Shown: positions 1 to 64,000 of the stretch, in pieces
Layout: every line of letters starts with the position of its first letter
Position numbering within the stretch: position 1 is the stretch's first letter
Assembly: GCA_033875315.1 (NCBI GenBank)
Contig: JANRJG010000026.1
Span: 1-64,000 of the forward strand
Length of the DNA stretch: 64,000 bases
Reading direction: 5' to 3'
Origin: Candidatus Methylacidiphilales bacterium
GTDB lineage: Bacteria > Verrucomicrobiota > Verrucomicrobiia > Methylacidiphilales > CAZTYG01
Translations under genes and position numbers: made by a program
The notes under the pieces: generated by a model
The model's input: only the letters and a program-made list of their open reading frames with translations
Databases searched by the model: none
Told to the model about the DNA's origin: nothing

Positions 1-2
1 TC

Positions 3-125
3 TTACGCCGGGCTTGTGCAAGAACCTACGAAGAACTCATGCGGGCGGTCGCAGACTGCTTGTCACTGTTCACTCCACAAGAATGTATCAACTACTTCAC
101 TCATGCACATTATGTGTCTATATGA
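3..125 (+). CDS. IS630-family transposase, C-terminal end (cut by window edge)
   Basis: An open frame enters from the left edge and stops at TGA 123-125, giving about 40 residues. It reads RTYEELMRAVADCL and then TPQECINYFTHAHY, which resembles the extreme C-terminus of IS630/Tc1-type DDE transposases, where a RTYDEL-like helix and an EC-NYF-H motif end the protein. The catalytic residues lie outside the window, so whether the gene is intact cannot be judged. It points toward the 3' end of guaA, so the element sits downstream of the guaA operon. The call rests on recalled family pattern only. Confidence 0.6.
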   Translation, partial: LRRACARTYEELMRAVADCLSLFTPQECINYFTHAHYVSI

Positions 126-258
126 TCCGGAAATGCTCTAAATACCCGGCCTGATTCCCTTTTCCCAAGAAACACCTTCCGTATTCCCCTGCATAGGCAA
201 TCAGTCAAGAACCCCAAAGCTGTCTTGCCCTGATACCTTCGCTATCTTCTGTTCAATC
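126..258. other. Spacer between transposase end and guaA stop
   Basis: This spacer has no convincing reading frame. It should contain the right end of the IS element just after the transposase stop. The stretch GGAAATGCTCTAAATACCC near 129-147 resembles a sequence at 54258-54280 and could be part of an IS terminus. I see no clear hairpin with a T-run that would terminate guaA. Confidence 0.35.
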
Positions 259-1797
259 CTATTCCCACTCAATCGTCGCCGGCGGTTTGGAGGAGATGTC
301 GTAGCAGACACGGTTGACGCCCTTGACCTCGTTGATGATGCGGGTGGAAATTCTCCCCAACACCTCGTAAGGCATCTTGGCCCAGTCGGCGGTCATGGCG
401 TCCTGGCTTTCGACAATGCGCAGCGCGATGGTCCAGTCGTAGGTCCGTTCGTCGCCCATCACCCCGACGCTGCGCACGGGCAGGAGGACGGCGAAGGACT
501 GCCAGACCTTGTAATACCAACCGGATTGTTTCATTTCGTCGACCACCACGGCATCGGCGTTGCGCAGGATTTCGAGCTTTTCCTTGTCGATCGGTCCAAG
601 GCAGCGCACGGCCAGACCGGGGCCGGGGAAAGGCTGGCGCCAGACCATCTCGCGGGGCAGTCCCAGTGCCTCGCCGACGGCACGGACCTCGTCCTTGAAA
701 AGTTCTTTCAGGGGCTCGACCAATTTGAACTTCATGTTCTTGGGCAGGCCGCCGACATTGTGGTGCGACTTGATGAGGGCGGCGGGATTGCCGTCGATGG
801 CCACGCTCTCGATGATGTCGGGATAGAGGGTGCCCTGGCCGAGGAACTTGGCCTTGCCGACGGACTTGGTGGCGGCCTCGAAAACGCGGATGAATTCCCC
901 GCCGATGATCTTGCGCTTTTTCTCGGGGTCGGACACCCCTTTCAACTTGGTGAGAAACCGGGCCGAGGCGTCGACGACCTTGAGTTTGAGTCCGAGGCCG
1001 TTGGCGAAGATGCGCTTGACGCTCTCGACTTCCTTCGCGCGCATGAGGCCGTTGTCCACGAGGATGCAGACGAGTTGTTTGCCGATGGCACGGTGGATGA
1101 GGGCGGCGGCCACGCTGGAATCAACCCCGCCACTGAGGCCGAGGATGACGCGCTCGCCACCGACCTGTTCTCGGATGTCGGCGACGCTTTTGTCGATGAA
1201 CGACTCCATCGTCCAGGAGGGCTGGCAGCCGCAGACCTGAAAGACGAAATTTTTCAGGATGTCACGGCCGCGCGGGGTGTGGGCGACCTCCGGGTGGAAC
1301 TGCATACCGTAGACGTTGCCGTTCTGGACCACGGCATAGGGGGAGTTGTCGGTGGCGGCAACGGTCTTGAAACCCAAGGGGAGCTGGGTGACTTTGTCGC
1401 CGTGGCTGTTCCAAATGTCGAGCTTGCGGGGCAGGCCCTTGAAGAGATCGCAGTCGGTCTTGAGGTCGAGGACGCCGCGACCGTATTCGCGGTGTTCGCT
1501 GCGCTGGACCTTGCCGCCGAGGTGGTGGGCCAGCAGCTGCATGCCATAGCAGATGCCGAGGGTGGGGAGGCCCAGGGTGAAGATTTTTTTGTCGGGCTGG
1601 GGGGCCTTGCGGGCGTAGACACTGGCCGGACCGCCGGAGAGGATGATGCCCTTGGGTTGAAGGGCACGGATTTTTTCCGCCGGGGTGTGATAGGGTAGGA
1701 TTTCGGAATAAACCTGGCATTCGCGGATGCGGCGGGCGATGACCTGGGTGTATTGGGAGCCGAAGTCGAGGATGAGGATGCGGTCGTTGGGTTGCAT
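259..1797 (-). CDS. guaA: GMP synthase (glutamine-hydrolysing)
   Basis: This enzyme aminates XMP to GMP with glutamine and ATP in cytosolic purine synthesis. The 512 residues match the usual bacterial length of about 510-525. Residues 1-190 are a class I glutamine amidotransferase with Cys83 (GICYG) and His168/Glu170 (QFHPE) as the triad. The ATP pyrophosphatase domain has the PP-loop SGGVDSS at 222-228, and the C-terminal dimerisation domain ends in IEWE, as is standard for GuaA. It is the last gene of a leftward run and starts 8 bases after the stop of the zinc-ribbon gene. No guanine riboswitch-like leader is present, so expression probably comes from upstream in the operon. The frame is intact. 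Confidence 0.97.
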
Positions 1798-1805
1798 GAT
1801 GTTGT

Positions 1806-2039
1806 TCAGGGGAGAAAAGATTCGGGGATCGTGTTACGCACCCCACAGGAAGGGCAGCGGGTGTGGCGCATCTGGCCTTCGAACGGCACCGGTTGCGCGC
1901 AGATTCGGCAGGGAAAGGTGGGCCGGTCGCGCCGGAACTGACGCTGGGCGTTCCATAGGACAATTAACCATGCACCCAGAATGGCCGCAAGGAAAACCAA
2001 GACATAGACAACAAAGAAATCCGGGAGGCTGAGGGTCAT
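1806..2039 (-). CDS. Small membrane-anchored zinc-ribbon protein
   Basis: This is a 77-residue protein of unknown function. One transmembrane helix covers about residues 7-26, followed by a basic stretch and a treble-clef-like ribbon with the pairs CRIC and CPSC, which should bind one zinc ion in the cytoplasm. A longer frame extends upstream, but the ATG at 2039 overlaps the stop of the TonB-like gene as ATGA and puts the hydrophobic segment at the N-terminus, so I chose it. The position between tonB-like and guaA suggests co-translation with the energy-transduction genes. It could be an assembly or regulatory factor for them, which is only inference. Confidence 0.7.
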
Positions 2040-2806
2040 GGCTGTTTGGGCGTGGCGGGCGCGAGTTTTTCGTTGAGATCCCAGAAGATGGAAACCCGTC
2101 CCCAGTCGGACTCGGCCCCGCCACTGCGTGGATTGAACATCCATCCCTGCACGGCCTGCACCGCCGACTGGTCGACTGTGCCGTCACCGCAGGATTCCTC
2201 CACCACCGCGGAGATGACCGCCCCGCTGCGGTCGACACCGATTCCGAGAACGGTGATTTTCAGGGAGAGGTCGGTGCGGGGTTGCGGCAGACCCGGGCGG
2301 CTGAGAAGCTTGCGCTCGGCCAGCTTGCCCTCGGTGCGGAAGGTTGTCCCGCTCAAGGGGGGTGGGGATTCCACCCGGATGGGCATCGGATTGGGGGGCG
2401 TTCCTGTGATCAAACGGTCGGCCTGTTGGGACAAGGTGGCCGGAAGGTCGCGCGGGAGCGCAAAAGGCTTGGGGGGCGGTGCCATGGCGTTTTCCGTCCC
2501 GACGGCCGGAAGTTCCACCTCGGCCATGGAGGGTTCCTGTAGGGGTGTCCAAGGCAGGGCGATGGAGGTTGGATCACGCCAATCCAGCCACTGCGTCCAG
2601 TTATCTCCCATGGCCCCCTCGGACTGCAGACGGGGGTCGATGAATTTGAATTGCCGCGGACGATCGGCGTAGGCCCGGGTCTTGACCGGGTCGATGCGGA
2701 AGACCAGGAAACCCGCCATGTGGACAAGGAGGGAAGCAAAAATGATCAGACCGAGCCAGCGACGCTGGGGCGGCATGATTTGTTCCCAGATTTCATGGGG
2801 TGTCAT
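2036..2806 (-). CDS. TonB-like energy transducer
   Basis: This 256-residue protein has one N-terminal membrane anchor (about residues 16-38), a Pro-rich periplasmic linker and a C-terminal domain of about 80 residues. That domain contains VDRSGAVISAVV and AVQAVQGWMFNP, the pattern of TonB C-terminal domains that touch the TonB box of outer-membrane receptors. It lies 4 bases downstream of exbD, the classic exbB-exbD-tonB order, so it probably carries proton-motive energy from the ExbB/ExbD motor to the outer membrane. The C-terminal domain is divergent, so a TolA-like or related transducer is an alternative. No TonB-dependent receptor is in the window. Confidence 0.75.
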   Translation of the reverse strand: MTPHEIWEQIMPPQRRWLGLIIFASLLVHMAGFLVFRIDPVKTRAYADRPRQFKFIDPRLQSEGAMGDNWTQWLDWRDPTSIALPWTPLQEPSMAEVELPAVGTENAMAPPPKPFALPRDLPATLSQQADRLITGTPPNPMPIRVESPPPLSGTTFRTEGKLAERKLLSRPGLPQPRTDLSLKITVLGIGVDRSGAVISAVVEESCGDGTVDQSAVQAVQGWMFNPRSGGAESDWGRVSIFWDLNEKLAPATPKQP

Positions 2807-2810
2807 GGGT

Positions 2811-3218
2811 TCATCCCCCCGGCTTGGTGGCCACCACCACGGCCACGCCGGCTGACAAGGCCATGCTCATGACCTCGGTGACCAAACCGTGGGTCACCGC
2901 GGCATCGGCCCGCAGCACCACCGTCGCATCCGGCTTGGAACGGGCGATGCGGCGGAATTCGTTTTCCAGTTGGGCCAGATCGGTGACCTTGTCGTTGAGA
3001 AAAATCATCGGGGGATTCTGGGCCGAGATGTTGACGATGAATTGGATGTCCCGCACCCCGCTGTTGGAAACGCCCCGGGGGGGCGAAACCTTGATACCGG
3101 GCTGGAGGACAAAGCTGGAACTGAGGATGAAAAAAATCAGCAGCAGGAGAACCACGTCGATCAACGGGGTCATGTCCAGTGGACCCTGGAAAGCATGGAC
3201 AGAACGTCGCAGTTTCAC
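2811..3218 (-). CDS. exbD: ExbD/TolR biopolymer transport protein
   Basis: This 135-residue protein has a short cytosolic start and one transmembrane helix beginning DMTPLIDVVLLLLIFF. The Asp at the start of the helix (PLIDVV) is the proton-carrying residue conserved in ExbD/TolR. A periplasmic domain of about 90 residues follows, typical of the family. The ATG at 3218 overlaps the exbB stop as ATGA, so the motor subunits are translationally coupled. With ExbB it should form the proton-driven motor that powers the TonB-like protein encoded next. A TolR role cannot be excluded, because no tolB or pal is nearby. Confidence 0.93.
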   Translation of the reverse strand: MKLRRSVHAFQGPLDMTPLIDVVLLLLIFFILSSSFVLQPGIKVSPPRGVSNSGVRDIQFIVNISAQNPPMIFLNDKVTDLAQLENEFRRIARSKPDATVVLRADAAVTHGLVTEVMSMALSAGVAVVVATKPGG

Positions 3219-3895
3219 GGCTGTGCGGCCGGGAGCTTGGCCGCAACAACGGGTTCAGAGGCGGCGGCGGGACCGGATGAAAGCTTGAGCAACTGGACAA
3301 TCTCGATCCCGCTGCGTTCCATATCGGTGATAAGAGTGTTGAGGCGGCTGATGAGGTAATGGTGGGCCACATAGGCGGGGATGGCCACGCAAAGTCCGCC
3401 GGCAGTCGTGATCAGCGCTTCCCAGATGCCCCCGGCCAGATCGCTGATCGGTGCCGCACCCATGGAATGGTTCATGTTCATGAAGGTGGAAATCATGCCG
3501 ACCACCGTTCCCAGCAGTCCCAACAGGGGGGAAATCTGGGCGACCATCCCCAGGAGGGGCAGGTGGGCTTCCAGTGCGGGAACCTGGAGTTGGGCCACTT
3601 CCCGGGTCAATTCTTTCAGGTCGTCTTTGCCCAGGTTCCGTTTCATCAACGCCGCCTGCACAACCCGCACCGCAGGACCGTAGGCCTCGTCGCAACGCTC
3701 CAAAGCCTCCTCGTGTTTGCCCTGCCGGACCAGGTTCGCGATGCCTTTGAGAAAGGGCTCCACCGGCATCGAACAACGGTGGAAGTGGATCAAGCGCTCC
3801 ACGAACACCCCCAGACCGACAACGCTGCAAGCAAAGAGCGCCCACATGATCGGGCCGCCCAACTGGATGATTTCAAAAACTCCGGAGGTCGTCAT
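3215..3895 (-). CDS. exbB: ExbB/TolQ/MotA-family proton channel subunit
   Basis: This 226-residue inner-membrane protein has three predicted helices: about residues 12-35, then after a cytosolic loop about 105-140, and about 155-180. The conserved stretch PLLGLLGTVVGMISTF is the MotA/TolQ/ExbB signature. It should form the pentameric proton channel around ExbD. It heads the exbB-exbD-tonB-like set and follows a small secreted-protein gene by 37 bases. The C-terminal tail is rich in Ala and Pro and looks unstructured. The ExbB rather than TolQ assignment rests on the TonB-like neighbour. Confidence 0.93.
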   Translation of the reverse strand: MTTSGVFEIIQLGGPIMWALFACSVVGLGVFVERLIHFHRCSMPVEPFLKGIANLVRQGKHEEALERCDEAYGPAVRVVQAALMKRNLGKDDLKELTREVAQLQVPALEAHLPLLGMVAQISPLLGLLGTVVGMISTFMNMNHSMGAAPISDLAGGIWEALITTAGGLCVAIPAYVAHHYLISRLNTLITDMERSGIEIVQLLKLSSGPAAASEPVVAAKLPAAQP

Positions 3896-3932
3896 GGACT
3901 GGAATCAGGGGTGGGGTGGCCGCTGGCCGGGA

Positions 3933-4541
3933 TCACCAAACAAATGAACGTTCCTGCGCCACGATCTTGCCATCACGGACCACAGAAATCCGCCAGGAGT
4001 GGACATCGCCATATTCACGATATTCCTTCCCCGTGACTGAAAAGGTACCCTTGAACGATCCCCGGGCTTTGGGGAACGGAATCTCCAAGGTGCGCACTTG
4101 ATCACGGGTCGCCGACTGGCGGTAATCCAGACGCAGGACAAAATCCGCCACCGCACCGTGGTTGGCCCAAGACACAACGAAATACTGTCCCCGACGGCCC
4201 ATCCTCTGCGACTCAGTGATGGCGCCGTGGTCGAAGTACTTGAATTCGTAGGCCAGGGAGCGGCTTTTGCCGGCCGAGGTTTTTTCGGGATCGTTGAGGA
4301 AATCGTAAATTTTGCGGATCGAGACGACCTTGTCCGGTTCCACAGCCAGTTCCCAAGGCTGGTTGCCTGCGGCTGATTTCTCCACCTCCACCGGTTGTTC
4401 GGCGGCGCTGGCAGCCGGTTTTTGCTGGCCCTCGCCTTCCGCATTGAAGGCGGCCCCGGATGACTCCGGAAGCTTGGCTTCCTCCGCCCGGCACATGGGC
4501 ACGGTGAGTAACAGGGCCAGTATCAGGAAAACGCTGCGCAT
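3933..4541 (-). CDS. Secreted protein of unknown function
   Basis: This 202-residue protein begins with a clear signal peptide (MRSVFLILALLLTVPMCRAEE, cleavage near residue 19). A longer open frame exists upstream, but the ATG at 4541 places the signal peptide at the N-terminus and clears the rsmI stop. After a low-complexity Ala/Glu/Pro region (25-60) comes a domain of about 130 residues rich in beta-prone segments. I recognise no family. The position between rsmI and exbB suggests a periplasmic accessory of the Exb/TonB motor, but nothing in the sequence proves this. Confidence 0.75.
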   Translation of the reverse strand: MRSVFLILALLLTVPMCRAEEAKLPESSGAAFNAEGEGQQKPAASAAEQPVEVEKSAAGNQPWELAVEPDKVVSIRKIYDFLNDPEKTSAGKSRSLAYEFKYFDHGAITESQRMGRRGQYFVVSWANHGAVADFVLRLDYRQSATRDQVRTLEIPFPKARGSFKGTFSVTGKEYREYGDVHSWRISVVRDGKIVAQERSFVW

Positions 4542-4573
4542 CCGAGCGTAATAGCTCTCCCGCCCCCCCTCTG

Positions 4574-5263
4574 TCAATGACCACCCTCGCCCGCGCTTCC
4601 AGCCACCACGAAGGTGATTTCCCCACGGACCTTGCCCTTCAGGAAATGGGCCAGCAACTCGGAAGCGGGTCCCCTCCGGATTTCCTCGAATTTTTTGGTC
4701 AACTCCCGGGCCACGCACACCGTCCGCTCCGGCAAGACCAGGACACAATCCTCCAGCGTTCGCAAAAGGCGGTAGGGCGACTCAAAATAAACACTGGTGC
4801 TGTCTCGCGCCCCCGCGGCCGCCAATTCCGTCCTCCGGGCCCCGCCCTTGACCGGTAAAAACCCCCCGAAATAAAACGGGGTGATTTTCATGCCCGAAGC
4901 AACGAGGGCGTGCAGCACCGCCGACGGACCCGGCACCACCTCGATATCCACCCCCGCGCGCACGCAGGACCGGATCAAACGCTCCCCCGGGTCGGACACC
5001 CCGGGCATGCCCGCATCGCTGACCAGCGCGATCTTGCCTCCATCCTGGAGGCGTTGCAAAAACTCCGCCTGTCTCTGGCTCTCGTTGAATTTGTGGTAAC
5101 TCTGCTGCGGCACCGAGATGCCAAAATGGTGCAAGAGCAAGCCCGTGTGCCGGGTGTCTTCCGCGGCGACCAGGTCCACCTCCTTCAACACCCGCAGGGC
5201 CCGGACCGTGATGTCCTCCAAATTTCCGATCGGCGTCCCAACCACGTAGAGTTTTCCTGCCAT
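4574..5263 (-). CDS. rsmI: 16S rRNA (cytidine-1402-2'-O)-methyltransferase
   Basis: This SAM-dependent enzyme methylates the 2'-OH of C1402 in the ribosomal P site. Its 229 residues start with LYVVGTPIGNLEDIT, the tetrapyrrole-methylase-fold signature of RsmI, followed by AAEDTRHTG and later VSDAGMPGVSDPG, which build the SAM site. E. coli RsmI is about 286 residues, so this version lacks most of the C-terminal extension, as many relatives do. It is the first gene of the leftward operon, and its start faces pyk across 108 bases that should hold both promoters. I see no strong consensus promoter there. Confidence 0.95.
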   Translation of the reverse strand: MAGKLYVVGTPIGNLEDITVRALRVLKEVDLVAAEDTRHTGLLLHHFGISVPQQSYHKFNESQRQAEFLQRLQDGGKIALVSDAGMPGVSDPGERLIRSCVRAGVDIEVVPGPSAVLHALVASGMKITPFYFGGFLPVKGGARRTELAAAGARDSTSVYFESPYRLLRTLEDCVLVLPERTVCVARELTKKFEEIRRGPASELLAHFLKGKVRGEITFVVAGSAGEGGH

Positions 5264-5371
5264 TTCTCCCGATTATCCTCCCGCCGCGGAAACAACAGCT
5301 TTTTCGTTGATAGGTGCAACCCCGCCGTCTTATTCATTGCCGGGAACCCCGCATTCTGCCAATCAGGTACC

Positions 5372-6775
5372 ATGCGGCGCACAAAAATCATCGCCACCCT
5401 CGGGCCGGCCACGGAGAACCCGGAAACCATCCGCGAAATGATCCGACTCGGTGTCAACATTTTCCGCCTCAACATGTCCCATGCCACCCACGCCTGGGTC
5501 CGCACCATCGTCCCGGTCATCCGGGAAGCCGCCACCTCCCTCCGGCGCAACACGGCCATCCTCATGGACACCCAAGGGCCCGCCATCCGCACCGGCGACT
5601 TGCCGACCAAACTCGACCTCAAGGTCGGTGACAAATTCACCTTCACCGTCCGCGGGACCCAGTCCGAGGAGGTTTTCTCCGTCGACACCAATTACGACGA
5701 TCTGGTCAACGACATCAAAGTCGGCGACATCGTCCTGGTCGACAATGGTGTCATCCACATGATCGTGCGGGAAAAGAAGGACAACGCCCTCGTCTGCGAA
5801 GTCCTCACCCCCGGCACCCTCGGCAGCCGGCGCCACATCAACCTTCCCGGAGTTCGGGTCAACCTCCCCTGCCTCACGGAAAAAGACCTCGCCGACCTCA
5901 AGGTCGGCATCGAATGCCAGGTGGATTGGGTCGCCCTGTCCTTCGTGCGCGAGGGCGCGGACATCACCAAGCTGCGCGAAGTCCTGGCAGCGGACGGAGG
6001 CGGTGACATCGCGGTCATGGCCAAAATCGAAGACCAGTCCGCGGTCAAGAACATCGGCGAAATCGTGGATGCCGCCGACGCCATCATGGTGGCCCGAGGG
6101 GATCTGGGCATCGAATGGCCCTACGAGGAACTGCCCATCGTCCAGCGCCGCATCGTCAAACACTGCATCCGCAAGGTCAAACCGGTTGTTGTCGCCACCC
6201 ACATGCTGGAAAGCATGATCTCCAGCCCGGTTCCCACCCGGGCCGAGATCACCGACGTCGCCAACGCCGTCTTCGAGCAGGCCGACGCCATCATGCTCTC
6301 CGGGGAAACCACCGTGGGCAAGTATCCCCTGCGCTGCGTCGAGGTGCTGGACCGTGTGGCCCAGCGGATCGAACGCAGTGGTGGCATCAACTTCCATCAG
6401 GAGATCCAGGTCGAGGCTCCCCGCGACCAGGTATCCGCCTCGGCGGTCCACTTGGCCAACCAAGTGGGGGCTGATGCCCTCTTTGTCTTCACCCGCACCG
6501 GACGCATCGCCCGCATAGTCGCCGGTCTGCGCCCGGTCTGTCCCATCATGGCCTTCACCCCGGACCGACGGCTTTCCCGCCGTCTCTGCCTCCTCCACGG
6601 CATCTACGCCCATACCCTGGCCTTCGACGAATCCCCCCTGGCCACCATCGAACTCGCCGAAGAACACATCCGCGGCCACCAATTCATGCCCCCCGATGCC
6701 AAAGTCGTCATCGTCACGGAAATGCTCGTCAATCAGAAAAGGTTCTGGACCGCCCAACTGCGCACCTTGGGTTGA
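5372..6775 (+). CDS. pyk: Pyruvate kinase
   Basis: This enzyme converts phosphoenolpyruvate and ADP to pyruvate and ATP in glycolysis. From ATG 5372 it has 467 residues, close to the usual 470-480. It begins RRTKIIATLGPATENPE, with LNMSHA and MDTQGPAIRTG for substrate binding, MAKIEDQ for the catalytic Lys/Glu, and ARGDLGIEWP with ATHMLESM for metal and substrate. The C-terminal allosteric domain follows from about residue 350. A much longer frame runs upstream, but its extra part overlaps rsmI antisense and has no pyruvate kinase homology. Transcription diverges from rsmI. Confidence 0.96.
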   Translation: MRRTKIIATLGPATENPETIREMIRLGVNIFRLNMSHATHAWVRTIVPVIREAATSLRRNTAILMDTQGPAIRTGDLPTKLDLKVGDKFTFTVRGTQSEEVFSVDTNYDDLVNDIKVGDIVLVDNGVIHMIVREKKDNALVCEVLTPGTLGSRRHINLPGVRVNLPCLTEKDLADLKVGIECQVDWVALSFVREGADITKLREVLAADGGGDIAVMAKIEDQSAVKNIGEIVDAADAIMVARGDLGIEWPYEELPIVQRRIVKHCIRKVKPVVVATHMLESMISSPVPTRAEITDVANAVFEQADAIMLSGETTVGKYPLRCVEVLDRVAQRIERSGGINFHQEIQVEAPRDQVSASAVHLANQVGADALFVFTRTGRIARIVAGLRPVCPIMAFTPDRRLSRRLCLLHGIYAHTLAFDESPLATIELAEEHIRGHQFMPPDAKVVIVTEMLVNQKRFWTAQLRTLG

Positions 6776-6866
6776 TTTTTTCTCGGTGGGTTGATTTTCA
6801 AGGTCCCTCCCCGAACCGTCACAATTTAAACACATCTTCGCCACAATCGGGGTGCATTGCTTGTTT

Positions 6867-6885
6867 CCGGTCCCTCGTGGACCGG
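6867..6885 (+). promoter_or_regulatory. Perfect 7-bp hairpin directly upstream of the hybrid kinase start
   Basis: CCGGTCC at 6867-6873 and GGACCGG at 6879-6885 form a perfect stem with the five-base loop CTCGT. It ends six bases before the ATG at 6892, where a ribosome-binding site would normally lie. In the mRNA it could limit translation initiation or mark a protein-binding site. No such function is shown by sequence alone. Confidence 0.3.
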
Positions 6886-6891
6886 TTGCGC

Positions 6892-9752
<2,861 letters not shown>

Positions 9753-9756
<4 letters not shown>

Positions 9757-10883
9757 GCACTATCCCCGATCTAAATGCCGATTCCACGGTCTACCTCTTC
9801 GACGGACGCCAACAAAATGGCCCCATGCCTTACGCCGACCTGTGGGCCCTGGCCCGTTCCGGCAAGCTGCCCAATCACGCCTTTTTCTGGTCCCCCGGCA
9901 TGGCCGACTGGCTCCCGGTCAGCCGCCTGCCCGTCCTACGCACCCCAGGCGTCACTGCCTCACCCTGCGTACTCGTCATCGACGATGATGTCATCATGTC
10001 GGAGATGATCTCGGAATTGATCCGACAGCATAAAATCGAGGCTGTGACCGCCGACGACTTCGGTCCCGCCTGCCAGATCCTCGAAGAGCGCGGTTTGGAC
10101 AAATTCGACGCCGTCATCACCGACTTCGAAATGCCCGGTGGCACGGGCGTGGAATTGGTCCGTTGGATCAAGCAGCGCGACCGCTCGCTCCAGGTCATCA
10201 TGCTCACGGCCCAGGACAACAAGGAAGTGGTCAAGCTTTCGCTCCGCTCCGGGGTGGTCGATTTCCTGGAAAAACCCGTGCGTAAATCCGCCCTCATGAA
10301 CGCCCTGGATTCCGCCATCAGCCAGACCCTCCGCCAGCGCGAGGAACGGGCCGCCTTCATGGAAATGGTCCGCCAGCGCCTCGTCGGCAAGGGCGTCCTT
10401 GCTGAACAGGTGATGAAGGAGCTGATCTTCCGGGAATCCGGCCTTTCCAACCTTCTGACCAAGCTTGATGCCATCAGCCGGTATACCGCCCAGCTCGAAC
10501 AGTCCGGCACCTCCATCCTCCCCGGCTCCGAAGTTCCCCAGGGTTCCGGCCCCTTCAGCGGTGTCTTGGGCGAGCTCAGCGTCATGGACATCCTCCAGAT
10601 GCTCATCCAGTCCCACAAAACCGGTGAGCTCAAAATCTCCCGCACCGACCGCACCTTCGTCGGCTCAGCCTACCTCGACGACGGCAGCATCATCCACGCC
10701 GCCTCCGGTCCGGACCAGGGACACGAGGCCCTCAAGAGCCTGTTGCAGTGCAATCGTGGTTACTTCAGCTTCGATTACGGCTCCGAACCCCAGCGTCGCA
10801 CCATCCAAGCCCACGGCATCTCCTCCCTCCTCCAGGTCACCTCGGAAATCGACATCAAAAAAGGCAGCCTCGTTGCCGCCTGA
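9753..10883 (+). CDS. Response regulator with GYF_2, REC and DUF4388-like domains
   Basis: This 376-residue protein has an unusual three-part layout. Residues 12-65 form a GYF_2-type module (VYLFDGRQQNGPM and later WSPGMADWLPV), thought to bind peptides. Residues 70-190 are a receiver with Asp124 in VITDFEMPGGTG and the conserved Lys in LEKPVRKS. After a helical linker, residues about 270-370 match a DUF4388/PATAN-like domain (FSGVLGELSVMDILQML and GELKISR), found in regulators that act through protein contacts rather than DNA. It starts inside the stop of the hybrid kinase (ATGA), so it is the likely phosphorelay partner. There is no DNA-binding domain. Confidence 0.85.
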
Positions 10884-10925
10884 ACAGTTGCATTGCCCGC
10901 CGATTAGCCTACAACAAGCGCATTC

Positions 10926-11300
10926 ATGAGCCGAATATTGATCATTGAAGACAGTGACTCGATGCGCGAGCAACTCGTCATGCTTCTATCAGACCTGAAC
11001 CACAACTTATCGACCGCTTCCAACGGGCTCGAAGCGGTGCAAGTTGTGCGCCAGTCCGCCCCCTTCGATCTCATGATCACCGACATGTTCATGCCCGAAA
11101 TGGACGGCATTGAGGCCATCGAGCAGATCAAGTCCCTCCAACCCGACATCAAAATCATCGCCATCTCCGGCGGCGGATTGGGCATGTCCGGTGCCGCCAT
11201 GCTGGAGATTGCCGACGGACTCGGGGCCCAGAAGACCCTGCCCAAGCCTTTCCAACCGGAAGAACTGCGGCTGGCGGTGGAACAAGCCCTGGCCGCCTGA
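10926..11300 (+). CDS. Single-domain CheY-like response regulator
   Basis: This 124-residue stand-alone receiver has the acidic start LIIEDSDSMREQL, the phosphoacceptor Asp53 in MITDMFMPEMDG, the switch residue in KIIAISGGG and the conserved Lys in TLPKPFQPEEL. It contains no output domain, so it should relay phosphate or act by protein contact. It lies 42 bases after the GYF_2 regulator in the same direction and probably belongs to the same phosphorelay. No chemotaxis genes are nearby. Confidence 0.9.
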   Translation: MSRILIIEDSDSMREQLVMLLSDLNHNLSTASNGLEAVQVVRQSAPFDLMITDMFMPEMDGIEAIEQIKSLQPDIKIIAISGGGLGMSGAAMLEIADGLGAQKTLPKPFQPEELRLAVEQALAA

Positions 11301-11403
11301 ACCCACCTCCCTTCAATCAATGGAGTGGGATTAAAAAAAGTCCGCGCCTCGGTTTCCACCTTTCCGCATTGGACTCCCGCCCAAATAGCCGTATTCCAGC
11401 AGG

Positions 11404-13365
11404 GTGTTCGAGATTCTCAACCGCCTCGTCCTGCCCGATACCTGGCAGGCCGAGGCCATCCAACACGCCCGTTCCGGGCGCGATGTCGTCCTCGACGCCC
11501 CAACCGGGGCCGGGAAGACCTTTGTGGTCGAGAAACTCGTCGATTCCGGAACCTATTCCCGCCAGGTCATCTACACCGCACCCACCCGTGCCCTGGCCAA
11601 TGACAAATTCGCCGAGTGGAAGCGCAAAGGGTGGCGGGTGGGGATCACCACCGGCGATCTGACCCTCGACCCCGACAGCCCGGTCCTCGTCGGCACCCTG
11701 GAGGCCGTCCAACGCCGGGCCCTCGATGCTCCCCCCGATCTCCTCGTGCTGGATGAGTACCAATGGCTCGCCCATCCCGAGCGGGGCAACCACTACGAGG
11801 GCCTCCTCATGGCCCTGCCCACCCGCGTCCGCCTGCTCCTGCTCAGCGGATCGGTGGCCAATCCGGGCGAAGTCACTGCATGGCTGCGCCGCCTCGGCCG
11901 CGCGGCCGAGACCGTCAGCCACCGCGAACGCCCGGTGCCGCTGGAGGAAGTCGACGGCGACGCCCTGGCCAAGCGCGTCCCCAGTGGCATTGAGGGATTC
12001 TGGGCCCGCTGCCTCACCGGCGCTCTGCGCGACGACCTCGGTCCCGTACTCGTCTTCGCCCCCCACCGGAAAGACGCTGAAAAAATCGCCCGCGGCCTGG
12101 CCCGCGAACTCCCACCCTGCACACCCTTGGAGTTAAGTCCGGATCAACTCGCTCTCGCCGGCACCGATCTGGCCCGGGTGCTGTCCCAGCGGGTGGCCTG
12201 GCACCACAGCGGCATGACCTACACCCAGCGCGCCGGACTGGTTGAACCCCTGGCCAAAGCCGGACAATTGCGCGCGGTCGTCTCCACCCTCGGCCTCGGC
12301 TCCGGCATCAACTTTTCCCTCCGGTCCGTCCTCATCACCCAGGGGACCTACCATCAGGACGGCGTCCCCCGCGACATTCCTCCCCAGGACATCCTGCAAA
12401 TGGCAGGCCGGGCCGGACGCCGGGGAAAGGACGAAATCGGTTACTTCATCGCCACCCGCAACGCCCCACGTCTCGGCCAGGGGCGGGCCATGCCCCTCAA
12501 ACGCGCCCCCGCCCTCCCCTGGGCCGTCCTCCTCCGCTCGATCGGTTCCGCCGACGACCCACGCCAGGAATCCCTCCGCTGGGCCGGTCGCTTTTTCGCC
12601 CGTGAACCGCTGCGACTGGGCTGCGAACAAACCCTCGGCGACGATCCCTCCCAACTGCCCTGCCGCCTGGCCACCGACACCGCTCGGGCCCGTCTGGTCC
12701 GTCGTTCCAAGCGTCCCTTCAAGCCTTGCCGCACCTGTCCCCAAAGGTCCCAGTGCCTGCAACTACCACCCGGTCCCACCCTCCTCTGGCAATGGACCCG
12801 TGCCGGTTTGCTCAACAAATCCCTCCGCCTGACTCCGCGCGGGGCCATCGTCTCCTCCTTCCTCGGCCCCGAGGGACTGGCTCTGGCCGCCATTGTCGAA
12901 GATCCCAACTACGAGCCCGCCGAGGCCATCCTCGATCTGATCAATCTCTTTGCCGGCGACCGCTTCGCCGGAGCCGAACCCCGCTGGGCCGGACCCCTGG
13001 CCCGGAGCTGTCAGAAAATCTACGGCAACCTGCAAATCGACGGCTACCTCGAGAGTGGTGTCCCGCCCACCTATGGCTTCGGGGCCTGCCAGATCCTGCG
13101 CGATCTCCTCAACCGCCAGCAACGCAAGGCCCAGCTCGCCGGGGAACACGCCGGGGTGGGTGACATCGACCGTCTGCTGATCGAATGGCGCAGCCTCCTG
13201 CGCCAGATCCTCGCCGCCCCGCCTGTGGAACTCCCACGATGGAACGAACTCCGCGAACAGGCGGGCCACTGGCTGGAATTGTCACCCGCCCCTCCCCCCG
13301 TGGAACTCCCCCCGCTCACGGCCTCGCAAACCGGTCCCGTCAATCACCGCATCCGCTGGGGCTGA
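11404..13365 (+). CDS. Ski2/Mtr4-like SF2 helicase with C-terminal cysteine cluster
   Basis: This 653-residue protein starts at GTG 11404. Motif I is APTGAGKT (32-39), motif II is DEYQ (117-120, in place of DEAD/DEAH), motif III is SGS, and motif VI is QMAGRAGRRG (about 332-341), the form seen in Ski2-like RNA/DNA helicases. Residues 407-451 contain Cys407, Cys420 and then Cys442-x2-Cys445-x5-Cys451, a spacing known from Fe-S clusters of Cas4- and AddB-type nucleases. The C-terminal 200 residues are helical and not recognised. The gene lies between a response regulator and sulP with no close partner, so its substrate is unknown. Confidence 0.85.
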   Translation: MFEILNRLVLPDTWQAEAIQHARSGRDVVLDAPTGAGKTFVVEKLVDSGTYSRQVIYTAPTRALANDKFAEWKRKGWRVGITTGDLTLDPDSPVLVGTLEAVQRRALDAPPDLLVLDEYQWLAHPERGNHYEGLLMALPTRVRLLLLSGSVANPGEVTAWLRRLGRAAETVSHRERPVPLEEVDGDALAKRVPSGIEGFWARCLTGALRDDLGPVLVFAPHRKDAEKIARGLARELPPCTPLELSPDQLALAGTDLARVLSQRVAWHHSGMTYTQRAGLVEPLAKAGQLRAVVSTLGLGSGINFSLRSVLITQGTYHQDGVPRDIPPQDILQMAGRAGRRGKDEIGYFIATRNAPRLGQGRAMPLKRAPALPWAVLLRSIGSADDPRQESLRWAGRFFAREPLRLGCEQTLGDDPSQLPCRLATDTARARLVRRSKRPFKPCRTCPQRSQCLQLPPGPTLLWQWTRAGLLNKSLRLTPRGAIVSSFLGPEGLALAAIVEDPNYEPAEAILDLINLFAGDRFAGAEPRWAGPLARSCQKIYGNLQIDGYLESGVPPTYGFGACQILRDLLNRQQRKAQLAGEHAGVGDIDRLLIEWRSLLRQILAAPPVELPRWNELREQAGHWLELSPAPPPVELPPLTASQTGPVNHRIRWG

Positions 13366-13446
13366 ATCCTCCCGCGATTATTCGGGTGGCGAATGTCCCC
13401 ATAAGCAGGAAGCTTGGGGCGGAATGGTATTGGCGGGGAAGTCCTG

Positions 13447-15192
13447 ATGGGGCATTCTATCATCGCCTTCATGGCCCGACTATCTCATCCGGTTGTTTTC
13501 CGCCCCCGGCTTTTGGAACTTTTCCAGAAGAACGGACCGCGCCCTTCACTATCGAAGGAAATCCTTGCCGGCATGACGGTCGGCCTGATCGCCCTGCCCC
13601 TGGCCCTCGCCCTCGGCATCGCCAGCATCCCCCCGGGCGTCACCACCCCACTGCCCGCCCCGGCCCTCGGCATCTTCACCGCCATCATCGCGGGCCTGCT
13701 CATCAGTGCCCTCGGAGGCAGCCGGGTGCAAATTGGCGGCCCCACGGCCGCATTCGTGCCCATCATCCTCCTCATTGTCCAGGAACACGGCTACGCCGGG
13801 CTCTTGATGGCCACGATGATGGCCGGGATCATCCTCATCCTCATGGGTCTGGCCCGCATGGGCACGTTGATCAAATTCATCCCCTGGCCGGTGACCAGCG
13901 GATTCACCACCGGCATCGCCGTGGCCATCATGCTGACCCAGGTGCCCGATTTCGCGGGCCTGGACACCGCGGGCGGCATCCCACGCGAATTTGAAGCCAA
14001 GATCCCCTGGTTCTGGCAACACCTGCCCTCGCTGGACACCCGCACACTCGTGCTGGCCGTGACTTGCACGGCCGTGATCTTCCTCTGGCCCCGCCTCAAA
14101 TTCCCCCGCGTCCCGGGATCCATCGTGGCCATGGTCGCCGCCACCCTCTTCGTCTCCCTGACGGGATGGGACGTGGCCACGGTCGGAAGCAAGTTCGGTC
14201 CGCACGCCATCCCCTCGGGCCTGCCCTTTCCGGCCCTGCCGGAATTCCACTGGGATCTGGTACGCAGCCTTCTCGGTCCCGCCACCGCCATCGCCCTCCT
14301 CGGGGCCATCGAATCCCTCCTGTCCGCTGTGGTGGCCGATGGGCTCACCGGCGACCGTCATGACAGCAACACCGAGTTGATCGCGCAGGGTCTGGCCAAC
14401 CTTGTCTGCCCGTTCTTCGGCGGTCTGCCGGCCACCGGAGCCATCGCCCGCACTTCGGCCAACGTCAACAATGGCGGCAAGACCCCTCTGGCGGGCATGG
14501 TCCATGCCCTAACCCTGTTGGGCGTCATCCTGCTGGCCTCCAAATGGGCCGCCTACATCCCCATGGCCGCCATGTCGGCCGTGCTCGTCACCGTGGCCCT
14601 GCGCATGGGGGAATGGCATGAACTGACCCGCGTGAGGAAGATGCCGGCCAGCGACGCCCTGGTGCTCTTCACCACCTTCGGCTTGACCGTGGTTTTCGAC
14701 CTGGTGGTGGCGGTGGAGGTCGGCATGGTCCTGGCCGCCATCCTCTACATCAAACGGGTGTCGGAGACGACCGAGGTCAGCCGCGTGACGGGCGATGATG
14801 AATTGGAAAGTCCCGAGCAAATGGCCCAGGGCAAGGAGATCCCTCCCGGGGTGCTGGTTTACCGCATTTTCGGCCCCTTCCTCTTTGGCGCGGCAGAGAA
14901 GATGGAAGACGCCCTGGCCAGCGTGGACGAGTGGCCCCGGGTGCTGGTGCTGCGGCTGCATCTGGTCTCGGCCATGGACGCCACCGGACTCAACGCCCTG
15001 GAAAGCATCGTCGAACGCCTGAAGCAACGCGGGGGCACGGTCATCCTCAGTGGCATCCACCGCCAACCGCTCGAATTGTTGCGCAAAGCCGGCTTCATCA
15101 CCGTCATCGGCCGGGAAAACTTCTGCGCCACCTTCGACGACGCCCTCCAACGTGCCCGCGAAATCGTGGGGCCTCCCACCGCCCAGGACTGA
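13447..15192 (+). CDS. SulP-family anion transporter with STAS domain
   Basis: This 581-residue inner-membrane transporter belongs to the SulP family (sulfate, bicarbonate or other anions). An amphipathic start leads into EILAGMTVGLIALPLALALG, the entry to the first of about 12-14 helices. SRVQIGGPTAAFVPI and LVCPFFGGLPATGAIART are family landmarks. A STAS regulatory domain covers about residues 465-575 (VLRLHLVSAMDATGLNALES). Starts at TTG 13414 and ATG 13471 are also open. I chose ATG 13447 because GGGGAA ends six bases before it. Substrate cannot be told from sequence. No carbonic anhydrase or sulfur-assimilation gene adjoins it. Confidence 0.9.
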   Translation: MGHSIIAFMARLSHPVVFRPRLLELFQKNGPRPSLSKEILAGMTVGLIALPLALALGIASIPPGVTTPLPAPALGIFTAIIAGLLISALGGSRVQIGGPTAAFVPIILLIVQEHGYAGLLMATMMAGIILILMGLARMGTLIKFIPWPVTSGFTTGIAVAIMLTQVPDFAGLDTAGGIPREFEAKIPWFWQHLPSLDTRTLVLAVTCTAVIFLWPRLKFPRVPGSIVAMVAATLFVSLTGWDVATVGSKFGPHAIPSGLPFPALPEFHWDLVRSLLGPATAIALLGAIESLLSAVVADGLTGDRHDSNTELIAQGLANLVCPFFGGLPATGAIARTSANVNNGGKTPLAGMVHALTLLGVILLASKWAAYIPMAAMSAVLVTVALRMGEWHELTRVRKMPASDALVLFTTFGLTVVFDLVVAVEVGMVLAAILYIKRVSETTEVSRVTGDDELESPEQMAQGKEIPPGVLVYRIFGPFLFGAAEKMEDALASVDEWPRVLVLRLHLVSAMDATGLNALESIVERLKQRGGTVILSGIHRQPLELLRKAGFITVIGRENFCATFDDALQRAREIVGPPTAQD

Positions 15193-15276
15193 TTTTTTTC
15201 CTATCGTATTCGAGCCCGGACTTCCGCGTCGTCCACCACCCCCTCACCGAACTCCCCCCAAAAACAACGCCACTCC

Positions 15277-15312
15277 TTGACACCGTCTTGTATTTGGTTA
15301 ATTTGCCAAATA
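15277..15312 (+). promoter_or_regulatory. arsR promoter with overlapping inverted-repeat operator
   Basis: TTGACA at 15277-15282 and TAATTT at 15299-15304, 16 bases apart, form a good sigma-70-type promoter. TATTTGG (15291-15297) and CCAAATA (15306-15312) make a perfect 7-bp inverted repeat with an 8-base spacer straddling the -10 box, an arrangement typical of ArsR/SmtB autoregulation. Transcription should start near 15311, only about 7 bases before the ATG at 15318, and there is no Shine-Dalgarno sequence, so the transcript would be almost leaderless. Confidence 0.65.
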
Positions 15313-15317
15313 TACAA

Positions 15318-15671
15318 ATGAAGTCCGCAGGCAACAAGTCGGCCCGGAAAACGAGATTGTCGCATGATCTCAACGGAGCGCGGGCGGCGGTGGTCAAGGC
15401 CCTGGCCCACCCCTCGCGCATGCTCATCGCCGACGCCCTGGTGCGCGGGGAGAAGACGGTTTGTGAACTGACAGGTCTGGTCGGTTCGGATATTTCCACT
15501 GTATCAAAACACCTCGCGTTGATGAAGGACGCGGGTTTGGTCGTGAGCGACAAACGCGGACTGAATAGTTTCTACCGTCTGACCTGTCCCTGTCTGGGCG
15601 ATTTCTTCTGCTGCATCGATTCGATGGCCCGCAGCCGTGCCCGCAAACTCACCGCAGCACTCGAAGCCTGA
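15318..15671 (+). CDS. arsR: ArsR/SmtB-family transcriptional repressor
   Basis: This 117-residue winged-helix repressor has a core [11 protein letters not shown] then [19 protein letters not shown], the ArsR recognition helix region. A Cys-rich C-terminal stretch with Cys90, Cys92, Cys98 and Cys99 ([10 protein letters not shown]) could bind As(III) or another thiophilic ligand. The classic CVC pair in the DNA-binding helix is reduced to Cys49. Atypical C-terminal arsenite sites are known in other ArsR proteins. The ATG sits directly behind an inverted-repeat operator, and arsC follows after 19 bases, so it should repress both genes. A ligand other than arsenite is possible. Confidence 0.88.
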
Positions 15672-15690
15672 AGCAATCTGTTTATTTTCC

Positions 15691-16146
15691 ATGAAACCCC
15701 ATCGCGTTCTCATCCTTTGCACCGGAAATTCCTGCCGCAGCCACATGGCCGAGGGCATTCTTCGCCACGAGGCGGGAGATCTTTTGGAAGTACACAGCGC
15801 CGGCTCCAAGCCAGCGGGCTATGTCCATCCCAAGGCCATCCAAGTTCTTTCGGAAATCGGGATTGATCTCTCCTCCCACACATCCAAGCACATGAACGAC
15901 TTTCTTGACCGGGAGATCCACACCGTGATCACGGTCTGTGGAAACGCCGACCAAGCCTGCCCGATTTATCCCGGACAAGTCGAACGGCACCACTGGGGAT
16001 TCGACGATCCCGCCCATGCGACCGGGAGCGAGGAGGAAATTCTGGGAGAATTCCGCCGGGTGCGGGATGAAATCCGGCGGGTTTTTGCAGCCTATGCCGC
16101 AGGTTGGAAGGCCGCCCGACGGCGGTATGGAGCGACTTCCGACTGA
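15691..16146 (+). CDS. arsC: Thioredoxin-coupled arsenate reductase (low-MW PTPase fold)
   Basis: This 151-residue cytosolic enzyme reduces arsenate to arsenite. The P-loop CTGNSCRS gives Cys10-x5-Arg16, and Cys83 and Cys90 (VCGNADQAC) are the two further cysteines that relay the disulfide to thioredoxin in the Staphylococcus pI258-type ArsC family. Length and spacing fit that family well. It lies 19 bases after arsR and shares its promoter. No arsenite exporter (ArsB, Acr3) is in the window, so the product must leave through a transporter encoded elsewhere. Its stop faces phoU across 22 bases. Confidence 0.92.
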
Positions 16147-16168
16147 TTCCGCACGCGAAAGCGGGAGG

Positions 16169-16912
16169 TCAGATTTTCGACTGGCCCGAGGCGCCGCGGT
16201 GGCGGATGTCCTGCGCAGTGTAAAGGTAGACCACATCCTGGGCCAGGTTCTTGGCATAGTCGCCCACACGCTCAAGGCTGCGCGAAACAAACATGAGGTG
16301 GAGGCAGGCGGGAATGTGGGCCGGGTCGGCCACCATGGCCGAGTAGAGGGCCGCCTCGTTGGCCTTATTGATGGCGTCCACTTCCTTGTCCCGACCGACC
16401 AAGGCCCGGGCACTGTCGGGATCGACGTCGACAAAGGCGACAATCGCCTCCCGCATCATGGCCAGGACCAGATTGGCCAGTTTGGCGATCTCGAGGTTGA
16501 CCGGAGGCTCGGGCAGGACGTTGAGCAGACGGGCCCGGCGGGCGATGGTCACCGCCTGGTCGGCGATACTCTCCAAGCTCTCGCACATCTTGGACGACAT
16601 GATGGCCAGACGGCAGGTGGTGGCCATGGGGCCGTGGGTGGAAACATAGGTCACCACCAATTCATCGATTTCTATTTCCAAGCGGTCGATGACCGCGTCC
16701 TCGGATTCAACCAAATCGGCCTTGCCATCGTCGCGCGTCAGGAAAGCCTGGAGCGCGATGTTCAGATTTCGGTCGGTCAGGCTGGCCATCATCAGGAGAT
16801 GGTCCTTGATGCGGAGGAGGGGACCGCGGAAGATGCCGCGGTTGTGTTCCAGTCGTTCGTTAATGGCCGCAGGGCGCTCGCCTGACGGCTGTGGTTGTTC
16901 GGGGGCGATCAT
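16169..16912 (-). CDS. phoU: Phosphate transport/signalling regulator PhoU
   Basis: This 247-residue all-helical protein has two PhoU repeats: a first three-helix unit around residues 30-120 with [12 protein letters not shown], and a second around 135-230 with [20 protein letters not shown], which is highly characteristic. PhoU connects Pst transporter activity to the PhoR kinase so that signalling is off when phosphate is plentiful. The ATG at 16912 overlaps the pstB stop as ATGA. It is the last gene of the pst operon and converges on arsC. The phoR/phoB pair lies at 46359-48504. Confidence 0.95.
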
Positions 16913-17754
16913 CCGAAGCGGCCTGTGATGTAATCCTCGGTCTGCTGGTGGGCCGGGTTGGTGAAGATCTTCTCCTTCTGGTCGAACTCGATGAGCTTGC
17001 CGAGGTAGAAGAACGCGGTGTAATCGGAGCAACGGCCGGCCTGCTGCATGTTGTGGGTGACGATGACGATGGTGTAATCGCGCTTCAATTCGGCGATGAG
17101 ATCCTCGACCTTGGCGGTGGCAATGGGATCTAGGGCGGAGCAGGGCTCGTCCATGAGGATGATATCGGGCTCGACGGCGATGGCACGGGCGATGCAGAGA
17201 CGTTGCATCTGGCCGCCGGAGAGTCCGAGGGCGCTGTCCTGGAGGCGGTCCTTGACCTCGTCCCAAAGTGCGGCCCCGCGGAGGGCGCGTTCGACCACTT
17301 CGTCGAGGATGCCCCGGTCCTTGATGCCCTGCAGGCGGAGACCAAAGACGATGTTCTCGTAGATGGACTTGGGGAAGGGATTGGATTTTTGGAAGACCAT
17401 GCCGACGCGTTTGCGCAACTCTATGACGTCGACTCCGGGGGAGTTGATGTCGACACCGGCAATCTTGATCGCGCCGGCCGTGATGCGGGCGCCGTCGATG
17501 AGGTCGTTCATACGGTTGAAACAACGCAAAAGGGTGGATTTGCCGCAACCAGAGGGACCGATGAAGGCGGTGACCATGCCCTTGGGGATTTCCAGGCTGA
17601 TGTCGGTGAGCGCTTCCTTATTGGCGTATTTGAAGCCCAGAGACTCGACGGAGATGGCGGATTCGACTCCGTTCACGGTTTCATAGGCGCCGAGGGTGCC
17701 GGCGTAGGAGGCTCGGGTCTGTTCGGGGTAATCGCTCATACGGTTCATGGACAT
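16909..17754 (-). CDS. pstB: Phosphate ABC transporter ATP-binding protein
   Basis: This is the 281-residue ATPase of the Pst phosphate importer. Walker A is GPSGCGKST (66-74), the ABC signature is LSGGQMQRL (178-186) and Walker B is ILMDEP (199-204), followed by CSALDPIAT and the H-loop VTHNMQQ. The order and wording of these motifs are specific to PstB. In-frame ATG codons at 17754, 17748 and 17739 make the first few residues uncertain. The N-terminal extension of about 30 residues is slightly longer than in E. coli. It lies between pstA (56 bases upstream) and phoU (overlapping). Confidence 0.96.
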
Positions 17755-17810
17755 GGTGATGGTTCAGTGAGATGGGTAAGAATAAGGATAAGGACAGGAA
17801 CAGGAGGGGT

Positions 17811-18860
17811 CTACCATTTGTATTTGCCCCGGACCTTGATACGGAGGACAACCGAGGCCAGGGCGATGATCATGACGAGGAAGAGGAAAACGAAGGCGGC
17901 GGCGTACTGCACCTTGGCGGTGTATTCGTTCTGCGGCACGCGGGCACTGACCACGAAGATGTGGTAGGGCAGGGCCATGACACCGTTGAAGAAGAAATCC
18001 GTCGCCTTCTGTACTTCCCAGGGGAGTTTGTCGCGGACGACGAAGGCGGCAGTGAACATGATGGGGGCGGTTTCCCCGGCCACGCGGGCGATACCAAGGA
18101 CGGAGGAGGTCAGGATACCGGGGAGGGCGTAGGGCAGGACGTTCTGGCGGATGGTCTGCCACTTGGTGGCACCGAGAGCCAGGGACCCTTCACGGAAGCC
18201 CTGGGGGACGGCCCGGAGGGATTCCTCGGAGGCGGTGATGATGACGGGGAGTACCATGAAGGCCAGGGTGAACCAACCGGCCATGAGGGAAACGTTCCAG
18301 TTGAAGAAAATCACGAACATGGCGTAGCCGAACATGCCGAAAACAATCGAGGGCACCCCGGCGAGGTTCATGATGGCCAAGCGGAGCAATTCGATGACGC
18401 GGCCGCGGTTGCTGTATTCGCTCAGGTAGATGGCACTGAGGATGCCGAGCACCATGGCGATGGTCATGGAGCCGACGACCAAGAGGACGGTGCCGACGAT
18501 GCAGGGGAAAATCCCCCCGGCGGCATACACATAGGTGGTGTGATTGGCGATGGTGGCCTCGGGGTGGTCCTTGGTGAAGGCACGGTAGGCGCGGTCGCCC
18601 AGTTCCTGAACGGTGCCATCGTTGAACTTGAGGATATGGAGGGTCTCCGGGCTTTCGGTCAGGAACTTGATGTTGATGAAGGGGAACTCCGGCACGATCA
18701 TTTCGCGCCCGCCCTTGATCGTGATGTCGAGGAAGATATAGGTGGCGGCGGCCAGGACCAGATAGGTACCCAAGCGCAACACCCATTTGGCCAGAGTTTC
18801 GCGGATTTTGGCCGAGGTGAGGCGGGATTGGAATATGGTGGGGTCGGCTGTGGAATTCAT
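17811..18860 (-). CDS. pstA: Phosphate ABC transporter permease PstA
   Basis: This is a 349-residue inner-membrane permease. After one N-terminal helix (about 28-50) comes a periplasmic segment of about 70 residues, then the usual five-helix core with the EAA-type coupling loop near [34 protein letters not shown] is a strong PstA landmark. It pairs with PstC to form the channel. The start is 7 bases after the pstC stop. The periplasmic segment between the first two helices is longer than in E. coli PstA (296 residues) and parallels the bigger insert in PstC. Confidence 0.94.
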
Positions 18861-18867
18861 GGTGGAT

Positions 18868-20547
18868 TCAGCCGACGCTGATGCGGTAGCGCTTGACGAT
18901 CAATTGGGCGACGTAGTTGATGGCCAAGGATATGAGGAAAAGCATGATGGCGAGCATGAAGAGGGCGCGGTATTGCAGCACCCCCTTGGGCACCTCGGGG
19001 ACTTCCTGGGCAATGATGCCGGTCATGGTGTGCACCGGGAGAAAGAGCGCGCCCAAGCCCTGGGTGAAATCGGGGATCTGGATGCGATTGCCCGCGCACA
19101 TCAGCACGACCATGGTTTCGCCGATCACCCGGCCGAAGCCCAGAAGGACCGCAGAGATGATCCCGGAGAGAGCGGCGGGCACAATGATGCGGACGATGGT
19201 CTGGAGGCGGTTGGCCCCCAGGGCGTAGGAGGCTTCTTTGAAGGCCCGGGGGACGTTGTTGAGTGCGTCTTCGGATAGGGTGAAGATGGTCGGCACGGCC
19301 ATGAGGGCGAGCAGCAACCCGGCGGTCATGATGTTGAGTCGTTCGGAAATCGGGAAAAAGGGCACCCATTTGACCAGCGGAGCCAGGACGCTGTGAAAAA
19401 TCCCCAGAAGCCCATGGGTCCAAGAGGGCCAGGTCGCCAAAACGGACTCCGTCAACGGCGCGCCCTGCGTGAGCCAGCGGATGGTTTCACCAAGTACAGC
19501 GATGCCGAAGAAACCGAGCACGACGGAGGGGATGGCGGAAATGAACTCGATGTACGGTTTGATCAAACGGGCCTCGGTGGGCCCGGCCAGTTGGTTGATG
19601 TAAATGGCCGCACCGACCCCGAACGGCACGGCGACGAGAAGCGCAGTGAAGCTGATGGAGAGCGAACCCACAAACAGCGGCAGGAAGCCATACCAATCCT
19701 GCCAGAAGCTCTGGGTGACCCATTTGGGGCCGAGGATGAAGGCGGTGAGGGCCTCAAAAGTGCCCACTTCCCGGGCCGGATTCCATTTACGCATGCGGGA
19801 CTCGGTGTCGGGGAACGATTGAACGTACCTGTTCACTCCCGACTGGAACTTGCGCAGTTTCGCGTCGGTGTCGGCATCGTTGGTGATCGGCAGAACAGCG
19901 GAAATCTCCCGCAGGCGGATGGAGAACGCCTGGTTGACTTCCTCGTAGCGCGATTGGAAGGCACGGACCTGGGCCACTTCGGCCAGGAGGTTGATTTCTT
20001 CACCGGGTGCCTTTTCACCGGCGGGGTTGTTTTTGTAGGCCAGCGCCTCGTTCTGGCGGTTGGTCCAACGTTCTTTGATTCCTGCGGCGGTCGTGGTCAT
20101 GTCGCGCAGGAGGGCATCGAGGGGGATGACCGCCTCGTCGAAATCCCGCAGGAGCGAGGAGAGCGGGGCCATGCGGGTCGCGATCCGCGCAGGGTCGACA
20201 CCCCGTGCTTTGAGGTCGGCGGTTTTTTCCTGGCGGATCCTCTGCAGGTTGCGCAGGAGCATGCCGTGGGCGGTGTGCTGATCCCGGACGTAGTCGACAT
20301 ACTCCAATCCAGCCTGGCGGTAGACGACCATGCTCTGCCAATGCTGGGGGAAAAAACCCAGACCTTCGCGGAACAGCGAAAAGGTGATCAGGCCCAGAAC
20401 CACCACGGCAACGGCGGCGTTGCCGAAGAAAAACTTCCGGATGATTTCGTCGCTGTCAAAGCCGAAGATCCGCGTCTTGTTCTTGCGAAGGATGGATTCC
20501 TTGAGCGGGCGCTGGTCGAGCCGCTTGATATGGGAAGCCGCATTCAT
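18868..20547 (-). CDS. pstC: Phosphate ABC transporter permease PstC with large periplasmic insert
   Basis: This 559-residue permease is far longer than the roughly 320 residues of E. coli PstC. Helix 1 is at about 41-66. Residues about 70-285 then form a polar, helix-rich insert with heptad-like stretches that should lie in the periplasm. The standard permease core follows, with [18 protein letters not shown], the coupling loop [15 protein letters not shown] and [18 protein letters not shown]. The core is intact, so transport should work, and the insert could touch PstS or a sensor. The gene lies between pstS (34 bases upstream) and pstA (7 bases downstream). Confidence 0.93.
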
Positions 20548-20581
20548 CTCGAAGTCGATCGTTCAGCGCCCGAAATGATTC

Positions 20582-21436
20582 TTACTCTGCGACCTGGACG
20601 GTGAAGGGGGCATCACCGGGAACGAAGTGGACCTGTTCGGTGACCTTGTGGCCCTCAGGGGTGAAGATGAAATTTATGAATTTTTCGCCCAAACCCGAAG
20701 GTTTTCCGTTGGTGTAGAAATAATTAGGACGGAAGTAGGGGTAGGTTTTGTTGAGCACCGTCTCCCGGCTGGGGGTGATGAGGGTGCCGCCCACGTCGAT
20801 GGGCACGATTTTGATCCCGGCTGCCCCGAAATAGGCGATACCCACATAGCCGATACCCAGGGCATTCTTGCCAACTTCAGCGGCGATTTGCTCGTGTCCG
20901 GCCATCTTCTGGGAACTGGGGGCGTAATCCCGTTTGCTCATGGCCAGATCCTTGAAGTCCTGATAAGTGCCGGAGGCGGTGTTACGGGTGTAGATGGAGA
21001 TGGTGCCAGCTGTTCCGCCGACATCGGCCCAGTCGGTGATGTCGCCGGTGAAGATCTGCTCGACTTGGCGCTTGGTCAGGGAAGGGATCGGATTGGAGGC
21101 GTTGACGATGACCCCCAGGGCATCGAAGCAAACGATGGTTTCGTGCATGTCGACCCCCTTGGCCTTGGCCGCGGAAATTTCCGTCGACTTGGCCCGGCGG
21201 CTGGACATGGCGATTTCGCAGGTGCCATCGGTGATGGCGGCAATGCCCGTGGTGGAACCTTCGGCGGCGATTTCGAAAGTGGTATCGGGATTTTGGGCCT
21301 TGAAGGCCTCGGCCAGCATCGGAACCCACTTGGCCCCCAGAGTGTCAGATCCCTTGATGACCAATTTTTCGGCCCGAAGCACCGGGCAAAGCAAAAGCAA
21401 GATTGAGGCTAGGACTGGATACGTGGATTTGTTCAT
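20582..21436 (-). CDS. pstS: Periplasmic phosphate-binding protein PstS
   Basis: This is the 284-residue solute-binding protein of the Pst importer. A signal peptide covers about residues 1-22 (SILLLLCPVLRAEK). VIKGSDTLGAKWVPMLAEAF is the PstS-type phosphate-binding loop, and ITDGTCEIAMSSR and YTRNTASGTYQDF continue the site. The upstream GAGAGGAAA, about 7 bases before the ATG, is a fair ribosome-binding site. It is the first gene of the pst operon, as expected for phosphate-starvation induction. I could not recognise a clear Pho box in the 290 bases upstream. Confidence 0.94.
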   Translation of the reverse strand: MNKSTYPVLASILLLLCPVLRAEKLVIKGSDTLGAKWVPMLAEAFKAQNPDTTFEIAAEGSTTGIAAITDGTCEIAMSSRRAKSTEISAAKAKGVDMHETIVCFDALGVIVNASNPIPSLTKRQVEQIFTGDITDWADVGGTAGTISIYTRNTASGTYQDFKDLAMSKRDYAPSSQKMAGHEQIAAEVGKNALGIGYVGIAYFGAAGIKIVPIDVGGTLITPSRETVLNKTYPYFRPNYFYTNGKPSGLGEKFINFIFTPEGHKVTEQVHFVPGDAPFTVQVAE

Positions 21437-21727
21437 AATGAGTTTCCTCTCCGCTTACGTCTTGGGGAAAGACTGGGGACATCCCGGTCATCCTTCAAGA
21501 GTATCAGCGGGTAGTATGTTGAATTTATTGAGGTTGGGTATTACACTACTGATTTGATCGTTTTTAATTGTGCGGTCAAGAGGGACTCTGAGTTCAAACC
21601 CTCAAACACCTTGGTTCAGTCAAACTCATGCGAATTGCAAATTGCTGAGCTTATAAGACAAACCCGTGACATGATCGTCACTTTGTCAAGTCACCGCAGG
21701 CTCGTCTTGGCAAAGATTGAAGGGCAC
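21437..21727. other. pst operon leader and intergenic region
   Basis: This 291-base region must contain the pst promoter on the minus strand. It is more AT-rich than its surroundings. I see no protein-coding frame, no tRNA and no repeated CTGTCAT- or TTAACA-type Pho box. A weak minus-strand TTGACC lies near 21576-21581, but no good -10 is suitably spaced. Together with the pilin terminator that follows, it makes the 365-base gap between pstS and the Flp pilin. Confidence 0.4.
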
Positions 21728-21757
21728 AAAAAAAGCGGCTCCCAGAGGGAGCCGCTT
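21728..21757 (-). terminator. Intrinsic terminator of the Flp pilin gene
   Basis: AAGCGGCTCCC (21733-21743) and GGGAGCCGCTT (21747-21757) pair perfectly over 11 bp with the 3-base loop AGA. On the minus strand the stem is followed by a run of T residues (A-run 21728-21734 on the plus strand). It lies about 45 bases after the pilin stop and should end that transcript before pst. Confidence 0.88.
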
Positions 21758-21801
21758 CGAATGGGTTCGAGCCACCGCCTGAGCGGCGATTCGAAACGAA
21801 T

Positions 21802-21987
21802 TCAGGTGAGGACGGAGGTGACTCGGCTGAAGAGCGTGCGGAGCTGGGTGCCCAGGACGGTCAACACCGCGATCACAACGATGGCGACGAGCGCGAGGAT
21901 CAAGCCGTATTCAACAAGGGTCTGGCCCTTCTTGGACTTGAGGTAGGTGAGTCGGCTCATGGCCTTGGTGTAGAGTTCGGTCAGCAT
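21802..21987 (-). CDS. Flp-type (Tad) pilin
   Basis: This 61-residue prepilin has a basic leader and the type IVb cleavage motif G21/QTLVEYG, with Glu at +5 after cleavage, followed by a single hydrophobic helix of about 20 residues (LILALVAIVVIAVLTVLG), as in Flp/Fap pilins of the Tad system. A longer frame exists, but ATG 21987 has the ribosome-binding site AAAGGAAA about 8 bases upstream. Processing would need a TadV-type prepilin peptidase and a Tad export machine, none of which is in the window. It is an isolated transcription unit with its own terminator and a candidate sigma-54 promoter. Confidence 0.88.
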   Translation of the reverse strand: MLTELYTKAMSRLTYLKSKKGQTLVEYGLILALVAIVVIAVLTVLGTQLRTLFSRVTSVLT

Positions 21988-22287
21988 GGTGGTTTTTCCT
22001 TTCTTGGTTTTTGGGTTTACGGGTGACTTCAAACATCACCGGTAATGGGGGTAAAAGGGGGGCATCTCTTGATGTTGAGTGGATCTAAGGATTTTCTTGA
22101 GTTTGCTTGGGTTGATATCTGTATCTCGCTTACAATGCTAAGATAGCCTAGACCGTGCCAAGTTAAACATGCAAGCCACATCTTATTGATGGACAATCTA
22201 TTATAGAGATAAGCGCCCCACCAATAGGATTGCATACACGGGACAAAGTGGGTAATTTTTTCCCTTACCAGGGCAATTTATACCCTT
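21988..22287. other. AT-richer spacer upstream of the Flp pilin
   Basis: This 300-base gap separates the pilin from a polytopic membrane-protein gene. It holds the pilin ribosome-binding site and the candidate sigma-54 promoter at 22145-22160. A minus-strand TATAAT at 22200-22205 lacks a matching -35. The only open frame (22029-22235, minus) has no family resemblance and is probably chance. Base composition is clearly lower in GC than in the flanking genes. Confidence 0.5.
22145..22160 (-). promoter_or_regulatory. Candidate sigma-54 promoter for the Flp pilin
   Basis: Read on the minus strand, the sequence is TGGCACGGTCTAGGCT. It matches the sigma-54 consensus TGGCACG-N4-TTGCW at 12 of the 14 defined... 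positions other than the TT pair, including GG at -24 and GC at -12 with the required 10-base spacing. Transcription would start near 22134 and give a leader of about 145 bases before the pilin ATG at 21987. Sigma-54 control of pilin genes is known in other bacteria, and it is inferred here. Confidence 0.5.
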
Positions 22288-23943
22288 TCAGGGCTCCAAA
22301 AACTTGATTTCTCGTGCGGTTGAAGCCGAACTACCAAAAAAGATCCTCCCCGATTGAGACGGGTCCCAATACAGAAACCATATTGCGAGGTCCGCAGCGG
22401 CGGTCGATGGATCGAACAGTTCCACATGGCCGTAAACATCGATCATCCCGGGGTTTCGGCGATAGATGCGGCGAGGAAGTGTGGCCGAATACCCTCCCCA
22501 AGCGGGGATTTGCCATAGCGCGGGGAAGTTATGACTCATGAGCAGTATCCAGGGAACATGCGGATCTGTGAGAGTCGTATCCGCGCGATCCTTCGGCAGA
22601 GCACTCGCCACCCGGACTCCAGGAGGCACCCATTTCCTGAATTCGTCGACCCAACGGGCGGCTTTGCCATCGAGATACAAACTCCGGCTCAGGCTGTGGG
22701 CATTCAAACTTGGAGGCCCTACCAACACCAAGGGGGCGATAAAGATCAGGAACGAGGCAAAAAAAAGCAGCCGCGTGGTCTTCGGCGACAAGTCCCCACC
22801 CCGCAGCGCGAAAACCATCGCGATAAAGACCACCAGGAAAACCTCCTTGTGTGGCCACCGTAGTGAGGAAAAAAAAGGCAAGGAACCCAAGAGGCGCCCC
22901 AGAAAATCAGGGCGGCATACCAACAACAGACTCCCCGCCAAAGCCACCCCCAACAGCGCATCCCATGCAGACCATCCACGCCGGTCCCGGAAGCTGGCGG
23001 CAAGAAACCATCCCGATGCCGCACAGGAAACCAGCGCGTAGGTATGCGCCGCCATGCCAAACAATTCAAAAGACCCCAATAGAATGCTGCCACTGGACAA
23101 GAAAAAAGAGGAGACGGCCACCGCCCAAGGCAGACGTCCCTCCACCGCCAACTCCAGAGGGATCGGTCCCGAACGCACGGAATCCCCCAACGCGGAAAGG
23201 GGCACCCAAAGACAGGGCAGGGCCAGCAACACCCCTGCCAACAAACCCGCCAGGCCGCGCCCGAGACCGTTAACATCACGGTCGCACCACGACAGCCAGA
23301 CACAGAAAGCTGTGATTCCCACCATGGTAAAAAGAAAACAACTCGGATACCCCCCCACCAAACCATGGAACGTGGCCAGGGCCAGAATGAGAGCGGCGCG
23401 CCAGCGGGATTTTTCCATCAATCCCGCCACCAACCACGGAAGCGCGGAAACATTGGCCAGATACCAAAACCCGGAACTTCCCAAGAGAAGGGAGTACATG
23501 CTGAAGGTGTAACTCCAACCCATGATCAACGCCGGACCCGGCCCCACGCCCACCCAACCCCGAGCACGCATCCGGGCCACCATTTCCTCGAATCCCCAAG
23601 CCGCCAAGATCAAGTGACCCAGGCAGACCAGATCCACCATCCAAGTCTGCCATGGGGTGGCCGCCAAGGGCGAGAGCAAGAGGCAAAACGGATGCAGGAG
23701 GGGAAGAAAAACCGGATCTTCCAACAGCGGGTAGTGGCCTCCGAATATCCATTCACAATGGAAAAAATCACCCCCGCTGAACCATTTCCTGCCGAAATCC
23801 ACCCACACCGGAAAAAACAGCGAGAAGGAATCATCGGTGAGGAAAAAATGGGGTCGAAAAACCTGCAACAGGCCCCAGGTCGCCAGAGCCCCGAGCACCG
23901 CGGCCAGACGCCCCTTCTCTTCCAAAAATCTCGCCCATTTCAT
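22288..23943 (-). CDS. Large polytopic membrane protein of unknown function
   Basis: This 551-residue protein has about 11-13 predicted transmembrane helices. The first is near residue 15, followed by an extracytoplasmic loop with acidic and aromatic residues (LTDDSFSLFFPVW and GGHYPLLEDP), an arrangement like GT-C-type glycosyltransferases and YfhO-like proteins, where an acidic loop after helix 1 binds a lipid-linked donor. No motif is decisive. The ATG at 23943 overlaps the stop of the upstream gene (ATGA). With two related polytopic proteins upstream it probably works on cell-surface glycans or lipids. Confidence 0.65.
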   Translation of the reverse strand: MKWARFLEEKGRLAAVLGALATWGLLQVFRPHFFLTDDSFSLFFPVWVDFGRKWFSGGDFFHCEWIFGGHYPLLEDPVFLPLLHPFCLLLSPLAATPWQTWMVDLVCLGHLILAAWGFEEMVARMRARGWVGVGPGPALIMGWSYTFSMYSLLLGSSGFWYLANVSALPWLVAGLMEKSRWRAALILALATFHGLVGGYPSCFLFTMVGITAFCVWLSWCDRDVNGLGRGLAGLLAGVLLALPCLWVPLSALGDSVRSGPIPLELAVEGRLPWAVAVSSFFLSSGSILLGSFELFGMAAHTYALVSCAASGWFLAASFRDRRGWSAWDALLGVALAGSLLLVCRPDFLGRLLGSLPFFSSLRWPHKEVFLVVFIAMVFALRGGDLSPKTTRLLFFASFLIFIAPLVLVGPPSLNAHSLSRSLYLDGKAARWVDEFRKWVPPGVRVASALPKDRADTTLTDPHVPWILLMSHNFPALWQIPAWGGYSATLPRRIYRRNPGMIDVYGHVELFDPSTAAADLAIWFLYWDPSQSGRIFFGSSASTAREIKFLEP

Positions 23944-25430
23944 GGACCCCGCCTTTCGAAGAGGATGTGTTCGTCGTCGGACCAATCCATCCGCCAGTCG
24001 GTGGAATCCCGCATCCGGCGGGCCAGTCCGCTTGACTGCGGCACCAAGGCCGCACCGACCCCTAGACGATCGAACATCTCCCGCCAGTTTTCCGCCCCGT
24101 CCAACAATGGCAGGTAGGTGTGCAGAAAAAAATCATCCCCGAAGTAATCCAAACGATCGTCAACAAAGACCCGCCGCTCCGGCCCATAAGTGTAGGCGAT
24201 CACGCCCCCCATGCTCTCGGGGTGGAACAGCCTCACTTCCACCGGCAACCGGCCCACGGCATCCAGTCCTTCCGCCGACACTTGCAGGCCCCGCAGGTCG
24301 CGGCGGAACAATCCGGGCATCAAAAGTGTGAGGGCGAGGAATCCCATCCCGGCCATGAGGGTATAAACCCACGTCGTGATCGATGACCGTTGGTCACGCA
24401 GCAGGCGTTGCCGGGCTTGCGCGCCACCGGGCAGGAACCGATCAAAAGCGGAAGCAAGGGCCAGCCCGAGCAAAGGCAGGGCCGCGATGACGAACAAATT
24501 GACGTGCCGGACCGCACCGATGGCGAAATAGAGCAGAACGGCGCCGCTGGCCAACTCACCCGGCCTGGCCTTTCGAAAATGCGCACACGCCGCCCAGGCC
24601 CAAAACAGGGCCAAGCCCGCGAACAATGCCACGTTGGCGCCTTGGTGGTGCCAGACCGGCAGGTACTCCTCCCAACGGGACACCATCTTCATGTGAAGCA
24701 AATCCAGGATATGCCGGTGCAGGGCCCAACCCCACGGATTGACCAGCGTGGCCAGGCCACAGAGCAGGCCCAACCCTGCCCAAGCAACCATTTCCCGAAC
24801 GGGAGGGTGTTTTTCTTTGATCCAAGCGGCGGCGCATTCCCCGGCGGCGTAGGCCGCCAAGACCACCAACCCGGCCATGAAGCCCGCATGCAGGTTGCAC
24901 CAGAAAGGAAAAAGCAATACCGCCCACCACCGTTGCCGCCAACCACCGGCCAGCCAGCCAAGAAGCAACACCATCAAGAGATAGGTGACCACATGGGGCC
25001 GCACCTGCGCGTGCATGGTCATCACCAGATAGGCGGTGAAAGCCAGGAACCACGCGCACAACACCGGAGTGCCTTCATGCATCAAACGCCTTACCAACAG
25101 CAACGGGATCAGCGCAAAAGCCAACGACCAACCTGCCGTCAACAGGGGCAACCCTCCCGCCCGGTGCAGCATCCCCATCAACAGATGACTCAGCCACTGG
25201 TAATCCACCCAGGCCCGCCCGGGCAGGGTATACGAAAGCGGGTCGGTGGCGGGAATCCTGCCCTCCCGCACCAACATTTCACCCAGCTTGACATGCCAGC
25301 CCGTCCCGGGATCTGCGAGAGGCTTGTCAGGATCCACCAACACCCAGCCCAAATGAAGTAGGAAAAGAAAGACCGCCAGCGGCGGCAGAAAACGCGCCGC
25401 GTTGTTTTCCGGTCGGTCCGCGGTGCTCAT
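23940..25430 (-). CDS. Polytopic membrane protein, paralogue of its upstream neighbour
   Basis: This 496-residue protein has about 10 transmembrane helices. It shares its plan and many motifs with the protein at 25476-26966: an N-terminal helix, then DPGTGWHVKLGEML, an extracytoplasmic YQW segment, a WCNLHAGFMAGL helix and a C-terminal soluble part with RRVFVDDRLDYFGDDF. The pair looks like a tandem duplication. The acidic loop after helix 1 and the polytopic plan suggest a GT-C-like fold, but the family is not recognised. ATG 25430 was chosen, and an in-frame TTG at 25457 is also possible. A purine-rich GGAGGGG sits directly before the ATG. Confidence 0.65.
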   Translation of the reverse strand: MSTADRPENNAARFLPPLAVFLFLLHLGWVLVDPDKPLADPGTGWHVKLGEMLVREGRIPATDPLSYTLPGRAWVDYQWLSHLLMGMLHRAGGLPLLTAGWSLAFALIPLLLVRRLMHEGTPVLCAWFLAFTAYLVMTMHAQVRPHVVTYLLMVLLLGWLAGGWRQRWWAVLLFPFWCNLHAGFMAGLVVLAAYAAGECAAAWIKEKHPPVREMVAWAGLGLLCGLATLVNPWGWALHRHILDLLHMKMVSRWEEYLPVWHHQGANVALFAGLALFWAWAACAHFRKARPGELASGAVLLYFAIGAVRHVNLFVIAALPLLGLALASAFDRFLPGGAQARQRLLRDQRSSITTWVYTLMAGMGFLALTLLMPGLFRRDLRGLQVSAEGLDAVGRLPVEVRLFHPESMGGVIAYTYGPERRVFVDDRLDYFGDDFFLHTYLPLLDGAENWREMFDRLGVGAALVPQSSGLARRMRDSTDWRMDWSDDEHILFERRGP

Positions 25431-25475
25431 CCCCTCCAGCCTGCGGTCGCCGATCAAGGCCCGGCAAGTGCGAAG

Positions 25476-26966
25476 TTAAGGCACCGGACCGATACGGCCA
25501 AAAACTTCGCTTTGCGGGTCCTCGGCCAGCAAGCGCCAGTCCGCCCGCAAACGCAACTCCCGTCCCAGAGCGGTGCCTGTCTTCAAAACGACCCCGCGGA
25601 TGCCATAGCGGTCGAGTGTCCCCGGCCAACCCTCCCGGGCATCCTGCGTCGCCAGGTAGACTTCCTCAATGAACGTTCCATCGTAGAAATCCGTGCGGTC
25701 GTCCATGAAAACCCGCAGGCCCGGATGGTAACGTTGGATCAACGCCCCGCCCACCCGGTCCGAGTTGAAGACCGGCACCAATTCGGCGACCCGGGCATCG
25801 AGAACCGCGGCCGACTTGGGGCCGAGGTTCAATCCAACCAGGTCCGACGGCCAATCGCGGGGATGCCAGAAGGGCATGGTCATCCAGACCAATACCACCA
25901 ACGCGCCGATGGCCCAGGCCCCCGGCCGCCCCCAAGGGGGTGAAGGCCAGGGCCAGGGCAGAGGCCTTCCAGCAAAAATCCGCGCAATCAACGGTGCCGA
26001 CAGCAGGGCAAACAACACGATGTGCCGAACCGCCGAGACGGCGTAAACCAGGAAAAAGACCCCGCTGATCTGTTCGGCCCAGGAAAAGGACCGTCGACCC
26101 CGGAGAAGAGCGGTAACCCAGGCCGCGACGAGAATCCAGAAGACCACCACCGAGGCCGAGGAATGCTGCCAGACAGGAAGGAATTCATGGGTGCGACGTC
26201 CTCCTGAACCGAAGAGGAATTCCAGGATGTGCAGGTGCAGCCGCCAACCGTAAGGGTTGGCCAGGCTGGCCAGCACCGTGGTTGTAAACAGAGCAGCCCA
26301 CCACAAGGCCCGCTTGCGGGTGTCAACTGAAGCGGAGGGACGGTTGCACACTTCCAGAACGGCCGCGCCGGTATACAACCCCAACAGGGCCAGCCCGGCA
26401 GTGAACCCTCCGTGCAGGTTGCACCATAAAAGCATCAACCCGGGTATCCAGAGCAGTCCCCGCCAACTTTGTTCCGCTCCCTCCCAAGCCCGGTGCAGAA
26501 TGCCCAGATAGGCGGCAAAAAATAGATAGGTGAAGAGGTGGGGCCGGGCGTAAGTGTGCTGCATCATCACCGCCCAAACCGCCATCGCCAGCAGAAGCGC
26601 CGCAACCGGTCCCGCCCCCTCAGCCAGCATCCGCCGCAGGGTCCACAGGACCGGAAGCACATAAAGCAACGAACACAGCGCCACCACCGAGGACAAACCG
26701 CCGCACTTGTCCAACAGGCCGAGAAAGACGTGGAATCCCCACTGATAATTGATCCATTCCTTGCCGGGTTGGGTGAATGAGAAAAGATCCTCCACCGGCA
26801 GCCGCTGGGTCTCCACCAGGATCTCCCCCGATTTCAGATGCCACCCAACCCCGGGGTCCGAAACCCAACCGGCGGGGTCGACCAACACAAAAGCCCCATG
26901 CAACACCAACAACAGCACGGCCAACGGCGCGAACCAGGCAGAGTCGGAACGCGGCGTCATTTCCAT
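25476..26966 (-). CDS. Polytopic membrane protein, paralogue of its downstream neighbour
   Basis: This 496-residue protein has about 10 predicted helices. It parallels the downstream gene: DPGVGWHLKSGEILVETQ after helix 1, INYQWGFHVFLGLL, WCNLHGGFTAGLALLGLYTG, the NPYGWRLHLHILE motif and a C-terminal domain with LRVFMDDRTDFYDGTF. The shared motifs are extracytoplasmic or at membrane edges and would form an active or binding site. Like its paralogue it resembles lipid-dependent glycosyltransferases only in general layout. It lies 10 bases after a PVC-type small protein gene and probably shares its transcript. Two ATG codons (26966, 26960) are possible starts. Confidence 0.65.
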   Translation of the reverse strand: MEMTPRSDSAWFAPLAVLLLVLHGAFVLVDPAGWVSDPGVGWHLKSGEILVETQRLPVEDLFSFTQPGKEWINYQWGFHVFLGLLDKCGGLSSVVALCSLLYVLPVLWTLRRMLAEGAGPVAALLLAMAVWAVMMQHTYARPHLFTYLFFAAYLGILHRAWEGAEQSWRGLLWIPGLMLLWCNLHGGFTAGLALLGLYTGAAVLEVCNRPSASVDTRKRALWWAALFTTTVLASLANPYGWRLHLHILEFLFGSGGRRTHEFLPVWQHSSASVVVFWILVAAWVTALLRGRRSFSWAEQISGVFFLVYAVSAVRHIVLFALLSAPLIARIFAGRPLPWPWPSPPWGRPGAWAIGALVVLVWMTMPFWHPRDWPSDLVGLNLGPKSAAVLDARVAELVPVFNSDRVGGALIQRYHPGLRVFMDDRTDFYDGTFIEEVYLATQDAREGWPGTLDRYGIRGVVLKTGTALGRELRLRADWRLLAEDPQSEVFGRIGPVP

Positions 26967-26976
26967 CGCCCCCGCA

Positions 26977-27531
26977 TCAACCCGCTGTCGGCGTCTCAGT
27001 CACCGGGTCATCCGCGATTTTGGAAACCATGGCAAATATCCGGCTGGTGCCTCCGGAGACTTCCTGGCGGAGCGCATCGAGTTCGCTCAATTTGAACTCC
27101 ACTTCGGGCACCAGGAAGCTTTCCTGCGTGCGGGTGTGCTCGTAGGCGATGAGCCGCCCCCCCGGCGTGGGAATTTTTTCCCGCGCCTTGAGGATGCGTT
27201 TGCGTTCCAGCAGCAGGGCCAGCAGGTAACAGAGTTTGGCCTGGGCCGGGTCCTTCTGTTCGATCAACCGACGCAATTCCGCCTCGGCGTCGTTCTTGTC
27301 CACCGGATCCACCGCCGCGGCTGCCGCGGGCTCGAATTCGCTTTTCCAGAACGACAGAGGCTTGGGCTCGGGATTCCGTGAGTCCCAGGCTTCCTGGGAC
27401 AGGTCCTGGCGCAGGTAGCCGTCGCCGGTTGGTGTCTCAAAAAGCAGGGTGTAGAAGGCTTCCTTGTCGGTGAAGGGCCGGCCGGTCACTTGGCAGACCT
27501 CCGAACGCGCCTGGATGTTCCATTCGGTCAT
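26977..27531 (-). CDS. Conserved PVC-superphylum protein of unknown function
   Basis: This 184-residue soluble protein starts at ATG 27531. It opens with RSEVCQVTGRPFTDKEAFYTLLF. I recall proteins of this pattern (CxxTGR, then a DFY-type segment, a W-K motif and a LLALLLERKRIL helix) as common in Planctomycetes and Verrucomicrobiota, with no known role. Here the middle motifs read LRQDLSQEAW and LSFWKSEF, and the helix is LCYLLALLLERKRIL. A longer frame adds 12 unlikely residues upstream. The gene is divergent from a DUF2029 gene and leads the membrane-protein run. The match is from memory, not a search. Confidence 0.7.
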   Translation of the reverse strand: MTEWNIQARSEVCQVTGRPFTDKEAFYTLLFETPTGDGYLRQDLSQEAWDSRNPEPKPLSFWKSEFEPAAAAAVDPVDKNDAEAELRRLIEQKDPAQAKLCYLLALLLERKRILKAREKIPTPGGRLIAYEHTRTQESFLVPEVEFKLSELDALRQEVSGGTSRIFAMVSKIADDPVTETPTAG

Positions 27532-27614
27532 GGCCCAATGTGATATGGACCCGCCACGACAAGGCAAGTGATATCCGGGATTTCCTTGCAGCGGCCCCGC
27601 TGTAACATGCCCCC

Positions 27615-28880
27615 ATGGAACGTGCTTTTCGTCTGCTGCTCCCGGTCATCGCCCTGAGTACCGCCTGCGTCCTGTGGATCGGACTGGCTCATACCTGGAA
27701 CGAGGCCCGGGGCATCATGAGCCCGTTGGGTGTGCCCATGGGTGCGGACTTGCTGCAGCACCACGAGGCCGCGCGCTTCGCCGCCGAAGGAAGGTGGAAG
27801 GACTTGTACGGCGGCTCCGCACTCGGTCGGGCCCTCTACCAACGCACCCACGATGGTGAGGCCCGATCCGTTAGTGGATTCAACTATGTCTACCCCCCGT
27901 TGGTGGCAATGACGGGAGCACCGTTCGCCGCGATGCCGTATCTGGGCTGGGTGGCCTGCTGGCAATTGGCCATTCTGGTCTTTTACGCCGCATCCCATGC
28001 CCTGTGCGCACCTTGGCGTCCCCACGGTTTGAACATCCACCTGGTTGCCTTCGGCCTGCCGGTCTTTTACTTCGGTCTCATCCTGGCCCAGAACAGTGCG
28101 TTGAGCCTGTTCATCCTCACCATCGTGGCCATCCTTCTCGCGGGCAAAAGACCCCTGATGGCCGGGGTTGTCCTATCCTGCCTCTTTTACAAACCCCAGA
28201 TCGGCTTGGCGGTGGCGGGATTTCTCCTGGTCGCGGGCCATGGACGCGCTGCATTGGCGTTCGGGGCCGGAACACTCGGTTGGCTGGCCGTGGGTTGGGT
28301 GCTCTGTGGCTCCGAAGCCACCCTGGGTTGGTTCGCCGTGCTGCGCGACATGCTCGGGGGTGCCCAGAACCAAGTCGCCGCCCTTCACCAATCACTCCCG
28401 GGAACCATCAAAGTCCTTCTCGGTCCCGGCACATCCGCCCTGGTTGCGCCACTCATCACCCTCGCGGGCCTGGCCTGCTTCGGTGGATTGGCGCTTTGGG
28501 AAAGGCACCGTCAACCGCGTCATCCCGAAAACCCCGAACTGGCGGTTTTCCTGGCCCTGGCCGCTTGGGCACTCTTTTCCCCCTATGTGATGCACTACGA
28601 TCTCCTTCTGGCGGTACCCTGGTGGTGGTGGAATCTGCGGAGCGACCTCAAACCCGGTACCGCGCCCGCCCTGCGGGTCTCGGGCATCGCTGCCGCCGTG
28701 ATTTTCTGGATCGCCACCCTTCTCGCCATCAACACCCCGGACCTTCCCGTCTCCCCCGCCCTGCCCTTCCTCGCTCTCTGGTTCTGTTGGACCGCCATAC
28801 GCCATTTCCGTCTCCCGCTTCCTTTCCTTGGATCCCTTACCATCCAAACCAACCAAACCAGCCGCACTCCCGCCAAATGA
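27615..28880 (+). CDS. DUF2029 (GT87)-type polytopic glycosyltransferase
   Basis: This 421-residue membrane protein has about 10 helices. After helix 1 it has MGADLLQHHEAARFAAEG, then a YPPLVAM segment and SCLFYKPQIGLAV, the order seen in DUF2029/GT87 proteins, relatives of actinobacterial lipid-linked mannosyl- and arabinosyl-transferases. The Asp in the first extracytoplasmic loop (GADLLQHHEAA) would be catalytic. Late helices end in VMHYDLLLAVPWWWW. Its stop overlaps the next gene as ATGA, and the two proteins are paralogous. The likely substrate is a polyprenyl-linked sugar, but the acceptor is unknown. Confidence 0.82.
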   Translation: MERAFRLLLPVIALSTACVLWIGLAHTWNEARGIMSPLGVPMGADLLQHHEAARFAAEGRWKDLYGGSALGRALYQRTHDGEARSVSGFNYVYPPLVAMTGAPFAAMPYLGWVACWQLAILVFYAASHALCAPWRPHGLNIHLVAFGLPVFYFGLILAQNSALSLFILTIVAILLAGKRPLMAGVVLSCLFYKPQIGLAVAGFLLVAGHGRAALAFGAGTLGWLAVGWVLCGSEATLGWFAVLRDMLGGAQNQVAALHQSLPGTIKVLLGPGTSALVAPLITLAGLACFGGLALWERHRQPRHPENPELAVFLALAAWALFSPYVMHYDLLLAVPWWWWNLRSDLKPGTAPALRVSGIAAAVIFWIATLLAINTPDLPVSPALPFLALWFCWTAIRHFRLPLPFLGSLTIQTNQTSRTPAK

Positions 28881-30073
28881 AACAGGGTACACGCCTCCTC
28901 GATCGCGCGCCGCTCGTGCTCTTGGCGGTGTTTGCTGCCCTGGCCCTCACCGGAACAGCTTCCTATTTCATCCAAGGGAAACCGAATTCCGGCGACCTTT
29001 ACCCCCACTACGCCGCAGGCCGCCTTTGGGCCGCCGGGGAGCACCATGCTTTATACCGCGGCAATATCCTGGGGCAGCGGGTCGACGCCTGGCAGCAGGA
29101 ACGGTTCCCGGAAAGTGGGGAAGCCCCCCGCGACCACTTCAACTACCTCTATCCTCCCCTTTGCGCCATGCTGGCCGCTCGGCTCTCGGAGTATCCCTTC
29201 CAAGCCTGGGCCTGGATCTGGCCGGTTCTGAGCCTGGTCTTTTATGCCGCCTCTTGCCTGCTCCTCGTCCCGGCTCTGACCGGACCGGCGAACCGTTCCC
29301 TTGGTTGTCTGGCCACTCTGGCCTTTCCTCCCTTGCATTACGCTCTCTACATCGGACAACTCAGCCCGCTCACCCTGTTGGTCGCCTCTGCGGCCTGCCT
29401 GCTCCTTGCCCGGGGTCGCCCGCTCTGTGCCGGGGCGGTGATGAGTCTGGTCTTCTACAAACCCCAACTCCTGCCTTGGCTGGGGCTGTTCATGCTCTTC
29501 TGCGGCCACTGGCGCTTCACCCTGGCCGCCGCGGCCGGGTCCGCAACTTGGTTGGTTCTGGGGGTGGTTCTGGCTGGGGTGCAGGCACACCTTGATTGGC
29601 TGGCCTGCCTGGGTGAAATGGCCTCGGGCCTGCAATCCATGCGACTGGGGGTCAATCTCTCGCTGCGGGGAGTATTGGAAACACTTGCGGGCGGCCACGC
29701 CCGGTGGATCGACCTGCTCTCGATGGTGGCAGGCGTGGCCTTGCTGGCAGGGGTGGCGAAGTTTGTAAGACAATACCGTCATCTCACGCCGGCCTCTGAT
29801 CCGGCCGGTGCCCTGGCCCTGGGTCTGGCCGCCAGCCTCCTGGCTTCACCCTACGTTTGCCACTACGATTTCCTTCTGGCCGTGCCTTGGATGCTCGCCG
29901 TCACGACATCGCGGGGAGCAACTTTGGGGTGGTCCCTGATCCTGTTCTGGCTGGCCGGATTGCTTTCCATTGCCGGCCTGCTGGCTGGCTGGCCTTATGC
30001 GGGTCTTCTGCTGGCCCTCTGGTGGGCTTGGACCGTGCGCAAACCGTGGGTCGCAGTGCCGGTCTCTCAGTAA
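28877..30073 (+). CDS. DUF2029 (GT87)-type polytopic glycosyltransferase, second copy
   Basis: This 398-residue paralogue of the preceding gene starts at ATG 28877, which overlaps its stop. A hydrophobic N-terminus is followed by SGDLYPHYAAGRLWAAGEHH, the expected acidic first loop, then FNYLYPPLCAML, MSLVFYKPQLLPW and YVCHYDFLLAVPWML. These positions correspond to those in the upstream protein, which supports tandem duplication. The pair could form a heterodimer or act in sequence on a surface glycan. Its 3' end overlaps the convergent pseudopilin gene by 7 bases, so there is no room for a separate terminator. Confidence 0.82.
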   Translation: MKQGTRLLDRAPLVLLAVFAALALTGTASYFIQGKPNSGDLYPHYAAGRLWAAGEHHALYRGNILGQRVDAWQQERFPESGEAPRDHFNYLYPPLCAMLAARLSEYPFQAWAWIWPVLSLVFYAASCLLLVPALTGPANRSLGCLATLAFPPLHYALYIGQLSPLTLLVASAACLLLARGRPLCAGAVMSLVFYKPQLLPWLGLFMLFCGHWRFTLAAAAGSATWLVLGVVLAGVQAHLDWLACLGEMASGLQSMRLGVNLSLRGVLETLAGGHARWIDLLSMVAGVALLAGVAKFVRQYRHLTPASDPAGALALGLAASLLASPYVCHYDFLLAVPWMLAVTTSRGATLGWSLILFWLAGLLSIAGLLAGWPYAGLLLALWWAWTVRKPWVAVPVSQ

Positions 30074-30606
30074 GAGAGAACGTGTCCGTCGGCATACAGC
30101 CGGTTCTGTTTGCCACGGTGCACGGGGTCCACATCAATGACCAAGCGGAACTTGCTCGGCTTGACGATCCGGGTGCCCCAAGGACTGAAGACTTCGGGGG
30201 CCGCCACGGGCTCATCGTCGATCAACGGCCGCCATTCGTAGCTCGATCCCTTTTCCTTGAACCGATTGTTGAAGCGGAGATCGGCCCGGCACTGGAGCGT
30301 CCTGGTCTCGATTCCGTAGGGAGCCAGCACCTCCTGCAGGCTCTTGGCACCGGCCTCGGCCGGGTAAACCGGATCGGTTGGATCGGTCTCGATGGTCGGA
30401 TACTTCCCATTGTTGTCGGCCACGGCCAAATTCACCGCAATGCCGATCTGGCGGAGATTGGAGGCGCAGGCGGCGCTGTCGGCCTTATCCAGAACCTTTT
30501 GAAAAGAAGGGGCCGAGAGCGTGAGCAGCACGGCCAGGATGACCAACAGGCATAACAATTCAATCAAGGTAAACCCCGATTGCGGGCGGCGGGCGGCGGG
30601 CTTCAC
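30067..30606 (-). CDS. Type IV pilin/GspG-like pseudopilin with C-terminal DGH motif
   Basis: This 179-residue protein has a prepilin leader ending at Gly11 with GFTLIELLCLLVILAVLL, Glu5 after cleavage and a hydrophobic helix of about 20 residues. The rest is a small globular domain with CASNLRQIGIAVNLAV and a C-terminal YADGHVLSY, the pattern of the large family of verrucomicrobial and planctomycetal pseudopilins. Processing would need PilD-type peptidase. It is translationally coupled (ATGA) to the preceding STN-like gene, so the pair may form one secretion or pilus-related unit. No other gsp or pil genes are nearby. Confidence 0.85.
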   Translation of the reverse strand: MKPAARRPQSGFTLIELLCLLVILAVLLTLSAPSFQKVLDKADSAACASNLRQIGIAVNLAVADNNGKYPTIETDPTDPVYPAEAGAKSLQEVLAPYGIETRTLQCRADLRFNNRFKEKGSSYEWRPLIDDEPVAAPEVFSPWGTRIVKPSKFRLVIDVDPVHRGKQNRLYADGHVLSY

Positions 30607-31628
30607 GATTTGACCTGGGCTTTACGGTTGAGGTAATTGCGATAGCGTTCGTGGCGTTTTTCCGGTGAACGACGGGCGTCGCGGTCGGCTTGGTTGTTTT
30701 CCATCCGCTCCTGGGCAGCGGGGTTGTCCATCCACTCGCGCATTTTTTCGCGGCGCTGTTCGGGGGGGAGTTGGCGGAGCTGCTCCCACATCTCCCGGTC
30801 ACGCTGCCAGGCGGCGCGGGCCTCGGCTTGTTCCTGTTGCGGCAGGGCGGCGATGCGGGCTTCGACTCGACGGTTGACCACCGCAGGATCGGGCATTTCC
30901 CGGGCGCCGCGGAACGACCCTTCCCCAGGGGTTGGGCCCTCGCCGCCCGGCAAGCCTTCCGGTCGGGCTCCCCCGCCGCGACGGCCATCCCGCAGGAAAA
31001 CGACTAGACGACCTTGTCCTTTGGCGGCCCGGGCCAGGGCCGGGATGGCCTGCCCCACTTTTATCTTCCCCGGGTTGAAAGTGACCACCGGGTCCCATGG
31101 GGTCGGTGCGGCCCAGGTGAGATCCGACGATTCAGCCAGGGTCTTCAGGTGGGTCTGCAGACCACCGGTCGGCCATTGATCCGGCACGGCCAGGGGATCT
31201 TGCCGGGGGTCGGTGAGGGTATTGGAGACGCCGGCCAGCAGAAAACCGGGGAGGTTGAGACGTTGCTGGGTCCAGTTTTCCAGGGGTTTTCCGGAAACCA
31301 GTCCGGCCACAAAATCGTTGATTTCCTGTTCGCTGGGGGCCACGAGGCCAAAAAGTACACAGCGTCCGTCCACTGCCAGGGCCAGGGAATCAAGCGCTTC
31401 ACCCACCCCGGCTTGGTGAAGAAAGAGGGTCACCGGGGTGGAGGGATCGAAGCTCGTTTCCAAATCCAAGCCGGTCTTTTTCTCCAAGTAGGCCATGACC
31501 TTGTCCAGACGCTCTTTTTTGAAGTTGGCGTTGATGCCGCTTTCCCGGAAAAAGAAAAACCAACCGATGGCAAAAACCAGGGAAAGCACCGCCGCAAGGG
31601 CCAGCAGACGCGGACGCAACTCGTTCAT
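30603..31628 (-). CDS. Membrane-anchored protein with STN/N0-like domain and charged tail
   Basis: This 341-residue protein of unknown function starts at ATG 31628. An N-terminal helix (about 7-27) is followed by a module with KVMAYLEKKTGLDLETSF and VGEALDSLALAV, whose pattern resembles the N0/STN domains of secretins and TonB-dependent receptors. Later it has a Gly/Pro-rich linker and a strongly charged helical tail (LPPEQRREKMREWMDNPAAQ), resembling Spy/CpxP-like segments. It overlaps the pseudopilin gene as ATGA, so the two are probably made together in an envelope assembly. Domain calls are by eye and uncertain. Confidence 0.6.
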   Translation of the reverse strand: MNELRPRLLALAAVLSLVFAIGWFFFFRESGINANFKKERLDKVMAYLEKKTGLDLETSFDPSTPVTLFLHQAGVGEALDSLALAVDGRCVLFGLVAPSEQEINDFVAGLVSGKPLENWTQQRLNLPGFLLAGVSNTLTDPRQDPLAVPDQWPTGGLQTHLKTLAESSDLTWAAPTPWDPVVTFNPGKIKVGQAIPALARAAKGQGRLVVFLRDGRRGGGARPEGLPGGEGPTPGEGSFRGAREMPDPAVVNRRVEARIAALPQQEQAEARAAWQRDREMWEQLRQLPPEQRREKMREWMDNPAAQERMENNQADRDARRSPEKRHERYRNYLNRKAQVKS

Positions 31629-31670
31629 AGGCACTATCAACCACGGATAAACCGGGAAGTTGCAGAGAAT

Positions 31671-32618
31671 ATGTGGGAATCCACCCACTTGTCACTGCAC
31701 GAGATGATGTTAACGTCCTTTCTTGATCCGCCCAGCCTCGAACTCCCCTTGAATCCACTGCATTCCCAGCACAGCGGCGACATCTTCGCTCCCAGGTACG
31801 AGTGGGTGAAGGCGGGTGACGGTTCACCCACCCTGCGCGACCAGCACCTCGGTGAAACGTTCCATCCCGAACTCGGCATGGTGCAAGAGATCCGCCATTT
31901 GCTCGACCAGCCCGAAGTAGCCATCCCCATCCATTCGTCCGAAGGACCGGTGGTGATCTGGGATCTGGGTCTGGGTGCGGGAGGCATGTCATCCGGTCTT
32001 TTGCGTCACCCGTTCCCAACCGGCAGGAAGGTGGAGGTGCACAGCTTCGATCTGCGATGGGACGCCTTCGACCTGGCCCTCGACGCCGATTCACCCCATC
32101 TTGACGGCCTCCCAGTCCGGAAATTCCGCGCCCATGGCGACGTGGCTTGGGAAGAAAACGGAAGAATCCTCCGATGGGTCATGCATTCCGGCGATCTGAC
32201 CGGGATTTTCCGCGGCCAAGATCCATCGATCCCCGCTCCCGACTTGGCCGTGGTTGACCTGCATTCCCCGGAGACCCAACCAGAGTTGTGGACGCTTTCA
32301 TTCTGGCAGGACGTCCACCGCTGCGCCGCCCACAAGGCAGGAGTTTTCCTCTTCCACACCCGCTCCACCTCCGTCCGTGCCACCTTGCTGCTGGCCGGAT
32401 TTTACGTGGGTCGAGGCCGTGCCCTCGGTCGCAAAGAAGAAACCACCCTGGCCGCCACCCGCCCGGGCATGTTGACCCAACCGCTCGGCTTGGACTGGTT
32501 GGGCACACTCGAACGATCCTCCCAAGGACAACCCCTTCTGTCGCCGCCCTATCATCGACAACCCATCGATGCCCGCTATCTTTCACGTCTGCGCCAGCAC
32601 CCGCAGTTCCACCCATGA
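31671..32618 (+). CDS. MnmD/DUF752-like SAM-dependent methyltransferase
   Basis: This 315-residue protein contains the SAM loop VIWDLGLGAGGMSS and the downstream elements AVVDLHSPETQPELWTLSF and VRATLLLAGFYVGRGR. These correspond to the MnmC N-terminal/MnmD family (DLGFGTGLN, then D-FSP--NPELW and VR--L--AGF), which methylates the aminomethyl group of tRNA wobble uridine. The motifs are loose, so a related methyltransferase with another substrate is possible. The oxidase half of MnmC is absent. Starts at ATG 31671, 31704 and 31707 are open, and 31671 was chosen for length. The stop overlaps the glycosyltransferase gene as ATGA. Confidence 0.6.
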   Translation: MWESTHLSLHEMMLTSFLDPPSLELPLNPLHSQHSGDIFAPRYEWVKAGDGSPTLRDQHLGETFHPELGMVQEIRHLLDQPEVAIPIHSSEGPVVIWDLGLGAGGMSSGLLRHPFPTGRKVEVHSFDLRWDAFDLALDADSPHLDGLPVRKFRAHGDVAWEENGRILRWVMHSGDLTGIFRGQDPSIPAPDLAVVDLHSPETQPELWTLSFWQDVHRCAAHKAGVFLFHTRSTSVRATLLLAGFYVGRGRALGRKEETTLAATRPGMLTQPLGLDWLGTLERSSQGQPLLSPPYHRQPIDARYLSRLRQHPQFHP

Positions 32619-33337
32619 TCAGCGTTGTTCTCCCCGCCTACAACGAAGCGGACCAGCTTCCTCAGACCCTCGGAAGCATCCACCAGGCCTTCCAAGCCCT
32701 GGCCCAACCCGTGCCCTATGAAATCGTCGTTTGCGACAACAACTCGACCGACGATACCCGCCAGGTGGCCGAGGCCCATGGTGCCCGGGTTGTCTTCGAA
32801 CCACACAACCAGATCGCCCGTGCCCGCAACACCGGGGCACGACTGTCCACGGGCGAGTGGCTCATCTTCCTCGATGCCGACACCCGCCTGCCCGCATCCC
32901 TGCTGGCGGAAATGTGGGACGGAATTGCCGAAGGACGTTTCCATGGAGGCGGTGCGCCGGTGCGTTTCGACACCGCCCGGCTCCGCCCAGGACCGGCCCT
33001 GGTGCTGGCACTCTGGAACACCGTTTCCCGGCTGGCCAAACTGGCCGCGGGTTCCTTCATCTTCTGCCGGCGGGCCGATTGGGAACTCATCGGGGGATTC
33101 GACGAAACCTTTTATGCCGGGGAAGAGCTCCAATTCAGCGCCAAAATGAAGAAACACCTGGCCCAAAACCAGAGGAAGTTCGCCATTCTCTCCACTTCCG
33201 TGCCGACCTCGGCACGGAAGATCGAATGGAACAGCGACTGGCAACTGCTCCGGCTGATCCCTCTGGCCTTCCAGCCCTCGGCTTGGAAAAAGCGGGAATC
33301 CTGCGGCTTTTGGTATCAACGTCCCCCGGTGGAATAA
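32615..33337 (+). CDS. Family 2 glycosyltransferase (GT-A fold)
   Basis: This 240-residue cytosolic or membrane-associated enzyme opens MISVVLPAYNEADQL and has NNSTDDT and the metal-binding DAD at 87-89 (LIFLDADTRLP), all classic GT2 elements. FIFCRRADWELIGGFDE follows, with GGFDE at the acceptor end. There are no long membrane helices. The ATG at 32615 overlaps the stop of the methyltransferase gene, so both are co-translated. It probably adds a sugar to a lipid or polysaccharide, in line with the glycan island to the left. Substrate is unknown. Confidence 0.88.
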   Translation: MISVVLPAYNEADQLPQTLGSIHQAFQALAQPVPYEIVVCDNNSTDDTRQVAEAHGARVVFEPHNQIARARNTGARLSTGEWLIFLDADTRLPASLLAEMWDGIAEGRFHGGGAPVRFDTARLRPGPALVLALWNTVSRLAKLAAGSFIFCRRADWELIGGFDETFYAGEELQFSAKMKKHLAQNQRKFAILSTSVPTSARKIEWNSDWQLLRLIPLAFQPSAWKKRESCGFWYQRPPVE

Positions 33338-33350
33338 GTCCACCCGGGAA

Positions 33351-35048
33351 TCAGTCCGCCAGGTTACCCGCCCGGCTTCTGCTGTAGCGACACCAAAAAG
33401 CAAGACCCAGGAAGGCGGCCTCCAACAATACAAACCCTGCGACCATGGGGAACCCACCGGTGCCGAATCCGTAGCTGTGCAACCCCTTGCCCAGAATGAA
33501 GTTCACCCCGTACCAAGCCATGACGACCGATTGGAAGGCCAGAATGCTGCCGACGGCCAGACCGAATCCGCCCCACCATCCGGCGATGCGCCCGTGGAGG
33601 ATGGCCAGGTAGCACAGGAAAGCGATCAGCGCCCAGGTTTCCTTGGGGTCCCAACCCCAGAACCGCCCCCAGGAGTAGTTCGCCCAGACCCCGCCCAGGA
33701 TCGTGCCTGTGCCGATGAGGAAAACCCCGATCTGGAGACAACGGTAGATGTACTGGTGCAGTTGCGGTTCGACCTTCCGGCCCAGGATCAACTTGCCGAG
33801 GGCGATGTGCGAGACCCCGAGGGCCAGGGCCAGCGGGGCGTAGCTGCTGACAATGGTCAAGACATGCACCACCAGCCAGAAGTTGTGGCGCAGAACTGGA
33901 ACCAGGGGTTGGATCGATCCGTCAAGAATGGTCGGCTGGGTGTCGGCCAGGATAAGGGAGAGCACCGCCACTGGAAGGGCCCCTAGGAGGAAGTATCGTC
34001 CGCGATAAATCAACTCAAAGACGAGCGCAGTGACCACCACAATGTAAGCCACCCAGATGACCGTTTCGTACATATTGGTCACCGGTGGGCGTCCCGAGAC
34101 CAGCACCCGCAACACCAAGCCGGAGGTTTGCAGCAACATACCCAGTCCGGCCAGAAGCCAGCCCGCGCCATAGCCCAAGTGCCGCCCCCAAGAGGGAGTG
34201 GCGACCAGCACCACGAAAGCCAACACATAGACGATCCAGGCCCAGGTCACCGGACGCCCCTTCTTGTACAGCCATTCCAGATGGATGATCCCCGCAGTTG
34301 GATAGTGCTCCGGTGATAGGCCGGCCACCCGTGCCTCGAAATCCCGCACCGAAGATTCCCACTGGACCGCATCCGTTCCGTCATAGGCCCGGACCAGGGC
34401 CTGGAAGGACTCCATCAGGGGACGGAGGGTTTCCAACGGGTAATGATCCCCGGCATTTTCCAGGGTGGCCCAGGTGCCCTCGCGCTTCTTGGGGTCAGGT
34501 ATCCAACGGAATGCCGATCCCGAGAGGATTTCCTCCATCAGGTTGATCCGACCCGCCACTTGGTTGGCCGCCTGTTGGTCGCGGGTTAGGGTGGCCTGGG
34601 CATTCTTTCTCCGGACAGCCGCCGCCTCCGCGGCCATGCTCGCCAATAATTTATTGGAGGTGAGCTCTTCGAAGGAAAAGTGGCGGCGGTCCAGGTCGTT
34701 GCCGGTATAGCCCAATGCCTTCTTCAGCGGGATGTAATCCATCAGGATGACGGGCCGCGATGTCCACCGTTCCGGATGGAGCCAGGCGTCGACCACCACC
34801 TGCATGGCCGTCCAACGCCCCCCCTCACCCGCCGGGTCCTCCCAGTGTGTGGACCCGGAAATCGCCCGCCATTGGTCGACGGCGTAGGCAAAAAGCGGCT
34901 TTTTCCGCCCTCCGTGCTGGATGGGCATTTCTTCCAGAACGCGCAGTGGCAGTGAGGACGGTAGGGACGGTCGCGCGGAATCCGCCGCAGGGGCGGAAAG
35001 GGCCAGGCAGAGCAGGAGGCCGATCGGGGAGAGGATGTTTGTTTTCAT
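33351..35048 (-). CDS. ccsA: System II cytochrome c maturation protein CcsA/ResC with N-terminal extension
   Basis: This 565-residue inner-membrane protein carries the WWD haem-handling motif WGRFWGWDPKETWALI (about 458-473) and conserved His residues in flanking helices, the hallmark of CcsA/ResC. With ResB it exports haem and attaches it to CxxCH apocytochromes in the periplasm. A signal peptide (residues 1-22) and a soluble periplasmic region of about 220 residues precede the eight-helix core, giving a length well above the usual 320-390. The ATG at 35048 overlaps the resB stop (ATGA). It is the last gene of the copper-ATPase/resB/ccsA unit. Confidence 0.9.
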   Translation of the reverse strand: MKTNILSPIGLLLCLALSAPAADSARPSLPSSLPLRVLEEMPIQHGGRKKPLFAYAVDQWRAISGSTHWEDPAGEGGRWTAMQVVVDAWLHPERWTSRPVILMDYIPLKKALGYTGNDLDRRHFSFEELTSNKLLASMAAEAAAVRRKNAQATLTRDQQAANQVAGRINLMEEILSGSAFRWIPDPKKREGTWATLENAGDHYPLETLRPLMESFQALVRAYDGTDAVQWESSVRDFEARVAGLSPEHYPTAGIIHLEWLYKKGRPVTWAWIVYVLAFVVLVATPSWGRHLGYGAGWLLAGLGMLLQTSGLVLRVLVSGRPPVTNMYETVIWVAYIVVVTALVFELIYRGRYFLLGALPVAVLSLILADTQPTILDGSIQPLVPVLRHNFWLVVHVLTIVSSYAPLALALGVSHIALGKLILGRKVEPQLHQYIYRCLQIGVFLIGTGTILGGVWANYSWGRFWGWDPKETWALIAFLCYLAILHGRIAGWWGGFGLAVGSILAFQSVVMAWYGVNFILGKGLHSYGFGTGGFPMVAGFVLLEAAFLGLAFWCRYSRSRAGNLAD

Positions 35049-36919
35049 GGGGAGGTGGTGGATTCCGGAGCGGAAGCGTTTGTCGGGGGAGTTCGGGGAT
35101 TTCGTGGCTTGAGATAGAACATGGCAAAAATGCCACCGCAAATCAGGAGCGATCCGATCCACTTCAGCGACCATCCGGGATCATGCAAAACTTGGAGGGT
35201 GGTGGTGTCGAGCTGGTCCGGATCCCAGCCGGCCTGGGAAAACTTGTGGTTCCATCCGGTCAAGGCCCCCCACCACCCCGGGGGATAACTGGCCGGGGTG
35301 TTCATCTCCACCCGCGCCCTCACCGGTTGCGGCGAGGCCAGCCCATCAAAGCGGACATCGCTGATGAAATTCGACGGTGTATCGGTTCCCTCATCGCGAG
35401 GCACGGTGAAGTCTTCAAGGGAAACCGTGAAGTCCAGCCGGCGTGTTTTCAACCCGAATCCGACCCGCACGGCTTGGTCTCCATTCTCCAGCACCTTGGA
35501 AGTGCCGGAAGGAATCCAAACCGCCGTTCCTTTGCTCCCATTCGCATGGACCAGGGCGGCCTCGATCCCGGGAACGCCCTTGGCCGTGCCCATGCCGGAC
35601 GCCGGCACGGGTTCGGCCACCGTGCGGATGCGGGCATGCGGATGGAAGGTCTTGAGGGTGGCCTTCCAGTCGGCCCAACCGGTGAAAAAGGAATCTCCCG
35701 GACGCACCCGGCCCTGGCCGGTCAATTTGCTTCCACGCAGGATCTGGTAAGCCACCATACCTCCCTCCACCGGGGCCATGCGCATGACCGGTGATCCGCC
35801 GCGGTCTTCCTCCCATTTGCCCGTCAAGGTCACCAGCATCGCCGGATTGTCGGGCCGGTCCCCGTCAGACACCGGCTTGCCATCGACCATGCGCAGATTG
35901 GCCCAGTATTGTGCAAGGTGGATGCGGAATCCGGATTCCGGGTCGTTGAAAGGACGGTCCAGTATCTCGCCCAACGGCTTGGTTTCGCTCCTCCCCCCGG
36001 GGTGGACGATCAGGACCCGCCCTTCGCCAGTTGCTCCCACCTCGAGGCGGAATTGGAACCCGGTGGCCTTGCCCAGGGTGTTGTGCCAGACCGGTTGGTC
36101 AGGCATGCGTGCGAAAACCATGTGGGTTTCGCGGAATTCTTTCGCCGCCTTGGCCGCCGGGCGGGCCACGGCGGGAAGTTTCTCCACCCATTCGATGCGG
36201 GCACGGCCGAAAAGATCGTAGCTGCGCGTCTCCACCGGAGCGAGCGCCAACGGGATGTGCAGGGTCTGGTTCATCATGGCGGTGGCCATCTCCAGTTCAA
36301 TCCCCGCCGGTCCCGTTCCAGATGGGTCGGCCTCGACCACCGCCCGCACGGAAAGGTTTTCGGAGTAGTCCCGCACCTCCACTGCCAGGTCGGAATCGGG
36401 CACGGGCATGGTGCGCGGACGATCCGGGCGCGGTACCCGCACTACCACCGGCAGGGGAGCCTCGTACATCAGTCCCGAACCCGGACTCTCCACCAGGAAC
36501 ACCGTCTCGTCGACCACGAGCATGCCGGTCGGTTCCCCTCCTTTTTTCAAGGTTGTCGTGCCTTCATAACCAAAATGGCGCCCGATGACCGCACCTGCCA
36601 GCATGAGGATGATCCCGGCATGGGTGACCACAAATCCCGTGTGCTTGGCCTGCCAGGGCCAGCGGGTCAGGGCCGCACAGGCCAGGTTGACCACCAGCAG
36701 GGCCAGCCATAGCGAGAACCAGGGGTTGTCGTAGATGTAATACTTCGCCACCTTGATGTTGAACTTCGACTCGGCAAAGGTGGCGGCGGCGCAGGCCAAC
36801 GCCACCGTGAGCAACAGGAAGACTGCAAGCTTGAGCGAACCGAGGGCGTGGATGGCACGCCAGAATTCCGAGCGTTGCTGGCGCTCGCGCACCAAGTGGC
36901 GGTGTGCGGTCTCGTTCAT
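35045..36919 (-). CDS. resB: System II cytochrome c maturation protein ResB/Ccs1
   Basis: This 624-residue protein has N-terminal helices (about 27-50 and 68-88) and a third near 93-113 (TGFVVTHAGIILMLAGAVIG). A periplasmic domain of about 450 residues follows, and a final helix lies near the C-terminus, the plan of ResB/Ccs1. SLKLAVFLLLTVALACAAATF at the start is typical of the family. It would form the ResB-ResC haem-ligation complex with the next gene. Both its start (inside the ATPase stop) and its stop (inside the ccsA start) are 4-base overlaps, so stoichiometry is probably set by coupling. Confidence 0.88.
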   Translation of the reverse strand: MNETAHRHLVRERQQRSEFWRAIHALGSLKLAVFLLLTVALACAAATFAESKFNIKVAKYYIYDNPWFSLWLALLVVNLACAALTRWPWQAKHTGFVVTHAGIILMLAGAVIGRHFGYEGTTTLKKGGEPTGMLVVDETVFLVESPGSGLMYEAPLPVVVRVPRPDRPRTMPVPDSDLAVEVRDYSENLSVRAVVEADPSGTGPAGIELEMATAMMNQTLHIPLALAPVETRSYDLFGRARIEWVEKLPAVARPAAKAAKEFRETHMVFARMPDQPVWHNTLGKATGFQFRLEVGATGEGRVLIVHPGGRSETKPLGEILDRPFNDPESGFRIHLAQYWANLRMVDGKPVSDGDRPDNPAMLVTLTGKWEEDRGGSPVMRMAPVEGGMVAYQILRGSKLTGQGRVRPGDSFFTGWADWKATLKTFHPHARIRTVAEPVPASGMGTAKGVPGIEAALVHANGSKGTAVWIPSGTSKVLENGDQAVRVGFGLKTRRLDFTVSLEDFTVPRDEGTDTPSNFISDVRFDGLASPQPVRARVEMNTPASYPPGWWGALTGWNHKFSQAGWDPDQLDTTTLQVLHDPGWSLKWIGSLLICGGIFAMFYLKPRNPRTPPTNASAPESTTSP

Positions 36920-39558
36920 GAGGATGCCCTTTCCCGTGTTTCGTCCCAAAGCCTGGGCCCGCAGACCACCAGCATGGCCAGGAACATCCCCGCCGTCATG
37001 GCAGAGAACGAGGCCAGCAGTTGCCATTGTGGACGGCCCGGGAACCAACCCATGACCGCCCAGGCCCCCCCTTGCATGCCCAACCACATGAAGGCCAGGC
37101 AAACCAACCAGAGCCAGTCCCAATGACGTGGTTTGGAACGGTGTCGCGCATCCCACCAGAATCCCGGCAAGGCCCCCGCCACCATGCCCAGATGCATCCA
37201 GCCAGGGGTACCTTTGAGAACCTCGACAAAATGCCCCGGGCTGCAGCCGCACAAGCACAGACCATCGCGGACCGCCGGCCCCCAACCCGCATCCCCCCAC
37301 CATCCCGCGAGCATGCCCGCGTTGCCCGCAACGACCATGATGACAAAGGCCGTCCGAAAGGGATGGTTCAGCCAGTGCTGGCGTTGGCTCCAAAGAAGCA
37401 ACCCGGCCAGCAGGAATCCTCCCAGCAGAGCAGTGGCCCAAAGACCCGTGTATCCACCCAAATAAACCAGTGCCGCCCCTTGGATCGACAAAGCCCCCGC
37501 CGCAAACATGGCCGCCAGACGTTGCCGCCGGAAATTCTCCCCCCCGATGCGTTTGTCTTGTCGCACCGGTTTTTCGCCAGACTCCGTATCCTCCAAGCCC
37601 AAGAGGGCACGGCTCGAAACGGTCAGGCTGGAAGCCAACATCAGCACCGCCGCAGCCACGGGATGAAGCCAGCCGGCCATGGCCAGACCAATGCCCAAGA
37701 AATTGTAGACGGCGGCGATGGCCAAGTTTTGGCGGATTCTCCGGACCACCCGTCGGGACATCCGGATCGCCTCCGCCAAACGTCCCAGATCGTTGCCGAA
37801 CATCTCGGCATCAGCCGTTTCACGACCCAGAGCGGATCCCGAGACCAGGGCCACGCTGGCTTGGGCCGCAGCCATGGCCGGCGCATCATTCACCCCATCG
37901 CCCACCAGGAGCACTTTGTGTCCTTGCTCCTGCCATTCGCGCACCAACGAGGCTTTATCTTCCGCACTCAATCCGGCATGGACTGCGGTAAGACCGAGGG
38001 CCTCTGCAGCACCGGGCCGGTCCCCCGTCATGACAGCCACCCCGACCCCGAGTGCACGCAGGTCGGCCAACACCCCGGGCGCGGATGCCCGCAGATTCTC
38101 CCGCAACAAGGCCAAGCCAGCCAGCACGCCATTGCGTCGGATGACCACCCAGCGACACGCCTGAAGTCCGGGGGAAGATAGCGCTTCTTTCCATTCATCC
38201 ACCAACCTGGAATCCCCGGGTTGCAGAAGGGTCTCATTGCCCAGTTCCACTTCCTGGATGCCTTGCGGCGTCACCACCCGAGCAGCGACTCCACAAGCGG
38301 GCATGACCCGTACCCCGCCCTCGACGACGACCCCCTTGGATTTCGGCCAGACGCGGAAGGCCCGGGCAACCGGATGGTCCATATGGTCCTGGATTGCCGC
38401 CACTTCCGCCTCCAGCAGTCGCCGGTCGGTCCCCGGTGCCGACACCCAATCGACCACTTGCAAATGTTCCTCGCTGAGCGTCCCGGTTTTGTCGAAAACC
38501 ACCCGGTCAATTCCAGCCAGTCGCTCCACGAAGTCGCCGCGGCGAGGCACCAAACCCTGGCGGGCCAGGCGGTTGGCCGCCCCCCAAAGGGCGATGGGTG
38601 TGGCCAAACCCAGGGCACAGGGACAGGCCACCACCAACACCGCCAGACCCCGGAAAAGGCCGGTGGTCCAATCCAGTTGCCAGGCCCAGAACCCCCCGGT
38701 CAACAAGGCCAGCACAAGGACCACCGGCAGGAACCAGGCCACCACACGGTCTGCCTCACGTTGCAATGGAGAAACGAGGGACAATGTGGCCTCGACCGAA
38801 CCCAGAAGACGGTCGATCTCGCGGTTGTGACCATCGTGTTGGGCACGGACGATCAGGGCGGCGTCGATCACTTGGCCGCCCGCCCGGACGAGGTCGCCCG
38901 CACGCCTGACCATGGGAAAAGGTTCCCCGTTCAGGGGGGTTTCGCTGACCCATGCCGTTCCCTCCTCGACCTGACCGTCCACCGGCACCCCCGAACCGGC
39001 CCGAACGCGGACCCGGTCGCCCCGGGAGATCGCGGCCACCGGGACGGTCTCCTCCCCGTCCCGGTCATCCAAGCGCACACAGGTGTCAAAGTCGCGTCTC
39101 AGCCCCGAGGCCGCAGCCAGGACATGGCGGCGTTGGCGTTCACCCACCAGGCGCCCCAGGCTGTAAATGGCCAGGAGGACCGATACGACTTCGTAGTAAA
39201 CACTGCCCGTGCGCGTCAGGGAGCTGACCACCGAGGCCCCGAAGGCGGCCAGCACTCCGGCCAGGAAAAATTGTTCGATGGCGGCCCGTCCCCGCCGCGC
39301 CTGCGACCAGGCCGTGCGGGCCATGGGGAGGCCGACCAGGAGAAAAACCGCCAATGCCGCCAACGCCAACAAGCCGTGAAGGATGAGATAACTCGCGCTT
39401 TCCGGGCGGTCGAGGTTGACCGCCAGACTGAACACCATCGATTGCCCGGCGATCAAAGCTGCCAGACCGAGGCGTAGCCAGTGGCGGGCCTGTTCCTTGC
39501 GGTCCTCTACGCAATGCCCCTGCATGGGAGAGACCGGAGTGCCGCAACAAGAGGACAT
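36916..39558 (-). CDS. Copper-type P1B ATPase with extra C-terminal membrane domain
   Basis: This 880-residue protein starts at ATG 39558. It has the Cu(I) set: CPC (312-314) in helix 6, YN (618-619) in helix 7 and M640-x2-SS in helix 8, plus DKTGT with Asp356, HP (395-396), TGD and GDGVND (553-558). There is no HMA domain. A short Cys-rich start (SCCG, Cys16) replaces it. The actuator loop reads NGE rather than TGE (210-212). After the normal end at about 655, residues 676-870 add about six helices and a CLCGC motif (768-772). Coupling to resB suggests copper export or delivery for cytochrome assembly, like CtpA/FixI proteins. Confidence 0.88.
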   Translation of the reverse strand: MSSCCGTPVSPMQGHCVEDRKEQARHWLRLGLAALIAGQSMVFSLAVNLDRPESASYLILHGLLALAALAVFLLVGLPMARTAWSQARRGRAAIEQFFLAGVLAAFGASVVSSLTRTGSVYYEVVSVLLAIYSLGRLVGERQRRHVLAAASGLRRDFDTCVRLDDRDGEETVPVAAISRGDRVRVRAGSGVPVDGQVEEGTAWVSETPLNGEPFPMVRRAGDLVRAGGQVIDAALIVRAQHDGHNREIDRLLGSVEATLSLVSPLQREADRVVAWFLPVVLVLALLTGGFWAWQLDWTTGLFRGLAVLVVACPCALGLATPIALWGAANRLARQGLVPRRGDFVERLAGIDRVVFDKTGTLSEEHLQVVDWVSAPGTDRRLLEAEVAAIQDHMDHPVARAFRVWPKSKGVVVEGGVRVMPACGVAARVVTPQGIQEVELGNETLLQPGDSRLVDEWKEALSSPGLQACRWVVIRRNGVLAGLALLRENLRASAPGVLADLRALGVGVAVMTGDRPGAAEALGLTAVHAGLSAEDKASLVREWQEQGHKVLLVGDGVNDAPAMAAAQASVALVSGSALGRETADAEMFGNDLGRLAEAIRMSRRVVRRIRQNLAIAAVYNFLGIGLAMAGWLHPVAAAVLMLASSLTVSSRALLGLEDTESGEKPVRQDKRIGGENFRRQRLAAMFAAGALSIQGAALVYLGGYTGLWATALLGGFLLAGLLLWSQRQHWLNHPFRTAFVIMVVAGNAGMLAGWWGDAGWGPAVRDGLCLCGCSPGHFVEVLKGTPGWMHLGMVAGALPGFWWDARHRSKPRHWDWLWLVCLAFMWLGMQGGAWAVMGWFPGRPQWQLLASFSAMTAGMFLAMLVVCGPRLWDETRERASS

Positions 39559-39696
39559 GGCCTGCCAAATTAGCCGAGTACACCCACAACTCAAGTGCAT
39601 CCGGGGTATTAGAATTACGCCGTCGCCTCCTGCCCAACTACTGGCCCCGGCCAAGTTGCAGTTGCTATCGCCCCCCTCTCACGGTAACCCTGTTCG

Positions 39697-40566
39697 ATGC
39701 CAGAACCTGTGCGCATCCATCAAGGCAAGGTGCGTGACGTCTATCGCTGGGAGGATCGCATCCTCCTCGTGGCCAGCGACCGGATTTCGGCCTTCGACGT
39801 CATCCTCCCCACGACCATTCCCGGCAAGGGGGCCATCCTGACCCAATTGTCGCGGTTCTGGTTCGACCGCTTCCAGAACCGAGTTCCGCACCATGTCATC
39901 GGCTACGAACTTCCCGAGGAAATCATGCCGAACGCCTGGCATCACCGGCTCACCGTCTGCAGGCAGGCCAAGACCGTTCCGATGGAATGTGTGGTCCGCG
40001 GCTATCTTTCCGGATCGGGCTGGAAGGACTACCAACAGAGCGGACGTATCCAAGGCCTGACCCTGCCCGCGGGTCTGGTCGAATCCGAACGGCTGCCCGA
40101 ACCCCTCTTCACCCCGACGACCAAGGCCGCCGCCGGTCACGACCAACCCCTGACCGAAACCGAAGCCAGGAATCTCGTCGGTGACGAACTTTATCATACC
40201 CTCCGTGATCGTTCATTGGCCCTTTACCAAGACGCCCACGCTTATGCCATCGAGCGGGGCATCATCATCGCCGACACGAAGTTTGAATTCGGCCACACCC
40301 CGGAGGGTGAGCTTCTGCTGATCGATGAGTGCCTGACCCCGGACAGCAGCCGCTTCTGGCCCTTGCTCAACTACCAACCCGGTCGCTCCCAACCGAGCTT
40401 TGACAAGCAATTCGTCCGCGACTACCTCCTCACCCTCAAGGACTGGAACCAGCAACCGCCGGGCCCGGATTTGCCGCGTGAAATCGTCTCCGGTACCCAG
40501 GCCAAATACCGTGAGGCCTTTGCCATCCTGACCGGCCGGCCGCTCGACTTTTCCGCCAACGGCTGA
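39697..40566 (+). CDS. purC: SAICAR synthase (phosphoribosylaminoimidazole-succinocarboxamide synthase)
   Basis: This 289-residue enzyme joins CAIR and aspartate with ATP in purine synthesis. It starts VRIHQGKVRDVYRWEDRILLVASDRISAFD, the family signature, with VVRGYLSGSGWKDY and FELLLIDECLTPDSSR-like active-site stretches (ELLLIDECLTPDSSRFW). It is longer than E. coli PurC (237) and matches the longer bacterial and yeast-like class. The gene is divergent from the copper ATPase across 138 bases with no recognised regulatory element, and xer follows after 22 bases. Confidence 0.95.
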   Translation: MPEPVRIHQGKVRDVYRWEDRILLVASDRISAFDVILPTTIPGKGAILTQLSRFWFDRFQNRVPHHVIGYELPEEIMPNAWHHRLTVCRQAKTVPMECVVRGYLSGSGWKDYQQSGRIQGLTLPAGLVESERLPEPLFTPTTKAAAGHDQPLTETEARNLVGDELYHTLRDRSLALYQDAHAYAIERGIIIADTKFEFGHTPEGELLLIDECLTPDSSRFWPLLNYQPGRSQPSFDKQFVRDYLLTLKDWNQQPPGPDLPREIVSGTQAKYREAFAILTGRPLDFSANG

Positions 40567-40588
40567 ATCGGGGGACGGTTGCCGCAAC

Positions 40589-41500
40589 ATGACCGACCGC
40601 AATGACCTGGAGGCCTGCCTGGCTTGGCTGGCGATGGAGCGGGGCCACGCACCCAACACCCAGATCATGCACCGGATCGTCTTGGAACGTTTCCATCAAT
40701 GGATGGATCGCCAACACCCGGGCACCGGTTGGGAGAGTCTCGGAACCGCTCACCTTCAGGACTATCTGGCCGAGCAGAAAAAAAGACGCCACGCCTCACC
40801 CGCCACACAAAAGATCGAGGTGGTGGCTTTGAGGAATTTTCTCCGGCACCTCCACCGGGAGAAAAAAATCCCGCGCGACCTTTCCTCCCTCCTCGAGCTG
40901 CCCAAAGTCCCGGCCAAGCTGCCGGAGACCCTGGACGAGACCGAAATCGACACCCTCCTGAAAGTGGAATGGCCCGCCGGGCCGCTCGGCCTGCGCAACC
41001 GGGCGGTATTGGAGACCTTTTATGCCAGCGGCATGCGGGTGGGTGAACTGGTCATCCTCCGGCTTGAATGGCTGGATTTGGATGAAGGAACGGCCCGGGT
41101 CGTCGGCAAGGGCAACAAGGAACGGCTGGTCCTGCTGGGCAGCCGGGCCATCGAGGTTCTCCGCGCCTACCTCAAGGACGGTCGTCCGGCCTTGGTGGCC
41201 TCGCGCACAGGAGGGGAGGTCTTCCTCGGGCGCCACGGGCGGAAGTTGACCCCGGCCCGGATCTGGGGGATCGTCAAGGAAGCCATGCGACGGGCCGACA
41301 TCCGCAAGAACATCTATCCGCACCTCCTGCGCCACTCCTTCGCCACCCATCTCCTGACCCACGGTGCGGATCTGCGCATCATCCAGGAACTGCTCGGCCA
41401 CGCCCAACTGGCCACCACCGAAATCTACACCCACGTCGACCAGGCCCGTCTGCGATCGGTCCACCGCACCTTCCATCCCCGCTCGCGCCATGAAAACTGA
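40589..41500 (+). CDS. XerC/XerD-type tyrosine recombinase
   Basis: This 303-residue site-specific recombinase has an N-terminal SAM-like core-binding domain (1-95) and a catalytic domain with the full set Arg150, Lys174, His245, Arg248, His271 and the nucleophile Tyr280 (LGHAQLATTEIYTHV). Length and motif spacing match chromosomal XerC/D, which resolves chromosome dimers at dif. It sits among housekeeping genes (purC, rnc) with no att-like repeats or phage genes, so a housekeeping role is likely. Whether it is XerC or XerD cannot be decided. The stop overlaps the rnc start by 11 bases. Confidence 0.92.
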   Translation: MTDRNDLEACLAWLAMERGHAPNTQIMHRIVLERFHQWMDRQHPGTGWESLGTAHLQDYLAEQKKRRHASPATQKIEVVALRNFLRHLHREKKIPRDLSSLLELPKVPAKLPETLDETEIDTLLKVEWPAGPLGLRNRAVLETFYASGMRVGELVILRLEWLDLDEGTARVVGKGNKERLVLLGSRAIEVLRAYLKDGRPALVASRTGGEVFLGRHGRKLTPARIWGIVKEAMRRADIRKNIYPHLLRHSFATHLLTHGADLRIIQELLGHAQLATTEIYTHVDQARLRSVHRTFHPRSRHEN

Positions 41501-42200
41501 CCCACCCAATCTGGATCCCTTGCAGGAGGCCCTGGGCTACCGCTTCCAGGATGCCTCCCTGCTTCGCATGGCCTTGACCCATCCATCGGTCCGGCACGAG
41601 GCTCCACGCCGGGGCATGGACAACCAGAGGTTGGAATTTCTCGGCGACGCCGTGCTGCAATTGGCGCTTTCCGAAATGTTGTATAAGAAATTCCCCCGCT
41701 GGGACGAAGGCCGGCTCACCCGGCTGCGGGCTCGCCTGGTCAATCGCACGGCCTTGGAAACGGTGGCCAAAAGGTACGACCTCGGGAACCACCTCATCCT
41801 CGGCCGGGGGGAATTGAAAAACCAAGGTCGCTCCAGAAGTTCGAATCTGGCTGACGCTTTCGAAGCCGTGCTCGGGGCCATCTTCCTCGATGGTGGGTAC
41901 AGCCTGGCCTTGGCCTGGATCGAGGCCTCTTTATCGGCTTGGATCGAGGCCGAAGCCCGGGCTCCGGACGATTTCAATGCCAAAGGCGCCCTGCAGGAAT
42001 GGCTCCAGGCTTCGGGCAAGACAACCCCGGAATACCAATTGCTGGAAGAATCCGGTCCGGACCATGAGAAACAATATGTCGTTTCCTGCCGCTCCGAAGG
42101 ATTGGAAATCGGCCGAGGAACGGGCACGAGCAAAAAAGCGGCCGAAGCTTCTTCCGCCGCCAACGCCCTGGAAAACCTTAAGGGCCTCCCAATGCCCTGA
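41490..42200 (+). CDS. rnc: Ribonuclease III
   Basis: This 236-residue double-strand-specific endonuclease processes rRNA and some mRNAs. The signature reads NQRLEFLGDAVLQ (45-57), with the metal ligands Glu49 and Asp53, and the second site is in LADAFEAVLGAIFLDGG. The usual first Glu of ERLEFLGD is Gln46. A double-stranded-RNA-binding domain covers about 160-230 (GALQEWLQASGKTTPEY and GTSKKAAEASSAANAL). The ATG at 41490 lies inside the end of xer. The gene ends exactly where the convergent barrel gene ends (42200/42201). Confidence 0.95.
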   Translation: MKTDPPNLDPLQEALGYRFQDASLLRMALTHPSVRHEAPRRGMDNQRLEFLGDAVLQLALSEMLYKKFPRWDEGRLTRLRARLVNRTALETVAKRYDLGNHLILGRGELKNQGRSRSSNLADAFEAVLGAIFLDGGYSLALAWIEASLSAWIEAEARAPDDFNAKGALQEWLQASGKTTPEYQLLEESGPDHEKQYVVSCRSEGLEIGRGTGTSKKAAEASSAANALENLKGLPMP

Positions 42201-43049
42201 TCAGAAGAGGCGTTTGATGCCCAGGCTGAACAGATGTTGTTCGAACATGCCGAAATCAGTCTGGCCGGCCCCGTTCATATCGAGGTCGAAATCGTCGGTG
42301 ATGAGCCATTTGTACTCCGCGAACACGGCCCAGTCAGGATGGAAAAGGTACTCGGCACCTCCAACCATTTGGTAAGCCAGATTCGCCTCGTCCTGATCTC
42401 CATTGATCGCTGAACCGGATGTATGGGTCAGAGCTATCCCGACTCCGGGACCAGCGTAAAAGCCGGCCTTGCCCACCTTTGCCTTCAGGAAGGCATTGAA
42501 CATGAAGTAACCGGCATCGATGGAAAAATCACGAGCGACCCCACCAATCGTGGCCTCGGATTCGTTGCGCAAGTAGAACACCTCGGCCTCGAGAGCGCCA
42601 GCCAGGCGGAGTCCGATACCGCCGGTCTCGGTCTGGAATTGCTCGATGGGCTCGTTGTCGAAAGGATACACGTAACCCAATTTGAGACCGCCAACCGGAG
42701 CGATATCGCCGGAGAGAGAAAGTCCCGGGGCATTCACATCGTTATCTTGGGCAATATTCGCTCCCAAACTGGCTCCGATGTAATAGCCGGAGCGGTCGCG
42801 CAGCGGGGCATCCACATTGAAACGGGGCTTTTGCGCTGCCTCTGCTTCTTCCGCTGCAGCAGAAGAAACCTTGAGGCGACTTCCATTCGGTTCGGTCTTC
42901 GGTTCCGAAGTTGACGTCGTCGGAGTGGGCGCGGTATCGGCATGCCAGGGACGCGGGGCAGGTGGAGGGGCCACCTGTTGGGCTTCCAAGGAAACCACCA
43001 TGCCCAAAATCAGACCAGCCGCGATGAATGGAACTTTACGGAAGTTCAT
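42201..43049 (-). CDS. Outer-membrane beta-barrel protein
   Basis: This 282-residue protein has a signal peptide (1-22, GLILGMVVSLEAQQ), a Pro/Thr-rich linker (25-75) and a C-terminal domain of alternating aromatic strands starting SGYYIGASLGANIAQD and ending SLGIKRLF with a terminal Phe, as expected for an 8-strand OmpA/OmpW-like barrel inserted by BamA. The purine-rich AAAGGTGG about 6 bases before the ATG is a good ribosome-binding site. The function is not identified. It could be a structural or adhesin-like porin. Two direct repeats lie upstream. Confidence 0.8.
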   Translation of the reverse strand: MNFRKVPFIAAGLILGMVVSLEAQQVAPPPAPRPWHADTAPTPTTSTSEPKTEPNGSRLKVSSAAAEEAEAAQKPRFNVDAPLRDRSGYYIGASLGANIAQDNDVNAPGLSLSGDIAPVGGLKLGYVYPFDNEPIEQFQTETGGIGLRLAGALEAEVFYLRNESEATIGGVARDFSIDAGYFMFNAFLKAKVGKAGFYAGPGVGIALTHTSGSAINGDQDEANLAYQMVGGAEYLFHPDWAVFAEYKWLITDDFDLDMNGAGQTDFGMFEQHLFSLGIKRLF

Positions 43050-43086
43050 AAGAGTCCACCTTTTACGAATTTAGGCGTAAAAAGTC

Positions 43087-43110
43087 AACCTTTATACAGA
43101 TAAACCTTTA
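43087..43110 (-). promoter_or_regulatory. Direct repeat upstream of the outer-membrane barrel gene
   Basis: AACCTTTA occurs at 43087-43094 and 43103-43110, 16 bases apart, in an AT-rich stretch that also offers a minus-strand TATAAA (43091-43096) as a -10 candidate. The spacing of about 1.5 helical turns could suit a dimeric regulator. The second copy overlaps the rhomboid stop codon. There is no further evidence of function. Confidence 0.25.
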
Positions 43111-43773
43111 ATAACGAATTTCCTGCGGATCGCGTCGCATTCCCACTCCGTATCGCATGCAGAGCCACCCCCCCAGCATTCCCCCGAGATGGGCGGAGTG
43201 GGCGATGAAGCCCGCAGCAGGTACAAACAAAAAGGCTGTGCTTAACAAGGCAAACCCCAACAGGAACCAGCCGGCCCGGAGGCGGAAGGGCAAAAACATC
43301 AAGCCCATGCGTGCCTGGGGGAAAAGCAGGGCAAAAGCGGTCACCACGCCCAGGACTGCGGCACTGGCCCCGACCATGCCCGGGTGGCCGCCTTCCGGCA
43401 CTCCGCACCATTCCTGCCGGATGAATGTTTCCAGGACAAAACCGGCAGCACCGCCCAGTCCGCCGCTGAGGTAGAGCGCCCAAAAGCGTCCCCGGCCCAG
43501 CACCCCCTCCACCGCCCGCCCGAAAGGTGCCAGCGTGGTCATGTTGCACACAATGTGGAAGACCCCCACGCCTTCGAAAGGGGCGTGAATCCACATGTAG
43601 GTGAAGCAGGACCACCAACGTCCGGCCATCAGGCTTTCCCAATCCAAGGGCAGGTACAGGTGGGGCCAATCGGGAAGTTCCCACCATCTACAGGCCAGTG
43701 AACCAGCGGCCAGGAGGATGTTGATCCAAATGACTACCCGAAAGACCGGCCAAGCCGGGGAAGAACCTGCCAT
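43108..43773 (-). CDS. Rhomboid-family intramembrane serine protease
   Basis: This 221-residue protein has six predicted helices and the rhomboid catalytic pair Ser137 in GASA (135-138) and His195 in AHSAHLGGMLGG. An HxxxN motif (His73, Asn77 in FHIVCNM) provides the oxyanion hole, and TYMWIHAPFEGVGVFHI matches the loop before it. It would cut single-pass membrane substrates within the bilayer. It follows the PHP gene by 4 bases and precedes the barrel gene by 58, in the same direction, so co-transcription is likely. The substrate is unknown. Confidence 0.9.
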   Translation of the reverse strand: MAGSSPAWPVFRVVIWINILLAAGSLACRWWELPDWPHLYLPLDWESLMAGRWWSCFTYMWIHAPFEGVGVFHIVCNMTTLAPFGRAVEGVLGRGRFWALYLSGGLGGAAGFVLETFIRQEWCGVPEGGHPGMVGASAAVLGVVTAFALLFPQARMGLMFLPFRLRAGWFLLGFALLSTAFLFVPAAGFIAHSAHLGGMLGGWLCMRYGVGMRRDPQEIRY

Positions 43774-43777
43774 GGAG

Positions 43778-44494
43778 TCACTTCACCGGGGACAACTTGC
43801 GACCGCGCCTGCGACCCAGACGGAAGACGTTGTTCCAGGTCTTTTTGAAGGCATCCTTCGGCGTCATGTAGTTTTGTTGCAAGGCCGGACCGCGCTTGAT
43901 CGCCTCCAACACCGGACGCAAGGCCAGCTCCTCGCTCTCCACCATGCTGTAAGCCACACCCAGGGCCTCCACATGGTGGGCATCACTGCCCGCCGTCATG
44001 GGCAACCCGCGACGTTGGGCATATTCGAAGGCGTAACGGTTGTAACGGCGCAGGGTCGTTGCGGCATTGAACACTTCCAGGGCATCGATCGGTAGAGCGT
44101 CCAAGACGGGCTCGCGGATGCCGGCACGGAAGAGGTCGTAGGGATGGGGCGGGATGGCCAACCCGCCCGCCTGGTGGATCAGGGCCACGGCTTCGGCGGC
44201 ACTGATGCCTTTGAGATCGGGCAGATGGACACCGAGTGCCAGAAGATGGCCGGCGGAGGTGGTGATTTCCTGGCCCGGAATGATCAGCAATCCATCCACG
44301 GCCTGCCCATCTTCGCGCATGTGCCCATGCTGCAGGAAGTAGTCGACGCAAGCACAGGTGTTGTGGTCGGTGATGGCAAAACCATGGAGTCCCAACCGCC
44401 TGGCCTGGATGACCATGTCCTCGGGATCCGAGACGCCGTCGGCGGAAAACCGCGAATGGGTATGGAGGTCGATGTTGAAGGTCACCGGCCCCAT
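43778..44494 (-). CDS. PHP-domain phosphoesterase
   Basis: This 238-residue cytosolic metallohydrolase starts with the HTH motif (FNIDLHTHSRFSADG) and has HGFAITDHNTCACVDY, IPGQEITT, a GGLAIPPHPYDLF stretch and SDAHHVEALG, which supply the metal ligands of the PHP fold. Members act as histidinol-phosphate phosphatases, nucleotide phosphatases or DNA polymerase proofreading domains. This stand-alone form with a basic C-terminal tail (GRRRGRKLSPVK) gives no clue to the substrate. It lies between the LolA-like gene and the rhomboid gene, coupled to the latter by a 4-base gap. Confidence 0.85.
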   Translation of the reverse strand: MGPVTFNIDLHTHSRFSADGVSDPEDMVIQARRLGLHGFAITDHNTCACVDYFLQHGHMREDGQAVDGLLIIPGQEITTSAGHLLALGVHLPDLKGISAAEAVALIHQAGGLAIPPHPYDLFRAGIREPVLDALPIDALEVFNAATTLRRYNRYAFEYAQRRGLPMTAGSDAHHVEALGVAYSMVESEELALRPVLEAIKRGPALQQNYMTPKDAFKKTWNNVFRLGRRRGRKLSPVK

Positions 44495-44552
44495 TTAACC
44501 GCGAAGCGGCGAATTGCGCCAAGGAATAAATCCGGGGAAAGAACGTTCCGGA

Positions 44553-45293
44553 CTACAAACCCGAACCGGGCTCGGCCTTGCGGATTTCAATGTAGGTGCG
44601 CGAAGCCGATAGGTCGCGGCCCGGGATCATGTTCGAGATCTGCATTTCCTTGATCGTGTAGACCGCTCCCACCTTCATCACCCCGTTGACCTCGACCCGT
44701 TTGATCACCGATCCCTCTGGATTATAGGCATCGACACGGAGGACGGCGAGGTACTCCGAACTGATCCAGTAGCGGGCCTTGGCGTAATTGCTCATCACAG
44801 CCGGGACGGCCTCGTAGGACCATGCCGCAAGGGTCTTGATGCTGTCGGCCCCGAGCGGCCGGATCTGGCGCCAGCGCAGAAAGTCGAGGCCCAGATCCTC
44901 GTAGGCCACGTCGGAATCCAGGATGCGGGCCAAACGTTCCTTGCCCGTGACCGCAACCCAGTCCGCGGTGGCGGATTTCCTGCGCTGGATCACGCTGCCG
45001 CTCTCGGTCATGACCACGCGGATCTGCAGGGGTTGCTTCTGGAATTCATAGACCATTTCCCGGCCGCGGGTACGCAGGATGATGGGATGGAGGTTTTTGT
45101 CCGTGCGGACCATACCTTCCAGCCGGAAGTCGGAGAGCTTGGAATTGTCCCAGACCATCTGCTGCATGGCTTCGGGGATCGGTACCGGCTGCTTGCCATC
45201 GGGCTCCGCCCCCAGGGGCACGACGGCCAGAGCCGAAACCACCAACAAACAGAGCGGTTTCACGGCCAGGAATGTTAGGATTCGGGGCTGCAT
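44553..45293 (-). CDS. LolA-like periplasmic lipoprotein-sorting protein
   Basis: This 246-residue protein starts at ATG 45293, whose N-terminus is a signal peptide (about 1-30). The mature part has the beta-rich pattern of the outer-membrane lipoprotein-sorting protein family (LolA-like, Pfam PF17131 style): LGLDFLRWRQI, AWSYEAVPAVMSNYAKARYWIS and YTIKEMQISNMI. Members bind lipidated cargo or lipids in the periplasm. The family call is from pattern memory. It follows cysK by 13 bases and so is probably co-transcribed, but no functional tie to cysteine synthesis is evident. Confidence 0.7.
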   Translation of the reverse strand: MQPRILTFLAVKPLCLLVVSALAVVPLGAEPDGKQPVPIPEAMQQMVWDNSKLSDFRLEGMVRTDKNLHPIILRTRGREMVYEFQKQPLQIRVVMTESGSVIQRRKSATADWVAVTGKERLARILDSDVAYEDLGLDFLRWRQIRPLGADSIKTLAAWSYEAVPAVMSNYAKARYWISSEYLAVLRVDAYNPEGSVIKRVEVNGVMKVGAVYTIKEMQISNMIPGRDLSASRTYIEIRKAEPGSGL

Positions 45294-45306
45294 CGAGGAG
45301 CCGGGC

Positions 45307-46269
45307 TCAACCACCAACGGCCTTGCGTGCCGCATCGGCCAGTGCCGTGCTCAGGTAACGTTCGCCCGTGCTGCAACCAATGGTGACGATGAGCTTGCCC
45401 TTGTTCTCCGGACGCCGGGCCACCTCGATGGCGGCATGGACGTTGGCCCCGGTGGAAATCCCCACCATCAGGCCTTCCTCACTGGAAAGGCGGCGGGCCA
45501 TCTCCAGGGCTTCGTCGTTCGTCACCTGGACAACGTCATCGACGATATCGAGGTGCAGGTTGTCAGGCACGAACCCGGCCCCGGTTCCCTGGATCTTGTG
45601 CGGGCCGGGTTTGAGCGGCTCGCCCCGTCGGGTCTGGGTGATGACGGGCGAGTCCTTGGGCTCAACGGCGATGGCCTGGAAATCCTTCTTGCGCCCTTTG
45701 ATCACTTCGGCCACTCCGGTGATGGTGCCGCCGGTGCCGACGGCGGAGACCAGGATGTCGACACGTCCATCGGTGTCGGCCCAGATTTCCTCGGCGGTGG
45801 TGCGGCGGTGGACAGCGGGGTTGGCAGGATTCTTGAACTGCTGGGGAATCCATGAACCGGGGGTTTCTTTCTGCAGGGCCTCGGCGCGGGCGATCGCTCC
45901 CTTCATGCCTTCGGCCGCCGGGGTCAGGACCAGTTGGGCCCCGAGGAGGGCGAGGAGGGTGCGGCGCTCCAAACTCATGCTTTCGGGCATGGTCAGGACA
46001 AGCTTGTAACCCTTGGCCGCGGCCACGAAGGCCAGGGCAATACCAGTGTTGCCCGAGGTGGGCTCGATGATGGTGGTTCCGGGCGTAAGCACACCGTCTT
46101 TTTCCGCCTGCTCGATCATGGCCGCCCCGATGCGGTCCTTGACACTGCCAAGCGGGTTGAAAAATTCGCACTTGAGGGCGATGGTGGCGTCAAGACCCGC
46201 AGTCACTCGGTTGAGCTTGACGAGGGGCGTGCGGCCCACGGTGGAAACAACATTGGGATGGATCGGCAT
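45307..46269 (-). CDS. cysK: Cysteine synthase (O-acetylserine sulfhydrylase)
   Basis: This 320-residue PLP enzyme makes cysteine from O-acetylserine and sulfide. The PLP lysine is Lys44 in [10 protein letters not shown], with [13 protein letters not shown] and the PLP phosphate loop [13 protein letters not shown]. The sequence clearly belongs to the CysK/CysM group and is closest in motifs to CysK. The start ATG 46269 was chosen over a longer frame because it aligns with the family start. The upstream sequence has no good Shine-Dalgarno but carries a 7-bp hairpin at 46290-46317. phoR ends 89 bases upstream. Confidence 0.95.
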
Positions 46270-46289
46270 AGGGAGGTGCTGGTTTGAGG

Positions 46290-46317
46290 GGTTGGAGATT
46301 TGTTGGAGAATCCAACC
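46290..46317 (-). promoter_or_regulatory. Inverted repeat in the cysK leader
   Basis: GGTTGGA (46290-46296) and TCCAACC (46311-46317) form a perfect 7-bp inverted repeat 21 bases upstream of the cysK ATG, with an internal alternative stem using TTGGA (46303-46307). It could be a regulator site or an RNA hairpin. There is no T-run to make it a terminator. Confidence 0.25.
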
Positions 46318-46358
46318 ACTTAACGCCTCCTGCGTCGGGAGGCAAGCCCGAACGGGTG

Positions 46359-47690
46359 TCACCCCAGGGTCGAGGCGGACTCCACTCCGGCGGGGGAGCC
46401 CAAAGGACGGTGACGGGGCAGGTCGAAGGTGATGGTCGTTCCCTTGCCCACCTCGCTCTCGGCCGCCACGCAGCCCCCGTGGAGCTGGACGATGTGCTTC
46501 ACAATGGCCAGGCCCAATCCGGTTCCTCCCATCTCCCGGGAGCGGGCGCGGTCGACCCGGTAGAATCGTTGGAAGATGTTGCCGATTTTATCCGATGGGA
46601 TCCCCACCCCGGCATCGCGGACGAAAAAGCGTGCGGTCTCGCCACCGGTCACGGGCAGGGTGCCGAAAACGACGGTCTTGCCGGGGTCGGAATACTTGAG
46701 GGCATTGTCCAAAAGGTTGTAGATGACCTGTTCCAAGCGGAGCGGATCGAGTTCGACCAAAGGAGGGTCAATCGGGGTCGCCAACTCCAAGCGGCAGTTC
46801 TTTTGTTCAAAGGTTTTCCGCCAGTCATCGCGGATGCGTTCGAGAAAGGGACGCACCTGCACGGTGACGCACTCCAGGCGGATACGTCCGGATTCCAAAC
46901 GCGCCAGGGTCAGGAGGTCGTCGACCAGGGCGTTCAGACGGTCGGAGTGCCGCTTCAACACTTGGAGCACACGTGTGACTTCGTCGTGGGGCGTGGTCGG
47001 ATTGTGGAGGAGGGTTTCAAGATAGCCGTGGAAAATGGCCAGCGGGGTGCGCAGTTCGTGGGACACGTTGGCCACAAACTCACGCCTCAAGTCCTCCAGT
47101 TGCTTGATGCGGGTGATGTCGTGGAAAACCAGCACCAACCCGCGGATCTCGTCATCCTCGCCCCGCAGGGCGGAGGCGTTGAGCTGGAAGACCGAGCGGC
47201 TGGTGTCGACGCCGATCATTTCCTGGATGATGATTTCACCGGTGGTTTCTCCCTTGCCCTGGAAAGCCCGGTCCATGATGGTGTGGACATCGGCATGCAG
47301 GATGACGTCGAAGGCCCGGCGTCCCACCGGCTCGCCATGGACCCGGAACATACGGGTGAAGGCCTGGTTGGCCAGGCGGATCACGCGGTCGCGGTCGGTG
47401 ATGATGACCCCTTCCGCCATGCTGGACAGAATGGTCTTGAGGCCGAACCCCTCCTGGCGGGCGGAGGCGCGGAGGCTTTCCAAACGGTGGTCGATTTCCT
47501 CCAGACCGGTGATGATCTCCGGCAGCCCGAAGACCCCGCTGCGCACATAGCCACCGCGCGATTTTTCCTCGACCAAGCCCTGAACCAACTGGGCCACCCG
47601 GCGGATGGGAAGGTAAATCTTGAAGTAAAGCAGACCGGCAACCACGACGGCAGCGGCCGCCAAAGCCAGGTCAAAGGAACTGATATTCAT
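46359..47690 (-). CDS. phoR: PhoR-type membrane sensor histidine kinase
   Basis: This 443-residue kinase has one N-terminal helix (about 8-28) followed by a charged juxtamembrane region. A PAS domain covers about 85-200 ([21 protein letters not shown]). HisKA has His211 ([13 protein letters not shown]), and HATPase has [19 protein letters not shown]. The lack of a large periplasmic domain is typical of PhoR, which senses through PhoU and Pst rather than directly. It is the downstream partner of phoB (121 bases) and belongs to the phosphate system with pstSCAB-phoU. ResE- or WalK-like roles are less likely given those genes. Confidence 0.88.
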
Positions 47691-47811
47691 GTATCCGCCC
47701 GGGAACCGCCGCTCTGCCCCTGCCCTCTTGTCAGGAGGCCATAGAGCCCGGCATCAGGCGGATCGGAATCCAACGGGTTTCCCCCGAAAGGCGCAACTGC
47801 TTTTTTGCGGC

Positions 47812-48504
47812 TCACGCCGGAATGCTCTCACTCATGCGGTAGCCCACCCCGCGTACCGTCTCCACATAATCCGCCAAGGGTCCCAGCTTCTCCCGCAGGC
47901 GCCGGATGTGGGTATCCACCGTCCGGGTATCAATCACACTCTCGTAACCCCAGACATCATTGAGCAGGCGGTCCCGGGTCTGTACCCGGCCGCGACGTTC
48001 CATCAAGATGGCCAGAAGGCGGAATTCCGTAGCGGTCAGGTCGATCCGTTCACCCCGCACCAGCACTTCATGACGGCTGTGGTCCAAGTGCAGATCCCCG
48101 ACTTTGATCCGTTCCTGCTTATCCCCGCCGGCCTGGCTGCGACGCAGGACGGACTGGATGCGCAGCAGGAGCTCGCGCGGACTGAAGGGCTTGGTGACGT
48201 AGTCATCGGCCCCCAATTCGAGGCCGACGATGCGGTCCACCTCGTCGGATTTGGCCGTGAGCATGATGATCGGGATCTTGGCCGTGCCGGCCTCGCGCTT
48301 CAGGGCCTTGCAGACTTCCAGGCCGGACATTTTGGGCAACATCAAGTCGAGGACGATCAGGTTGGGGGACTCGGACTTGGCTTTGGCCAGTCCGGCCTCC
48401 CCATTGTCCGCTGTCAGAACTTTGTAACCCTCACCCCTCAGATTCATCGCCACCAGATCGGCCACATCCGGTTCGTCATCGATGATAAGAATTTTGGAAC
48501 CCAT
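47812..48504 (-). CDS. phoB: PhoB-type response regulator (OmpR family)
   Basis: This 230-residue regulator has a receiver with the acidic pair IIDDEPDVADL, phosphoacceptor Asp53 (VLDLMLPKMSGLEV) and Lys in VTKPFSPRELL. A winged-helix effector at about 130-228 carries LTATEFRLLAIL and TRTVDTHIRRLREKL. It should activate phosphate-starvation genes such as pstS. It pairs with phoR downstream. The frame is intact, and the promoter must lie in 48505-48600, between the gene and the terminator of cutA. I found no convincing autoregulatory Pho box. Confidence 0.9.
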   Translation of the reverse strand: MGSKILIIDDEPDVADLVAMNLRGEGYKVLTADNGEAGLAKAKSESPNLIVLDLMLPKMSGLEVCKALKREAGTAKIPIIMLTAKSDEVDRIVGLELGADDYVTKPFSPRELLLRIQSVLRRSQAGGDKQERIKVGDLHLDHSRHEVLVRGERIDLTATEFRLLAILMERRGRVQTRDRLLNDVWGYESVIDTRTVDTHIRRLREKLGPLADYVETVRGVGYRMSESIPA

Positions 48505-48603
48505 AGGGACGGGAAGAGCTTTCCAAGAAGGCTACAGACGGCAAGCCTCGCTATGTTAAAATCCCATGACAAGTCGGTTTCAGCGCCTCTGACGGAGTAT
48601 GGC

Positions 48604-48672
48604 AAAAAAAGAGCGGGAGCGCGCAAGGAGGTGGGTCACATGAAAGTCCCACGAGGAAACGCGCTCCCGCTC
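48604..48672 (-). terminator. Two-tier terminator of the cutA operon with nested hairpin
   Basis: GAGCGGGAGCGCG (48611-48623) and CGCGCTCCCGCTC (48660-48672) pair perfectly over 13 bp. On the minus strand the stem is followed by a T-run (A-run 48604-48610 on the plus strand). The 36-base loop is unusually large and holds an inner stem, GTGGG (48631-48635) with CCCAC (48648-48652). On the plus strand the loop starts AAGGAGGT (48625-48632), 7 bases before an ATG at 48640 that opens a 12-codon frame ending at TAG 48678. On the minus strand the same bases read ACCTCCTT, like the anti-Shine-Dalgarno end of 16S rRNA. Confidence 0.75.
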
Positions 48673-48719
48673 CAATAGTCTACAGGTGTTGGACCTTTTC
48701 ACACAAAAAACGTTCAAAA

Positions 48720-49100
48720 TTAGTTTGATTTGAGTTTTTGAACCGACAGGCGGTTTCCCTTGCCCACCTGCTTTCCCACCCAGCGCGCATAATCCGGATC
48801 CACTGCCGATAGGACCCAGGCCAGGATTTCCGGGACCTCATAGGGATGGTGTTGTCGGATGACGCCAAAAAGGTCCTTTCTGGCTTGGGCGGTGGTTTTA
48901 CACAGGAGCCCGACTTCGCGAGCCTTTTGCCGCTTGTTTTTCCAAACATAATGCGACTCCCACCCGGGACAGAGGGTGGCGCAGGCGGCCGTGCCGGAGT
49001 CCAGGATGGCAGCCGCCAATCGCCGGGCCGCACCTGCATCCGGCAGGGTGGTGAGGACACAGAGTACCCGGGGAATCCGGCCTGGGTATGGATTCTTCAC
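48720..49100 (-). CDS. cutA: CutA1-type divalent-cation tolerance protein
   Basis: This 126-residue trimeric PII-like protein starts at GTG 49100, which overlaps the udg stop as GTGA. The core reads VLCVLTTLPDAGAARRLAAAILDSGTAACATLCPGWESHYVW, the CutA1 pattern of an ATG/TTLPD loop and a conserved W-K segment, then HPYEVPEILAWVLSAVDPDYARWV, the typical C-terminus. CutA1 was linked to copper and divalent metal tolerance in E. coli, but its molecular function is not settled. The frame continues far upstream into udg antisense-free space, which I consider non-coding. A strong terminator follows. Confidence 0.9.
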   Translation of the reverse strand: MKNPYPGRIPRVLCVLTTLPDAGAARRLAAAILDSGTAACATLCPGWESHYVWKNKRQKAREVGLLCKTTAQARKDLFGVIRQHHPYEVPEILAWVLSAVDPDYARWVGKQVGKGNRLSVQKLKSN

Positions 49101-50020
49101 GATGCTTTCCGGAAAAAGTTGCGCTGCTTTTCCGAGACGGGAAGCCCGGTCTTTTCCATCACTTGGAGCAGATCCTCCCAAACCTTGCGCTTTTCCAGAA
49201 CACTTTCGTTGCGAAGCAAGTAGGCTGGATGATAGGTCGGCATGACGGGGATGCCCTCCCATTCCATCCACTCCCCACGCATTTTCATGATCGGTGCCCG
49301 TGGCAACGAAAACAACCCTTCCACAGCGGTGGCGCCCAAGGCCACGATGGCCTGCGGGCCGATGACGGAAATCTGCGACCGCAGGTAGGGCAGGCAGGCC
49401 GCCATTTCTGCCGAAGTCGGCTTGCGGTTGCCCGTCGCCCCCTCGGGCATGTCCGGTCGATACTTGCAGACGTTGGCGATGTACACCCCGGAACGCTGCA
49501 GGCCCATCGCCTGGATCATTTTCGTAAGCAATTGCCCCGCCCGCCCGACGAAGGGTTCTCCTTGGAGATCCTCCTCTTCACCGGGAGCCTCACCGACGAA
49601 GAGGATGGCGGCGTCGGGAGAACCCACACCAAAAACCATGTTTTTGCTCCGCTGGAAGAGCATCCGGCACTGGGTGTCGGCCTGGATCGCAGCAGCGATG
49701 AAGTCCAGTCGCTGCTGCTTGGTCCCCTCGGGGAGTGCGAGGGGAGCGACCACCGCTGGACGGGATGGAGTTTGCAAACGCTCCCGGGCGTTTGAAGGAC
49801 TCGAGGATGGAGAGGCCACCCTGCGCGACGTCACCACGGGCGCCGATTCGGTCGTGGTGCGGGGGGTGGGCCGGGCTGGAGCCGGTGTTGATGTCGTCCC
49901 CGGACGTCGGTAGGCCCGCAAGACCGCCACCACTGGAGCCGGCAATTCCAGCTCACGCTCACCCAATCGGTAGCGGCTTTGCAGATAAGCCGTCAGAAGT
50001 TCGTGCCCGGGGAGATTCAT
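49097..50020 (-). CDS. Family 4-like uracil-DNA glycosylase lacking Fe-S ligands
   Basis: This 307-residue enzyme would remove uracil from DNA. An N-terminal Pro/Thr/Ser-rich region (about 35-100) precedes the catalytic domain with GEAPGEEED (143-151), GEPFVGRAGQLL and HPAYLLRN (264-271), the family 4 motifs. Family 4 enzymes bind a 4Fe-4S cluster through CxxC, NVVKC and AAC. Here the first pair reads Asp115-x2-Cys118, the third site is Tyr187 with Cys185 two residues earlier, and only Cys209 is in place, so the cluster is probably lost or altered. It overlaps rluD and cutA by 4 bases each. Confidence 0.88.
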   Translation of the reverse strand: MNLPGHELLTAYLQSRYRLGERELELPAPVVAVLRAYRRPGTTSTPAPARPTPRTTTESAPVVTSRRVASPSSSPSNARERLQTPSRPAVVAPLALPEGTKQQRLDFIAAAIQADTQCRMLFQRSKNMVFGVGSPDAAILFVGEAPGEEEDLQGEPFVGRAGQLLTKMIQAMGLQRSGVYIANVCKYRPDMPEGATGNRKPTSAEMAACLPYLRSQISVIGPQAIVALGATAVEGLFSLPRAPIMKMRGEWMEWEGIPVMPTYHPAYLLRNESVLEKRKVWEDLLQVMEKTGLPVSEKQRNFFRKAS

Positions 50021-50988
50021 GAGAGGGTCTTTTCGAAAGCCAGGAAATCTTCGGGAAGCGGTGCGGTGATGGAAAGCGTTTTGTGCGAGCGTGGATGTTG
50101 GAACTCCAACCGCCAGGCGTGCAGCAGGTGCCGGACCACGCCCGCTTCAGCCACCCAGGCAGGTTGTCGTCCATAAATCCGGTCCCCCACCACGGCATGG
50201 CCGGCGTGGGAAGCATGCACCCGGATCTGGTGTGTGCGGCCGGTATGCAGATCCAGCATCACCCGGCAACAGCGCGACCATGATTGTTCCACCCGGTAAT
50301 CCGTGCGCGATGCCCTGCCATCCGTCCGCACCGTCATTTTTTGCCTTTGTTGGGAATGCCGGCCAATCGGCTCCTGCCAGATCCCGGCGGGACGGGTTGG
50401 CGTTCCAAGGAGAAATGCCTGATACGTTTTCCGGGTCAAACGGTCCTTGAATTGCCCGGCCAACCCTCGGTGCGCCCGGTCATTCTTGGCCACCACCAAA
50501 ACCCCGCTGGTTTCCCGGTCCAAACGGTGCACGATGCCCGGTCGCTCCACACCGCCAATGCCCGAGAGTTCCCCCGCACAATGGTGCAAAAGTGCGGAAA
50601 CCAGGGTGCCTGTACATTGCCCCGCTCCGGGATGAACCACCAAGCCGGACGGTTTGTTGATCACCACCAAATCGGTATCTTCATGGAGGATGTCCAAGGG
50701 GATGTTTTCTGGAACCACCCCGGACGGTTCGGGAAGGGGCGGACGCGCGATGACCCGGGTTCCCGCAGGCAGCTTCTCCTTGCCCTCCAAGACCCTCCCG
50801 TCTCCTTCCACCCAACCGCCATCCAACCAGGCCTTGATCCGGCTGCGCGACTCCCCCCAGGCCCGGGCCAACACCTTGTCCGCACGCTCCCGCACCTCTC
50901 CCGGCAGCACGACATGGCACTTCGGGCCGCTGTTCGCATCTGCCTCCATCATCCCGGCCTCTCCGGCTGCGGCACCTTCATTGGTCAT
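50017..50988 (-). CDS. RluA-family pseudouridine synthase (RluD-like)
   Basis: This 323-residue enzyme isomerises uridines in rRNA. An S4 RNA-binding domain covers about 30-85 (ADKVLARAWGESRSRIKAWL), followed by the catalytic domain with Asp157 in HRLDRETSGVLVVAKN, HTGRTHQIRVHASHAGHAVVGD and the NKPSGLVVHPGAG start motif. Domain order fits RluD/RluA. RluC cannot be excluded because specificity is not readable. Its stop overlaps the udg start as ATGA, making it the first gene of rluD-udg-cutA. It diverges from the Ser/Thr kinase across 57 bases. Confidence 0.92.
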   Translation of the reverse strand: MTNEGAAAGEAGMMEADANSGPKCHVVLPGEVRERADKVLARAWGESRSRIKAWLDGGWVEGDGRVLEGKEKLPAGTRVIARPPLPEPSGVVPENIPLDILHEDTDLVVINKPSGLVVHPGAGQCTGTLVSALLHHCAGELSGIGGVERPGIVHRLDRETSGVLVVAKNDRAHRGLAGQFKDRLTRKTYQAFLLGTPTRPAGIWQEPIGRHSQQRQKMTVRTDGRASRTDYRVEQSWSRCCRVMLDLHTGRTHQIRVHASHAGHAVVGDRIYGRQPAWVAEAGVVRHLLHAWRLEFQHPRSHKTLSITAPLPEDFLAFEKTLS

Positions 50989-51045
50989 TTGTTTTCAAGT
51001 ATAGAGTTGCCGCCTAGGCACTCAACGGGTATTTCCTTCATCTTC

Positions 51046-52131
51046 GTGAACGAATCCGCCCCCAACATCCTCGTCTGCCCGGGCTGCGGCCAGTTGGTTG
51101 ATGTCGGCGACCTCGCCGTCGGATCTGAAATTGAGTGCCCCACCTGCGGCCAACACGCCCCGGTCACCCGCACCTTCCACCATTACCGACTCGACAACAC
51201 CCTGGGCGAGGGCGGCATGGGCGTCGTCTATCTGGCCCAGGACCTCAACCTCAACCGCGTCGTCGCCATCAAGGTGCTGAAACGCGAACTGAGCGAGGAC
51301 CGAAAGTTCATCGCCAACTTCCTTCGCGAAGTCGAAATCACCGCCTCCCTCACCCACCCCAACATCGTCCAGGTCTTCGCTTTCGGCGAGCATGAGGGTC
51401 AATACTACCTCGTCATGGAGTACATCGGGAAGCACACCTTCGACGACGAGATCATGGACGAGCAACAGATGCACGAGGAGAAGGTCATCGACATCGCGAT
51501 CGGCGTGGCCTCCGGTTTGAATTTTGCCCTCCAACGCGGGGGACTGATCCACCGCGACATCAAACCCGGCAACATCCTCATTGGGGCCAACGGAGTGCCC
51601 AAAGTGGTGGACTTCGGACTCGCCCTCACCCCGGAGACTGCCGAAGCCGCCGCTGGCGCGGAAATCTGGGGCACGCCCTATTACGTCTCACCCGAACGAC
51701 TCGAGGGTAAAGTCGAGGACTTCCGCAGCGACATGTATTCGCTGGGCGTTTCCCTCTACCACGCCCTGGCCGGGCGACCGCCCTTCGATGCCAAAACCGC
51801 CGAGTTGGTGGCGGCCAAGCACCTGAGCGACACTCCGTTGCCCCTGAAAACGTACGCCCCCTCGGTTTCCGACCAGACCACCTACGCCATCACCCGGGCG
51901 ATGGCCCGCCAGCCGGATGACCGTTTCCAAAGTTACAACGAACTCATCGAGCAGATGGAAGACGCCAAGCGCCGTTTGGTCCAACAGGCCGACACCCCGG
52001 CGGGCGCATCTGTCAGCGTGGAAGCGGAAATCGAGCAATCCAAAATGCTTTGGATCGGCGGCCTGATCATCGGCATAATCCTGACCGTCGTCGGGGCCCT
52101 GCTCGTCTTCCAATACAGCCAGTCGCTTTGA
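51046..52131 (+). CDS. Ser/Thr protein kinase with N-terminal zinc ribbon and C-terminal membrane anchor
   Basis: This 361-residue Hanks-type kinase has a zinc ribbon at the N-terminus (CPGCG at 11-15, CPTCG at 31-35). The kinase domain (about 47-320) has GEGGMGVV, Lys76, HRDIKPGN with Asp171, DFG (189-191) and SPE. After a linker a single helix lies near 333-356 with a short tail. The start GTG 51046 lacks a Shine-Dalgarno. An in-frame TTG at 51007 would add 13 residues. The ribbon faces the cytosol together with the kinase domain. Substrate is unknown, and the gene ends at a bidirectional terminator. Confidence 0.9.
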   Translation: MNESAPNILVCPGCGQLVDVGDLAVGSEIECPTCGQHAPVTRTFHHYRLDNTLGEGGMGVVYLAQDLNLNRVVAIKVLKRELSEDRKFIANFLREVEITASLTHPNIVQVFAFGEHEGQYYLVMEYIGKHTFDDEIMDEQQMHEEKVIDIAIGVASGLNFALQRGGLIHRDIKPGNILIGANGVPKVVDFGLALTPETAEAAAGAEIWGTPYYVSPERLEGKVEDFRSDMYSLGVSLYHALAGRPPFDAKTAELVAAKHLSDTPLPLKTYAPSVSDQTTYAITRAMARQPDDRFQSYNELIEQMEDAKRRLVQQADTPAGASVSVEAEIEQSKMLWIGGLIIGIILTVVGALLVFQYSQSL

Positions 52132-52170
52132 TTTCCCAACTCTGGGCATCCCCGGCGGTGCCATTGCATT

Positions 52171-52206
52171 AAAAAAAAAGCCGCCCCATGAGGAGCGGCT
52201 TTTTTG
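52171..52206. terminator. Bidirectional intrinsic terminator between the kinase and a pseudopilin
   Basis: An A-run followed by AAGCCGC (from 52178) pairs with GCGGCTT (to 52202), extended by CCC/GGA around the loop ATGA, and then a T-run follows on the plus strand. Both strands thus have a stem with a T tail, so it can end both the rightward kinase transcript and the leftward pseudopilin transcript, whose stops lie 39 and 14 bases away. Confidence 0.85.
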
Positions 52207-52219
52207 AAAAATGTCCCGA

Positions 52220-52852
52220 TCAAGGAACGAGCAATTTGCCACCAGTCGGAAGAGTGACCGAACTGTCAACGATCGGAGTGATGGCCCCACCACTGCGCGC
52301 TTTGACGAATAGAGCGGAATTGCCGAGCGTGTAGTAAACAAAACCCTTGGCTTTCCAAACGCCGGTGACACTGATCGTCGAATCCTTGATTTTGGATTCA
52401 CTGGAGAACGCCCCAGTCGATATGGTCAACGGAAGGGAAGGTTCATCGGTAGTGGAAAGGCCTTGGTAGTAATCCCAACCCACATTGGCCGCAGCCAAAG
52501 CAGTCGCGTTCCCCGAGAAAGCGGTTTTTCCGGCGGTGGCCAGAATCTTGGCGTCCGTGAGTTCTTTGTCCGTCAAAAGACCTTTGAAAAGATCGGTCGA
52601 GGTGGTGGCGGCGGTCCGTGTGCCATTTCCATTCCGGGGACCGATTGGATAAACGCCATTTTCGTCGTTGGCGACGGAGAAGAGAACGATGCCCAACTGA
52701 CGCGCGTTGGAGACGTCCGCGGTTTGTTTGGCCTTGTCCAAGGCGCCATTGATGGCCGGGACGGCCAGCGAGGCCAGAACGCCGATGATCGTGATGACCA
52801 CCAGTAGTTCAATCAGGGTGAAACCTTTGAGAAATTTACGTGTTTTCTTCAT
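52220..52852 (-). CDS. Type IV pilin/type II secretion-like pseudopilin
   Basis: This 210-residue protein has a basic leader ending at Gly10, then FTLIELLVVITIIGVLASLA with Glu5 after cleavage, the class III prepilin signature. The globular part begins AINGALDKAKQTADVSNARQLGIVLFSVAND, the GspG-like N-terminal spine, followed by a Ser/Thr-rich beta domain. It lacks the DGH tail seen in the pseudopilin at 30067-30606. Processing would require PilD, which is not in the window. It is monocistronic, with its own promoter at 52883-52911 and the shared terminator. Confidence 0.88.
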   Translation of the reverse strand: MKKTRKFLKGFTLIELLVVITIIGVLASLAVPAINGALDKAKQTADVSNARQLGIVLFSVANDENGVYPIGPRNGNGTRTAATTSTDLFKGLLTDKELTDAKILATAGKTAFSGNATALAAANVGWDYYQGLSTTDEPSLPLTISTGAFSSESKIKDSTISVTGVWKAKGFVYYTLGNSALFVKARSGGAITPIVDSSVTLPTGGKLLVP

Positions 52853-52882
52853 ATGTGTGTTTTATTGGATTGATCCTGTAAC

Positions 52883-52911
52883 AAATTAAGTCCCAATCAT
52901 CGCACAGGCAA
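52883..52911 (-). promoter_or_regulatory. Sigma-70-type promoter of the pseudopilin
   Basis: On the minus strand TTGCCT (52906-52911) and TAATTT (52883-52888) are separated by exactly 17 bases. The -10 hexamer is the same as that proposed for arsR. Transcription would begin near 52876, about 24 bases before the ATG at 52852. The remaining part of the 270-base gap up to queA shows no gene. Confidence 0.5.
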
Positions 52912-53122
52912 GGTTTGTTTGCGGGTTTTTTTGGGCATTTGAATTTTTTGTAGCCACGATCGTTGCTCGCGGTTTCCTTTCTCCCCAACCCTCCGTCCCG
53001 CCCATGATGGGCCCTCGTGACTTCAGTAAACCTTGGTGCACCAGCTTCTTTGCGCGCGCAGTGTTGACCGTTTCCCATTCCCACTTGGGTTTTGCCTTCC
53101 CCAGCCCTATGCTTTCCCCCAC

Positions 53123-54136
53123 ATGAGCCGCCTCCTCGCCGACTATCAATTCGACCTTCCGCCCGACCGTATCGCCCGCACCCCAGCCCATCCTCGTGAC
53201 AGCGCCCGGCTGATGGTCGTGGACCGGTCCAATGGCTCCCTGACCCATGCCCACTTCCGCGACCTCGGGTGCTGGATCGGGGCCGAAGATCTCCTGCTCC
53301 TCAACGACACCCGCGTTCTCCCCGCCCGCCTGAGCGCGGAGAACGGGGCAGTGGAGATTCTCCTCACCGAGGAAACCTCGCCCCGCCACTGGCTGGCCAT
53401 CGGCAAACCCGGCAAAAAACTCAAACCCGGTGCCCGCTTGGTTCTGGATGCCCTCGAACCCGGCCATGCTCCGGTCACGGTCGAAGTGCTCAAAACCCTG
53501 CCGGACGCCCAACGGGTCATCCGGTTCCACAGCGACGTCCGGTTGGAGGATTATGGCCGGCTTCCCCTGCCCCCTTACATTCTCCAAGCCCGGGCCGACC
53601 ACCAGCAACCGGAGTACCTGCCCGAAGACAACCATGAATACCAGACCGTCTACGCCCGGGAATCCGGTTCGGTCGCCTCCCCCACTGCCGGTCTGCACTT
53701 CACCCCGGAACTCCTGGCCACCTTTCCCCATGCCTTTCTCACCCTGCATGTGGGACTGGGCACCTTCCGCCCGGTCAAGGTGGCCGATGTCAGCGAACAT
53801 GAAATGCACGGCGAACACTACCGCATTCCCGCCGGGCTGGCCGAACGGGCGGCGGTGGCCAAACGGGTGGTGGCGGTCGGCACCACCGTCTGCCGGGTCA
53901 TTGAAACCGCGCCGAAGCTGCAACCTTCGGCTGGACTAACCACCAAATTGATCTACCCACCCTACACCTTCCGCCGGACGGACGCCCTGATCACCAACTT
54001 CCACCTCCCGGGCTCGACCCTGCTCATGCTGGTCGCCGCCCTCACCGGAATCGAACTCCAGCGTAAGGCCTATGCCGAGGCGGTCAGGGAAGGCTACCGC
54101 TTCTACAGTTACGGCGATGCCATGTTGATCGTTTAG
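53123..54136 (+). CDS. queA: tRNA preQ1(34) S-adenosylmethionine ribosyltransferase-isomerase
   Basis: This 337-residue enzyme moves the ribosyl part of SAM onto preQ1 in the wobble position of tRNA, forming epoxyqueuosine. It has the QueA start YQFDLPPDRIARTPAHPRDSARLMV, LLNDTRVLPARL, SVASPTAGLHFTPELL and ITNFHLPGSTLLML, all highly conserved. Length is slightly below the usual 340-360. The ATG at 53123 was chosen over a longer frame because it begins the family homology. No other queuosine gene is nearby. A repeat-bearing spacer of 347 bases follows. Confidence 0.96.
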   Translation: MSRLLADYQFDLPPDRIARTPAHPRDSARLMVVDRSNGSLTHAHFRDLGCWIGAEDLLLLNDTRVLPARLSAENGAVEILLTEETSPRHWLAIGKPGKKLKPGARLVLDALEPGHAPVTVEVLKTLPDAQRVIRFHSDVRLEDYGRLPLPPYILQARADHQQPEYLPEDNHEYQTVYARESGSVASPTAGLHFTPELLATFPHAFLTLHVGLGTFRPVKVADVSEHEMHGEHYRIPAGLAERAAVAKRVVAVGTTVCRVIETAPKLQPSAGLTTKLIYPPYTFRRTDALITNFHLPGSTLLMLVAALTGIELQRKAYAEAVREGYRFYSYGDAMLIV

Positions 54137-54483
54137 ACCATTTTGTATTTAATCTGCTACTCGTTCTCATACTTTTCTCATTCTGGTGTTCTCTGAATGG
54201 GAGACAACGAGCACGAGAGCGAGTAAGAGACACGAGTGGGGCGGCCTCCTATGGATTGGAAAATGCTTTAAATGCTACCCCTATACCCAATCACATTGAT
54301 TGGGCAATAAAGCGCCTTGACTTAAGGGAGGGCGAAGCTCCTGCTGAGCCGCGTCTGGCATGCTAACCTGAACCCGGCCCGGCGGGAGCATCGCCCTCCC
54401 GAAGAATCCGTCGCCGAGCCACTGTGGTTGGGTATTAACATAAACTTCCCCCTCGACTGCCTACCTGCGGGCTCTTTTTCGGG
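54137..54483. repeat. Spacer with REP-like palindrome and possible small MITE
   Basis: No gene is seen. Three structures are visible. First, a degenerate CTCGT/GAGCACGAG-type inverted region covers about 54158-54235. Second, a perfect hairpin CCCAATCA-CAT-TGATTGGG lies at 54286-54304. Third, a long palindrome pairs 54326-54351 with 54375-54400 (22 of 26 identical, more with wobble), built of GGGAGGGCGA and TCGCCCTCCC ends, like REP elements. Around them TATACCCAATCACA (54282) and TGTGGTTGGGTATT (54423) are near-perfect inverted ends (12 of 14), so the 155 bases could be a small non-autonomous element. Confidence 0.5.
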
Positions 54484-55602
54484 CTACATCGGATGCCGGT
54501 TGGCCTTCCAAAGAAGGCAGAAGCCGGTCAGTTGGAAAATCACATTGGGCAGCCAGATGACCACGTCCGGATAGGCCGAGGCCTTGTGACGCAGGGCGTC
54601 GGCCCCATTGAGGATGAGGTAATAGACAATGATCAAGCCGAGGCTGAGGGCGAAGCTGATCGAGGTTTCCCGACGCTGGGTATAAACCGCGAGGGGGATG
54701 GCCATGAGGGCGAAGGTGAAACAGGATACCGAAAGCGAAAGCCGTTTCTGGAATTCGGTCAGCAGCGGCACCATCTGCTCGACCTTGTCACCGCCGGGTT
54801 CGAAGATCCGGTTGGTCAACTGCCCGAAGGTCAGATTGGATATTTTGGCGGTGACATTGCTGGTATCGAGGAACTTCTTCAAAGAAACCGTGATGGGGAA
54901 TTGCCCCGCCCGCATACCGGTCTGGATCTTGTCCAGTTGGGTGGGGTCCTCGCCTCGGTTTTCCTGGCGGGCATTGAACAGGGTCAGGGTCAGAACCATG
55001 GCATTCAGATCGGCCGAGATGGTGCCGCGCTCGGCCCGGACGCTGCTCTTGGGCAGACCCTCATCGTCCAGTATCCAGATGGCCACTCCCTCCACCGTTT
55101 GCCCGTACTTTTTGTCAACGTAGATGCGGAATCCCGGGAACGCCGTGATCGGTTCCTGCGCCCGCAGCAACATCGTCGGATTCTTGCGTCCCATGTCGAC
55201 CAACATCAACTTGAAGGCGGTGATGCAGCGCGGGGCCAGCATGGCGTTGTTGTAAAGACAGAGCAGGCTCAACCCCAGGCTGAGCAGGATGACGGGCGAA
55301 ACCAGCGGCACCAGCCCCAACCCCGAGGATCGCACCGCCTGCAATTCCAGATCGTGCGACATCCGGCCCATCACCATCAGGATGGCCATCAAAAAACCCC
55401 AGGGAATGGTCAGGGTCAAGGCCTGCGGCACCAGAAGCAAAACCATCTGCAGGATGGTCAGGAGCGGGATGTCACTGTTGACCAAGTGCTCAAACACCCG
55501 CCGGAAGGCGTTGGGCACCACCACCAGAAAAGTCAGCACTCCCGTCGCCGCCAGCGTGGTCAGCAGGATCTGTGAGAGAATGTACCGGTCCAGGATGCGC
55601 AC
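54484..55602 (-). CDS. LptF/LptG-family permease
   Basis: This 372-residue inner-membrane protein has three N-terminal helices, a periplasmic jellyroll-like domain (about 125-265) and three C-terminal helices, the plan of LptF/LptG. It opens MRILDRYILSQILLTTLAA and has QALTLTIPWGFLMAILMVMGRM and FALMAIPLAVYTQRRET, typical of the family. With a partner permease and LptB it would extract lipopolysaccharide for transport to the outer membrane. The partner and LptB are not in the window. It starts 109 bases from the divergent sigma-factor gene. Confidence 0.9.
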   Translation of the reverse strand: MRILDRYILSQILLTTLAATGVLTFLVVVPNAFRRVFEHLVNSDIPLLTILQMVLLLVPQALTLTIPWGFLMAILMVMGRMSHDLELQAVRSSGLGLVPLVSPVILLSLGLSLLCLYNNAMLAPRCITAFKLMLVDMGRKNPTMLLRAQEPITAFPGFRIYVDKKYGQTVEGVAIWILDDEGLPKSSVRAERGTISADLNAMVLTLTLFNARQENRGEDPTQLDKIQTGMRAGQFPITVSLKKFLDTSNVTAKISNLTFGQLTNRIFEPGGDKVEQMVPLLTEFQKRLSLSVSCFTFALMAIPLAVYTQRRETSISFALSLGLIIVYYLILNGADALRHKASAYPDVVIWLPNVIFQLTGFCLLWKANRHPM

Positions 55603-55711
55603 AGGCCGACGAATCTACGTCCCCGGCCGCCCCCGAGGCAAGGACCGACCCAGAGTTTTCCCTCGTTTCCCGTCCTCCACTGGGCATATTCCTTTGAATC
55701 CAAAGCCAGCC

Positions 55712-56314
55712 ATGAGCGTCGAACACACCGCCACCCGATCCGAAGAGGACCCCTGGATCGATGCCGCGATCCGCGGTTCCGAGGAAGGATGGCGCGAACT
55801 CCACCGGCTGCACTACAAGGGCCTGTGGAGCGCGGTCAACCAGGTCCTGCGGGATGACGCCCTGTCCGACGACGTCGTGCAGGAGGCTTTCGTCAAGGCC
55901 TACCAGCAAATCCGCAAGTTCCGACGCGACGCCAAGTTCAGCACGTGGATCTACCGCATCGCGCTGAACCAAGCCTACGACACGCTGCGGAAAACCCAGC
56001 GCCGCAGCAAATGGCTCGGCCTCTTCCCGCTCCAGACGGGGGAAGAAGGCGAAACCCTCGAACATGAGGCCATCGACGAGCACGATGCCGCCAAGGAAGC
56101 GGCCCTGGGCGATGACCGGGCCGCCTTGGCCCGTGCTTTGGACAGTTTGGGACCCGACCACCGGGCCGTGGTCGAGCTCAGATTAATTCAGGGGTTTTCG
56201 ACCGAGGAAACCGCGCGTATACTGAGATGCAAGAAAGGAACCGTGCTCTCGCGTTTGTTTTACAGCTGCCAGAAATTGAAGAAGATCCTCGAAGAAACCT
56301 ACAAGGAACGATAA
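55712..56314 (+). CDS. ECF-type RNA polymerase sigma factor
   Basis: This 200-residue sigma-70 family factor has region 2 at about 25-95 (DDVVQEAFVKAYQQIRKFRRDAKFSTWIYRIALNQAYDTL) and region 4 at about 140-195 (LGPDHRAVVELRLIQGFSTEETARIL with CKKGTVLSRLFYSCQKL). It lacks region 3, as ECF factors do. ATG 55712 was chosen because the family start follows it, and a longer frame overlaps the LptF/G gene in antisense. The next gene starts 4 bases later and is a likely membrane partner or anti-sigma factor. Confidence 0.92.
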   Translation: MSVEHTATRSEEDPWIDAAIRGSEEGWRELHRLHYKGLWSAVNQVLRDDALSDDVVQEAFVKAYQQIRKFRRDAKFSTWIYRIALNQAYDTLRKTQRRSKWLGLFPLQTGEEGETLEHEAIDEHDAAKEAALGDDRAALARALDSLGPDHRAVVELRLIQGFSTEETARILRCKKGTVLSRLFYSCQKLKKILEETYKER

Positions 56315-56318
56315 GACC

Positions 56319-56693
56319 ATGAAACCCGACGCCATGGAAAAAGACCTACAGACCCCAGAAGTCGAGCACCTCAAGGCCGCTCTGACCGAAATTGCCCGGG
56401 AACGCCAGCCCTCCGAATTCGCCTGCGAATGCTCCTGGACCCGTCTGCGCACATGCCTCCTGGAGGAAAACCGATCCAGCGATCTCCACCTCTGGCGCTG
56501 GACCGCCATCGGCAGTTGCGCCTTGCTCGTCCTCCTCCTCACCCTCGCCCGCAACGGCTCCCCGGATGCACCCGTGGCCGAAAGCCGCAACCCCCAGATC
56601 TGGGTCTCCGGTTTCCACTCCGCCCCCGCCCAGGCCGATGTCGTCTGGGCCACCGGCTACGACTACCTCCCCGCCAGCTACCGCGTGAAGTGA
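56319..56693 (+). CDS. Small single-pass membrane protein, possible anti-sigma factor
   Basis: This 124-residue protein has a cytosolic part of about 60 residues, one helix (about 62-82, IGSCALLVLLLTLA) and a short outer part with SAPAQADVVWATGYDYLPASY. It lies 4 bases after the ECF sigma gene, the usual place of an anti-sigma factor. The cytosolic part has Cys36, Cys38 and Cys45 (FACECSWTRLRTCLL) but no HxxxCxxC zinc motif, so it is not a classic ZAS protein. I infer the role only from context. The next gene starts 8 bases later. Confidence 0.6.
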   Translation: MKPDAMEKDLQTPEVEHLKAALTEIARERQPSEFACECSWTRLRTCLLEENRSSDLHLWRWTAIGSCALLVLLLTLARNGSPDAPVAESRNPQIWVSGFHSAPAQADVVWATGYDYLPASYRVK

Positions 56694-56701
56694 CCGATCC
56701 C

Positions 56702-57226
56702 ATGCGCCTTCCCTTCGCCGCCCTGTTGTTCCTCCAAGCTGCGCTTCTTCCCTGCGCGGCCCAACAGACCGCCACCCTGCGCATTTCGCTCATCCACGGA
56801 CAAAACGAAGAGATCACGGAAAACCTGGTCGACTGTCAGAAATTCCGCGAAAGCTTGGCCAAGCTTTTCGGCTACGCTCGCTACGAACGCCTCGGCAGTT
56901 CTTCCGCAAGTCTCTCCCCCGGTGGGGAGGCCGATTTCGAACCCACCCGTGCCTTCCGCATGAAGGTGCGCTCGGATGCGGCAATCCCCAACCTCTTCCA
57001 CTACGAACTCTTCCAAGAGGACAAGCACATCCTGGGCGGAAAATTCATCCCCAAGGACCGCATCCCCTTCATCATCCGCGGTCCCCAATACAACCAGGGC
57101 ATCCTCATTCTTGTGGTTTACAAGGACACCCCCGGTGAAATGCCCTCGCTTCCTGCTCCTGCGCCCATGACCCCTTCCGCCGGCGAACCCATGCGGGCGA
57201 CGCTCACCGAGCCTGCGCCCAAGTAA
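56702..57226 (+). CDS. Secreted protein of unknown function in the sigma-factor operon
   Basis: This 174-residue protein has a signal peptide (about 1-20, LPFAALLFLQAALLPCAAQQ). The mature part includes DCQKFRESLAKLFGYARYERLG and GGKFIPKDRIPFIIRG and a Pro/Ala-rich end. I recognise no family. Its position directly after the sigma factor and its membrane partner suggests that it is a target of, or a sensor for, that envelope-stress-like system. The start ATG 56702 fits the signal peptide, and an alternative longer frame does not. Confidence 0.65.
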   Translation: MRLPFAALLFLQAALLPCAAQQTATLRISLIHGQNEEITENLVDCQKFRESLAKLFGYARYERLGSSSASLSPGGEADFEPTRAFRMKVRSDAAIPNLFHYELFQEDKHILGGKFIPKDRIPFIIRGPQYNQGILILVVYKDTPGEMPSLPAPAPMTPSAGEPMRATLTEPAPK

Positions 57227-57297
57227 GCCTCCAAGTCTCCCTCCAGCCACCCGACACCTCATCAACCATCCGTTACACCTCCCACCCGTCATCTCAT

Positions 57298-57753
57298 ATG
57301 CCCGCCCTATTCCTGCAAATCGACGAAATGATCAAAGATGCCATGCGCGCCAAGGACGCCGACAAGCTCGGGACCTTGCGACTGCTCAAGTCAGCCGTCA
57401 AATATGCCGCCATCGAAAAACACGGAGCCGACGGCCAACCCAGCGACGACGAAGTGATCGCCGTCATCCGCAAAGAAGCCAAGAAGCGGCAGGACTCCAT
57501 CGACAGCTTCACCGCTGCGGGCCGGGCCGACGCGGCGGCGAAGGAGAAGTCGGAAAAGGATTTTTTGGAAACGTTGCTGCCGGCCGCCTTGGGTGAGGCC
57601 GAACTCGAAGCCCTGGTCAAAGCCGCCATCTCGGAAACCGGTGCCACCACCAAGGCGCAAATGGGCCTGGTCATGAAAGCCGCGTCCGCCAAGGCCGCCG
57701 GCCGGGCCGACGGAAAAACGCTGAGCGGAATCGTCCAGCGCCTGCTAGCCTGA
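57298..57753 (+). CDS. YqeY/GatB-like domain protein
   Basis: This 151-residue soluble protein contains the YqeY pattern: MIKDAMRAKDADKLGTLRLLKSAVKYA, EVIAVIRKEAKKRQDSIDSF, FLETLLPAALGEAELEALV and MGLVMKAASAKAAGRADGKTLS. The family shares the tail domain of GatB and is thought to act near tRNA or aminoacylation, but its function is not firmly known. It follows a 71-base spacer after the secreted-protein gene and stops 19 bases before the convergent VapC gene. Confidence 0.92.
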   Translation: MPALFLQIDEMIKDAMRAKDADKLGTLRLLKSAVKYAAIEKHGADGQPSDDEVIAVIRKEAKKRQDSIDSFTAAGRADAAAKEKSEKDFLETLLPAALGEAELEALVKAAISETGATTKAQMGLVMKAASAKAAGRADGKTLSGIVQRLLA

Positions 57754-57772
57754 GCCTTGTTCTCTCTACATC

Positions 57773-58159
57773 TCACCAGACCCGCGACAGCCCGTAGCGA
57801 TCAAAGACCGGGTCACGGCTGATGACATCCCAACCACGACGACGCGCCTGCACCACCTGGATGCGATCGAAGGGATCCCCATGCAAAGGCTCCAACTGCC
57901 GCACCGCCGTCGCATCCTCGATGTCGATCCCAACCACGACGAATCCATTTTCTTCCAAGATGCGGGGCAGATCGGACTTCAAGTCATAGGGTAGCTTCAA
58001 CTTCCCCAAGCCTACTTTGATCGCGGCCTCCCAAATGCTGGCGATGCTGATGAAACAAGATTGAGATGATCCCAACATCACCTGCTTGGCCCGGGCACCA
58101 AAATCATCACGCCCATCCAAAAAGCCAATCCATCCATTGGTGTCGACGAGATGGCTCAC
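57773..58159 (-). CDS. PIN-domain toxin (VapC-like)
   Basis: This 128-residue ribonuclease toxin starts at GTG 58159, which overlaps the antitoxin stop as GTGA. The PIN acidic residues are Asp6 (LVDTNGWIGFL), Glu44 (SIWEAAIKVG), Asp95 and Asp98 (PLHGDPFDRI) and Asp116. IWEAAIK and HGDPFDR are typical of the VapC/PIN toxin group paired with Phd-type antitoxins. It would cut tRNA or rRNA when unbound. The coupled start supports antitoxin-first synthesis. The longer upstream frame is not used. Confidence 0.92.
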   Translation of the reverse strand: MSHLVDTNGWIGFLDGRDDFGARAKQVMLGSSQSCFISIASIWEAAIKVGLGKLKLPYDLKSDLPRILEENGFVVVGIDIEDATAVRQLEPLHGDPFDRIQVVQARRRGWDVISRDPVFDRYGLSRVW

Positions 58160-58386
58160 ATGTAATCCTTGAATTCCTCCAAGGGAGCGTCGAAATCCGG
58201 GGCCATGTAAAATCCCGGTCCCTTGGCGCAACCGAACTTGGCCTTCTTCTTCGGCGCCACCGGCGACAACTCCGCAATCCGTTTCCCATGGCGGGTGATG
58301 TAGATCCTTCCCCCTTGCTCCACCTCATCCAAAAGCTGGGACAGATGGGTCTTGGCCTCAAAGGCCCCGACTTCTTTGACCGTCAT
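58156..58386 (-). CDS. Phd/YefM-family antitoxin
   Basis: This 76-residue antitoxin begins MTVKEVGAFEAKTHLSQLLDEVEQGGRIYITRHGKRIAEL, the Phd/YefM N-terminal DNA-binding fold. Its C-terminal half, rich in Lys, Pro and aromatics, should wrap the PIN toxin. It is the first gene of the module, and its start lies immediately downstream of a promoter and palindromic operator at 58393-58420, so the toxin-antitoxin complex probably represses the pair. The transcript would be leaderless or nearly so. Confidence 0.92.
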   Translation of the reverse strand: MTVKEVGAFEAKTHLSQLLDEVEQGGRIYITRHGKRIAELSPVAPKKKAKFGCAKGPGFYMAPDFDAPLEEFKDYM

Positions 58387-58392
58387 CCATTT

Positions 58393-58420
58393 AAACTAGT
58401 TCAACCAGTTGGAATGTCAA
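58393..58420 (-). promoter_or_regulatory. Promoter and operator of the Phd/VapC module
   Basis: On the minus strand TTGACA (58415-58420) and TAGTTT (58393-58398) lie 16 bases apart. AACTAGTT (58394-58401) and AACCAGTT (58403-58410) form two near-palindromic half sites between and over the boxes, suitable for a Phd dimer. The predicted transcription start falls at about 58386, the A of the ATG, and no Shine-Dalgarno sequence precedes it. Confidence 0.55.
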
Positions 58421-58448
58421 GGGAGCTACCAGCTATCGGCACCAAGCG

Positions 58449-58907
58449 TCAGGGAGAAGCAACGGCAATCTTGAACACCACTTTTCTGACTTCTTGAGTG
58501 GTCCGGAAGGTGCAACCCGGCTTGTGGCCGTCGTGGGGGTAGAGGATGGAAAAATCCCCCGGGCGCATGACCAGGGCCTGGTCATCATCGCCCTCATATT
58601 TGGCCACGTCTTTTTCCTCGATGTAGGGGATGACCTCCCGCAACAAGGCCAGGGGCCGGTGGTAAATGACCTCTTCTCCGCTGATCAGGTATTGCAAGTC
58701 AATGTACTTGAGATGGGCCTCGTATTTCTTGTCCGTTGCCGGCTGGGTCTCATAGGTCTGGATCAAGGCAAAGCAACGGTCCCCATCCAGATCCACCCGT
58801 CCGTCCAGCGTCGCCGGTTCAAAACCCAGGAGATAATCAAACGCGGCGGCAAAGCCGGGGTGGAGATGCCGGTAAAGGCCCTGCCGGGGGAGTTGGTCAT
58901 AGATCAT
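58449..58907 (-). CDS. YhcH/YjgK/YiaL-family (DUF386) sugar-related protein
   Basis: This 152-residue beta-sandwich protein starts at ATG 58907 (an in-frame TTG at 58919 is also open). KYEAHLKYIDLQYLISGEEVIYH and the late DFSILYPHDGHKPGC are typical of YhcH/YjgK/YiaL proteins, whose His and Glu residues bind a metal. Members are linked to catabolism of sialic acid and other sugars as mutarotase- or isomerase-like factors. It lies downstream of the rhamnose-type aldolase gene in the same direction, which fits a sugar role. Confidence 0.88.
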   Translation of the reverse strand: MIYDQLPRQGLYRHLHPGFAAAFDYLLGFEPATLDGRVDLDGDRCFALIQTYETQPATDKKYEAHLKYIDLQYLISGEEVIYHRPLALLREVIPYIEEKDVAKYEGDDDQALVMRPGDFSILYPHDGHKPGCTFRTTQEVRKVVFKIAVASP

Positions 58908-58976
58908 GCGTGGTGCCAATTTGTTGGGTCATCCGCACTTTGTCCACTCGACTTTCACCCCACGGCAGAGGCATGA

Positions 58977-61166
58977 CTAACGCAGGAAGGCCTCGTGCAG
59001 CCCGCCATCCACCGTGATGACCTGGCCGGTGGTTTTGCTCAGACGCTTGGTCACGAGCAAAAAGTAGGCCTCGGCCTGGTCAGCGGGGGTGATCGGCGAC
59101 TTGGTCAACGTCCGGTCGGCGTAGAACTGCGCCAGTTTGGTCACCAAGGAATCCGTGGCCTCGTCTTCGGTGTAGGGAATGTTGTATTTCGCCAGCGACC
59201 CAATGACGCGGTCCCGGGGGAACATCGCGCTCCCTTGGACCACGGTGGCGGGAGCAACCCCGTTGACGCGGACCAGCGGGCTCAACTCGATGGCGAGTTC
59301 GCGCACCAAGTGGTTGGCCGCCGCTTTGCTGGTGTCGTAAGCCACGGAACCCTTCTTGGCCACCGCCGCGTTCGCGCTGGTGGTGAGGACCAGATTGCCG
59401 GTCAGGCCCTGCTCCTTCCACGTCTTGTAGGCTTCATCGGCCACGAAGTAGCTGCCGGATACATTGATGCCGAATGTGAGCGCCCACTTGTCATCGGGAA
59501 TGTGGCCTGTCGTGTCACTGGGAACAAAGATCCCGGCGGTGACACAGATGGAATCAAATCCGCCGTAGGCCAGGGCCACCTGGTCCAGCATGGCGCGGAT
59601 GGAAGCGCGGTCGGTGATGTTGGCCGCGAGGCCCACCGCCGGACCACAACCGCTGATGCCGGTGCCTGCGACGCCGATGCCCAAACCGTATTTGTCGGTG
59701 ATTTCTTTGGCCGTGGCCTGGGCGGCTTCGGCATTCAGGTCCACGCAGACGAGGTGTGCCCCTTCCTTGACCAAACGGTGGGCGGTTTCCTTGCCGATGC
59801 CCGATCCGGCGCCGACCACGATCACCACTTGGCGGGCCAGTTCTTTTTCTGCCGGCATGCGTTGAAGCTTCGCCTCTTCCAACAGCCAGTATTCGATGTC
59901 GAAGGCTTCCTGCTGCGGCAGGGCGATGTATTCGTCGATGGCCTCGGCCCCGCGCATGACTTCCACCGCGCAGTTGTAGAATTCGGCCGTGACGCGCGAC
60001 TCCGACTTGTCCTTGCCCCAGGCGATCATGCCGAGACCGGGAATGAGGACGACGGTCGGATTCGGATCCCGCATGGCCGGGGAGTTGGCGTGCTTGCAGG
60101 CGTTGTAGTAAGCGGCGTAATCCTTGCGGTATTGTTCCAAGCCGGACTGGAGCAGGGCCTTGAGTTTGGCCACATCGTCCTTCTGGGGGTTCCAAGCCAC
60201 ATAGAGCGGCTTGATTTTGGTGCGGAGGAAGTGGTCGGGGCAGGATGTGCCCAGCTCCGCCAGGCGGGGGGCGTCGGCGGAATTGACGAAGCGCAGGATC
60301 TTTTCATCGTCCTGCACCGTGCCAATGAAACGCTTCTGCTGGCTGACCTGTCCGCGCAGCCAGGGGAGGATGGCCGCCAGGGTGCGGTTCCGCTCCTCCT
60401 GTGGGAGGGACTGGTATTTGGCGCCACCAAAGGCCTTGGCGTCCCCGCCTTTTTCGGCGTATTTCTTCTCGATGTAGGCCGCGGCTTTCTCAATGAAGCC
60501 GAGGGTCAGTTCGTAGCAGGCCTTGTCGTCGTTGTCCCAAGAGATGAAGCCGTGCTGCCCCATCATGATGGCTTGGGTCTTCGGATTCTTGCGGGCGATT
60601 TCCTGCATCGCCAGCCCGAGTTCGAAGCCGGGACGCATCCAGGGAACGTATTCCATTTCCCCACCGAAGATCTCCTTGGTCAGCTTGATGCAGTTCTTGC
60701 TCGCCGCGATGGCGATGATGGCGTTCGGGTGCATGTGGTCGACGTGCTTCCCCGGAAGGAAACTGTGCAGCGGCGTGTCAATCGACGAGGCCCGCGGGTT
60801 CAGGTTGAAGGTCGCGTGGGTATACATGCCAACCATGTCATCCTCGGCCGCCGACTTGAGCCCTTTGTCGCTGCGGGAGGCATACAGCTTCTGCAACGCC
60901 ACCAGCTTGTCCTGATACAACGAGGAAAAATTTTCTTTCTTGGAGGTCCGCAGATCGCCGCCGGAACCCTTCACCCAGAGCACCTCGACCTTTTCGCCGG
61001 TCAGGGGATCGGTTTCCATGATCTTCGAGGAGGTGTTCCCCCCGCCGGTGTTGGTGATCCGTTGATCCGACCCCAACGCATTCGAGCGGTAAACCAGTCG
61101 CTCCGCAGGAGAGAGCTTCGCGGCCGCTTGATCGTTCCAAACATGATTCACATACTGATATTTCAT
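58977..61166 (-). CDS. rhaEW: Bifunctional rhamnulose-1-phosphate aldolase/lactaldehyde dehydrogenase
   Basis: This 729-residue fusion has a class II aldolase domain (about 1-430) with HVDHMHPNAIIAIAAS and MMGQHGFISW for zinc binding. A short-chain dehydrogenase domain (about 465-729) has the cofactor loop GAGSGIG and the YDTSK catalytic pair. It belongs to the RhaEW/YuxG type, which cleaves L-rhamnulose-1-phosphate and oxidises lactaldehyde. The kinase and isomerase of the pathway are not in the window. It diverges from a DeoR regulator, which probably controls it. The longer ORF upstream adds a non-homologous end. No Shine-Dalgarno is visible. Confidence 0.88.
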   Translation of the reverse strand: MKYQYVNHVWNDQAAAKLSPAERLVYRSNALGSDQRITNTGGGNTSSKIMETDPLTGEKVEVLWVKGSGGDLRTSKKENFSSLYQDKLVALQKLYASRSDKGLKSAAEDDMVGMYTHATFNLNPRASSIDTPLHSFLPGKHVDHMHPNAIIAIAASKNCIKLTKEIFGGEMEYVPWMRPGFELGLAMQEIARKNPKTQAIMMGQHGFISWDNDDKACYELTLGFIEKAAAYIEKKYAEKGGDAKAFGGAKYQSLPQEERNRTLAAILPWLRGQVSQQKRFIGTVQDDEKILRFVNSADAPRLAELGTSCPDHFLRTKIKPLYVAWNPQKDDVAKLKALLQSGLEQYRKDYAAYYNACKHANSPAMRDPNPTVVLIPGLGMIAWGKDKSESRVTAEFYNCAVEVMRGAEAIDEYIALPQQEAFDIEYWLLEEAKLQRMPAEKELARQVVIVVGAGSGIGKETAHRLVKEGAHLVCVDLNAEAAQATAKEITDKYGLGIGVAGTGISGCGPAVGLAANITDRASIRAMLDQVALAYGGFDSICVTAGIFVPSDTTGHIPDDKWALTFGINVSGSYFVADEAYKTWKEQGLTGNLVLTTSANAAVAKKGSVAYDTSKAAANHLVRELAIELSPLVRVNGVAPATVVQGSAMFPRDRVIGSLAKYNIPYTEDEATDSLVTKLAQFYADRTLTKSPITPADQAEAYFLLVTKRLSKTTGQVITVDGGLHEAFLR

Positions 61167-61222
61167 AGGAGTGGGGTTCTTTGTTTTTCTTTTATATTCT
61201 GCGTTTGTGTTTGGATAATCGC

Positions 61223-61250
61223 TTGACCTCGCCCAAAAAGCAAGTAAAAC
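61223..61250 (+). promoter_or_regulatory. Candidate promoter of the DeoR regulator gene
   Basis: TTGACC (61223-61228) and TAAAAC (61245-61250), 16 bases apart, match sigma-70 boxes at 5 and 4 of 6 bases and would give a leader of about 52 bases. The 142-base divergent region is rich in AAACAAAAC-like direct repeats on both strands, which could be DeoR binding sites for both directions. The rhaEW promoter is less clear. Confidence 0.4.
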
Positions 61251-61308
61251 AAAACATATCAAAGGTTTTTTGAGCTAAATCCCTCACTTCCCTCCCCTTA
61301 TTCATTCC

Positions 61309-62100
61309 ATGCTGGCCCTCGAACGACATCGCCGAATCCTCGACTGGGTCAATACCCAGGGAAGCGCACGCACTGCGGAAATCGCCCAAACTCTGGCCGT
61401 GACCGAAGAGACCGTCCGCCGGGATTTCGAGAAACTGGAGCGCGACGGCCAGTTGCTCCGCTACCACGGAGGGGCCGTCCGGCTCGAAGCCGCCCGCCGC
61501 GACCCCAGCCACAGCAGCCGGGAATCCGCCCATGTGGCCGCCAAGCAAGCCATGGCCGCGGTGGCCCTGCAACAGATTGAAACCGGCGACACCCTTCTCT
61601 TCGACGCCAGTTCCTCCGCCCTCCAACTGGCCCGCCTCCTCCCCGACATGAACCTCACCGTGCTGACCAGCGCCATCAAGGTTGCCGCGGAACTTTCCGA
61701 GCGACCGTCCATCCGCGTGGTCATGACCGGCGGCGTGCTGCGTCCGCATTCCATGTCCTGTACCGGCCCCTTGGTCGAGCAATCGCTGGAGTGTTACCAC
61801 ATCCAGAAAGCCTTCCTCTCCTGCCTTGGGGTGGATGCGACCCGGGGCTTGAGCGAAGCCAACGACGAACAGGCCGCCCTCAAACGGAAGATGATCGACC
61901 TCTCCGACCGGACCTACCTCCTGGCCGACCACAGCAAGCTCGGCCTCCAGTCCTCTTTCTTCTTCGCCAAGCTCGGCGACATCCACACGCTCATCACGGA
62001 TCGCGAACCCGATGCCGCCTTCCGCGACCACCTCGGCCAGTCCGGGGCCCAACTCCTTCTGGCCAACGAAGCCGTTCCCAAAACCCCCGCCTCCCCATGA
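61309..62100 (+). CDS. DeoR-family transcriptional regulator
   Basis: This 263-residue repressor has a DeoR winged-helix start (RHRRILDWVNTQGSARTAEIAQTLAVTEETVRRDFEKLE) and a C-terminal sugar-phosphate-binding domain. That domain contains DTLLFDASSSALQLA, VVMTGGVLRPHS and KAFLSCLGVDATRGLSE, as in regulators that bind phosphorylated sugars. It is divergent from the rhamnose-type aldolase gene and couples (ATGA) to the next aldolase gene, so it probably controls this sugar locus in response to a rhamnose- or related phosphosugar. RhaR of some bacteria is also a DeoR protein. Confidence 0.92.
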   Translation: MLALERHRRILDWVNTQGSARTAEIAQTLAVTEETVRRDFEKLERDGQLLRYHGGAVRLEAARRDPSHSSRESAHVAAKQAMAAVALQQIETGDTLLFDASSSALQLARLLPDMNLTVLTSAIKVAAELSERPSIRVVMTGGVLRPHSMSCTGPLVEQSLECYHIQKAFLSCLGVDATRGLSEANDEQAALKRKMIDLSDRTYLLADHSKLGLQSSFFFAKLGDIHTLITDREPDAAFRDHLGQSGAQLLLANEAVPKTPASP

Positions 62101-62855
62101 ATGACATCCTAGAAAAACTAACCCAACTCTCCCACGAACTCGGTCGCGAAGAGCGCCATCTGGCCATCCTCGGCGAAGGCAACACCAGCGCCGATCTCGG
62201 CGACGGCACCTTCCTCGTCAAGGGCTCGGGCAGTTCCCTCGCCACCATGCGCCCGGAACAGTTTTCGCGGGTGAAGAAAAAGGAAGTCCTCGATTTCATC
62301 GACCAGCCGGCCACCGAACAGGAAGTGCAGGACTTCCTCCAATCGTGCCGCGTCGACGCCTCCGCTCCCCATCCTTCGGTTGAAACTTTCCTCCACGCCC
62401 TCTGTCAAGAAATCGGCGGCGCCAAATGGGTGGGCCACACCCACACCGAATCGATGATCTCCATCCTGGCCAGCCAGGCCGGGGCGCAGCCTTTCCTCCG
62501 CCACATCTATCCCGACGTCATTGTGGTCTGTGGCCGTCACATCGCCGTCGTTCCCTACGTCGACCCCGGCCTGGAACTGGCCCGGGTGGTGCGGGAGGAG
62601 TTGGTGCGTTTCAAAGCAAAGCACGGCAAGGGCCCCAAACTCGTCCTCATGGTCAACCACGGGCCGGTCGCCCTCGGCCAGACGGAAAAGGAAGTCTTCA
62701 ACATCCTCCTCATGGCCGACAAGTGGGCCCGCGCCCTCAACGGCATGGCCGCCTGGGGCGGACCCAAGTATCTGGAGGAATCCGACTCCGACCGGATCGA
62801 CAACCGCCTCGACGAGCACTTCCGCCGGAAACAAATCCTCCAGCAGAAGTCCTGA
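62097..62855 (+). CDS. Class II aldolase/adducin-family protein
   Basis: This 252-residue protein has the class II aldolase fold: EGNTSADLGDGTFLVKGSGSSLATM near the start, HPSVETFLHAL, VGHTHTESMISILAS with the metal-binding His pair, and a late VNHGPVALGQTEKEV. It resembles ribulose- or fuculose-phosphate aldolases and the related sugar-acid epimerases. The substrate cannot be read. The ATG at 62097 overlaps the deoR stop, so it belongs to the sugar operon, perhaps handling a second phosphosugar. It ends 12 bases before the convergent pyrophosphatase gene. Confidence 0.85.
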   Translation: MNDILEKLTQLSHELGREERHLAILGEGNTSADLGDGTFLVKGSGSSLATMRPEQFSRVKKKEVLDFIDQPATEQEVQDFLQSCRVDASAPHPSVETFLHALCQEIGGAKWVGHTHTESMISILASQAGAQPFLRHIYPDVIVVCGRHIAVVPYVDPGLELARVVREELVRFKAKHGKGPKLVLMVNHGPVALGQTEKEVFNILLMADKWARALNGMAAWGGPKYLEESDSDRIDNRLDEHFRRKQILQQKS

Positions 62856-62867
62856 TCACCCGACTAC

Positions 62868-64000
62868 CTATCGCGTCATTCCCTGCAACAACCCGATCAG
62901 GTGCGGCAGGAGCTGTTTCTTGCGCGACACCACGCCCTGCAATTCGAAGACGCCACCCTCCAGCTTGGGATAGTCGATCGCCTCGATGACGCGGGGCTCG
63001 CCCGCGGCCAGCATCACGCTCACGTGCTGGCTGATGTCGGTGATGAACAGGCAGGCGAAATCGAGTTTTCTTTCACCCACCAATGCCTCCAGGGCCTGTT
63101 GCAGCTCGGCCTTCCGCGCCCAGAAACGCTCCAGCCCCAGTTCTTCCACCTGGGCCACGGCAAATTTCCATCCACCCTCGCTGAAATCCTTGCAGTCGCC
63201 GCGCACCACTTCGGCCGCCGTCTTCACCTGCAGGACGGAACCCTCGGCAAAAAACCGCTCAGCATAGGCCTTGAGATCCCGTCCCGCTACCTCACCCAGC
63301 CAGGCCAGCAATTCCCGGTCCTCTTGGGTCGTGGTGGGCGAGGTCAGGTAGAGCGTGTCGGAGATCACCCCCGTGGCGAGGCAGAGCGCGATGTCAGGCC
63401 CGGGGGTCAGCCCGCGTTGGCGGAACTGCTTGGCCACCAGCGACGAGGTCGATCCGAGGGGCTCGTTGATGAAGCGGATCGGCTCACGCGTGACGAGGTT
63501 TCCGCCCAGCCGGTGGTGGTCCAACACCTCAAGAATTTCCGCCTGCTCCACCCCGTTGACTGCCTGGCCGAATTCGTTGTGGTCGACCAGGATCAACTTG
63601 GTCAGCGGCGGATTGACCAGATCGGACTTGGAAAAGACACCCACCAGTTGGTCGGATTCATCAACCACGGGGAAGAGGGTCACCGCGGTGGTGGCGGCCA
63701 GCGCCCGGATCTTCTCGATCGGGTCCCCCGGAGCGAAACGCACAAAATCCTTCTGCAACGCATGCGTGACCCGCTTGGAACATTTGATCAGGATCGTTGT
63801 TGTCGCGGTGTCGTGAGGGGAAATCAGCACGGCCACTCCCTTGGCTTTGGCATGCGCGAGAATGTTCGGCTCAATCTCATACCCACTGGTGACGATCAAG
63901 GCCCGAACGCCGAAGTCGATCGCCGGCTTCTGGATGGTGGGGCGGTTCCCGGTCACGAGGATGGTGCGCTCGAGGGGGAATTCGCCGAGGCGTTCCCCGA
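62868..64000 (-). CDS. Family II manganese-dependent inorganic pyrophosphatase with DRTGG and CBS domains (5' end outside window)
   Basis: The frame stays open through the right edge, so the start and the N-terminal metal site lie outside. Visible parts are a DRTGG-like segment (from about the edge, RALIVTSGYEIEPNILAHAKAKG), a CBS unit (TLFPVVDESDQLVGVFSKSDL), the DHH domain with LILVDHNEF and LEVLDHHRLGG, and the DHHA2 domain ending in SRKKQ, the family II pyrophosphatase signature. The regulatory insert suggests adenine-nucleotide control. It hydrolyses pyrophosphate to drive biosynthesis. It converges on the class II aldolase gene. Confidence 0.9.
   Translation of the reverse strand, partial: GERLGEFPLERTILVTGNRPTIQKPAIDFGVRALIVTSGYEIEPNILAHAKAKGVAVLISPHDTATTTILIKCSKRVTHALQKDFVRFAPGDPIEKIRALAATTAVTLFPVVDESDQLVGVFSKSDLVNPPLTKLILVDHNEFGQAVNGVEQAEILEVLDHHRLGGNLVTREPIRFINEPLGSTSSLVAKQFRQRGLTPGPDIALCLATGVISDTLYLTSPTTTQEDRELLAWLGEVAGRDLKAYAERFFAEGSVLQVKTAAEVVRGDCKDFSEGGWKFAVAQVEELGLERFWARKAELQQALEALVGERKLDFACLFITDISQHVSVMLAAGEPRVIEAIDYPKLEGGVFELQGVVSRKKQLLPHLIGLLQGMTR

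Follow-up and report, generated by a model that had tools for sequence, protein, structure and literature searches.

Two unrelated proteins, Cox11 and Caa3_CtaG, have been proposed for the assembly of CuB, the role of Caa3_CtaG being tentative (PMC9145763), and a review lists as open how copper passes from the pump into the periplasm and which chaperones take part (PMC7558416). CcoA and CalT, which feed the cbb3 oxidase, bind Cu through MxxxM motifs in their membrane helices and need these motifs for Cu uptake (PMC6362234). Fusions of copper-trafficking membrane proteins have been described as well. An engineered fusion of SenC, a membrane Cu chaperone, to the C-terminus of CcoI was fully functional in vivo (PMC8475189), and natural fusions of copper-trafficking membrane domains include CtaG-CopD and Sco with a CtaM-like domain (PMC13344008). 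In the window, by which the whole 64,000-nucleotide stretch of DNA that was analysed is meant here, a copper ATPase was found to carry a membrane domain at its C-terminus (Table 1).

The ATPase part looks like an ordinary P1B-1 Cu(I) enzyme, for which Cu(I) transport is predicted from the family motifs. The reading frame runs on the minus strand from the ATG at 39558 to the stop codon TGA at 36918-36916. In the initial annotation the Cu(I) ATPase was taken to be complete at about residue 655, and this was borne out: the match to TIGR01525 (heavy metal P-type, 394 bits with a cut-off of 346.25) stopped at residue 653, the CPC, YN, MxxSS, DKTGT and GDGVND motifs were invariant, and Pfam (PF00122 and PF00702) and NCBIfam recognised a P-type ATPase alone, to about residue 653. 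The score for TIGR01511 (copper subfamily) was 338, under its cut-off of 397. When the full-length AlphaFold model was compared with the PDB by Foldseek, LpCopA was matched (E 1e-36, 28% identity, 675 columns), with 4bbj the best match and 3rfu also found. No N-terminal metal-binding domain (PF12156 or HMA) was detected in the window ATPase by the Pfam and NCBIfam search. Its N-terminus (39510-39558) has a short MSSCC...C; the oxidase-linked relatives L089, L102, L104 and L101 have a FixI-like CxxC...CCYGC, and the ATPase of L101 gave a PF12156/HMA trace below threshold. Judged from these sequences, the resB-linked branch of the ATPase seems to have a reduced metal site at the N-terminus. In the actuator domain, TGE was changed to NGE at residue 210 (38929-38931), where T is nearly invariant among relatives.

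Table 1. Positions of the copper ATPase, its C-terminal domain and the adjoining genes in the window.
Feature	Position	Strand	Remarks
P1B-1-type Cu(I) ATPase and the six-helix domain at its C-terminus	36916..39558	-	880 aa, single ORF, ATG start (MSSCC)
CPC metal site, TM6, residues 312-314	38617..38625	-	invariant in 25 homologues
DKTGT phosphorylation motif, residues 356-360	38479..38493	-	invariant, 25-sequence alignment
GDGVND motif, residues 553-558	37885..37902	-	G553, D554, G555, N557, D558 invariant
YN of TM7, residues 618-619	37702..37707	-	invariant, 25-sequence alignment
MxxSS of TM8, residues 640-644, closing the ATPase proper	37627..37641	-	M640, S643, S644 invariant
Extra C-terminal domain (tail), residues 655-880, six predicted membrane helices	36919..37596	-	kept in 35 aligned tails
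WWGDAGWGPAVRDGLCLCGC segment, last part of tail helix 3 with the predicted periplasm-facing loop (C768/C770)	37243..37302	-	Cys pair conserved
MxxxM of tail helix 4, M788 and M792	37183..37197	-	invariant
MxxGM (MxxxM) of tail helix 5, M824 and M828	37075..37089	-	invariant
MxxxMxxxM of tail helix 6, M854, M858 and M862	36973..36999	-	invariant
resB, System II cytochrome c maturation	35045..36919	-	PF05140, E 1.4e-18; ATGA overlap with ATPase
ccsA	33351..35048	-	PF01578, E 2.5e-28; TIGR03144, E 3e-45, under cut-off; ATGA overlap with resB

The AlphaFold model of the tail (pLDDT 85.3, pTM 0.80) gave six long helices, at 19-47, 51-70, 79-102, 133-148, 156-184 and 189-225 in tail numbering, in agreement with the approximately six membrane helices first noted. 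The tail was kept in 34 homologues at 24-36% identity to that of the window, so it is no chance extension, and conservation across Verrucomicrobiota orthologues, a point raised by the initial annotation, was thus found. Over the 35 tails, 29 columns were at least 85% conserved, and nine of these were near-invariant methionines. This strongest signature of the tail had been missed initially; besides the methionines of Table 1 it includes M741 and M749 of helix 3. In a full-length alignment of 25 sequences, Met occupied 9 of the 17 invariant columns of the tail, and just two invariant columns (M41 and M640) in the ATPase part. Many of the tail methionines are adjoined by conserved glycines (G173, G203 and G207 in tail numbering). 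No conserved histidine was present in the alignment of 35 tails, and haem ligation or relay was therefore not supported; of the copper or haem relay that had been suggested for the tail, the copper half fits the conserved Met and Cys.

The CLCGC motif was located at residues 768-772 (37243-37257), as annotated, with conservation limited to its first two cysteines among the homologues from genome contigs (C768 in 35/35, C770 in 34/34). Some further relatives have CSSCC, SCC or SHSCCH in its place. Within the WWGDAGWGPAVRDGLCLCGC segment W753, D756, A757, G758 and C768 were invariant and C770 nearly so. The C-terminus of P1B ATPases is cytoplasmic. Lys and Arg were few in the TM1-2 and TM5-6 loops of the tail and more frequent in TM2-3, TM4-5 and at the C-terminus. 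Given the cytoplasmic C-terminus of the ATPase and the positive-inside rule, the tail would start in the cytoplasm and the loop with the Cys pair, between helices 3 and 4, would face the periplasm. Internal duplication of helices 3-4 and 5-6 was a hint at most (hhalign probability 13%, E 0.002).

Residues 655-880 had no family match in Pfam, NCBIfam or PDB sequences, and Foldseek with the AlphaFold model found no relative of the fold in PDB or BFVD. Homology to the membrane helices of the ATPase itself was rejected by profile comparison. Caa3_CtaG (PF09678) had no Pfam match to E 10 in 17 tails, and homology to CtaG was also rejected by profile comparison (hhalign probability 0.2%). Single-sequence scans of viral contigs and genome contigs gave no match, nor did plasmids, and no paper describing such a tail was found in the open-licence literature. 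These results support the six-helix fused domain as a new conserved domain, present in two phyla and without a described relative in the libraries searched, as the initial annotation had supposed for this Cu(I) ATPase.

Tail homologues were collected from about 45 genomes of Verrucomicrobiota and Planctomycetota. The full-protein search of 286 genomes of the class found a homologous tail in 18 genomes from many families, and the orthologues in other genomes of the class stopped after MxxSS. The tail was present in 7 of 62 genomes of the order and in 3 of 388 genomes drawn evenly over the phylum. When about 85,000 species genomes were scanned with the alignment of tails, 35 loci were obtained, again in Verrucomicrobiota and Planctomycetota, the carriers in the latter being Gemmataceae and Zavarzinella formosa. 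At every locus with enough sequence the tail formed one protein with this ATPase. The class, the order, the phylum draw and the species genomes yielded no tail gene standing alone, nor were the stand-alone homologues beside resB/ccsA found that had been envisaged. A weak tail-HMM match of 181 aa at the tailless locus L037 (E 0.011) was without the Met/Cys motifs and was rejected. In L046 (G427, 1583-4329), the tail-bearing ATPase was broken over two or three frames, with some of the tail read in another frame; these frameshifts are possibly an assembly error. In the tree of the ATPase part, tail-bearing proteins fell into three major groups separated by tailless proteins. Four changes are required, and two or more of these lie on well-supported branches. 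The simplest reading of this tree would be that the fusion is old and was lost several times, and multiple gains are possible. Since many close orthologues are without it, the tail is dispensable for the pump.

The ATPase lineage is associated with oxidase gene clusters. The genes ccoN and ccoO (COX1 and FixO) adjoin the ATPase in L089 and L102, ctaA adjoins it in L054, the run in L055 is coxB, ctaA, ATPase with tail, resB and ccsA, and alternative complex III genes lie alongside the tailless ATPase of L039. Many tail-bearing loci had no oxidase gene within the stretch fetched, and no cbb3-type oxidase gene was found by the ATPase within the window. By its likely role the ATPase resembles CcoI/CopA2-like pumps of oxidase assembly, yet it is without the N-terminal domains of CcoI. 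In the reading that we prefer, at about an even chance of being right, the protein would be a Cu(I) pump of the CcoI/CopA2 kind that serves the assembly of respiratory oxidases and has a Cu(I) acceptor of its own, embedded in the membrane, fused to it. To judge by its family motifs, the ATPase would carry Cu(I) from the cytoplasm to an exit on the periplasmic side, where it could be caught by the Cys pair in the loop between tail helices 3 and 4 or by the ladder of nine conserved methionines, which would descend helices 3-6 below the Cys pair. The tail would then hand Cu(I) to the copper sites of the oxidase, most plausibly the membrane-buried CuB, directly or through SCO. Here we infer the binding of Cu(I) by the tail, the direction of transfer and the target site.

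The gene order in the window allows another partner. As annotated, the ATPase, resB and ccsA form an operon with 4-base overlaps: ATGA overlaps were read in the sequence between ATPase and resB (36916-36919) and between resB and ccsA (35045-35048), the two genes being supported by PF05140 and PF01578. As resB also follows the ATPase in ten genomes with the tail, and a CxC pair could be redox active, the tail might couple the pump to cytochrome c maturation; ResB/CcsA would then receive copper, haem or thiol redox equivalents from it. However, four tailless ATPases (L064, L065, L066 and L069) also precede resB, so the resB link is a trait of one ATPase branch and not of the tail. Most tail-bearing loci have no resB adjoining the ATPase, and some tail-bearing ATPases come after oxidase genes instead. 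The tail is without a conserved histidine, and System II is not known to use copper. The specific link to the cytochrome c machinery drawn initially was therefore not upheld, and a role of the tail in this pathway is the least probable of the explanations considered. In L055 (11376-12848) and L068 (5780-7258), ResB was cut to about 490 aa, with the counterpart of residues 255-375 of the window ResB (about 120 residues) missing.

The motifs of the tail itself can be read in two further ways. MxxxM helices are the hallmark of the CcoA/CalT importers (PMC6362234), copper import for oxidase assembly is known, and a path through the membrane could be built by six helices; the tail might then be a copper importer or copper-sensing gate with a CcoA-like function, which brings Cu from the periplasm into the membrane or cytoplasm, from where the attached pump would export it again. 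Unless the two were coupled, an importer fused to an exporter would run a futile cycle. By the predicted topology the Cys pair would lie on the side of Cu(I) release by the pump, and the family and fold searches gave no similarity of the tail to known transporters; we regard this reading as improbable. The other way is structural or regulatory, through oligomerisation, lipid contact or tuning of pump turnover, with the Met/Gly pattern reflecting helix packing of a GxxxG-like kind (GMxxGM). The glycines beside many of the methionines and the several lineages that keep the pump without the tail agree with such a role. But packing is not expected to fix Met at nine positions over 24-36% identity, or to conserve the Cys pair, W753 and D756, and we regard this explanation as unlikely, although the GMxxGM pattern could in part be helix packing and limits the acceptor reading to that extent.

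The tail may also stand in for a factor of copper insertion that is a protein of its own in related bacteria. Caa3_CtaG was found in 0/18 tail-bearing and 10/17 tailless genomes of the first set (Fisher 1e-4, kinship ignored), and in 5/44 tail-bearing and 20/28 tailless genomes when a second set, whose tail-bearing genomes came without completeness values, was added (Fisher 3e-7, kinship ignored). The exceptions were the five tail-bearing genomes with CtaG and eight tailless genomes without it. Family f85 (G331 and G424), tailless within a mostly tail-bearing branch, has CtaG. With just 2-4 phylogenetically independent tail/CtaG contrasts the paired test had no power, and the pattern is thus not significant once relatedness is counted; the complementarity is in the expected direction and is a lead, not a result. 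Cox11 and PCuAC were absent from all 35 genomes with this ATPase and are therefore uninformative as contrasts. At least several of these 35 genomes have A-type or cbb3 oxidases. Replacement of SCO by the tail was also considered; SCO was present in 13/18 tail-bearing and 16/17 tailless genomes, with no clear exclusion. In L130 (1351-3690), L131 (1420-3711) and L134 (4268-6529), Caa3_CtaG was fused to a C-terminal membrane part, and ORFs of about 760-800 aa at the CtaG matches of L132 and L133 were the same kind of fusion. This C-terminal part has ferredoxin-like Cys clusters (CxxCxxCxxxCP) and looked CcoG/NapH-like by eye, Pfam giving CtaG alone. Such a fusion of CtaG with a putative cupric reductase would be of interest in itself.

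The genome of the window encodes two oxidase systems. At a distance of about 125 kb from the ATPase, the contig of the window carries an A-type oxidase cluster with alternative complex III, COX1, COX2 and CtaA, and a COX2-like ORF of the genome bears a CxxxCxxxH motif. Cox11 and Caa3_CtaG were both absent from this genome despite the full A-type cluster. The cbb3 cluster (L123) has a ccoI-like ATPase of its own, with the N-terminal domains PF12156 (1.2e-8) and HMA (3.3e-4). At this locus (10749-13160) one 803-aa protein combines CcoN and CcoO (COX1 and FixO), and ccoG-like and ccoI-like genes lie beside it. An SCO protein is also encoded. With the separate ccoI-type ATPase by cbb3 and the SCO protein, this genome has other routes of copper supply. 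A replacement of Caa3_CtaG by the tail would explain how Verrucomicrobiota like this organism keep an A-type oxidase cluster without both proposed CuB factors. A further step is tentative, possible rather than probable: besides Cox11 and Caa3_CtaG, heme-copper oxidases would have in the tail a third kind of insertion factor for CuB (or CuA/CuB), and as it is joined to the pump, a single machine would both export and insert the copper. The natural fusion of a pump with a probable membrane acceptor offers a single-chain system in which transfer of Cu(I) from the pump exit to CuB could be tested.

The protein can be compared with several known systems. It shares the Cu(I) P1B-1 motifs with CcoI/FixI, the CopA2-type P1B-1 ATPase of cbb3 assembly, its relatives adjoin ccoN/ccoO or ctaA/coxB, and the N-terminus of the oxidase-linked relatives resembles FixI; in contrast, the window ATPase has a short Cys-rich N-terminus and the extra six-helix tail, and the separate ATPase beside cbb3 in its own genome is the more typical CcoI. 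The fold of the ATPase part is that of LpCopA, which has no domain after TM8. With the CcoI-SenC fusion (PMC8475189) it has in common a membrane copper acceptor, putative in the tail, at the C-terminus of an oxidase-assembly Cu ATPase, whereas that fusion is artificial and SenC, an SCO protein with a membrane anchor, is unrelated to the tail. Like CcoA/CalT, the tail has MxxxM in membrane helices, but those importers have an MFS fold with MxxxM and HxxxM, and the tail has neither a conserved His nor an MFS match. Caa3_CtaG, for which insertion of CuB into A-type oxidase has been proposed, is likewise polytopic in the membrane, and its genomic distribution is roughly complementary to that of the tail; it differs in having no sequence similarity to the tail by profile comparison and in not being fused to the ATPase.
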